A stretch of 35,013 bases of DNA from positions 1-35,013 of the forward strand of contig JAAYGG010000011.1 of the NCBI GenBank assembly GCA_012727895.1, in the 5' to 3' direction. Source of the stretch: Bacillota bacterium (GTDB lineage: Bacteria; Bacillota; UBA4882; UBA10575). The position numbers were made by a program, and so were the translations under genes. This document shows, piece by piece, positions 1-35,013 of the stretch. Position 1 is the first letter of the stretch. Every line of letters begins with the position of its first letter. The notes beneath the pieces were generated by a model. It saw nothing but the letters and a program-made list of their open reading frames with translations. It was not told the DNA's origin and did no database searches.

Positions 1-15
1 ACGAATTAGATCCAT

Positions 16-82
16 GAGGAACCTCAGCCTCCTTGGGGGGTATTCATTCAACTGCGTGAATGTGAGGTTCCTCTTCTTTTTT
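16..82 (+). terminator. Intrinsic terminator or attenuator ahead of the peptide transporter operon
   Basis: Positions 16-26 (GAGGAACCTCA) pair perfectly with 63-73 (TGAGGTTCCTC). Inside the loop CATTCA (45-50) pairs with TGAATG (57-62). The right arm runs straight into a TTCTTTTTT tract, which is the form of a rho-independent terminator. The left arm can also fold on itself (TGAGG-AA-CCTCA), so two exclusive structures are possible. It may end a gene lying before the window or be the terminator part of a leader for the downstream operon; the upstream sequence is missing. Confidence 0.6.
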
Positions 83-203
83 CCATAAACTATTTCCTGC
101 AAAGACCTACAGTAATTTTACACTAACATTACAGCTTGAAAAGGGTTTTTCCCGCTTTTGTCGAAAATATTTGCAAGCCTTTTTCTGTGTGGAGGGGGAT
201 GGC

Positions 204-1952
204 ATGAAGAATAAGAAAACTCTGCTTCTCATTGTCCTGCTGGCGGTAATTGCCGTAACCATATATATCCTTGTCTCCAAAGAAATCCTTGTGGTGCGAC
301 CCGGACCCGCATCCGTTAAAATGGATGAATTGACCTTGCACACCTCGGAGTTTCCCAAGTCTTTTAATGCTTATGTCAATAACTCCGTCGATGCTTCCCA
401 GGTCTTTGACCTGGTCTATGCCACGCTGATGGAAGTGGACGACAAGACCCTGGAATTTCAGCCGCTGATCGCGGAGTCCTGGAGTATTTCCCCGGACCAA
501 AAGGAGATTACGGTAAAGATCAACCCTGCCGCCGAATGGTCGGACGGGACCCCAATCACTGCGGAGGATGTGAAATTCACCTACGACGTGATTATGAACC
601 CGGAGAACCTCACCTCGGTAATGCGCATGTACCTGGGGCGGTTCAACCCACCGGAGATCATTGACGAACGGACAGTGAAGTTTACCGCCAAGACCGTGCA
701 TTATAAGAACCTGGAGATGCTGGCCGGGTTCAATATCCTGCCCAAGCACTTGATGGAAGGGAAGGATTTTAATAAAGAATTTAACATGAGCCTCCCTGGG
801 GGCAGCGGGCCCTACGACTTGACGGAAGTAAAAGAAGGAAGGTATTATGTGCTGACCCGGAAGGAGAATTACTGGGCTGACCGGTTGCCCCACATGAAGG
901 GGACATACAACTTCAAACGCCTCCGCTTCCGGGTGATGAACCCGGTGGTGGCCTTTGAGGCCTTTAAAAAGGGCGAATTTGATCTTTTTACTGAGATCAC
1001 CGCCAAGCGTTGGATCGAAGATACCAACAGCGAACAATTTGAGAAGAACTGGCTGGTCAAGCAGAAGATCTATAATTACGCCCCCCGGGGTTTTTCCGGG
1101 ATGGCTTTAAATATGCGCCGGCCGCTCTTTCAGGATCTGCGGGTGCGCCGCGCCATCGCCCACCTCCTGAATAGGGAGTTGATCCTGGAGAAGATTATGT
1201 ATAGTGAATATAAACCCCTAACCTCGTACTGGCCCTATCTCTACGAAAAGGGCGAAGAGTCCAACCCAATGATCGAATTTAATCCGGAACTGGCGAAAAA
1301 CCTGTTGCGGGAAGCCGGGTATGACCGCCTGGACCAGACCGGCTATTTGGTAAACGCGGCCGGCAGGCGCCTGGAGTTTTCCGTTGCCTACGTTATGGAA
1401 GATTCGGAGAAGTACTTAACTGTTTTCGTAGAAGACTGCAAAAATGCCGGGGTCAAAGTGAACCTGGAGCGGTACTCCTGGGCCACCCTCATCAAGAAGA
1501 TGGAACAATACGACTTTGACGCGGTGGTGATTGGGTGGAGCGGCGCCCTCTTCCCCGATCCGGAGCAGCTCTGGCATTCCCGCCATATTGATGAGCCCGG
1601 CGGCAGCAACCTCCCGGGCTACCAAAACCCTGAAGTCGACCGGTTGATCGACTCCCTGCCGCCCATTTTTGACGTGGCAAAAAGAACGGAGATCATCAAG
1701 GAGATCGACCGCATCATCTACCAGGATGTGCCTTACGTCTTATTCTGGGAAGCCGATTACAGCAGGATTTTATATAAGAATATCTTCGGCCGGCCGGCAA
1801 CGGTCTTCTCCAAATACCGTTCGGGGATTATCCCTTCTTGGTGGATTGACCCGGAAAGAGTCGAAAGGTACCAAGAGGCTTTAAAGAGCCGGCAGGCCCT
1901 CCCGCCCGAACCGGTAGAGATCCACTACGATGATTACGCAGGTGAGGATTGA
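204..1952 (+). CDS. YejA/OppA-like peptide ABC transporter substrate-binding protein
   Basis: Extracellular binding protein (SBP_bac_5 family, 582 aa) expected to deliver oligopeptides to the permeases encoded next. ATG at 204 is chosen over an in-frame TTG at 171 because GGAGGGGG (191-198) lies 5 nt upstream. The N-terminus is KNKK followed by about 20 hydrophobic residues without any lipobox cysteine, so it looks like an uncleaved membrane anchor rather than the usual Gram-positive lipoprotein. Family hallmarks are visible: AEWSDGTPITAEDVKFTYD near residue 115, GSGPYDLTEV, a YNFKRLRFRV...AFEAFKKGEFD segment and MALNMRRPLFQDLRVRRAI. The last two resemble YejA more than OppA. Its stop overlaps the next ATG by one base. 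Ligand specificity cannot be read from the sequence. Confidence 0.9.
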   Translation: MKNKKTLLLIVLLAVIAVTIYILVSKEILVVRPGPASVKMDELTLHTSEFPKSFNAYVNNSVDASQVFDLVYATLMEVDDKTLEFQPLIAESWSISPDQKEITVKINPAAEWSDGTPITAEDVKFTYDVIMNPENLTSVMRMYLGRFNPPEIIDERTVKFTAKTVHYKNLEMLAGFNILPKHLMEGKDFNKEFNMSLPGGSGPYDLTEVKEGRYYVLTRKENYWADRLPHMKGTYNFKRLRFRVMNPVVAFEAFKKGEFDLFTEITAKRWIEDTNSEQFEKNWLVKQKIYNYAPRGFSGMALNMRRPLFQDLRVRRAIAHLLNRELILEKIMYSEYKPLTSYWPYLYEKGEESNPMIEFNPELAKNLLREAGYDRLDQTGYLVNAAGRRLEFSVAYVMEDSEKYLTVFVEDCKNAGVKVNLERYSWATLIKKMEQYDFDAVVIGWSGALFPDPEQLWHSRHIDEPGGSNLPGYQNPEVDRLIDSLPPIFDVAKRTEIIKEIDRIIYQDVPYVLFWEADYSRILYKNIFGRPATVFSKYRSGIIPSWWIDPERVERYQEALKSRQALPPEPVEIHYDDYAGED

Positions 1953-2980
1953 TGTGGGCCTATTTTCTCAAACGGATGTTCTTGATTGTCCCGACCCTCA
2001 TCGGGATCACCCTGGTTTCCTTCTTAATCATGCAGATGGTACCCGGGGGGCCGGTGGAACAGGCCCTGCAGCGCATGCGGATGGCGGCGCAAAGCGAAGG
2101 CGGGCCCGGTTACAGCGGCGCCCTGGAAACAGCCATCACCAGCGCGGAACTGGAGAATATCAAGAAATACTACGGCTTTGACCAGCCGGTGCTGACCAGG
2201 TATTTCCGGTGGCTGAAGAACCTGTTCCGCCTGGACCTGGGAACATCGTACACCTACGAAAAGCCGGTTCTGGAAGTGATCGCCAGCCGGATCCCGGTCT
2301 CATTGACCTTTGGCTTGACCGGGCTCTTCCTGACTTACCTTGTCTGCATTCCGCTGGGGATAAAAAAAGCCCTCAAGCATGGAGAGGCCTACGACCACTG
2401 GACCAGTATCCTGATTTTTGTGGGTTACTCCATCCCCGCTTTTGCCCTGGGGGTGATCTTAATCGTTTTCCTGGCGGGCGGCAGCTTTCTGTCGCTCTTC
2501 CCCACTAGCGGGTTTGTCTCCGATTATTTTGAGGATCTGACCTTCTTCGGGAAAGTCCTGGACATCCTCCACCACATGTGTTTACCGCTGGTCTGCTATA
2601 CCATCGGCGGTTTTGCCACTTTGACGCTGCTGATGAAGAATTCTTTAATGGAAGAGTTGAACAAGGATTACATCCGGACCGCCCTGGCCAAAGGCCTCCC
2701 TTACCGCCAGGCGGTCTTCCGGCACGGTTTGCGTAATGCCCTGATCCCGATTGCCACCAACATCGGGATGATTATCGGGGTAATCCTCTCCGGGTCCTTT
2801 TTGATCGAGACCATCTTCACCATTGACGGGATGGGGCTCCTGGGCTACCAGTCCATTGTTAACCGGGACTACCCGGTGGCCCTGGGGCTGCTAGTCATCT
2901 CCAGCCTGCTGATGCTGGTCGGGCGGATCATTTCCGACTTTTGCCTGGCCCTGGTAGACCCCAGGATCCGGTTTAAATAG
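1952..2980 (+). CDS. yejB: YejB-like peptide ABC transporter permease
   Basis: Inner-membrane permease subunit of the peptide importer (342 aa). It starts with the typical WAYFLKRMFLIVPTLIGITLVSF membrane segment followed by PGGPVEQAL, the YejB-type variant of this loop. The long periplasmic segment (residues about 45-95) ends in YYGFDQPVLTRYFRWL. The EAA-type ATPase-contact loop is seen as YIRTALAKGLPYRQAVFRHGLRNALIP, and the C-terminus VDPRIRFK is typical. ATG at 1952 overlaps the upstream TGA (TGATG) with GGTGAGG at 1941-1947; a TTG at 1949 is an alternative. It is translationally coupled to the binding-protein gene. Similarity to E. coli YejB is recognised from memory, so a closely related Opp subtype remains possible. 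Confidence 0.9.
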   Translation: MWAYFLKRMFLIVPTLIGITLVSFLIMQMVPGGPVEQALQRMRMAAQSEGGPGYSGALETAITSAELENIKKYYGFDQPVLTRYFRWLKNLFRLDLGTSYTYEKPVLEVIASRIPVSLTFGLTGLFLTYLVCIPLGIKKALKHGEAYDHWTSILIFVGYSIPAFALGVILIVFLAGGSFLSLFPTSGFVSDYFEDLTFFGKVLDILHHMCLPLVCYTIGGFATLTLLMKNSLMEELNKDYIRTALAKGLPYRQAVFRHGLRNALIPIATNIGMIIGVILSGSFLIETIFTIDGMGLLGYQSIVNRDYPVALGLLVISSLLMLVGRIISDFCLALVDPRIRFK

Positions 2981-2997
2981 GCTTTGGAGCATTGGAG

Positions 2998-4047
2998 GTG
3001 CAGAAGATTTTCCGGTTCTCTCCCATTACGCGCCGGCGCATACAAAAATTTAAGCAGATAAAGCGGGCCTATTATTCCCTGATCATCCTTTTGGCGACCT
3101 ATTTTATCTCCCTTTTTGCCAATTTTATCGCCAATGACCAGCCCCTTCTGATCAGGTACGAAGGGAGATATTATTTTCCGGTCCTCCGCTTTTACGACGG
3201 GAGCCATTTTGGGCTGGACCCGTCGGAAAGGCCCAATTATAAAGAATTGAACCGTTCGCCCGCCTTTGCCAAAGGAACCGGCAATTTCATGATCTTTCCC
3301 CCGGTTCCTTACGGCCCCAACGAAACCATCCGTGATTTGCCGGGCTACCCGCCGACCCCGCCAACGGCCAAAAACATCCTGGGCACCGATGACCGGGGGC
3401 GGGATATCTTCACCCGCTTGCTCTACGGGTACCGGACCAGTTTCAGTTTTGCCCTTTTGATTACTGCCTGCAGTATGACCGTGGGAGTGATCATCGGCGG
3501 GCTGCAAGGTTATTTCCGGGGCTGGTTCGATCTGACCATGCAGCGGATGATCGAGATCTTCTCCACCATGCCCTTTCTCTATATTGTCATTATTATCGGG
3601 AGTTCCTTGGGTACGGGCTTCCTTACCCTTCTCTTGATCTTTATCGTCTTTGACTGGATCGGGATCTCCTATTTTATGCGGGCCGAGTTTTTACGCCTGC
3701 GGGAGGTCCAGTTTGTCGAGGCCGCCCGGGCGCTGGGAGTCAGCGACTGGCAGATCATGTTCCGTCATATGCTGCCCAATGCCCTGACGCCGATTATTAC
3801 CTTTTTCCCCTTCAATCTAATCGGGGGCATTGGCGCCCTCTCGGCCCTGGACTTTTTGGGGTTTGGCCTCCCGGCGCCGACTCCCAGTTGGGGCGAGTTG
3901 ATGCGGCAAGGGATGAACAATATCTTCTCTTACTGGCTTTCCCTCTTCCCGGTACTGGCCTTGTCCCTGGTTTTGCTCTTAATTGCCTTTGTGGGGGAAG
4001 GGGTGCGGCAAGCTTTTGACCCCAAAGAATACCAGAGGATGGAGTAA
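2998..4047 (+). CDS. yejE: YejE-like peptide ABC transporter permease
   Basis: Second permease of the importer (349 aa). After a short basic N-terminus and one membrane helix, the external segment contains IANDQPLLIRYEGRYYFPVL, a feature I associate with YejE. It then has NILGTDDRGRDIFTRLLYG, the DppC/OppC-family signature, five further helices and the EAA loop FVEAARALGVSDWQIMFRHMLPNALTP, followed by LDFLGFGLPAPTPSWGEL. Start: GTG at 2998 has GGAG (2986-2989) at 8 nt; an in-frame TTG at 2992 lies only 2 nt from that site, so GTG is preferred. It is 17 nt after yejB and 2 nt before oppD, clearly one operon. Confidence 0.9.
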   Translation: MQKIFRFSPITRRRIQKFKQIKRAYYSLIILLATYFISLFANFIANDQPLLIRYEGRYYFPVLRFYDGSHFGLDPSERPNYKELNRSPAFAKGTGNFMIFPPVPYGPNETIRDLPGYPPTPPTAKNILGTDDRGRDIFTRLLYGYRTSFSFALLITACSMTVGVIIGGLQGYFRGWFDLTMQRMIEIFSTMPFLYIVIIIGSSLGTGFLTLLLIFIVFDWIGISYFMRAEFLRLREVQFVEAARALGVSDWQIMFRHMLPNALTPIITFFPFNLIGGIGALSALDFLGFGLPAPTPSWGELMRQGMNNIFSYWLSLFPVLALSLVLLLIAFVGEGVRQAFDPKEYQRME

Positions 4048-4049
4048 AG

Positions 4050-5087
4050 ATGGGAACAGCTCTTTTGGAAGTTAAGAACCTGGCGGTCCATTTCCAGATC
4101 CCCGGTACAGCCGGGGAGACCACCGGGATCGCTGGTGGGGAACCAACCGGCGTTATCAAAGCCGTTGACGGCGTTTCCTTCCAGGTCTTCCCCGGTGAAA
4201 CCTTCGGGCTGGTGGGCGAATCGGGTTGCGGGAAATCGGTTACCGCCTTGTCCCTTCTAAAACTCCTGCCCACGCCCCCTGCGGTCCTGGCGGGCGGGGA
4301 AGTGATCTACCGGCCGGAGAAGAAACAGCCGGGAAAGGACCTCTGGCAGCTCCCCCATGGGGACCTGATTAAACTCCGCGGGAGAGAAATCAGCCTGATC
4401 TTCCAGGAACCCATGACCAGCCTTAACCCGGTGATGAAGATCGGCCGGCAAATCGGTGAAGCGCTGCGCATCCATTCCCCGGAAAAAGCGCTGCCGGCAA
4501 AAGAACTCCGCCGGCAGGTCCTGGAGATGCTGGCCCGGGTGGGTATCCACCAGCCGGAGCGGGCTTACGAGGCTTACCCCCATGAACTCTCCGGCGGGAT
4601 GCGGCAGCGGGCCATGATCGCCATGGCCTTGATCTGCCGGCCAAAACTGGTGATTGCCGACGAACCCACCACCGCCTTAGATGTGACAATCCAGGCCCAG
4701 ATCTTGGAGTTACTCAAAGAGCTCCAGGTCTCCTATAACCTGTCGCTTCTCCTCATCACCCACAACTTGGGGATCATCGCCGAAACCGCCCACCGTGTGG
4801 CTGTGATGTACATGGGCCGCATCGTGGAACTGGCTCCGGTCAAAGAGTTGTTCCATAACCCCCTGCACCCGTATACCCTGGGTCTCCTCGCCTCCATCCC
4901 CCGGTTGGACAGGGAAGAGGAGTTAAGGGCGATCCCGGGGATGATTCCCGATCCCCTGCGCCTTCCCGCCGGCTGCCACTTCGCCCCGCGTTGTCCCCGG
5001 GTGATGGAGGTTTGTCATAAGGAGTACCCTGTGTCACGGGAAGCCGCCCCCGGCCATACCGTCGCCTGTTGGTTGCAGGATAAGTAA
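4050..5087 (+). CDS. oppD: Peptide ABC transporter ATPase, OppD type
   Basis: Cytoplasmic ATPase (345 aa) powering the importer as a dimer with the OppF-type subunit. Walker A is GESGCGKS, the Q-loop lies in LIFQEPMTSLNP, the ABC signature is LSGGMRQR, Walker B is LVIADEPTTALD and the switch histidine is in LLITHNL. The C-terminal oligopeptide extension with CHFAPRCP...VCHKEYP...VACW is present, as in OppD/DppD. A gly/thr-rich insert (about residues 19-34) between the first beta strands is unusual in length. ATG 4050 has GGATGGAG directly upstream. In E. coli Yej the two ATPase halves are fused in YejF; here they are separate genes. Confidence 0.93.
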   Translation: MGTALLEVKNLAVHFQIPGTAGETTGIAGGEPTGVIKAVDGVSFQVFPGETFGLVGESGCGKSVTALSLLKLLPTPPAVLAGGEVIYRPEKKQPGKDLWQLPHGDLIKLRGREISLIFQEPMTSLNPVMKIGRQIGEALRIHSPEKALPAKELRRQVLEMLARVGIHQPERAYEAYPHELSGGMRQRAMIAMALICRPKLVIADEPTTALDVTIQAQILELLKELQVSYNLSLLLITHNLGIIAETAHRVAVMYMGRIVELAPVKELFHNPLHPYTLGLLASIPRLDREEELRAIPGMIPDPLRLPAGCHFAPRCPRVMEVCHKEYPVSREAAPGHTVACWLQDK

Positions 5088-5119
5088 AGGATGGTTTCAG
5101 GAGAAGTAAAGGATGGTTT
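5082..5119 (+). repeat. Imperfect 22-bp tandem duplication at the oppD/oppF junction
   Basis: AAGTAAAGGATGGTTT occurs at 5082-5097 and again at 5104-5119, a period of 22 bp. The first copy carries the oppD stop codon (TAA 5085-5087), the second the oppF start (ATG 5113). The bases between, including AGGAG 5099-5103, now serve as the ribosome binding site of oppF. Confidence 0.8.
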
Positions 5120-6087
5120 TGGAAATGGCGAATCTCCTTGAAGTTAAGGACTTGAAGAAGTATTTCCCGGTCCGTTCCGGCCCGCTGGGGTTCGGGCGGA
5201 AATGGGTGAAAGCCGTGGACCGGGTGAGCTTTACCATTGCCCCCGGCGAAACCCTCGGCCTGGTGGGCGAGTCCGGGTGTGGCAAAACCACCGTTGGCCG
5301 GAGTATTTTAAGGCTGACCGAGCCCACGGGCGGCCGGGTCTTTTTTAGAGACACGGAGATTACTGCGCTCACTGGAAAGAAAATGCGGCTCTTCCGGCCC
5401 AAAATGCAGATTGTCTTCCAGGACCCCTACTCGTCTCTTAACCCCCGGATGGTCGTCCTGGATCTGGTGGGCGAAGGCCTGCAGGGCGTAAGCCCGCAAA
5501 AGAAGAAGGATTTGGTGGTTGAGGTTTTGGAGCGAGTCGGCCTTTCACCGGAGATCTTGTACCACTACCCCCACGAATTCTCCGGGGGGCAACGGCAGAG
5601 GATCGCTATTGCCCGGGCGATTATCCTCCAGCCGGAACTGCTCGTCTGTGATGAAGCCGTCTCCGCCCTTGACGTCTCCATCCAGGCCCAGATCATCAAC
5701 CTCTTGGTTAAATTACGCCAGGAAATGAAGATGGCTTACCTTTTTATCTCCCATGACCTGGCGGTGGTGAAACATATCTCCCACCGGGTGGCCGTGATGT
5801 ACCTGGGGCAAATCATGGAGATTGCTCCCACCAAGACCTTGTTTGCCAATCCCCTGCACCCCTATACCAAAGCCCTGCTGGCGGCGGTCCCTGTTCCGGA
5901 TCCCGATTACAAACGGGAGCGCCTGCTTTTAGCCGGTGAAGCCCAGGGGGGCACGGATATGGACGAAGGTTGCCGTTTTGCCCCGCGTTGCCCCTATGCG
6001 GAGGAACGTTGCCACCGGGAGGAGCCGCCGCTGGTTACCGCCGGCAAAGATCACCAGGTCAAATGTTTCCTGGTAAACAGCGAATAA
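5113..6087 (+). CDS. oppF: Peptide ABC transporter ATPase, OppF type
   Basis: Second ATPase of the importer (324 aa). It has LKKYFPVRSG at the start, Walker A GESGCGKT, QIVFQDPYSSLNPRM with the Q-loop, signature FSGGQRQR, Walker B LLVCDEAVSALD and switch histidine FISHDL. The last 90 residues carry the oligopeptide C-terminal domain with the cysteine pattern CRFAPRCPYAEERCH. ATG 5113 has AGGAG 9 nt upstream; ATG 5125 (MANLLEVK) is an alternative that resembles the usual OppF N-terminus. It is the last gene of the operon, and its stop codon lies inside the terminator stem. Confidence 0.93.
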   Translation: MVLEMANLLEVKDLKKYFPVRSGPLGFGRKWVKAVDRVSFTIAPGETLGLVGESGCGKTTVGRSILRLTEPTGGRVFFRDTEITALTGKKMRLFRPKMQIVFQDPYSSLNPRMVVLDLVGEGLQGVSPQKKKDLVVEVLERVGLSPEILYHYPHEFSGGQRQRIAIARAIILQPELLVCDEAVSALDVSIQAQIINLLVKLRQEMKMAYLFISHDLAVVKHISHRVAVMYLGQIMEIAPTKTLFANPLHPYTKALLAAVPVPDPDYKRERLLLAGEAQGGTDMDEGCRFAPRCPYAEERCHREEPPLVTAGKDHQVKCFLVNSE

Positions 6088-6113
6088 CAGCCGGAACGCC
6101 GCCTGTTTTCTTC
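6086..6113 (+). terminator. Terminator of the peptide transporter operon
   Basis: AACAG (6086-6090) pairs with CTGTT (6103-6107) and CGG with CCG inside, with one mismatch, a 4-nt loop and then TTTTCTTCCTT. The stem begins on the last two bases of the oppF stop codon. Confidence 0.6.
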
Positions 6114-6114
6114 C

Positions 6115-6318
6115 TTAGGTAATCCAGCCGATCTTGTTCCCGTCCGCATCAAGGATGTAACCGTCATATACTTCTCCGATGAGACTCCCCGAATAGGTCA
6201 GGATTTTGTTGCCCGTATAATAACCGACTTTTGACCCGTTTATATCTAAAATGATACCGGAATTATTGATCTCGCCGAAATATTGATTATTAATATAGAC
6301 GGTTATCATCTCCAACAT
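6115..6318 (-). CDS. Small beta-repeat protein of unknown function
   Basis: A 67-aa protein if it starts at ATG 6318, or 64 aa from ATG 6309. A run of six G lies 1 nt before the first and 10 nt before the second, so 6309 may be the real start. A longer TTG version (to 6390) has no ribosome site. The protein is made of short alternating strands: YINNQYFGEI, GIILDINGSKVGYY, SGSLIGEVYDGYI, LDADGNKIGWI. The repeated xxxDxxGxxIGxx unit resembles small beta-flower or meander domains. There is no signal peptide or cysteine. It stands alone, convergent with the peptide transporter operon and 221 nt downstream of the kinase gene. The function is unknown. Confidence 0.6.
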   Translation of the reverse strand: MLEMITVYINNQYFGEINNSGIILDINGSKVGYYTGNKILTYSGSLIGEVYDGYILDADGNKIGWIT

Positions 6319-6448
6319 TCCCCCCTTGCTTTTAATCCTGGTTATACTGGAAGGAAAAAGCATTTTTCTATCTCTTGGCATCTTAGACAATTTTTCTCAC
6401 TATAGTATACTATTTATATGACAAAAAGTAAATCGTTTTTTCAAAAAG

Positions 6449-6471
6449 AAAAACGGCTTTCGCCGTTTTTT
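6449..6471 (-). terminator. Terminator downstream of the sugar kinase gene
   Basis: Stem AAAAACGGC/GCCGTTTTT with a 4-nt loop (6458-6461) and T-rich flanks on both strands. It sits about 60 nt past the kinase stop codon on the minus strand. It separates the kinase from the small beta-repeat gene. Confidence 0.75.
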
Positions 6472-6529
6472 TGCTTTGAGTAAAAACCTCCTGTAATTAC
6501 TTGTTTGCAGAGGGTCAAGGCTCTTTATT

Positions 6530-7609
6530 TCACCGTTTGACGCGGGCGTTCCCCTCCCAGATGCTCCAGACTTGCTCTTCATCGGCGGGCTGGATATAAT
6601 CGGTGAGGAAGGTGGTGGCCATGGCGCCGGTCGCCCAGGCGAACTGGATCCATTTCTCCGCTTCCCAGCCCTTTAAAATGGAGTAAAGCAACCCGCCGAC
6701 AAAAGCGTCGCCGCCTCCGATCCGGTCAAGCACGGTAATGGGACGCGGTTCCACCACATGCCACTCGTCGCCCACCGCCAGAATCGCCCCCCAGAGGTGG
6801 CTGTTGACACTAATGACCTCCCGCAAGGTATTGGCGAAAACGGATGTATTGGGGAAGGCCTTTTTTGCCCGGCCGATCATCTCCTTGAAGCTCTCAACCT
6901 TTGCGGCCAGGTCTTTCCCGCCGGCTTCCGGCCCTTCCAAGCCCAAAGCCAGTTGGAAATCTTCTTCATTTCCAATGAGGATATCGGCGACACTGGCGAT
7001 CTCTGTAAAGACTTTGCCTAGTTCCTCCTCGCGGTTTTTCCAGAAAGAAGCCCGGTAGTTAAGGTCAAAGGAGATCCGGGTATCATATTTCTTGGCGGCG
7101 CGCGCCAACTCCAAACAGAAAGCGCTGGTTTCCGGGGACAAGGCGGCGATCAAGCCGGAAACATGCATGATCTGGGCGCCTTCCTGCCCAAAAATCCGCT
7201 CAAGGTCAAAATCTTTCACATTAAGGGTGCGGCCGACTTCCCCCGCGCGGTCATTGTAGACCCTGGGGCCCCGGAGACCGTAGCCGCTGTCGGCGATATT
7301 GAATTGGTGGCGGTAACCCCAGGGGCCTCCCTGCGGTACTTCCGGCCCCTCAAACTCCATATTCCTGCTTCTCAGGTTGCTCTTGATCATTTGCGCAATG
7401 GGGCTCCCTTTCACAAAAGTCGTCAGGACTTTTACCGGGAGGCCAAGGTAGGAAGAGACACTGGCAACATTGGTTTCAGCGCTGGTAACGTGCATGTAAA
7501 AAGTATCGCTGCAATGCACCGGCTGCCCGTGAAGGGGAGTAATGCGCACCCCCATACTGCTAGGAACAATCAGTGCGTATTTGGCATCTTTGCGCAATTC
7601 CAAACCCAT
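6530..7609 (-). CDS. kdgK: PfkB-family sugar kinase, probably 2-dehydro-3-deoxygluconokinase
   Basis: Cytoplasmic ribokinase-fold kinase (359 aa). The PfkB C-terminal signature DRIGGGDAFVGG carries the anion hole and catalytic aspartate. NEEDFQLALG and SFDLNYRASFW are the middle motifs of the KDG-kinase branch, the second being the sugar-side DxNxR element. If KdgK, it phosphorylates 2-keto-3-deoxygluconate from pectin or alginate degradation to KDPG. The N-terminus is about 15-20 residues longer than usual. ATG 7609 has AAGGAGG at 8 nt and a good promoter upstream. No KDPG aldolase or uronate genes are adjacent, so the substrate rests on family resemblance only; fructokinase or another PfkB activity is possible. 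Confidence 0.8.
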   Translation of the reverse strand: MGLELRKDAKYALIVPSSMGVRITPLHGQPVHCSDTFYMHVTSAETNVASVSSYLGLPVKVLTTFVKGSPIAQMIKSNLRSRNMEFEGPEVPQGGPWGYRHQFNIADSGYGLRGPRVYNDRAGEVGRTLNVKDFDLERIFGQEGAQIMHVSGLIAALSPETSAFCLELARAAKKYDTRISFDLNYRASFWKNREEELGKVFTEIASVADILIGNEEDFQLALGLEGPEAGGKDLAAKVESFKEMIGRAKKAFPNTSVFANTLREVISVNSHLWGAILAVGDEWHVVEPRPITVLDRIGGGDAFVGGLLYSILKGWEAEKWIQFAWATGAMATTFLTDYIQPADEEQVWSIWEGNARVKR

Positions 7610-7658
7610 AATGAAATCCTCCTTCTCCGTAAATCTTCTTTGTACGCTGCTTTTTCCT

Positions 7659-7687
7659 TTTATATCTTAATACATTTTCATTGTAAA
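7659..7687 (-). promoter_or_regulatory. SigA-type promoter of the sugar kinase gene
   Basis: On the minus strand: -35 TTTACA (7687-7682), a 17-nt spacer and -10 TATAAA (7664-7659), about 50 nt before the kinase start codon. Confidence 0.6.
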
Positions 7688-7808
7688 ATCTATAGAAAGA
7701 CTGGAATAAAAAACCGGAACCGTCGTGGGGCACATGTCAAGCCATGTAAAGCAATGTCCGGTAAAACCGGTGAATCCAGCGGGAATGATCGTCAATGGAG
7801 AGGCCCGG

Positions 7809-9209
7809 TCACCCGGAGGGTAAACCGAAGGTGACATTTTTAACCCACCGCCCGGAGGCCAGCCGCGAAAGGACAAGGATACCCTTGACGATCTCCTCCG
7901 CCAACCCGGCGGCGTAAACCAGATAGACCGGGAATTTAAGGACCAGCCCGGTGGTGATCGTCAGCGGCACCCCAATCAGCCACATGGTGAGGCCTTCCAC
8001 CACAAAAGCATAATGGGCGTCCCCGCCCCCGCGGAGAATCCCGACGATGATTGTATTGGCAAGAATCCTTACGGAGAAGACGGCCGCCGCCATATAGAGA
8101 ATAAGCAGGGCGTCCCTCTGTACTTTACTGGAGACGTTAAAGACCCGGAGAATCAAAGGGGCAAAGACGGCAAGCATGGAGCCGAGGAAGACCCCGGCGA
8201 TGATCGAGAGGATAACAAATTTTTGCGCATAAAGCCTGGCCTGTCTCACCTTGCCTGCGCCGACGCTGTTGCCGACCATAACCGCGGCGGCGTTGGAGAT
8301 CCCAAAGATCGTAATGAGAAAGAGGTTGGTTATGGTATTGACAATCTGGATCGCCGCCACCGCCTGCGTGCCCATGCGCCCAAAAACCGCCGTGTAGACC
8401 AGGCTGGCCGCTCCCCAGCAGATGTCATTGAGGATCACCGGGAGAATCGTGGCATAGGCCCTCTTCACGTACTCCCAACTGAAACCGGTGAGTTCACCCG
8501 GGGAAGCCGCCAAAGCCCTTTTCCCGGTATAGACCAGGGTGATAGTCGCACCGGTCTCAACGGCCCGGGCGATCACCGTGGCCAGGGCGGCGCCCTTCAC
8601 CCCCAACGCCGGCGCGCCCAGATTACCGAAGATAAAGACATAATTAAAGAAAACATTACAGATCAGGGCCCCCCCGCTCACCGCCATCGGGAGAAAGGCG
8701 TTGCCGGTGGCGCGCAGGGCAAAATGATAGACGATATTGATCCCGGCAAATACATAGCTGATGAGAACGGTTTTCAGGTAGTCGCCGCCCAAGCCGATAA
8801 CCGCCGGGTCTTTGTTGAAAACCGTAATGATCTTGCCGGGGAAAAGGTAGCCACAGACGATAAAAACAGTAGAAAAAACAATTGCTGAAGAAAGCCCGAC
8901 GCCAAGGATACGCCGGCTGTTCCCGGTATCCCTCTTCCCCCAGAACTGGGCGATGAATACCGCGCACCCCGCGCCCAGGCCGATCATGAACATGAGGAAA
9001 ATAAAGAAATACTGGTTGGCGATGCCGACCGCGGCAATCTCCGTCTCCCCCAGCCTTCCCACCATTGCAGTGTCGACCATATTTAAAAAGGAGGTGATGA
9101 AGTTCTGAACCATAACCGGAAGCGCGATTTTCAGCATTTGCCGGAAAAAATTACGGTCCCGGTACAAGCCTCGTAATAGTCCGTGTAATAGCCCGGTTTT
9201 TCCCGCCAC
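7809..9209 (-). CDS. MATE family efflux transporter (first of three)
   Basis: Membrane antiporter of the multi antimicrobial extrusion family with about 12 helices. ALPVMVQNFITSFLNMVDTAMVGRLGETEIAAVGIANQ is the typical first-helix pair region (family hallmark around MVDTAMVGRLG). The second half repeats the fold from about 220 residues later (ILNDICWGAASLVYTAVFGRMGTQAVAA). The start is set at GTG 9209 because CTCCTCC (9217-9223, minus-strand GGAGGAG) lies 7 nt upstream; this gives 466 aa, the normal family length. An in-frame ATG at 9332 adds 41 polar residues with no ribosome site. Transport is usually Na+- or H+-driven export of cationic compounds; the substrate is unknown. Confidence 0.9.
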   Translation of the reverse strand: MAGKTGLLHGLLRGLYRDRNFFRQMLKIALPVMVQNFITSFLNMVDTAMVGRLGETEIAAVGIANQYFFIFLMFMIGLGAGCAVFIAQFWGKRDTGNSRRILGVGLSSAIVFSTVFIVCGYLFPGKIITVFNKDPAVIGLGGDYLKTVLISYVFAGINIVYHFALRATGNAFLPMAVSGGALICNVFFNYVFIFGNLGAPALGVKGAALATVIARAVETGATITLVYTGKRALAASPGELTGFSWEYVKRAYATILPVILNDICWGAASLVYTAVFGRMGTQAVAAIQIVNTITNLFLITIFGISNAAAVMVGNSVGAGKVRQARLYAQKFVILSIIAGVFLGSMLAVFAPLILRVFNVSSKVQRDALLILYMAAAVFSVRILANTIIVGILRGGGDAHYAFVVEGLTMWLIGVPLTITTGLVLKFPVYLVYAAGLAEEIVKGILVLSRLASGRWVKNVTFGLPSG

Positions 9210-9490
9210 CTGGATACTCCTCCAAAGCCAATCTTTTTCCATCCAGCTGCTTACCCATGACAGACAAGAGTATTGTTTCTCCCTTTTTCCCGGGATTCCT
9301 CTCTTTTTATCACTGTTTGACAGGTTTGTCATCTTTCTGATATATTTAACATAAATAAATCAATCAATTTTTCATTATTAATTGACCTTTCATTACATAT
9401 GGAGATGCCGGTGGCGACGAAGATCCTATACAGGTAACCGGGGGTGGGATATGCTTGCGTCGCCCATTTTTTAAAAGCAGGAGAGAAAAG

Positions 9491-11047
9491 ATGAAAAAAG
9501 CGGCAGATCTTTCCCGGGCGGACCGGTTGACGATTGATGAATTTTTCCGGAGCCTTCCCGTACCGGTCTTCCTCCTTAATGAGGACCGGCGTGTGGAAAA
9601 GATGACCCCTGCCGCCGCTGCCATTATTGCCGGCCTTTCCGGGGGAGCCGGCGGCGAAGGGTGCACCTTTGGCCGGGCGGTCAATTGTATCAACTGCTTG
9701 GATGACCCGCAGGGATGCGGCCGGACCCCCTCTTGCGAGGATTGTCCGGTAAGAGCAACCATCCTGGAGATCTACGCCACCGGCCAACCCTGCCGGCAAA
9801 AAGAGGTAAAGCTGACGCTCGGCCCGGACGGGCACGATTGTTACCTGGTAATCTCCGCGGAATTGTTAACCCTGCCTTCCGGTCGTAAAATTCTAATACA
9901 TTTTGAGGATATCACCGCCAGGAAAAAAGCCGAAGAAAGACTGGCGCTTACCAAGGAGATCCTGGACAGGGCGCAAAGGGTGGCCCGGGTCGGCAGTTGG
10001 CACCTGGACTTTTTAACTAATACCATGCTCTGGACAGATGAGACTTACCGCCTCTTCGGCCTGGAACCGGGGACCCCGGTTGATTATAACCAATTCCTGC
10101 AGAGAATTCACCCCGGGGACCGGGAGTACGTCAAGAGAAAATGGCGGGCGGCGCTGGCGGGAAAGCCCTACGATATCGAACACCGGATCATCGTCAACGG
10201 CCAGGTTAAGTGGGTCCGGGAAAAAGCCGAAGTGGAAACGGACACAAAGGGCAAGCCTCTCCGGGCCATCGGTACAGTGCAGGATATCACCATCTATAAA
10301 CAGCAGGAGGCGGATAAAACCCGCCTGCAAAAGGAGTTGCTCCATGTATCACGGGTAACGGCCATGGGCGAACTCACCGCCGCTCTGGCCCATGAGCTAA
10401 ACCAGCCGCTCATGGCGATCATGGGCAACGTCCAGGCTGCCCAGAGGATTTTGGCCCCGGAGTCCCATGACCAAGGCCCGGACCTTGAGGAGATCCGGGA
10501 GATCCTCGCTGATGTGGTCGCAGACAGCAAACGGGCGGCCGAGATCATCCGGAAGATCCGGGTATACTTAAAGAAGTCCCTGCATAAACCGGCCCCCCTG
10601 AATATTAACACGGCTATCCGGGAGATTCTCCCCCTGATCCGGAGTAATGCGGTGATAAAGAATGTTTCCTTAAATGTTGAGCTTGCCCCGGACCTGCCGC
10701 CGGTCAAGGGCGACCGGATCCAACTCCAACAGGTCCTTGTCAACCTGGCCCTCAACGGCTTTGAAGCCATGACCGGGGAAGGGGAGAAAGCACTGACCAT
10801 CCGCACCGCCGGCGACGGGAAAACAGTTACCGTCAGTGTAAAGGATACCGGGACGGGGATTACCGTGGATAACCCGGAAGACCTCTTCAAACCGTTCTTC
10901 ACCACAAAAAATGAGGGCATGGGCATGGGGCTCGCCGTCAATAGGAGCATTATCGAGGCGCACGGCGGGTCTTTAAAGGCGGAAAACAATAGTGATGGAC
11001 CCGGGGCCACCTTCTCTTTTATCCTACCTGCCTATGAGGGGGATTGA
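9491..11047 (+). CDS. Soluble PAS sensor histidine kinase, FixL-like, with cysteine cluster
   Basis: Predicted cytoplasmic sensor kinase (518 aa) with no membrane segment. Residues about 15-140 form a PAS domain with a cysteine-rich insert: C58, C66, C69, C76, C82 and C85. C66/C69 and C82/C85 make C-x2-C-x12-C-x2-C, close to the [4Fe-4S] oxygen-sensing motif C-x2-C-x11-C-x2-C of NreB. A second PAS (about 155-270, GSWHLDF...RIHPGDR...VQDIT) follows. HisKA has H301 in ALAHELNQPL, a FixL/DctB-type context, and the ATPase has LNGFEAM, DTGTG and GMGMGLAV. ATG 9491 has AGGAG at 7 nt; TTG 9455 is in frame but lacks a site. It overlaps nothing and is 4 nt from the FixJ-like gene, its likely partner. 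It could also sense redox or metal rather than O2. Confidence 0.88.
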   Translation: MKKAADLSRADRLTIDEFFRSLPVPVFLLNEDRRVEKMTPAAAAIIAGLSGGAGGEGCTFGRAVNCINCLDDPQGCGRTPSCEDCPVRATILEIYATGQPCRQKEVKLTLGPDGHDCYLVISAELLTLPSGRKILIHFEDITARKKAEERLALTKEILDRAQRVARVGSWHLDFLTNTMLWTDETYRLFGLEPGTPVDYNQFLQRIHPGDREYVKRKWRAALAGKPYDIEHRIIVNGQVKWVREKAEVETDTKGKPLRAIGTVQDITIYKQQEADKTRLQKELLHVSRVTAMGELTAALAHELNQPLMAIMGNVQAAQRILAPESHDQGPDLEEIREILADVVADSKRAAEIIRKIRVYLKKSLHKPAPLNINTAIREILPLIRSNAVIKNVSLNVELAPDLPPVKGDRIQLQQVLVNLALNGFEAMTGEGEKALTIRTAGDGKTVTVSVKDTGTGITVDNPEDLFKPFFTTKNEGMGMGLAVNRSIIEAHGGSLKAENNSDGPGATFSFILPAYEGD

Positions 11048-11051
11048 AAAG

Positions 11052-11705
11052 ATGACGCCAACAATCTTCATTGTTGACGACGACTCTTCGGTCCGCAAAA
11101 GCCTGGAGCGGCTACTCCGGGCCTCCGGATATCAAACGCAGGCTTTTGCCTCGGCGGAAGATTTCTTAGCCTGCCGCCCTTGTCTCAATCCAAAGGACCC
11201 CTCCTGCCTGGTGCTGGATGTGCGGATGCCGGGGATCAGCGGGATCAGCCTCCAGCAGGAACTGGCCAATGCCGGGGTCATTCTGCCCATTGTCTTCATC
11301 ACCGGCCACGGGAATATCCCCATGAGCGTGCAGGCCATGAAGAACGGGGCCGTGGACTTTTTGCCCAAACCCTTTGCCGAAGAGGAACTGCTGAACGCGG
11401 TTGAACAGGCCCTCGCCAAAGCCGCCCGCCTGCAAAAGGAGGCGGCGGAGAAGGCGGAGATCCGCCGCAGGGTCAAGACCCTTACCCCCCGGGAATATGA
11501 GGTCTTCCGCTGGGTAATCACGGGAATGCTGAACAAAGAGATCGCCGCCGAACTCAAGGTCACAGAGAAGACCATCAAGGTCCACCGCGCCAGGGTAATG
11601 CAGAAGATGAAAGCCGCCTCCCTCGCCGACCTGGTACGCCTCGCCGAAAAAATCGGCATCACTCCTGAAAACCCTGGTTCTAACCCCGGTTCTTCTGTGG
11701 GCTAA
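11052..11705 (+). CDS. FixJ-type response regulator (receiver plus LuxR-type HTH)
   Basis: DNA-binding response regulator (217 aa). The receiver has the acidic pocket D9-D10-D11, phosphoacceptor D56 in LVLDVRMPG, the ITGHG threonine and the lysine in LPKPF. The HTH is LTPREYEVFRWVITGMLNKEIAAEL...TEKTIKVHRARVMQKM, a classical LuxR/FixJ recognition-helix region. Start ATG 11052 lies 4 nt after the kinase stop, with GAGGGGG (11036-11042) upstream; ORF-extending ATGs at 10992 sit inside the kinase gene. Cotranscribed with the kinase and very likely phosphorylated by it. It is the only transcription factor in this block, so it is the natural candidate to bind the palindrome at 11725-11742. FixJ-like regulators are best known from Proteobacteria. 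Confidence 0.9.
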   Translation: MTPTIFIVDDDSSVRKSLERLLRASGYQTQAFASAEDFLACRPCLNPKDPSCLVLDVRMPGISGISLQQELANAGVILPIVFITGHGNIPMSVQAMKNGAVDFLPKPFAEEELLNAVEQALAKAARLQKEAAEKAEIRRRVKTLTPREYEVFRWVITGMLNKEIAAELKVTEKTIKVHRARVMQKMKAASLADLVRLAEKIGITPENPGSNPGSSVG

Positions 11706-11724
11706 AGTTTCGGTCCCCCTGGAT

Positions 11725-11742
11725 ATTGGACCAAGGTCCAAT
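11725..11742. promoter_or_regulatory. 18-bp palindrome, candidate FixJ-like regulator operator
   Basis: ATTGGACC-AA-GGTCCAAT: 8-bp perfect arms with a 2-nt centre. It directly abuts the -35 box of the next promoter (overlap of one base), with its centre about 44 bp upstream of the predicted transcription start. This is a normal position for an activator site. I saw no second copy in the window. Confidence 0.55.
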
Positions 11743-11770
11743 TTACAAAACCTTGCCCCTCTGGTATATT
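11742..11770 (+). promoter_or_regulatory. Promoter for a leaderless transcript of the receiver gene
   Basis: -35 TTTACA (11742-11747), exactly 17 nt, then an extended -10 (TGG-TATATT, hexamer 11765-11770). The predicted start of transcription, 6-8 nt further on, coincides with ATG 11778. No ribosome binding site exists between the -10 box and the start codon. Confidence 0.65.
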
Positions 11771-11777
11771 TTCCTTG

Positions 11778-12158
11778 ATGAAAAGAGTAACTGTTAAACC
11801 CAAATTTTATATAGTCGATGATGACGAGGCAGTGCGCAAAGCCCTTAGCCGCCTGCTCAAAGCCGCCGGCTATACGGGAGAAACCTTCGCCTCGGCCGAG
11901 GACTTCCTGACGGCGCTCCCGGCGGAAGGCGACGGTATTCTCCTCTTAGACCTGCGGATGCCGGGGATTGACGGCTTTACGCTGCAAAAAAAGTTGCAAA
12001 CCCTTTGTCCCAGCCTGCCGGTGGTTTTCATCACCGGCCACGCCCAGCCCGGCGACAGGGAACGGGCGTTGGCCGCAGGGGCCAAGGGTTTTTTAACCAA
12101 ACCCTGTGACGGAGAAGTGCTTTTAAAGTTATTAGAATCAATAACCGAAAAAAAATAA
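11778..12158 (+). CDS. Single-domain response regulator (receiver only)
   Basis: A lone receiver domain (126 aa) with D14-D15-D16, phosphoacceptor D58 in LLLDLRMPG, ITGHA and the conserved lysine in LTKPCD. There is no output domain. It is closest in character to the receiver of the FixJ-like protein just upstream (shared phrases VDDDxxVRKxLxRLLxAxGY and FASAEDFL), suggesting a partial duplication. Likely roles are phosphate sink, competitor or diffusible partner of the same kinase. It has its own promoter, and the start codon has no Shine-Dalgarno sequence. It is followed at 17 nt by the superoxide reductase gene, so both are probably on one message. Confidence 0.85.
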   Translation: MKRVTVKPKFYIVDDDEAVRKALSRLLKAAGYTGETFASAEDFLTALPAEGDGILLLDLRMPGIDGFTLQKKLQTLCPSLPVVFITGHAQPGDRERALAAGAKGFLTKPCDGEVLLKLLESITEKK

Positions 12159-12175
12159 AGAGAGGAGGGATAAGT

Positions 12176-12562
12176 GTGGAAAGAAAGTGGACCTGCGAGG
12201 AGGATATTTTATGCGGCATCAATGTCCCAAAAAACTGGGAAGACCTTTCGGACCTTGAGAAAAAACACGTACCTGTAATCGAAGCACCGGACCGCGTTAA
12301 GAAGGATGAACCGTTCACTGTAAAAGTGACGGTCGGCAAGTTGCTGGCCCATCCCAACGAACCGGCCCACTTCATAGAATGGGTTGAGCTTTATTGCGGC
12401 GACACCTATTTGGGCCGGGCCGCCTTCAGCGCCGGGATGAGCTACCCGGAAGCCGTCTTTACAGTTAAACTATCTCACGCCCACGGGCCGCTCCGGGCAC
12501 GGGAAAAATGCAACCTCCACGGCCTCTGGGAAGTCAGCAAAGAAATAGAGATCATCGAGTAA
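12176..12562 (+). CDS. Superoxide reductase (desulfoferrodoxin family, no desulforedoxin domain)
   Basis: Neelaredoxin-type superoxide reductase (128 aa) that reduces superoxide to hydrogen peroxide without making O2. The mononuclear iron (centre II) ligands are visible: H31 in KKHVPVIE, H59 in HPN, H65 in HFIEW, and C112 and H115 in CNLHGLWE. The active-site lysine before H31 is kept, but the glutamate usually two residues before it is a lysine here (E28 is three before). The N-terminal desulforedoxin domain of two-iron forms is absent; only two cysteines (C7, C13) remain there. GTG 12176 has GAGGAGGG at 6 nt. It follows the receiver gene at 17 nt and precedes the 2-oxoacid oxidoreductase. 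A separate desulforedoxin gene lies at 15466. Confidence 0.92.
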   Translation: MERKWTCEEDILCGINVPKNWEDLSDLEKKHVPVIEAPDRVKKDEPFTVKVTVGKLLAHPNEPAHFIEWVELYCGDTYLGRAAFSAGMSYPEAVFTVKLSHAHGPLRAREKCNLHGLWEVSKEIEIIE

Positions 12563-12730
12563 ACCATAGCATTGTTCACGGTTATGTCGTATCATTGGCA
12601 AGCCACGGCAAAATGGCCGGGCTGGGAAAACCCGGACAAGCGGGCGCATCCGGGCGCATCCATAAGCGGACAGCAGCCGGGTGCGGGGATGCGCGCCGCG
12701 AAAAACCCGGGATTCTGTGAGGTGCTGTTA

Positions 12731-14467
12731 ATGAAAGAAACACCAACCAAAGTTGGGCTCGATAGCCTATCGGTCCTGGTGGGGGGGAAGGCCGGCGCCG
12801 GGGTGGACCGTTCCAGCACGGTTCTGGGGAAGCTTCTGAACCGGTTGGGCTACCGGACCTTTATCTACCGGGATTACCCCTCGATCATCAGGGGTGGCCA
12901 TACCTTCTCCATAATCAGGGCGGCCAAAGACCGGATCGCCGCCCACCGGGATGAGGTTGATGTCATCTTGGCGCTGGACCGGGAGACCTTCTCCCACCAT
13001 CAGCACCGCCTGAAAAAAGAGGGTATTTGTCTTTGCGATGCCCGGGAAAAGACGGCCTTGCCGGATCCCCGGGTTTTCGGAATCCCCCTGGCCGAGATTT
13101 TGCGCGAGGAGAAAGCCCCGGCCGTCATGACCAACACCGGCATGATCGGGGCTTTTGCCAAAACCGCCGGGATCGACTTCACTCTTTTGGAAACCGTCTT
13201 GCGGCAGGAACTCCGTAAAGAAACGGAGCTCAATGTGAAAGTTGCGCAACGTGGTTATGAAGCGGTCGAAGAGACGCTTACCATCGAACCTTTGCGCCGG
13301 GAGATCCTGCCGCTGATCACCGGCAACCAGGCAATTGCCCTCGGGCTGGTCAAGGGAGGTCTTGACGCCTATATTTCTTATCCGATGACCCCGACCACCC
13401 CGATCCTGCACTACCTTGCCGGTGTAAGCGGGGATTTTGGCCTGGACGTCCTGCACCTGGAGAATGAGATCAGCGTGATCCTGACCGCCCTGGGCTATGC
13501 CTACGCCGGGAAAAAGGCGGCCGTTGGCACTTCCGGCGGCGGTTTTTGCCTGATGACCGAAGGGCTGAGCTTGGCCGGGATGGCCGAAGTGCCTATTGTG
13601 ATTGTCCTGGGGCAACGGACCGGGCCTTCCACAGGCCTTCCCACCTATTCAGGCCAATCCGATCTCCTCTTTGCCTTGCATGCAGGTCAGGGCGAGTTCC
13701 CCCGTTTTCTGGTGGCGCCGGGAGATGCGGAAGAGGCTTATTACTGGTCGGCACTGGGCCTGAGGATCAGCTGGGAGTTCCAGATCCCCACCATCATCCT
13801 TTCCGATAAAAACCTGGGAGAAAGCTTCTATAACTTCGACCGGGAACTGGCTGCGGATCCGGAGGCCCCGGTCCTCCTGCCGGAGGAGGAAAACCCGGAT
13901 GCCGGCGAAAGGACCGGCCAGGACCTGCCCTACCGGCGGTATGCCCTGACCGGGACAGGCGTTTCGCCTTTGGCCTTTCCCCCACTGGCCGGGGGTGTCA
14001 TTAAGGTTAACAGCTATGAACATGACGAAGCAGGGATCACCACGGAGGATCCCCACCAGACCACGGCTATGCAGGAAAAACGCCTGCGTAAAGGGGAGTA
14101 TCTAGCCCGGACCCTGGAAGCGGTAAAAACGGTCAATACCTATGAAGGAGAGGACCAAGGCGCGCACGCGCACCAAACGGCCCTTCTTTGCTGGGGGTCA
14201 AATAAAGGACCCTGTCTTGAGGTGGGACGGCGGCTGGGGCTCAAAGTGATCCAGCCGGTTGTGCTTAACCCCTTCCCAACCCGCCAGTTTCAAAAGGCCC
14301 TTGCCGGGGTGAAGAGACTGATTACCGTAGAAAGCAACGCCACAGCCCAGCTTGGCCGGTTAATCCGGAATTACGGGTTTAAAGCCGACGGGCAAATCCT
14401 GAAAACCGACGGGCGGGCGTTTAGCATTGAAGAGTTGGAGGAAAAAGTAAAGGGGGCGATGGCATGA
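12731..14467 (+). CDS. korA: 2-oxoacid:ferredoxin oxidoreductase, fused gamma-alpha subunit
   Basis: Catalytic subunit (578 aa) of an enzyme that oxidatively decarboxylates a 2-oxoacid to its acyl-CoA while reducing ferredoxin. Residues about 12-190 are the gamma domain (VLVGGKAGAGVDRSS, YPSIIRGGHT); the alpha domain follows with YPMTPTTPILHYL and HLENEISVILTALGYAYAGKKAAVGTSGGG (phrases around ENE and TSGGG). This gamma-alpha fusion plus a separate beta is the KorAB layout, often 2-oxoglutarate- but sometimes other 2-oxoacid-specific. ATG 12731 has GAGGTG at 6 nt; the frame stays open to 12572 but that part is low-complexity with no site. ATGA overlap with the beta gene. No ferredoxin-like delta subunit is adjacent. 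Oxygen-labile enzymes of this class are an odd but possible member of a redox-stress operon. Confidence 0.9.
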   Translation: MKETPTKVGLDSLSVLVGGKAGAGVDRSSTVLGKLLNRLGYRTFIYRDYPSIIRGGHTFSIIRAAKDRIAAHRDEVDVILALDRETFSHHQHRLKKEGICLCDAREKTALPDPRVFGIPLAEILREEKAPAVMTNTGMIGAFAKTAGIDFTLLETVLRQELRKETELNVKVAQRGYEAVEETLTIEPLRREILPLITGNQAIALGLVKGGLDAYISYPMTPTTPILHYLAGVSGDFGLDVLHLENEISVILTALGYAYAGKKAAVGTSGGGFCLMTEGLSLAGMAEVPIVIVLGQRTGPSTGLPTYSGQSDLLFALHAGQGEFPRFLVAPGDAEEAYYWSALGLRISWEFQIPTIILSDKNLGESFYNFDRELAADPEAPVLLPEEENPDAGERTGQDLPYRRYALTGTGVSPLAFPPLAGGVIKVNSYEHDEAGITTEDPHQTTAMQEKRLRKGEYLARTLEAVKTVNTYEGEDQGAHAHQTALLCWGSNKGPCLEVGRRLGLKVIQPVVLNPFPTRQFQKALAGVKRLITVESNATAQLGRLIRNYGFKADGQILKTDGRAFSIEELEEKVKGAMA

Positions 14468-15354
14468 CCGCCCATAATTTTGAAACCTCTGCGACGAACA
14501 CCTGGTGCCCGGGGTGCGGGAACTTTCCCCTCTTAAACGCCGTAAAAACAGTCCTCAAGGAACTAAGTGAAGGAGAGTCACCCACGCGCCCCGAGAACCT
14601 GGTGATGGTTGCCGGGATTGGCTGCCACGGCAAGATCGCTGATTACCTTAATATCAACAGTTTTTATAGTATCCATGGGCGGGTGCTCCCGGTTGCCACC
14701 GGGATCAAACTGGCCAACCCGGACCTGGAGGTCATCGGTTTCGCCGGCGACGGGGACGCCTATGGCGAAGGCCTGGAACACCTGATCTTTGCAGCCAAAA
14801 GAAACGTTGACATCACGGTGATCGTCCATAACAACCGGGTCTACAGCCTTACCACCGGCCAGTTCTCCCCCACCTCGCCGCCGGGTTTTCCGGGGCGTTC
14901 CACCCCGGCGGGAAGTCCGGAAGTGCCCCTGAACCCGTTGGAGCTTCTCTTGGCCAGTGGCGCGACCTTTCTCGCGCGGGGGTTTTCGTCCCAGCCGGAG
15001 CAGATGAAGGAGATCATCAGGGAAGCCATAAACCACCGGGGCTTTGCTTTAGTTGATATACTCCAGGTCTGTGTCACCTTTTACAATCTCCACAAGTACT
15101 ATGCGGAACGGGTCTATACAGTGGAAGACCACGATCCGGGCGACTATTTCCAGGCCCTGCAAAAGATAAGGGAATGGGATTATGGCGCCAGTTCCGGCGG
15201 GGAAGAACAGGAGAAAATTCCCCTGGGGATTCTCTACAAAAAAGAAGCCCCCACCTTTGGCCAGAGGCTATCTGCGGGCGGCGGGGGGAGCAAGAGCGCC
15301 ACGCCGGCGGACCGGGAAGCGCTCATCGAAAAGATCCTGGCCAACAATATATAA
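14464..15354 (+). CDS. korB: 2-oxoacid:ferredoxin oxidoreductase, beta subunit
   Basis: Thiamine-diphosphate and iron-sulfur subunit (296 aa). The [4Fe-4S] ligands are present: C15 and C18 in TWCPGCGN, C54 in GIGCHGK and C203 in LQVCVTF. The TPP/Mg site is GFAGDGDAYGEG followed by NNRVYSLTTGQFSPTSPPG; this last stretch is the beta-subunit loop that helps set substrate choice. The start ATG overlaps the alpha stop (ATGA), so translation is coupled in a 1:1 ratio. Substrate (2-oxoglutarate, branched or aryl 2-oxoacid) cannot be settled here. The C-terminal tail carries a glycine/serine-rich segment. Confidence 0.92.
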   Translation: MTAHNFETSATNTWCPGCGNFPLLNAVKTVLKELSEGESPTRPENLVMVAGIGCHGKIADYLNINSFYSIHGRVLPVATGIKLANPDLEVIGFAGDGDAYGEGLEHLIFAAKRNVDITVIVHNNRVYSLTTGQFSPTSPPGFPGRSTPAGSPEVPLNPLELLLASGATFLARGFSSQPEQMKEIIREAINHRGFALVDILQVCVTFYNLHKYYAERVYTVEDHDPGDYFQALQKIREWDYGASSGGEEQEKIPLGILYKKEAPTFGQRLSAGGGGSKSATPADREALIEKILANNI

Positions 15355-15391
15355 ACTACGTTAAATAGTAAATAAAAACTGCTTTAAGCGA

Positions 15392-15438
15392 CCTGCTTAT
15401 GGAGTTGCTGCAACTACTCATGTACCGGTAAAAGCAGG
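15392..15438 (+). promoter_or_regulatory. Structured leader before the desulforedoxin gene
   Basis: CCTGCTT (15392-15398) pairs with AAGCAGG (15432-15438), enclosing a second hairpin AGTTG-CTG-CAACT (15403-15415). GCAG (15435-15438) could instead pair with CTGC (15445-15448). The element ends about 13 nt before the ribosome site AAGGAGGTG (15451-15459). It could be a processing or stability element or a switch; no known riboswitch class is recognised. Confidence 0.35.
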
Positions 15439-15465
15439 GATCTCTGCGGAAAGGAGGTGACAAGA

Positions 15466-15594
15466 ATGTACGTTGAAAGAGTCGGCCAGCGCTTCTACTG
15501 CACAATCTGCGGGAATGAGGTTACCGTGACCAAGGTCGGCGGCGGCGAACTGGTCTGCTGCGGCCAGCCGATGGAACTGGTGGAGGAAGAATAA
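15466..15594 (+). CDS. Desulforedoxin (42-residue rubredoxin-type iron protein)
   Basis: A 42-aa protein with the exact desulforedoxin pattern: C12-x2-C15 in FYCTICGN and the adjacent pair C31-C32 in LVCCGQPM, the four ligands of an Fe(SCys)4 centre (centre I). It starts at ATG 15466 with AAGGAGGTG ideally spaced and ends LVEEE-stop. Free desulforedoxin forms a homodimer and can pass electrons; fused to a neelaredoxin domain it makes desulfoferrodoxin. Here the SOR gene 3 kb upstream lacks this domain, so this protein may act as its electron donor in trans. It follows the oxidoreductase beta gene by 111 nt and precedes the glutaredoxin-like gene by 57 nt. Confidence 0.9.
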   Translation: MYVERVGQRFYCTICGNEVTVTKVGGGELVCCGQPMELVEEE

Positions 15595-15651
15595 GAGAGT
15601 ATAGCGGTATTTCTGTCATACAATAATAGGAGTAAAAAGGAGGGAACCGGG

Positions 15652-15891
15652 ATGGCAAAAGTGAAAATTTACTCTTTGCCCACTTGCCCTTATTGCGACA
15701 AAGCCAAGGCCTTCTTGGATGCCTATAATATCAACTATGAGGAGATCAATGTGGCCACGGATAAAGAAGGCATGGAGGAGATGATCGAGAAAACCGGCCA
15801 GATGGGCGTCCCCGTCCTGGAGATTGACGACCAGATCGTCATCGGGTTCGACCGGAGAAAAATCAGTGAACTACTGGGGTTGGCGGAATGA
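15652..15891 (+). CDS. Glutaredoxin-like protein (YruB / Cp9 type)
   Basis: Thioredoxin-fold dithiol protein (79 aa) with the redox motif C12-P-Y-C15, the cis-proline in MGVPVLEID and the C-terminal DQIVIGFDRRKI segment of the small NrdH/YruB-like family. ATG 15652 has AAGGAGGG (15637-15643) at 8 nt. Its stop overlaps the start of the flavoprotein gene (ATGA), so the two are made together. This pairing matches the Cp9/Cp34 pair of Clostridium pasteurianum, in which a glutaredoxin-like protein is reduced by a TrxR-like flavoprotein and passes electrons to a peroxiredoxin. No peroxiredoxin gene is in the window. Reduction of other disulfides is an alternative. Confidence 0.88.
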   Translation: MAKVKIYSLPTCPYCDKAKAFLDAYNINYEEINVATDKEGMEEMIEKTGQMGVPVLEIDDQIVIGFDRRKISELLGLAE

Positions 15892-16814
15892 ACAAGGAAA
15901 AGATCTATGACCTTGTCATCGCCGGGGCGGGCCCTGCCGGGATCAGCGCCGCAATTTACGCGGCCCGTAAAGGCCTGGACATTTTGGTCGTGACCGGGGA
16001 CATCGGCGGCCAGACCAACTGGAGCGGGGACGTGGAAAACTACATGGGCTTTCAGATGATCACCGGCGCCGAATTGGCCGATAAATTCGAAGAGCATGTA
16101 AAGAAATACGCGATTCCAATCAAAGAAGATGAACCAGTGGTTGAACTGAAAAGCGAAGGCCGCCTGCATACGGTGAAGACCACCGGGGGCGCCTATACGG
16201 CCAGGTCGGTGATTATCGCCACGGGTAAAACCTACAAGAAGCTTGGGATCCCCGGTGAAAAAGAGTACGAAAGGAGAGGCGTTGCCTATTGCGCCACTTG
16301 TGATGCGCCGTTTTATGCCGGGAAGACCGTAGCGGTCGCCGGCGGCGGCAACTCCGCTTTCGAATACGCCCAACAGTTGATGGGGATCACTAAAAAGACC
16401 TATATTATCAACCTGGCCAAAGAGCCCACCGCTGATCAGATCCTCCAGGATAGAGTCCTTGGGGCGGAGAACGTGGAACTCATGAACTCTTCGATAATTA
16501 CCGAGATCACCGGGGACCGGTTTGTCCAAGGCATTAAGGTCCGGAACGCGAACGGGGATCCCGGCAGCGAGCGTTATTTGGCGGTAGACGGTGTCTTCGT
16601 GGCGATCGGCCTTATTCCCAATACCTCCTTCACCAGCGGATTAGAGAAGAACGAGAACGGCGAGATTATTGTGGACAACTGTAACCGCACCAATATCCCA
16701 GGGGTTTTCGCCGCCGGGGACGTCACCGATATCCCGCATAAACAGATTGTTGTCGCCGCCGGTGAAGGCGCCAAAGCAGCGCTCTCAGCCTATCTGTACC
16801 TGTCCCGCAACTAA
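15888..16814 (+). CDS. AhpF/thioredoxin reductase-like flavoprotein (Cp34 type)
   Basis: FAD disulfide reductase (308 aa), a partner of the glutaredoxin-like protein. The FAD site is LVIAGAGPAGISAA near the N-terminus, the redox pair is C135-A-T-C138 and the second dinucleotide site is VAVAGGGNSAFEYA. The NADPH-binding HRRxxxR of classical thioredoxin reductase is missing; instead the segment reads INLAKEPTADQILQDR, like the LxEFAPxxxADQxLQDK of AhpF, which uses NADH. A C-terminal FAD contact, FAAGDVTD, is present. It lacks the N-terminal AhpF domain. Four-base overlap with the upstream gene. It ends the co-directional block, before three hairpins and a terminator. A ferredoxin-dependent variant cannot be excluded. 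Confidence 0.88.
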   Translation: MNKEKIYDLVIAGAGPAGISAAIYAARKGLDILVVTGDIGGQTNWSGDVENYMGFQMITGAELADKFEEHVKKYAIPIKEDEPVVELKSEGRLHTVKTTGGAYTARSVIIATGKTYKKLGIPGEKEYERRGVAYCATCDAPFYAGKTVAVAGGGNSAFEYAQQLMGITKKTYIINLAKEPTADQILQDRVLGAENVELMNSSIITEITGDRFVQGIKVRNANGDPGSERYLAVDGVFVAIGLIPNTSFTSGLEKNENGEIIVDNCNRTNIPGVFAAGDVTDIPHKQIVVAAGEGAKAALSAYLYLSRN

Positions 16815-16865
16815 GCCCCTCCGGCGCCCGGCCAACCCTCCAACTCCAACCGGTTTTTCTCGCAT

Positions 16866-16934
16866 GCACGGATCTTCGTGCGCCAAGCCCCGTTCCGGGG
16901 TCCCGGCGGAGAAGTCTTCTTCTCCGCTTTTTTT
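16866..16934 (+). terminator. Three consecutive hairpins ending in an intrinsic terminator
   Basis: Hairpin 1: GCACG (16866-16870)/CGTGC (16877-16881). Hairpin 2: CCCCG (16888-16892)/CGGGG (16896-16900). Hairpin 3: GCGGAGAAG (16906-16914)/CTTCTCCGC (16919-16927) followed by seven T (16928-16934). The third is a strong rho-independent terminator for the redox block; the other two may protect the 3' end. Confidence 0.8.
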
Positions 16935-17011
16935 CTTGCACCCCCGCCGGTTTTATAATAGAATAAACTCAAAGTTTGGTACGGAATTATCTCAGCCCGG
17001 GAGGTTTGGTG

Positions 17012-18712
17012 ATGGAAAAGACGTTTAAGGACTACGAATACCAACGGCCTTCACTGGAAAAGGTTGAAGCCGAATTCAACCGGCTCCTCAAGGAATTTGC
17101 CACGGCAAAATCCTTTGCCGCCCAGGATGCGGCCATGGAGGAGATCAACGCCCTGCGCAACGAGTTTGCATCCATGGCCGCCTTGGTCACGATTAGACAC
17201 GCCATCGATACCACCGACCCTTATTACGAGGCGGAGAATGATTATTTTGACGAGATCTCCCCTGTCTATGAAGGCCTGGTTTTCAAGTACTACCAGGCGC
17301 TGGTGCAGTCGGAATACCGTCCTCAGTTGGAAGAGAAGTGGGGGCGGCAGCTTTTCCGGATCGCCGAAACCCATTTGAAGACCTTTACCCCGGAGATCAT
17401 CCCCGACCTGCAAACCGAGAACAAACTGGCCAGCCAATATACAAAGCTCCGGGCTTCCGCCCGGATCCCCTTTGCCGGGGAGGAAAGGAACCTGGCCCAG
17501 ATGGCCCCCTTCATGGAAGCCGGCGAACGGACGGTGCGCAAGGAGGCCCACGAAGCCTATACCGGCTTTTTTGCCGCCCATGAAGGCCAATTCGACGAGA
17601 TCTACGACCAATTGGTGAAGGTCCGGGATAAGATCGGGAAAAAATTGGGGTTTAAAAACTTTGTCGCCCTCGGTTACGCCCGCCTCTCCCGGACCGACTA
17701 TGACGCGGCCACGGTCGCCGGTTACCGGCAACAAATCCTTGACCATCTTGTCCCCCTGGCCGTCTCCTTAAGGAAGCAGCAAGCCAAGAGGCTGGGGCTG
17801 CCCGCCCTGAAATATTACGACGAACCCCTCACTTTTCCCACGGGAAACGCCGTGCCCAAAGGCGGCCCGGAATGGATCATCGCGCAGGGGCAGAAGATGT
17901 ATGATGAGCTTTCCCCGGAGACCGGTGAGTTCTTTACCTACATGACTGAGAAGGGTTTGTTTGACCTTATCGCCAAGAAAGGCAAGGCCGGCGGGGGATT
18001 TGCCACCTACATCCCCAAGTTCCAGTCGCCATTCATCTTTGCCAATTTCAACGGTACCTCCGCTGATATCGACGTTTTAACCCATGAATTCGGCCATGCC
18101 TTCCAGGTCTACTCCAGCAGAGACTTTGCGGTCCCGGAGTATTCCTGGCCGACCCTGGAGGCCTGTGAGATCCACTCCATGAGCATGGAGTTTCTGACCT
18201 GGCCGTGGATGCACCTGTTTTTCAGCGAAGACGAAGGGAAATATAAATACGCCCACTTGAGCGGGGCGATCCTCTTCATCCCCTACGGCGCGGCGGTCGA
18301 CGAATTCCAACACTGGGTCTACGAGCACCCGGAAGCCACGCCGGAGGAGCGGAAACGGGCCTGGCGGGCGATTGAAGAAAAATACCTGCCCTACCGGGAT
18401 TATGAAGGAAACGACCTCCTGCAGCGGGGCGGTTACTGGTTCCGGCAGGGTCATATCTTTACCAGCCCCTTTTACTACATCGATTATACCCTGGCACAGG
18501 TCTGCGCCTTACAGTTCTGGGAGAAGGCCAATACCAGCCGGGACGAAGCCTGGCAGGACTATCTCCGGCTCTGCCGGGCCGGCGGCAGCAAACCCTTCCT
18601 GGAACTGGTGACCCTGGCCAACCTGAAAAACCCGTTTGCCGGCGGCGCCCTGGAGGCGATCATCCCCCCTGTCCGGGAGTGGCTGGAGGCCCACGCGGAG
18701 AGGGAATTCTAA
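17012..18712 (+). CDS. M3-family oligoendopeptidase (PepF-like)
   Basis: Cytoplasmic zinc oligopeptidase (566 aa) expected to cleave imported or internal peptides. The zinc site is HEFGH (H358, E359, H362) in DVLTHEFGHAFQVY, with the third ligand in the downstream helix ACEIHSMSMEF. The N-terminal helical region and a total length of 550-600 aa fit the M3 oligoendopeptidase branch. Start: ATG 17012 with GGGAGG (16999-17004) at 7 nt, not the upstream in-frame start at 16976. A TATAAT at 16954-16959 may be the -10 box, but no good -35 is seen. It is a single gene, convergent with the GH10 gene. Functionally it fits with the peptide importer at the start of the window. Confidence 0.93.
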   Translation: MEKTFKDYEYQRPSLEKVEAEFNRLLKEFATAKSFAAQDAAMEEINALRNEFASMAALVTIRHAIDTTDPYYEAENDYFDEISPVYEGLVFKYYQALVQSEYRPQLEEKWGRQLFRIAETHLKTFTPEIIPDLQTENKLASQYTKLRASARIPFAGEERNLAQMAPFMEAGERTVRKEAHEAYTGFFAAHEGQFDEIYDQLVKVRDKIGKKLGFKNFVALGYARLSRTDYDAATVAGYRQQILDHLVPLAVSLRKQQAKRLGLPALKYYDEPLTFPTGNAVPKGGPEWIIAQGQKMYDELSPETGEFFTYMTEKGLFDLIAKKGKAGGGFATYIPKFQSPFIFANFNGTSADIDVLTHEFGHAFQVYSSRDFAVPEYSWPTLEACEIHSMSMEFLTWPWMHLFFSEDEGKYKYAHLSGAILFIPYGAAVDEFQHWVYEHPEATPEERKRAWRAIEEKYLPYRDYEGNDLLQRGGYWFRQGHIFTSPFYYIDYTLAQVCALQFWEKANTSRDEAWQDYLRLCRAGGSKPFLELVTLANLKNPFAGGALEAIIPPVREWLEAHAEREF

Positions 18713-18744
18713 CCGGCCAACCGGAAAAACAATGGTTTTCATAG

Positions 18745-18781
18745 AAATAGCAGACGGCCGGAACCCGGCCGTCTGCTATTT
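18745..18781. terminator. Perfect 17-bp bidirectional terminator between pepF and the GH10 gene
   Basis: The left arm (18745-18761) begins AAATAGCAGACGG and the right arm (18765-18781) is its exact complement, with a 3-nt loop AAC. A/T ends on both sides provide a T tract in either direction. It lies 33 nt after the pepF stop and 33 nt after the convergent GH10 stop, so it serves both. Confidence 0.85.
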
Positions 18782-18813
18782 TCAACCCATACAACCATAT
18801 ACACGCTTCGGTT

Positions 18814-20673
18814 CTATTGTATTACCAGCCGGGCCGTGGCCCCGCCGTCACCCAGTTCAATCCGGGCTGCGGCCGTCCGCCCGTCGGCGGTGGCGGTAAT
18901 CTCATACTCCCCTTTAAAACCATCCACCCCGGCCCTGCCCATTTCATCCGTGGTCAGGGTTTCGTTTGTCCACCACTCGCCAAAGACCAGGTCCATATAG
19001 GCCTGGCCGTGGGGGCGGAGATTCCAGTCCTTATCATAAAAAGCGGCTTCCGGCTTCCAGTGCTGCCTGGCCCAGAAACCCCAGCTTAAGAAGGAGTCAA
19101 CCGCGGGATGGCTGAAGACCGCAATGAGAAAATCGCGGGTGAAATCAGCTTGTAGCTGTACTTCCTCGGGGTGCTGGTCGTTGATGGCCATGTCAAATTC
19201 GGTGATCACCAGGGGCAGCCCGAATTCGGCAAATTCATCGAGGATCTCCCAGATCCTTTCCGGCGGGGTCACCGTGGCCGTGGAAAAATGGGACATAAAA
19301 CCGATGGCCTCCACCGGCGCCCCTTTTGCCAAAAGCCAGGCGATCCGCTGCTTGTACCTGTCCTTCAGATGGTGAGGAAAGGGAAGGATGGTACCCTCGT
19401 TAATCGCCAGCCTGGCTTGGGGATCCATTTCCCGCGCCAGGCGCCAGAAGTCAAGGGTGGCCTCCCAGCCGATGCGCTCCGTGATCTCTGTAAACATCTC
19501 CGGGTGATTATGGACATCCCATTCCGCCAGCCTCCCGGCAAGCGTGCCCAGTTGGTCCTTGATCCGGACCTCTATGGCGCTTTTCATCTCCCGCACCGGC
19601 ATGCCGGCATCGGTCAACATATGGCTATGGGTTGCCCAGAAAAGGGTATGGCCGCGGGCAGGAATCCCCTGCTCATCCAGCCAGTCCAGGGCCTTCATGA
19701 CCTTCTCCCGGCTGTAATGCTTCCCCCACTGGCCGGCCCAGGCCGGGGTCTTCAGGTCGTTCTCAAAGACCACCCGGTTGAACCGTTCCTTCACCACCTG
19801 CCGGTATTTCTCGTCATCCGGCTGATTCCCGGTGAGCCTGTGGGCGGTAACCGCCGTCCCGAACGGGAAGGCGTGCCGCTTCATCTCCACCTTTACCTCC
19901 GCGCCGGGAAGGGGTCTCCCCTCCCCGTCAACCACTTCCACCAAGAGTTTTGCCATGCGGATCTCGCGTATCCGCTCTTTGGCCACTTGCCGCCAGGGCG
20001 CGTCCTGTTCCTGCCCGGGGTAGGTAAGGGCGTTTGTTGTATCCGTCACCGGCAGCAGCGAGAGGTCGTATCCTTTACTCGCGGCGTTCCCCAGGTTCAC
20101 GATCTCCACGCCGCCAACCTCAAACTCCTGTTCATAAAAGCCGATATGGAACTCCAGGTACCAGTTGCGGGAAGCGGCGGGCATCACCGCGTAGTAATAG
20201 TAGGGGTGCCATTCCTCCGTGACCGGCCGGTGGCGGCCCTTCTGCAGGGCCTGACTCGTATCTTCCTTTCTCTTAATCAGCAGGTTGGTGATGGGAGCCC
20301 GCTGGATATCCCCTTGCAGGCTGCTCCGGAGCCACAAGCGGACAAAGATCAGGTCCCCTTTCTTTGCCGGCTGCCGCGCGTCCCACCGGGCCTGGGCGTG
20401 CCAGGGTTCTTTTGTGGCAAAATGGGTCCTGACCCGCATTGCCTTACGGAAAGGGAGGTCCGGTTCATCCACGGAAAAATAAGTAACCTCAACCGGGCCC
20501 ACCGTCCGGAAATCCGCCGTTACCCGGCGGATATCACGGGGGTTGAAACCTCTTGCCACCAAAACCTCTTTTAAATCGGCGGCATCCTCTTTTTCCCCGG
20601 AGAAAACCGCCCCGGAAAAAACACCGACCAGCGCTACGAATAGAAGAATATTTACTATTCCGCTCTTCTTCAT
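18814..20673 (-). CDS. Secreted GH10 xylanase-like protein lacking the acid/base glutamate
   Basis: Exported protein (619 aa) with signal peptide MKKSGIVNILLFVALVGVFSG. Residues about 35-240 are beta-rich and could be a carbohydrate-binding region. The GH10 barrel spans about 265-565: HAFPFGTAV, RFNRVVFENDLK, GIPARGHTLFWA, LAEWDVHNH (385-390) and LPLVITEFDM with nucleophile E492. In ordinary GH10 enzymes the first catalytic site reads WDVxNE; here the acid/base glutamate is H390. A C-terminal beta segment (from about 575) resembles plant-type GH10 proteins, as does FPFG. ATG 20673 has GGAGG at 8 nt. Either catalysis is altered, another residue acts as acid, or the protein only binds glycan. 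It is a lone gene. Confidence 0.85.
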   Translation of the reverse strand: MKKSGIVNILLFVALVGVFSGAVFSGEKEDAADLKEVLVARGFNPRDIRRVTADFRTVGPVEVTYFSVDEPDLPFRKAMRVRTHFATKEPWHAQARWDARQPAKKGDLIFVRLWLRSSLQGDIQRAPITNLLIKRKEDTSQALQKGRHRPVTEEWHPYYYYAVMPAASRNWYLEFHIGFYEQEFEVGGVEIVNLGNAASKGYDLSLLPVTDTTNALTYPGQEQDAPWRQVAKERIREIRMAKLLVEVVDGEGRPLPGAEVKVEMKRHAFPFGTAVTAHRLTGNQPDDEKYRQVVKERFNRVVFENDLKTPAWAGQWGKHYSREKVMKALDWLDEQGIPARGHTLFWATHSHMLTDAGMPVREMKSAIEVRIKDQLGTLAGRLAEWDVHNHPEMFTEITERIGWEATLDFWRLAREMDPQARLAINEGTILPFPHHLKDRYKQRIAWLLAKGAPVEAIGFMSHFSTATVTPPERIWEILDEFAEFGLPLVITEFDMAINDQHPEEVQLQADFTRDFLIAVFSHPAVDSFLSWGFWARQHWKPEAAFYDKDWNLRPHGQAYMDLVFGEWWTNETLTTDEMGRAGVDGFKGEYEITATADGRTAAARIELGDGGATARLVIQ

Positions 20674-20892
20674 GATATAACCTCCTGTGTCTGATGTGAC
20701 CTCTTCTGCCGAAGATCTGCAAAAACCGCTATAAACCCTTCACCGTGGTCTCCAGGACGCAGTGTACACCTTTTTTCCTAACCCGTTTCTTTGCAAAAAA
20801 CATAAACCGGCTATTTTCTCAATTCTCCCTCCGGTCTCGCTATTCCTGCCTTTTCGTGGATGAACCTCCAATCCTGCCTGCCCGTGCAACCC

Positions 20893-21792
20893 TTATTCAT
20901 AAAAAGCCAAGGCCTTTTCGAGGCGTTCTTTAATAATCCTCCTGATATGGGGCGGTTCGAGCACTTCCGCGTACATGCCGAAAGAGAGAATAAAACCATA
21001 GACCCACTCATCCTCGGGGTAGGAAAAGCGGACTGTGAAACTGCCATCCGCGTGCGGGGCGATCTGGGATTCCTCAAACTCATCATAAACCCGGTAGGCC
21101 TGGGTGGAATGGATCCTCATGGTGATTTGGACCTCAGGAACGGCGGGTTCATCTTCAGCCACGAGCGGGTTTTCCTTTTCCGGCCGGCGCATAAACTCCT
21201 CCGGGAGCAGGCGGATGTTTTTGATCCGGTTAAGCTTGAAAAGGCGCTGGCCCTGCTTGTTGCGGCAAAAAGCCCGGAGATACCAGGCCTTGCTCTTGAA
21301 CCACAATTGTAAAGGCTCAACGGTCCGGGTGGTTTTCTCACCGTACCTGTTATAATAGGTAAAAGAGAGGAGTTGCCGGTTGAGAATCGCCTCCTTAATC
21401 GTGGCCAGTGTCTCCTGTTTGGCCGGGCCCCAGCCAGAAAAATCCACGGCAATCCAGTCCACTAATTTCTGCCCAAAAATGGCCCTTAATTTCGTCAGCA
21501 CCTTTTCCGCCTGGGGATAATGGACGGCGCTCAACCCGTGCAAGGCCGCAAGGATCTCATTTTGCTCTTCTTGGGAAAAGACCGATTTGTTCAGGACAAA
21601 GCTGTCGACCAGTTTGATGCCGCCGTTCCGGCCCTGGCTGGTGTAGATAGGGATGCCGGCCTGGCATAAGCCATCAATATCACGGTAGATGGTCCGGGGC
21701 GATACTTCAAACTCGGCAGCCAATTCACGGGCCGTCACAATCCCTTTATTCAACAGGATAAAGACGATCCGGAGCATCCGGTCGATCTGCAT
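20893..21792 (-). CDS. WYL-domain HTH transcriptional regulator (YafY family)
   Basis: Transcription factor (299 aa). Residues 1-60 are a DeoR/HTH_11 winged helix (ARELAAEFEVSPRTIYRDIDGL, with the QGRNGGIKL wing). A WYL domain follows around residues 140-210, with the eponymous triad in SKAWYLRAFC and the downstream RLFKLNRIKNI; a C-terminal WCX-type extension completes it. WYL domains bind small ligands or nucleic acid. The start ATG 21792 lies 83 nt from a perfect inverted repeat (21876-21903) that recurs before the zinc-ribbon gene, so it probably controls both. No other obvious target is seen in the window. Confidence 0.9.
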   Translation of the reverse strand: MQIDRMLRIVFILLNKGIVTARELAAEFEVSPRTIYRDIDGLCQAGIPIYTSQGRNGGIKLVDSFVLNKSVFSQEEQNEILAALHGLSAVHYPQAEKVLTKLRAIFGQKLVDWIAVDFSGWGPAKQETLATIKEAILNRQLLSFTYYNRYGEKTTRTVEPLQLWFKSKAWYLRAFCRNKQGQRLFKLNRIKNIRLLPEEFMRRPEKENPLVAEDEPAVPEVQITMRIHSTQAYRVYDEFEESQIAPHADGSFTVRFSYPEDEWVYGFILSFGMYAEVLEPPHIRRIIKERLEKALAFYE

Positions 21793-21865
21793 GGCAATAC
21801 CAGTCCTTTCCGGCGGTTATTTTACGGTCACACGAACACGCACGCAAAACCCAGCCTATACCCAT

Positions 21866-21871
21866 ACTATA
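21866..21871 (-). promoter_or_regulatory. Putative -10 box of the WYL regulator gene
   Basis: TATAGT on the minus strand. The usual -35 position is taken by the inverted repeat centred 18.5 bp upstream and has no consensus hexamer. Confidence 0.45.
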
Positions 21872-21875
21872 CCAT

Positions 21876-21903
21876 AAAATATGACAGGAGTATGTCATAT
21901 TTT
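21876..21903. promoter_or_regulatory. Operator 1 (inverted repeat) before the WYL regulator gene
   Basis: AAAATATGACA-N6-TGTCATATTTT: perfect 11-bp arms with a 6-nt spacer. It shares the core TATGACA-N6-TGTCATA with operator 2 at 22361-22380. Confidence 0.7.
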
Positions 21904-21975
21904 CCCCGCCAAGAAAAGCACGAATAACAGGGTGGACAATTCTCACCTCACAGGGTTGCAAATTGTTACCCCAAT

Positions 21976-22000
21976 AAAAAACTCCCCCGGTGGCGGGGGA
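21976..22000 (-). terminator. Terminator of the zinc-ribbon gene
   Basis: On the minus strand: TCCCCCG/CGGGGGA stem (22000-21983) with a 4-nt loop, one G, then six T (21981-21976). It lies 46 nt past the zinc-ribbon stop and separates that gene from the WYL regulator promoter. Confidence 0.8.
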
Positions 22001-22046
22001 AAAGATACCAATGAAAATCTAAAGGGCAAAAAAGAGGAAAACGGGC

Positions 22047-22313
22047 TTACCTTTGCTGCCAGCGTTTTAACTTGGGGAAGTACTCCTGCATTGCCGCCCG
22101 GGCCGTGTTTTCATCGGGATAGGCCCCTGCCTGCAGCGCATGGGGGATGCAGATCTCGATCATCTCTTCCATTGTCACTCCGGAAGTGAAAGCGCCGTCT
22201 TTATAACAATAGATGCAGTACTCCCCGTTTTTGGTGCCGTCGGCGTTCGTCCCGAGCAAAGACTCTTCCGTTAAAGGCATGGCGCAGCTTTGACAGAGTT
22301 TTTCTCCGGTCAT
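22047..22313 (-). CDS. Zinc-ribbon domain protein of unknown function
   Basis: An 88-aa protein. A treble-clef or zinc-ribbon site is formed by C7-x2-C10 (LCQSCAMPL) and C33-x2-C36 (EYCIYCYKDG), with the phrase GTNADGTKNGEYC between; this matches the putative zinc-ribbon family common in Clostridia and Bacteroidetes. The rest is a helical tail (MEEMIEICIPHAL...AMQEYFPKLKRW). ATG 22313 has AAGGAGGG upstream; the longer in-frame start at 22379 would place the operator inside the coding region. Own promoter, own terminator. It shares its operator sequence with the WYL regulator gene, so the two form a small regulon. Confidence 0.85.
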   Translation of the reverse strand: MTGEKLCQSCAMPLTEESLLGTNADGTKNGEYCIYCYKDGAFTSGVTMEEMIEICIPHALQAGAYPDENTARAAMQEYFPKLKRWQQR

Positions 22314-22344
22314 CTTTGACCCTCCTTTTTCTTGTGTTAATTGC

Positions 22345-22350
22345 ATTATA
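22345..22350 (-). promoter_or_regulatory. Putative -10 box of the zinc-ribbon gene
   Basis: Perfect TATAAT on the minus strand, 31 nt before the start codon. The centre of operator 2 is 20.5 bp upstream, in the place of a -35 box. Confidence 0.6.
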
Positions 22351-22360
22351 TAACCGGTAA

Positions 22361-22380
22361 TATGACAACTGCCTGTCATA
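22361..22380. promoter_or_regulatory. Operator 2 (inverted repeat) before the zinc-ribbon gene
   Basis: TATGACA-N6-TGTCATA, 7-bp perfect arms. Same core and spacing as operator 1 and the same place relative to the -10 box. Confidence 0.7.
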
Positions 22381-22435
22381 ATTTAAAGTTTTTTCTTCAG
22401 ATCGCACGCGAACTATGCCCGCCTCCTCTTATAAA

Positions 22436-22464
22436 TTGCATACCCGGACAAGATATGCTAAAAT
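22436..22464 (+). promoter_or_regulatory. Promoter of the ferritin/VIT1 gene
   Basis: -35 TTGCAT (22436-22441), 17-nt spacer, extended -10 TGC-TAAAAT (hexamer 22459-22464). It lies 44 nt before the start codon. Confidence 0.65.
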
Positions 22465-22507
22465 AGACAACGATTAAGAGCAGGAGGAAAGGAACGGAGG
22501 TGGGGCT

Positions 22508-23404
22508 ATGGACCGGATGCATACACCCGTGCCAGTCAGCGAAGAAACCCTGAAAAAACTGCTTATCTTCCAAAGAACCGAGATTACCGAGTATCACATA
22601 TACAGCTTGCTCGCGGCGAAAGTTAAGGATGAAGAGAACCGGAGGGTATTGGAGAGAATCGCCCGGGAGGAACTGGCCCATTCTGAGTTCTACCGGAGAT
22701 ACACCCAAAAAAACATAAAACCGCAGCGGCGGAAGGTTTTCTTCTATTACTGGGCGGCCCGGATCTTTGGCTTGACTTTCACCCTGAAACTGATGGAGAA
22801 GGGCGAGGAGCGGGCACAAAGTGCTTACATGGAAATATTCGAAGAACTGCCGGAAGTGCGGAAAATTGCTGAAGAGGAAAAACACCATGAGTACCAGTTG
22901 CTCAACCTTATTACCGAGGAACACCTGGATTACGTGGGTTCGATCGTCCTTGGCCTCAACGATGCCCTTGTTGAACTCACCGGGACCCTGGCCGGGCTGA
23001 CTTTTGCCCTCCAGAACACCCGGCTGATTGCCTTGGCCGGCCTGATCACCGGCATCGCGGCTTCGTTTTCCATGGGGGCTTCGGAATATCTCTCCACCAA
23101 GGCGGAGGGGGGCGGCGGGCAGGAACCGTTCAAATCCGCCGTTTACACCTGGATCGCCTACCTGATTACTGTAGCCGCCTTGATCCTCCCCTATTTGCTG
23201 CTGAAGAATTACCTTTTCAGCCTGGGTATTACCCTGCTGGTGGGCATCTTGATTATCCTTGTTTTTAACTTCTATATCTCCGTCGTCAAAGATCTGCCTT
23301 TCCGCAGGCGGTTTTGGGAAATGACCGCAATCAGCCTCGGGGTGGCGGCTTTAAGTTTCAGCATCGGCTATGTTATCCGCCTTCTTCTGGGGGTGGAGAT
23401 CTAG
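22508..23404 (+). CDS. mbfA: Ferritin-like/VIT1 membrane iron exporter (MbfA type)
   Basis: Membrane protein (298 aa) joining a rubrerythrin-like four-helix domain to a VIT1/CCC1 transporter. The soluble part (about residues 12-140) has iron-ligand patterns EITEYHIY, EELAHSEFY and EEEKHHEYQL (two ExxH pairs). From about residue 145 the VIT1 part begins with YVGSIVLGLNDALVELTGTLAG and GITAGIAASFSMGASEYLS-like text (here LITGIAASFSMGASEYLS), followed by three hydrophobic helices. The known homolog MbfA exports iron and protects against iron and peroxide stress. ATG 22508 has GGAGGTG (22497-22503). It is monocistronic, with its own promoter starting about 60 nt from operator 2. Confidence 0.9.
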   Translation: MDRMHTPVPVSEETLKKLLIFQRTEITEYHIYSLLAAKVKDEENRRVLERIAREELAHSEFYRRYTQKNIKPQRRKVFFYYWAARIFGLTFTLKLMEKGEERAQSAYMEIFEELPEVRKIAEEEKHHEYQLLNLITEEHLDYVGSIVLGLNDALVELTGTLAGLTFALQNTRLIALAGLITGIAASFSMGASEYLSTKAEGGGGQEPFKSAVYTWIAYLITVAALILPYLLLKNYLFSLGITLLVGILIILVFNFYISVVKDLPFRRRFWEMTAISLGVAALSFSIGYVIRLLLGVEI

Positions 23405-23530
23405 GAACCGGATAAACGGGATCCAGTGTTGTAGGATACTGGGTATTCCTCTTGGTCAATCAGGTTTTATGAATGAGGCTTTGTAAACCTTGGGGTCTTT
23501 CAATGGTTACGAAAGAGAAGGTGCCTGTGG

Positions 23531-24892
23531 ATGAAAGAAACTGCAAAAAAAGACCGCACCCATAGCCTGGGAGAGGAGAAAATCATCCGGCTTTTACTCC
23601 GTTTTTCCCTCCCGGCCACCCTGGCCATGGCGGTCAACGCCTCTTACAATATTGTCGATACCATCTTTGTCGGGCGGCTGGGGGCCGACGCCATCGCCGC
23701 CCTCTCCATCTGTTACCCTGTGCAGATGCTCCTGGGCGCTATTGCCATTGGCACGGGGATCGGCGCCGGTTCCCTGATCGCCCGTTCCCTCGGGGCCAAA
23801 GACCAAAAGAAAGCTTCGTTTGTGGCCGGGCAGGTTTTTCTCTTGAGCCTCCTTTTCGGCCTGGCAGCAACCTTAACCGGTCTTTTCTATCTCCGGCCTT
23901 TGCTGGTCTTGTTCGGCGCCACCCCGGAGATCCTCGAGCTGGCTGTGGAGTATATGTCGGTAATCGCCAACGGCGCCCTTTTCCTTTTCTTCATTATGAT
24001 GATGAACCATGTCACGCGGGCGGAGGGGAACCCCAACTTTTCCATGGCGGTTATGATCTCTTCCGCAGTCATAAATATCATCCTCGATCCCATCTTCATC
24101 TTTGGTCTGGGAATGGGGATCAAAGGCGCCGCGGTGGCCACGGTCATCGCAAAAATAGCGGGGGTTGCCATTCAATTATGGTATTTTCTCACGGGTCGCA
24201 GCGCCCTGTCGCCTTCCCTAAAACATCTCCGCCCGGATCTCCGGATTATCTGGGATATTTATAAAGTGGGCTTGCCTTCGCTCTTGATCCAGATCTCCGG
24301 CAACCTGGCCATAATTATCGCCAACCAGATCCTTGGCGGTTTTGGCTATATCCCCATCGCGGTGATGGGGATCATCCTCCGCATGCAAATGCTGGCCTTC
24401 ATGCCGGTGATCGGCATCTCCCAGGGGCTGCTCCCGATTGTCGGGTATAACTTTGGCGCAAAAAAATACCGGCGGATCCGGGAAGCCGTTTTCAAAGGCG
24501 CCGGCGCCGGCAGTCTTTACTCCACTCTGGTCGGGATCGCCTTTTTCCTCTTCCCCGGCTTTTTCCTGAAGATTTTCACCGGCGACCCCGGAGTATTGGA
24601 TGTGGGCATTAAGGCCGTGCGGATCATGGTCTTAATCTACCCGCTTTTGGGCCCGCAAACCGTCTCCATCACTTTCTTCCAGGCAATCGGCAAGGGCCTC
24701 CCGTCCCTCTTCCTCTCCGCACTGCGCCAGTTCATCCTCTATGTCCCCTTGCTCTTTCTCCTGCCGCGTTTCTTCGGCCTCGCCGGGATCTGGACCGCCA
24801 CCCCCGTCGCGGATCTGCTGGCCTTTACGATTACTCTCGCCCTGGTCATCCGCGAATTCCGGATCCACGGGATCTCTCTTTCCCGTTCATAA
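23531..24892 (+). CDS. MATE family efflux transporter (second of three)
   Basis: A 453-aa membrane antiporter with 12 predicted helices. The first half has FSLPATLAMAVNASYNIVDTIFVGRLGADAIAALS and GIGAGSLIARSLGA; the second half repeats the fold from about KVGLPSLLIQISGNLAII with GISQGLLPIVGYNFGAK, the family's typical mid-protein phrase. This last motif and the N-terminal GEEKIIRLL are typical of the Bacillota NorM/MepA-like branch. Start ATG 23531, with a weak AAGGTG upstream. Its 3' end overlaps the opposite-strand MATE gene by 47 bp. Substrate unknown; MepA relatives export cationic drugs. Confidence 0.92.
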   Translation: MKETAKKDRTHSLGEEKIIRLLLRFSLPATLAMAVNASYNIVDTIFVGRLGADAIAALSICYPVQMLLGAIAIGTGIGAGSLIARSLGAKDQKKASFVAGQVFLLSLLFGLAATLTGLFYLRPLLVLFGATPEILELAVEYMSVIANGALFLFFIMMMNHVTRAEGNPNFSMAVMISSAVINIILDPIFIFGLGMGIKGAAVATVIAKIAGVAIQLWYFLTGRSALSPSLKHLRPDLRIIWDIYKVGLPSLLIQISGNLAIIIANQILGGFGYIPIAVMGIILRMQMLAFMPVIGISQGLLPIVGYNFGAKKYRRIREAVFKGAGAGSLYSTLVGIAFFLFPGFFLKIFTGDPGVLDVGIKAVRIMVLIYPLLGPQTVSITFFQAIGKGLPSLFLSALRQFILYVPLLFLLPRFFGLAGIWTATPVADLLAFTITLALVIREFRIHGISLSRS

Positions 24893-26264
24893 CCCGCCTT
24901 TTGAGGTTCTTTGACAGTTCCGGCAGTTTTCTTAAGGGATTGACCCCAAAATAGAAACGGAGGAAATTGACGATTCCCCGGGTAAGCTCATCAAACATGG
25001 TGGTGAGATATAACCCGAGCAACCCCCATTTCAGGTAAAAGATGGTGAAAGCGGAGAAACCAAGAACAAAAATTGTCCCGTAAATTTGTGAATAAAGCAT
25101 CCATCTGGTATCCCCGGTGGCGCGGATGGCATGGCCCGAGACGATATTGGATGATTGAAAGACCAGCAAAATTCCGGAGATACGGAGAAGCTGGCCGGCT
25201 CTTGCCAGGACCTCCGGGTCCGAAGTGAAGATCCGGATTAAAACCCCGGGGATGAGCGCAAAAATCAACCCCATAACCACGCAGGTAGCAACGGAGATCT
25301 TCTGCGCGTAAAGGGTGATTTTTTTTGCGTCGTCAAACCTTTCTTCACCCCAGTACTGGCCGACCATGGTCGTGGTGGCTTTGGCAAAACCCATATAGAA
25401 CAAAACAGGGATCGTCTGAATACTGGTGACCAGCGAATAAATGCCGATGGCCATTTCATCAATGAAGTTAAGGAACCGGACCAGGACCAGGTTCCCCGCT
25501 TGATAGAGAAAGATCTCCACGCCGCTGGGGATGCCGAGGCGGGCGACCTCCCAGAACGGCTGCCATTTTGGTCTAAACAAAGCCTTTTTATCAAGGGAGA
25601 AAGGTAAATTGCCCTGAAGGAAGAGGCTGTAAAAGAGGATAGCGCAACCTACCAAGTTGGCGATTAAGGTGGCCAGCGCGGCGCCTTCCAACCCCATGGC
25701 GGGAAGACCCCAGTGCCCAAAGATCAGGAGCCAGTCCAGGAAGATATTGAGAAAACTCCTTACTACCCCCACCACCATAATCGGGCGGGTGGTACCCACC
25801 CCTTCCAGGATTGAAGCAGCCGCAACCTCGATACCGAAGAAAATCAGATAAACCCCGATAATCCGGACGTAAACCGCGGAAAACCGGAGAATATCACCGG
25901 TGGCGCCGAATAAAGAGAAGATTTTCTCCGCACCGAAAAACCAGAGGAGGAAAAGGCCGGTGGAGATGAGCGTAAGATAAAAAAAGGCCGACTGGCTCAA
26001 CTCTTGCGCCCGCCGGTAATCCTTTCTGCCGACGTTTTGGGCGACCAAAACCGTCAAACCGGTGGCAATGGCAAAAAAGACAAAAGCCATGGCGTTGTAA
26101 GGGATCATGACGTTCCCTATGGCCGATAAGTAACGGGCATCCAGGTTACCGACAAAGGCTCTGTCGATTAGGAGCATGAGGTGGTGGGTTATCCGCTGGA
26201 CTATAATGGGCAAGGCGATGGCGAACATCATCCGCTGCTCTGTTGTTCTTCGTTTTTTCCACAT
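24846..26264 (-). CDS. MATE family efflux transporter (third of three)
   Basis: A 472-aa MATE protein, clearly different from the convergent neighbour. Early motifs are IALPIIVQRITHHLMLLIDRAFVGNLDARYLSAIGN and VLVAQNVGRKDYRRA; the second half has RLGIPSGVEIFLYQAGN and STTMVGQYWGEE-like text (TTTMVGQYWGEERFDDA). ATG 26264 directly follows AGGAG with no spacer, so the true start may lie at the next Met (about residue 12). The gene has a clear promoter (26314-26341). The C-terminal 15 codons overlap the neighbour's 3' end. Substrate unknown. Confidence 0.9.
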   Translation of the reverse strand: MWKKRRTTEQRMMFAIALPIIVQRITHHLMLLIDRAFVGNLDARYLSAIGNVMIPYNAMAFVFFAIATGLTVLVAQNVGRKDYRRAQELSQSAFFYLTLISTGLFLLWFFGAEKIFSLFGATGDILRFSAVYVRIIGVYLIFFGIEVAAASILEGVGTTRPIMVVGVVRSFLNIFLDWLLIFGHWGLPAMGLEGAALATLIANLVGCAILFYSLFLQGNLPFSLDKKALFRPKWQPFWEVARLGIPSGVEIFLYQAGNLVLVRFLNFIDEMAIGIYSLVTSIQTIPVLFYMGFAKATTTMVGQYWGEERFDDAKKITLYAQKISVATCVVMGLIFALIPGVLIRIFTSDPEVLARAGQLLRISGILLVFQSSNIVSGHAIRATGDTRWMLYSQIYGTIFVLGFSAFTIFYLKWGLLGLYLTTMFDELTRGIVNFLRFYFGVNPLRKLPELSKNLKRRVMNGKERSRGSGIRG

Positions 26265-26313
26265 CTCCTGAAAAACCCTTCCTTAAGCACTATTTAAATA
26301 CTATTTCGTTACC

Positions 26314-26341
26314 ATATTATCTTAATCCGGCAAAAAGTCAA
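26314..26341 (-). promoter_or_regulatory. Promoter of the third MATE gene
   Basis: On the minus strand: -35 TTGACT (26341-26336), 16-nt spacer, -10 TAATAT (26319-26314), 50 nt before the start codon. Confidence 0.6.
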
Positions 26342-26349
26342 GAGAAAAA

Positions 26350-27051
26350 TTAACGGTTCCATCCTTCCCAGTCGGACTTCTTATCCACATACAGCTTGCC
26401 TGTGGTATCCAGTTGCGCCACCATCACTTCGGAAAGATCATTAATCCCCAGGTTACGAAGTTGTTCCCAGAGCCACTCCTCGTCCAGGTTCAACTCGGCG
26501 AGGCGGTGCCGGGCGATATTCCCGTCCACCACCAGGATCTGCGGCATCCCTTCATATTGGGTATCCAGTTTCAAGTCTTCAGGGGTCACCGGCCGGTATT
26601 GAGACTTAAGCAAAACGCTTAACTGGCCGTTGGTTTCAAGTACCGCCTCCTCCACTTGGGAAAGATCAAAGATCCCCCTATTCCGCAACTGGGTCATTAA
26701 CTCCTCCATGTCATAATTGGCCCTGTCCATTGCCTCCTCCATCAACTTCCCGTTTTTTATAATCACACTGGGCTCGCCTTCAATGATTTTACTGGCATAA
26801 AGGCTTTTCAAAGTAAGGCGGTCGATGGCTATAGCCAGCCCGGCCCAGACCAAAATACTGGTCACACCGGCAACAACCGGCGTCTCCGTATTGGTGGCCA
26901 GGGTGGAGGCGGTGGAGCCGATGGTGATGCCAACGGCATAATCGAAGAAATTCAACTGCGAGAGCTGGGTTTTCCCCATTAAGCGGGTCATGATTAAGAG
27001 GAGAAAAAAGGCGACAGTCGCCCTGATCAGCACGGCGATTACCTCCGGCAC
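26350..27051 (-). CDS. DUF421 membrane protein (YetF/YcaP family)
   Basis: A 233-aa protein with about three N-terminal membrane helices (IRATVAFFLLLIMTRLMGKTQLSQLNFFDYAVGITIGS is the family hallmark region) and a soluble C-terminal part. The soluble part holds two related segments, MTQLRNRGIFDLSQVEEAVLETNGQLSV and WEQLRNLGINDLSEVMVAQLDTTGKLYV, typical of DUF421 (phrases around RNxGIxDLSxV). The start is GTG 27051, with a GGGGG site 9 nt upstream. In Bacillus, family members are linked to sporulation or stress, but the function is not established. It lies divergent from the sugar importer and 85 nt upstream of the third MATE gene. Confidence 0.88.
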   Translation of the reverse strand: MPEVIAVLIRATVAFFLLLIMTRLMGKTQLSQLNFFDYAVGITIGSTASTLATNTETPVVAGVTSILVWAGLAIAIDRLTLKSLYASKIIEGEPSVIIKNGKLMEEAMDRANYDMEELMTQLRNRGIFDLSQVEEAVLETNGQLSVLLKSQYRPVTPEDLKLDTQYEGMPQILVVDGNIARHRLAELNLDEEWLWEQLRNLGINDLSEVMVAQLDTTGKLYVDKKSDWEGWNR

Positions 27052-27357
27052 CAGCCAATTCCCCCTTTTCCCATTTTACTCTGATCTTGCCCGGGGGAGA
27101 TTCTTTTATGCCGTCCCCAAATCTTTTCTGCCGATCCCTATCTACAGAATAAGTCAGGAAAATTTTCTCTCTTTCGTCATATTAATTAATTAGTACAACT
27201 TCACGATCTCTTCTTCAGCCGCCCACTGTGCCTGCAAATGAGGTTGCCAGTCGGCTGAATTTCATGGCAGAAATGGGGTGATCGCCCGGGTACTGCAGTA
27301 TTAGAGGTATTCCTTATATTGCTGGAGTTAAAAATCTAAAACGAAAGGGGTAGAAAA
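27052..27357. other. Divergent intergenic region between the DUF421 gene and chvE
   Basis: This 306-bp stretch has no credible gene. It contains the palindrome TAATTAATTA (27183-27192) and a TATATT (27315-27320) that may be the -10 box for chvE, with no convincing -35. AAAGGGG (27343-27349) is the chvE ribosome site. No catabolite-repression-like site is obvious. Confidence 0.5.
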
Positions 27358-28437
27358 ATGAAGAGGTTCATTTCTTTACTGCTCATCCTTGCCCTGGCCG
27401 GCAGTTTTGCCGGGTGCGGCAAAAAGACCAGTGAAAAGGCGGATGAAAACTTAATTGGGGTGGCCATGCCCACACAATCCTTGCAGCGCTGGAACCAGGA
27501 CGGCGCCAACATGAAAAAGATGCTGGAAGAGAAGGGTTACAAGGTAGATTTGCAATACGCCAATAATGATGTGAACACCCAGATTCAACAGTTGGAGAAT
27601 ATGATTACGAAAAAATGTAAAATCCTCGTTATTGCCTCCATTGACGGCTCGGCCCTGACCGAAGTCCTGCGTAAGGCGGCTGAGAATGATATAAGAGTAA
27701 TTGCTTATGACCGCCTTCTTATGAACTCGGAGCATGTAGACTATTACGCCACCTTCGACAATTATAAGGTTGGTGTCATTCAAGGCCAATACATCGAAGA
27801 AAAACTTGGCCTCAAGGAGAACGAAGGACCTTTCAATATCGAGCTCTTTGCCGGTTCCCCCGATGATAACAACGCCCTCTTCTTTAACGGCGGCGCCATG
27901 AGCATTCTCCAGCCGTATATCGATGAAGGGAAACTGGTGGTCCCCAGCGGACAAACGGCATTTTCGGTCATTGCTATCCACGCCTGGGATTCCGCCACGG
28001 CGCAGGCGCGGATGGATAACCTCATTACCGCCCATTACGCTGACGGCAAAAAACTCGATGCCGTTCTCTCCCCCAACGACAGCCTGGCGATTGGGATTAT
28101 AACCTCCCTGACGAACGCCGGTTACGGCACACCGGAGAAACCCTATCCCATCATCACCGGCCAGGATTGTGATAAAGCCAATGTTAAAGCCATGATCAAA
28201 GGCCAGCAGTCGATGTCGATTTTTAAGGATACAAGAACCCTTGCGGCCCAGGTGGTGGAGATGGTGGAAGCGATCATGAAAGAGGAAGAAGTACCGGTCA
28301 ATGATACGGAGACCTACTACAACGGGGTCAAAATCGTCCCGTCCTACCTCTGTGAGCCGGTCTATGCGGATGTCAACAACTATAAAGAACTCCTAATCGA
28401 CAGCGGGTATTATACAGAAGAGGATCTGCAGATCTGA
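27358..28437 (+). CDS. chvE: ChvE-type sugar-binding lipoprotein
   Basis: Substrate-binding protein (359 aa) of a monosaccharide ABC importer. The N-terminus is a lipoprotein signal, MKRFISLLLILALAGSFAG-C, with C21 or so as the lipid site. The body strongly recalls ChvE: GVAMPTQSLQRWNQDGANMK, QLENMITKKCKILVIASIDG, AYDRLLMNSEHVDYYATFDN, NIELFAGSPDDNNA, SPNDSLAIGIITSL, ITGQDCDKANVKAM and IFKDTRTLAAQVVEMV. ChvE-GguAB systems take up glucose, galactose, arabinose and xylose. It is followed by an attenuator-like hairpin and then the ATPase and permease genes, the standard operon order. Confidence 0.93.
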   Translation: MKRFISLLLILALAGSFAGCGKKTSEKADENLIGVAMPTQSLQRWNQDGANMKKMLEEKGYKVDLQYANNDVNTQIQQLENMITKKCKILVIASIDGSALTEVLRKAAENDIRVIAYDRLLMNSEHVDYYATFDNYKVGVIQGQYIEEKLGLKENEGPFNIELFAGSPDDNNALFFNGGAMSILQPYIDEGKLVVPSGQTAFSVIAIHAWDSATAQARMDNLITAHYADGKKLDAVLSPNDSLAIGIITSLTNAGYGTPEKPYPIITGQDCDKANVKAMIKGQQSMSIFKDTRTLAAQVVEMVEAIMKEEEVPVNDTETYYNGVKIVPSYLCEPVYADVNNYKELLIDSGYYTEEDLQI

Positions 28438-28507
28438 CCCGGCTACCCAATCCGTATCCCTTAAGACAGGACAGTATAAGAAATCTTGCTGATAAAAAAG
28501 GGCAAGT

Positions 28508-28580
28508 ATGCTTCCGGGCGGGTTTTTCTTAAAACGGTCGTTTAGGGAGGATTTTGCCCGGAAGCATTATTTATTTTTCT
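28508..28580 (+). promoter_or_regulatory. Attenuator-like long hairpin between chvE and gguA
   Basis: ATGCTTCCGGGC (28508-28519) is exactly complementary to GCCCGGAAGCAT (28556-28567), with a 36-nt loop. TATTTATTTTTCT follows the right arm. This could partly end transcription after the binding-protein gene, giving more ChvE than ATPase, or protect the chvE message. Confidence 0.6.
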
Positions 28581-28643
28581 CCACTATTCTTCTTTATCCA
28601 TTATCTTTTTCATGCGCTCCCCAACAGTAAAGGATGGGATAAA

Positions 28644-30185
28644 ATGGTTATCCTGGAAATGAAAAATATCTCTAAATACTTCGGCCCGGTCAAAGCCCTG
28701 GACAATGTCAACCTGAAAGTGACGGCCGGCGAAATCCATGCCCTGGTCGGTGAGAATGGCGCGGGTAAATCCACACTCATGAATATCCTCAGCGGCGTTT
28801 ATCCCTATGGCACGTACAGCGGGGAGATCCTCTTCCAGGGCGAAAAATGTGCCTTCCGGAGTATCCGTGAGAGTGAGAGAAAGGGGATCGCCATTATCCA
28901 CCAGGATCTTGCCCTCATCCCCTATCTCTCCATTGCTGAGAATATATTCCTCGGGAACGAAAGGGCAAAATGGAGCGTGATCGATTGGGAAAAGACCCGC
29001 CGGGATGCGGTTTCACTCCTGGAAAAAGTGGGGCTAAAAGAAAACCCCAACGTACTGATTAAGGATCTCGGCGTCGGTAAACAGCAACTGGTGGAAATCG
29101 CGAAGGCCCTGGCAAAAGAGGTTAAACTCCTTATCCTTGATGAACCGACGGCTGCCCTCAATGAAGAGGACTCCGACAATCTCTTACGGTTGTTGCTGGA
29201 GTTGAAGAGATCCGGGATTACGGCGATCCTGATCTCCCATAAATTAAACGAAGTGATCAAAGTGGCCGATGCCATTACCATCCTCCGGGACGGGACCACC
29301 ATTGAAACCATTGACCTCAGAGATGGTGAGATTAATGAGGACCGGATCATCAAAGGAATGGTCGGCCGGGAATTGACAGACCGGTTTCCGAAGCGCCAGC
29401 CAAAAATCGGCGAGGTTTACCTGGAGATAAAAAACTGGACCGTCTATGACCCAAAAATTGAAGGGCGAAAGGTCATTAAAGATGTGAGTATCCGCGTTCA
29501 CCGGGGGGAGATTGTAGGCATCTCCGGGTTGATGGGTTCAGGCCGGACCGAGTTTGCCATGAGCATCTTTGGCAAGGCCTACGGCCGGCAGATCAGCGGT
29601 GAGATCATAAAAGCCGGGAAAAAACTGGCGATTAACAGCATTCAAAACGCCATTGAGAATGGTTTGGCCTATGTCACCGAAGACCGGAAAAATGCCGGGC
29701 TCATCCTGATTAGCGATATCCGGCAAAACATTTCCTTGGCCAGTCTCAATAAAATCAGCAAACGAGGGGTTATTGACGATACTGAAGAAACCCGCGTAGC
29801 TACGGAATACCGGAGCAAGCTGAATATCAGATCGTCAAGTATTTACCAGAAGATCCAAAACCTTTCCGGCGGTAACCAGCAAAAGGTGATGCTGGCCAAA
29901 TGGATCTTTGCCGCACCGGACATTTTAATCCTGGATGAACCGACCCGGGGCATCGATGTGGGGGCGAAATATGAGATCTATACGATCATCAATCAACTGG
30001 CTGAGGAAGGTAAAGCCATTATTTTCATCTCCTCCGAGCTCCCCGAGGTTCTTGGCCTTTGCGACCGGATCTACGTGATGAATGAAGGCCGGATCGTTGG
30101 CGAACTCACTAAGGAAGATGCCTCTCAGGAAAAAATAATGCGGTGCATCATGCAGAGCATGCAGAACAATAGGGGGGTGTTATGA
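28644..30185 (+). CDS. gguA: Sugar ABC transporter ATPase, tandem NBD (GguA type)
   Basis: Cytoplasmic ATPase (513 aa) with two nucleotide-binding domains. Domain 1 has Walker [26 protein letters not shown] in place of the signature, and Walker [12 protein letters not shown]. Domain 2 has the degenerate Walker [11 protein letters not shown], signature LSGGNQQKV and Walker [15 protein letters not shown], the usual asymmetry of carbohydrate CUT2 ATPases. ATG 28644 is chosen with AAAGGATGGG (28630-28639) upstream. A TTG at 28554 would add 30 mostly hydrophobic residues encoded within the hairpin, which is unlikely. The stop overlaps the permease start (ATGA). Confidence 0.93.
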
Positions 30186-31387
30186 TGGAGACAGCAAAAG
30201 TGACCCAAACCGTGAAGTTTGAATCCATCGGTTACACTTTGAAAGCAAATATCCGCCAATATGCCATGCTAATCGCTTTGGTGTTTATTATGTTCTTCTT
30301 CCAGATTGCGACGAACGGTATTCTCCTGGTACCGATGAATGTCACCAACCTGATCCTGCAAAACAGTTATGTCCTGATCCTTGCGATTGGCATGACCCTT
30401 TGTATCCTGACCGGCGGCAATATCGACCTTTCCGTTGGTTCAGTGGCCGCTTTTATCGCGGCAATCGTGGGCAAGCTGATCATTGAAATGAAAATGAACG
30501 TGGCAACCGCTATCATCACTGGCCTGCTGATGGGTGTGGTTATCGGGGTCTGGCAGGGTTTCTGGATCGCCTATATACGCATCCCCGCGTTCATCGTCAC
30601 CCTCGCCGGGATGCTCTTGTTCCGCGGCCTAACCAATACCATCCTGAAAGGGTTGACATTATCGCCGTTTCCCCGGTCTTTCCAGTCCATCAGTTCCGGT
30701 TATCTCCCGGATTTTTTTCCTGCTATTAGCGGCTTCAACCTGACGCCCATCGTTTTTTCAGCAATCTTCTCCATCTTTCTTATGCTTACCCAAGTAAAAA
30801 AACGCCGGGCGAAAATAAAAAGTAACACCGGGGTTATGCCGCCCGTCCTCTTTATCAGCCAGCTTCTCCTTATTATTGTGGCGGTTAACCTTTTTGCCTG
30901 CTCTTTGGCGGCGTATAAGGGTATCCCCATTATTTTAATGATTCTGCTGGCGCTTATCGCCGGTTACCACTTTTTTACTACCAAAACCGTACCCGGGCGC
31001 TATATCTATGCCATGGGCGGTAATGAAAGAGCCGCCCAGCTCTCGGGGATCAATACCAACCGGGTGCTCTTCTTTGTCTATCTGAACATGGCGGTTTTAT
31101 CGGCGGTAGCGGGGATTGTTTTCGCCGCCCGTACCGATTCGGCCTTCCCGCTTATGGGCAGCGGTTTTGAATTGGACGCCATCGCCGCCTGCTTCATCGG
31201 CGGGGCCTCCGCCACCGGCGGGGTTGGCACGGTAATCGGGGCGATCGTCGGCGCCCTGGTAATGGGGGTACTCAACAACGGCATGTCCATCATGGGCATC
31301 GGCAGTGACTGGCAGATGACGATTAAAGGCTTTGTCCTCCTGATGGCAGTGGCCTTTGATGTTTTATCGAAGAACCGGGCGAAATAG
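30182..31387 (+). CDS. gguB: Sugar ABC transporter permease (GguB type)
   Basis: Membrane permease (401 aa, about 10 helices) of the CUT2/BPD_transp_2 family. Hallmarks: [43 protein letters not shown] (phrase [10 protein letters not shown]), [15 protein letters not shown] and [25 protein letters not shown] near the end. The first is the CUT2 signature. It works with ChvE and GguA for monosaccharide uptake. ATG 30182 overlaps the gguA stop; the site AGGGGGG (30170-30177) is G-rich. It is 401 aa long because of an extra hydrophilic loop ([11 protein letters not shown]) between helices, as seen in GguB. Confidence 0.92.
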
Positions 31388-31467
31388 CCGCGGCAGTCGC
31401 GCGCGGGGGTAAGGGTTGCGCAGTGGATGAGGTTTGCCAGGGACAGGAATCGAGCAGGAGTGTAGCA

Positions 31468-31488
31468 GGGAGGGGCAGGGCTAAGGGG
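31468..31488 (+). other. Canonical G-quadruplex motif and G-rich convergent spacer
   Basis: GGG-A-GGGG-CA-GGG-CTAA-GGGG: four G-runs with loops of 1, 2 and 4 nt. It lies in the 173-nt G-rich spacer (31388-31560) between the convergent gguB and phosphatidyltransferase genes. A hairpin CCGGTG-GGT-CACCGG (31503-31517) follows. The spacer has no T-tract terminator and no credible gene. Confidence 0.55.
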
Positions 31489-31560
31489 TTACAACTGGGG
31501 TACCGGTGGGTCACCGGCGGGATTGCCTGCGGGGTAACTAGCGGGGCTGCCAGTGGGTGG

Positions 31561-32091
31561 TCAGGACCGGTTGGCCACACCCGGTGCCTTTTTTATCTGT
31601 TTCAAGAGTTCCACTGTATAGGTGCAGAAAGCCAAGACCGAGAAGGCCAGCCCCACAAGGACCACGTAATATCCGATCTCCGGGTAAAACAAATAGAGAA
31701 AAAAGCCGGTGAAGAAGAGGGACGTACCTGCTTTTCCCCATAGGTTACTGGGTAAGGTCATCCGCTGCCGCCGGAAAAAAAACAGGCCGCCAAAGAGCTG
31801 CGTCGTCTCTTTAACCAGGTAAACCAGGCCCACCCAAAGGGGCAGGTTATAACGGCAAATCAAGCCGGCCAGCGAAAAGCCGAGCACAAGCTTGTCTGCG
31901 ACCGGATCCAGTATCTTCCCGAGTTCGGTTATTTCTCCACGTTTTCTGGCCACCCACCCGTCCAAAACATCGGTAAGACCGGTCACCAACCAGAGGAGAA
32001 GGATCACCCTTCGCCGGGAGAAGAGAAAGGCCCATAGGATCAACGGCGACAAGAGCAATCGCAAAATTGACAAGCTGTTGGCGATGGTCAA
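31561..32091 (-). CDS. CDP-alcohol phosphatidyltransferase (PgsA-like)
   Basis: Inner-membrane phospholipid enzyme (176 aa, about 5-6 helices). The family motif D-x2-D-G-x2-A-R-x8-G-x3-D-x3-D is complete: DVLDGWVARKRGEITELGKILDPVADK (key residues D, DG, AR, G, D and D, starting at about residue 41). It transfers a phosphatidyl group from CDP-diacylglycerol to an alcohol. PgsA (glycerol-3-phosphate) is most likely from the size and the SILRL start. TTG 32091 is used with GGAG 9 nt upstream. It lies 71 nt downstream of guaB on the same strand and is probably cotranscribed. Another alcohol acceptor is possible. Confidence 0.88.
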   Translation of the reverse strand: MTIANSLSILRLLLSPLILWAFLFSRRRVILLLWLVTGLTDVLDGWVARKRGEITELGKILDPVADKLVLGFSLAGLICRYNLPLWVGLVYLVKETTQLFGGLFFFRRQRMTLPSNLWGKAGTSLFFTGFFLYLFYPEIGYYVVLVGLAFSVLAFCTYTVELLKQIKKAPGVANRS

Positions 32092-32162
32092 TCTTCTTCA
32101 CTCCGCTTTGCAGTTTTTATCGTGCCATATCACCCGCTGCCGGTATGACACGGGTGTATTAA

Positions 32163-33629
<1,467 letters not shown>

Positions 33630-33646
33630 TTATAAATATTTATAAT

Positions 33647-33674
33647 ATTCTATCATACTTAAGTTTTTTTGCAA
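33647..33674 (-). promoter_or_regulatory. Promoter of the IMP dehydrogenase gene
   Basis: On the minus strand: -35 TTGCAA (33674-33669), 16-nt spacer, -10 TAGAAT (33652-33647), about 33 nt before the TTG start. No purine riboswitch is seen in this short leader. Confidence 0.55.
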
Positions 33675-33723
33675 AGGAATTTTTTGTGCTTGTACAAACC
33701 GCGGAATGGATTAACCGTTCCGG

Positions 33724-34230
33724 TTACTTTTTGAACATAAACTTATAGGTGTGAATTGTTCCGGGGGAAATAGGGATTTTCTCGTGGATTTCTTTGGTTT
33801 GGTTAGATTCTTTATCGTCCAAGGCAATTGTGAGTGTATAGTTTCCTCTTCCTATCCCAATTACTTCTAGCTGGTATTCTCCCTCAACCGGCCGGACAAT
33901 CATCAATATTGTTCTAGGATCGCCGAGAATTTCGCCGGTTTCACAATCCTCATCAGGATATACCGCATAGCTGGAGTTGGGTATTTCTTCATACTCTTTT
34001 TCTTTTATGGGATCAAAACCCAATTTCCTCCCAAGAGGGTCGGTCATCACCATTTCTCCCAGTGGGCTAAAGTAGAAAACAATGAAGATACCGGAATAAT
34101 CGTCCATCCATTCCTTGTCTTCTTCAGGCCCCAGATTTATAATGAGGTAATCTTTTTCCTGGGCTGTTATGGGAGAACAAATGAAAAGAAACGACAAGGT
34201 CAAAAAGGACAAGAATAAGAATCTTTTCAT
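33724..34230 (-). CDS. Exported protein of unknown function, AT-rich gene
   Basis: A 168-aa protein with a clear signal peptide, MKRFLFLSFLTLSFLFICSPITAQ, cut near AQ-EK. The mature part is acidic and beta-rich: DYLIINLGPEEDKEWMDD, VMTDPLGRKLGFDP, a CETGEILGDPRTILMIV middle and VEGEYQLEVIGIGRGNYTLTIALDD near the end. That last phrase is like the jelly-roll strands of pre-peptidase C-terminal (PPC) or similar extracellular domains. ATG 34230 has AAGGAG at 8 nt; a GTG 9 nt earlier is in frame. The gene is markedly more AT-rich than its neighbours, suggesting transfer. Function unknown. Confidence 0.75.
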   Translation of the reverse strand: MKRFLFLSFLTLSFLFICSPITAQEKDYLIINLGPEEDKEWMDDYSGIFIVFYFSPLGEMVMTDPLGRKLGFDPIKEKEYEEIPNSSYAVYPDEDCETGEILGDPRTILMIVRPVEGEYQLEVIGIGRGNYTLTIALDDKESNQTKEIHEKIPISPGTIHTYKFMFKK

Positions 34231-34249
34231 CCCGAACACTCCTTTTTAA

Positions 34250-34277
34250 TTTATACAAAACAACCAGTAAATCCCAA
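34250..34277 (-). promoter_or_regulatory. Putative promoter of the exported-protein gene
   Basis: On the minus strand: -35 TTGGGA (34277-34272), 16-nt spacer, -10 TATAAA (34255-34250), 19 nt before the start codon. Confidence 0.4.
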
Positions 34278-34386
34278 TTTTATTTTATAGAGTGTTGCCT
34301 TTAGAATACTACATATTTCCATTATCGTCAAGAAATAGATAAACTTCTGTTAGAGAGTAAATTCGGATAGCGAGACCACTTATAAA

Positions 34387-34470
34387 TTCTTTGCCAAACT
34401 GCAAAGAAGCACTTCCCAAGAGGATGGGCGCAGAACCTATCTCCGCCGATAAGTAATCCTGCGCCCATTC
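34387..34470. repeat. Two inverted repeats in the AT-rich spacer
   Basis: TTCTTTGC-N6-GCAAAGAA (34387-34408) is followed by ATGGGCGCAG (34424-34433) and its complement CTGCGCCCAT (34459-34468) with a 25-nt loop. The first could end minus-strand transcription, as TTTATAAG follows it on that strand. The remainder of the 412-bp gap (34231-34642) shows only the promoter noted above and no gene. Confidence 0.5.
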
Positions 34471-34642
34471 CTTTTATGGAAATAAATCATCATAAGAGGT
34501 ATTACTTGTTCGACCTTTAATATGAACATCTGAGGGGTGGAATTTACTCCTGCAAATGGTTAGCCTAGATCCCACCTCTGGTTCAATGGGCCTTGATCAT
34601 CTTTACAGAAAAGCACATTTAGTGTTATTTATTAGTCAACAA

Positions 34643-35013
34643 CTAAAAAGACGGTTCCAGCCCTTGAATCAGCTCTACGTCCATGTACACCGGAATACGC
34701 TCTGTATCGGTGTAGGTTGTCAAAAGGCCCCGATACGACCAGTCGTTGGATCCGTCCCAGACCGGTTGCCAACCGGTGAGGTGAACACTGAAATTCGCTT
34801 CGATCCGGCCGCCGGACGCCACTGGATAGCTTCCCCAGTCCAGCTCATAATAGTAGATATGATTCTCCCTGTTATAAACGGTGAGAGGGGAGACTTCCAC
34901 CTTGCCGGCGCTGGTATAATAGACATCAATTGTTACATCCTCCGCACTATAACCCGCAGCATAAACCTCAGTCAGGTCCAGAAAATACTTGGCTGACAGT
35001 TGCCTTAAAGATG
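34643..35013 (-). CDS. C-terminal CBM3 cellulose/chitin-binding module (partial, runs off the window)
   Basis: The frame is open from the window edge to the stop at 34643 (123 codons visible), so the 5' part of the gene is outside. The visible part starts LSAKYFLDLTEVYAAGYS and continues through VTIDVYYTSAG, YYYELDWGSYPVASGGRIEANFSVHL, NDWSYRGL and RIPVYMDVELIQGLEP. Order and phrases match a family 3 carbohydrate-binding module: KYFLDLTE at the start, an NDWS/NDYS motif and the closing xGxLIWGxEP-type strand. Such modules lie at the end or in the middle of secreted cellulases, chitinases or scaffoldins. An in-frame GTG at 34898 is not a real start. The catalytic partner is unknown. Confidence 0.8.
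   Translation of the reverse strand, partial: SLRQLSAKYFLDLTEVYAAGYSAEDVTIDVYYTSAGKVEVSPLTVYNRENHIYYYELDWGSYPVASGGRIEANFSVHLTGWQPVWDGSNDWSYRGLLTTYTDTERIPVYMDVELIQGLEPSF

What the first reader, a model, noticed from the sequence alone, without database searches (positions are those of the whole stretch)
21876..22380. Two copies of one operator define a WYL regulator/zinc-ribbon mini-regulon
TATGACA-N6-TGTCATA occurs at 21876-21903 (longer arms) and 22361-22380. In both cases it is centred about 19-21 bp upstream of a -10 hexamer on the minus strand, where a -35 box should be. The regulator gene and the zinc-ribbon gene are the two downstream genes, and a terminator separates them. WYL-regulator operators are rarely defined.
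Basis: partly seen in the sequence, partly recalled or inferred. Interest (0 to 1): 0.65.

Follow-up and report, generated by a model that had tools for sequence, protein, structure and literature searches.

The report
WYL activator box at two promoters
Two copies of a short palindrome mark promoters that a damage-sensing-type (WYL) regulator very probably switches on, and the same box at the same fixed distance from the promoter core recurs across many Bacillota in front of toxin-resistance, DNA-repair and some CRISPR genes.

Summary
TATGACA-N6-TGTCATA occurs exactly at 21880-21899 and 22361-22380 and nowhere else in the 2.3 Mb genome (0.005 places expected). Both promoters, their order and the terminator between them are conserved in six relatives. 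The 'operator' reading is right in substance, but the likely sign is activation, not repression. In 80 named loci chosen only by the regulator protein, TGACA-N6-TGTCA occurs 68 times in 49 loci (about 1 expected). A sigma-A -10 hexamer follows TGTCA at 11-12 nt in 54 of 59 non-redundant sites (control distances 1-14). The N6 spacer falls where the -35 hexamer should be and does not match it. A blind scan of 299 Bacillota genomes gives 47 matches at this spacing and 1 at a shifted spacing. This is the geometry reported for the WYL activators PafBC (TGTCR-N11-TANNNT), DriD and SiwR. Targets in relatives are mainly GyrI-like, DinB/ClbS-type and zinc-ribbon genes, plus DNA-repair and some cas genes. 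The best model is a homodimeric WYL activator, possibly triggered by ssDNA, that turns on the zinc-ribbon gene. At its own extended -10 promoter the sign is open. I found no earlier description of this box. Binding, sign and signal are untested.

The parts
22361..22380 (.). WYL box (operator) of the zinc-ribbon promoter; read on the minus strand ATGACA-GGCAGT-TGTCAT
   Evidence: exact match; conserved in six relatives
22345..22350 (-). -10 hexamer TATAAT of the zinc-ribbon promoter, 12 nt after TGTCA; no -35 and no TGn extension
   Evidence: spacing statistics; blind scan
22047..22313 (-). Zn_ribbon_2 (PF12674) protein, 88 aa, the activated target
   Evidence: Pfam E 4.9e-31; alignment A3; 13 of 18 PF12674 genes of 17 genomes carry the box (12 with at most one mismatch, one with two)
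21982..22001 (-). intrinsic terminator between the two transcription units (8-pair stem, then TTTTTT)
   Evidence: equivalent hairpin and T-run in six relatives
21876..21903 (.). WYL box of the regulator's own promoter, longer arms (core 21880-21899)
   Evidence: distal TATGACA invariant and proximal half degenerate in six relatives
21866..21874 (-). extended -10 (TGG-TATAGT) of the regulator promoter, 10 nt after TGTCA; the alternative TAGTAT at 21869-21864 is 12 nt after
20893..21792 (-). HTH_11-WYL-WCX transcription factor, 299 aa, proposed homodimeric activator
   Evidence: Pfam; best solved relatives PafBC/PafC; orthologs

Best explanation
The product of 20893-21792 binds TGACA-N6-TGTCA as a homodimer with one half-site on each side of the -35 position. 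At the zinc-ribbon promoter, which has a perfect TATAAT but neither a -35 nor an extended -10, the bound dimer stands in for the missing -35 contact and recruits sigma-A polymerase, as PafBC, DriD and SiwR do. By analogy the trigger is ssDNA or another nucleic-acid signal of genotoxic stress in the WYL domain. The regulator's own promoter carries the same box but has an extended -10, giving a basal supply of regulator and some autoregulation of undetermined sign. Shown here: the sites, their conservation, the family-wide association of the box with this regulator, and the fixed geometry. Inferred: binding, homodimer, activation, signal, and a protective role for the zinc-ribbon protein.
For: Box next to the regulator family: 68 exact TGACA-N6-TGTCA in 49 of 80 loci picked by regulator protein only, 0-2 per simulated set, other spacers 0-4 except N5 (12). 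Fixed spacing: 54 of 59 non-redundant protein-ascertained sites have TANNNT at 11-12 nt, controls 1-14. Blind scan of 299 Bacillota genomes: 47 matches at N11/12 in 33 genomes, reversed-pattern control 2, shifted spacing N14/15: 1. 15 of 38 blind-scan loci carry a homologous WYL regulator within the locus fetched. At a 17-nt spacer the -35 hexamer matches TTGACA at 3 of 6 positions at most. The two half-sites differ in orientation with respect to the -10: T before TGTCA in 56 of 96 proximal halves, A in 60 of 96 distal halves. All seven zinc-ribbon promoters of the family keep TGACA-N6-TGTCA-N12-TATAAT. PafBC promoter consensus tTGTCRgtg-8 nt-TannnT (PMC5656591) has the same 11-nt spacing; DriD half-sites flank the -35, sandwich sigma region 4 and lie at a fixed distance from the -10 (PMC12340889); SiwR is a homodimeric activator binding a palindrome between -35 and -10 (PMC10693628). 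SiwR residues needed for DNA binding (R38/R42) and activation (R204/R207) plausibly correspond to invariant R33/R37 and R183/K186 here (by residue pattern, no SiwR sequence compared).
Against: No expression or binding data. At the window's regulator promoter the better -10 (TATAGT) is 10 nt, not 11-12 nt, from the box and has an extended -10, so that site alone would also suit a repressor. A palindrome over the promoter is also classic repressor anatomy. Lineages are related, so counted sites are not all independent. The ssDNA signal rests on homology only, and one key Arg is Lys here.
Confidence: 0.78

Rival explanations
1. The WYL protein is a classical repressor: it sits over the -35/-10 spacer of both promoters and blocks RNA polymerase until a ligand releases it.
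For: Palindrome overlaps both core promoters; the regulator promoter has an extended -10 that needs no -35; other WYL proteins such as BrxR have been reported as repressors (own knowledge).
Against: The zinc-ribbon promoter has no -35 and no extended -10, so it should be weak without help. Repressor sites need no spacing held to 11-12 nt from the -10 across unrelated target genes. The half-sites are oriented with respect to the -10. The nearest solved relatives by sequence are PafBC proteins, which activate.
Confidence: 0.13
2. Dual mode: activator at the zinc-ribbon promoter (spacing 12, no -35) and autorepressor at its own extended -10 promoter (spacing 10), a homeostatic loop.
For: Different spacing and -10 class at the two promoters, each conserved in six relatives.
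Against: In other Bacillota the regulator's own promoter mostly has the activator spacing of 11 nt, and TAGTAT at 12 nt is available in the window. This is a refinement of the best explanation, not an exclusive rival.
Confidence: 0.35
3. Another regulator binds the box and the WYL gene is merely linked.
For: 23 of 38 blind-scan loci have no WYL homolog within the 3-6.5 kb fetched; the own genome has a second WYL gene on C92.
Against: 49 of 80 loci chosen by the regulator carry the box, and it follows the regulator with changing partner genes.
Confidence: 0.05
4. Chance or repeat-derived palindromes.
For: Two hits at up to 3 mismatches in a 35 kb window are not rare.
Against: Exact genome-wide uniqueness and conservation, spacer and distance specificity.
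Confidence: 0.01

Closest known systems
SiwR of Mycobacterium smegmatis (PMC10693628)
   Same: Single-gene WYL activator, homodimer, acts on an adjacent small stress gene through a palindrome between -35 and -10; DinB-superfamily targets also appear among the Bacillota boxes (L013, L125-L128).
   Different: SiwR's palindrome is 19 bp, imperfect, with a GGA triplet at -26; here it is a perfect TGACA-N6-TGTCA, and the target is a Zn_ribbon_2 gene.
DriD of Caulobacter (PMC12340889)
   Same: Pseudo-palindrome ATACGAC-N7-GTCGTAT centred on the -35 at a fixed distance from the -10, poor -35 match, DNA-binding domains on both sides of sigma region 4; half-site GTCR-TAT resembles TGTCA-TA.
   Different: Spacer of 7 rather than 6; different target set; C. 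crescentus -10 elements are weak, here TATAAT.
PafBC / RecA-NDp (P1) promoters (PMC5656591, PMC11804915)
   Same: Closest solved relatives by sequence; P1 consensus tTGTCRgtg-8 nt-TannnT equals the proximal half-site plus the same 11-nt spacing.
   Different: PafBC is an asymmetric heterodimer with a non-palindromic site and one -26 element; here the distal half-site TGACA is added and the regulator is one gene.

Membership tests
HTH-WYL-WCX transcription factors | N-terminal HTH, WYL domain, WCX domain | tested here: met
   PF08279, PF13280 and PF25583 all above the curated cut-offs
HTH-WYL-WCX transcription factors | Basic ligand-groove residues of the WYL domain | tested here: inconclusive
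   RLFKLNRI with R183, K186 and R189 invariant in nine orthologs; PafB/PafC have RxFRxxR, so one Arg is Lys here
WYL activators working at the -35 position (PafBC/DriD/SiwR mode) | Site at a fixed distance from the -10, no functional -35 | tested here: met
   for the zinc-ribbon promoter and relatives; the window's regulator promoter deviates (10 nt)
WYL activators working at the -35 position (PafBC/DriD/SiwR mode) | Transcription depends on the protein; ssDNA ligand | not testable with these tools
   needs in vitro transcription, EMSA and ssDNA-binding assays
PafBC proper | pafB-pafC pair or fusion at the Pup ligase locus, non-palindromic P1 motif | tested here: not met
   single gene with a palindromic site; flanking genes are a GH10 enzyme and a zinc-ribbon gene
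SiwR proper | Adjacent DinB-superfamily target and GGA at -26 | tested here: not met
   target is PF12674; the box after TGTCA reads TATTACC

The most novel reading that the evidence does not exclude
Bacillota possess a widespread second genotoxic-stress circuit, separate from SOS, run by homodimeric WYL activators through one promoter class, TGACA-N6-TGTCA-N11/12-TATAAT. It switches on genotoxin-resistance proteins (GyrI-like, ClbS/DinB, zinc-ribbon), DNA repair and, in some lineages, CRISPR-Cas; the mycobacterial RecA-NDp promoter is the half-site version of the same ancestral box.
Probability: 0.4. Interest if true: 0.78.

Novelty: new variant of a known kind. Interest (0 to 1): 0.6.

Why it matters
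WYL proteins are among the commonest uncharacterised regulators in bacteria, and only a few have a defined site. A box with a strict promoter grammar lets regulons be read from sequence across a phylum. It turns 'function unknown' genes such as Zn_ribbon_2 into candidate genotoxin-response genes, and it suggests that PafBC, DriD and SiwR share one activation geometry extending to Bacillota. It also links CRISPR and other defence genes to the same type of switch.

Tried and rejected
Window-only statistics for the motif were not convincing, so the genome and relatives were used. A PDB sequence search with the zinc-ribbon protein gave no hit; its confident AlphaFold2 model (pLDDT 91) has no PDB match with E below 3, so no biochemical function is proposed for it. 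Further TGACA-N6-TGTCA places in the genome were checked: C107 and C75 lack a -10 at 11-12 nt on the strand of the box; C111 has TATAAT at 11 nt but sits beside a LexA-box-like element and inside a terminator-like hairpin, so it is not claimed as part of this regulon. Control of the divergent gene at 22508 was considered and rejected, because there is no -10 at 11-12 nt in that direction. Literature searches for an earlier description of the box found none in the open-licence library, which does not cover subscription journals.

Full report
Observation. The two palindromes are exact and at the stated places: 21880-21899 (arms extend to 21876-21903) and 22361-22380. Inside the window two hits at up to 3 mismatches are unremarkable (12 of 100 shuffles), but they are the only exact matches in the 2.31 Mb genome, where 0.005 are expected. 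The regulator (20893-21792, minus) has HTH_11, WYL and WCX domains. The other gene (22047-22313, minus) is a Zn_ribbon_2 protein of 88 aa. A terminator lies between them.

Conservation. Six genomes of the same family have the same order: zinc-ribbon gene, terminator, regulator. All seven zinc-ribbon promoters (window and six relatives) read TGACA-N6-TTGTCA-N12-TATAAT, while the 12-nt spacer sequence itself varies. The regulator promoters all read TATGACA-N6-(T/C)GTC, with the proximal half degenerate, then an extended -10, TGG-TATAGT, 10 nt further on (11 in L007). Both sites of the finding are therefore under selection, but the two promoters are of different types.

The box belongs to the regulator family. 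I used a nine-sequence regulator alignment to fetch 80 named loci. In these 637 kb, TGACA-N6-TGTCA occurs 68 times in 49 loci and the N5 form 12 times; other spacers give 0-4, and simulated sequence gives about one. The boxes lie in front of the regulator itself or of the next gene. One locus is from Candidatus Endomicrobium (L039), outside Bacillota by my own knowledge, and also has a zinc-ribbon target.

The geometry. Non-redundant sites in loci chosen only by protein were tested: 54 of 59 have a TANNNT hexamer (at least 4 of 6 to TATAAT) 11 or 12 nt after TGTCA, against 1-14 of 59 at control distances. For an assumption-free test, the full pattern TGACA-N6-TGTCA-N(11,12)-TATAMT was run over 299 Bacillota genomes: 47 matches in 33 genomes, reversed control 2. 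Shifting the -10 by 3 nt leaves 1. Of 38 loci found this way, 15 carry a homologous WYL regulator in the few kilobases fetched. With a spacing of 12, the N6 between the half-sites is exactly the place of a -35 hexamer at 17 nt from the -10; it matches TTGACA at 3 of 6 positions at most. The half-sites are also oriented: TTGTCA is preferred next to the -10 and ATGTCA (read outwards) on the far side.

Mechanism. A promoter with a good -10, no -35, no extended -10 and a protein site at a fixed distance over the -35 is activator anatomy. It matches three studied WYL proteins. PafBC-dependent promoters have the consensus tTGTCRgtg-8 nt-TannnT (PMC5656591), that is, TGTCR, 11 nt, TANNNT: the proximal half of the present box with the same spacing. 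PafBC inserts between promoter DNA and sigma region 4 (PMC11804915). DriD binds ATACGAC-N7-GTCGTAT with its two DNA-binding domains on both sides of the -35, sandwiching sigma region 4, at promoters with 1-2 of 6 -35 matches and a constant distance to the -10 (PMC12340889). SiwR is a homodimer that activates adjacent DinB-like genes from a palindrome between -35 and -10, and its activation needs WYL arginines (PMC10693628). The closest solved sequences to the window's regulator are PafBC and PafC. I therefore infer a homodimeric activator. The ssDNA signal is an inference by homology. At its own promoter, with an extended -10 and spacing 10, the sign of autoregulation is open.

Targets. Among 63 non-redundant proteins downstream of boxes in related genomes, the commonest Pfam families are GyrI-like (18), Zn_ribbon_2 (12), Cass2 (12, overlapping with GyrI-like), DinB_2 (11) and DUF1706, the ClbS/DfsB family (9). 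Single cases include 3-methyladenine glycosylase, TatD, Cas6 and Cas3. GyrI-like enzymes hydrolyse DNA-alkylating cyclopropanoids (PMC5684135), and ClbS detoxifies colibactin (described in PMC10693628). The theme is genotoxin protection, so a protective role for the zinc-ribbon protein is a fair guess, no more. Of 18 Zn_ribbon_2 genes in 17 relatives, 12 have the box with at most one mismatch and one more (L162) has it with two; the four most divergent members (L164-L167) do not. The zinc-ribbon fold model has no useful PDB neighbour.

Limits. There are no experimental data. Lineages are related, although duplicates at 65% identity were removed. Target genes were called as the nearest downstream ORF with a ribosome-binding site, which gives some errors. 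The literature library excludes most subscription journals, so 'not described before' is provisional.

Verdict. The likely mechanism is activation by a WYL homodimer replacing the -35, and the box is far more widespread than a mini-regulon. Novelty: a new variant of a known kind.

Noticed in passing
G000:C111:3052-3084 (L171, L197), G000:C75:5057-5104 (L185, L190); relatives L187, L188, L189, L192: Some TGACA-N6-TGTCA boxes carry a Gram-positive LexA-box-like GAAC-N4-GTTC exactly 2 nt upstream, near nuclease/defence-type genes; in L189 a WYL gene lies directly upstream of the box and a cas3-like gene directly downstream. Possibly a composite SOS plus WYL promoter used by a second WYL clade.
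   Followed up: partly
L132, L144, L189, L195 and possibly L181, L191: The same box, mostly with the 11-nt spacing, precedes CRISPR genes (Cas3, Cas6) in other Bacillota.
   Followed up: partly
L168 (G010:C60:15416-15625): In one relative the start of the zinc-ribbon gene and the last 60 residues of the WYL regulator share one 99-aa open frame, as if a deletion had joined them; the box upstream survives with one mismatch.
   Followed up: no
window 22508-23404 (+): Divergent neighbour: rubrerythrin-like N-terminus plus VIT1-type membrane domain, resembling an MbfA-type iron exporter; no WYL box geometry in its direction.
   Followed up: partly
window 23531-24892 (+) and 24846-26264 (-): Two convergent ORFs that look like MATE-type efflux proteins overlap at their 3' ends by 47 bp (identity by eye only).
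   Followed up: no
G000:C92:2499-2690: Second and only other WYL-domain gene of the genome, a divergent one.
   Followed up: no
G000:C122:3578-3591 (L204): Perfect palindromic CGAACATATGTTCG (LexA-box-like) near the start of a gene that looks TcmP-like, followed by a DUF5131-like gene (identities by eye).
   Followed up: no
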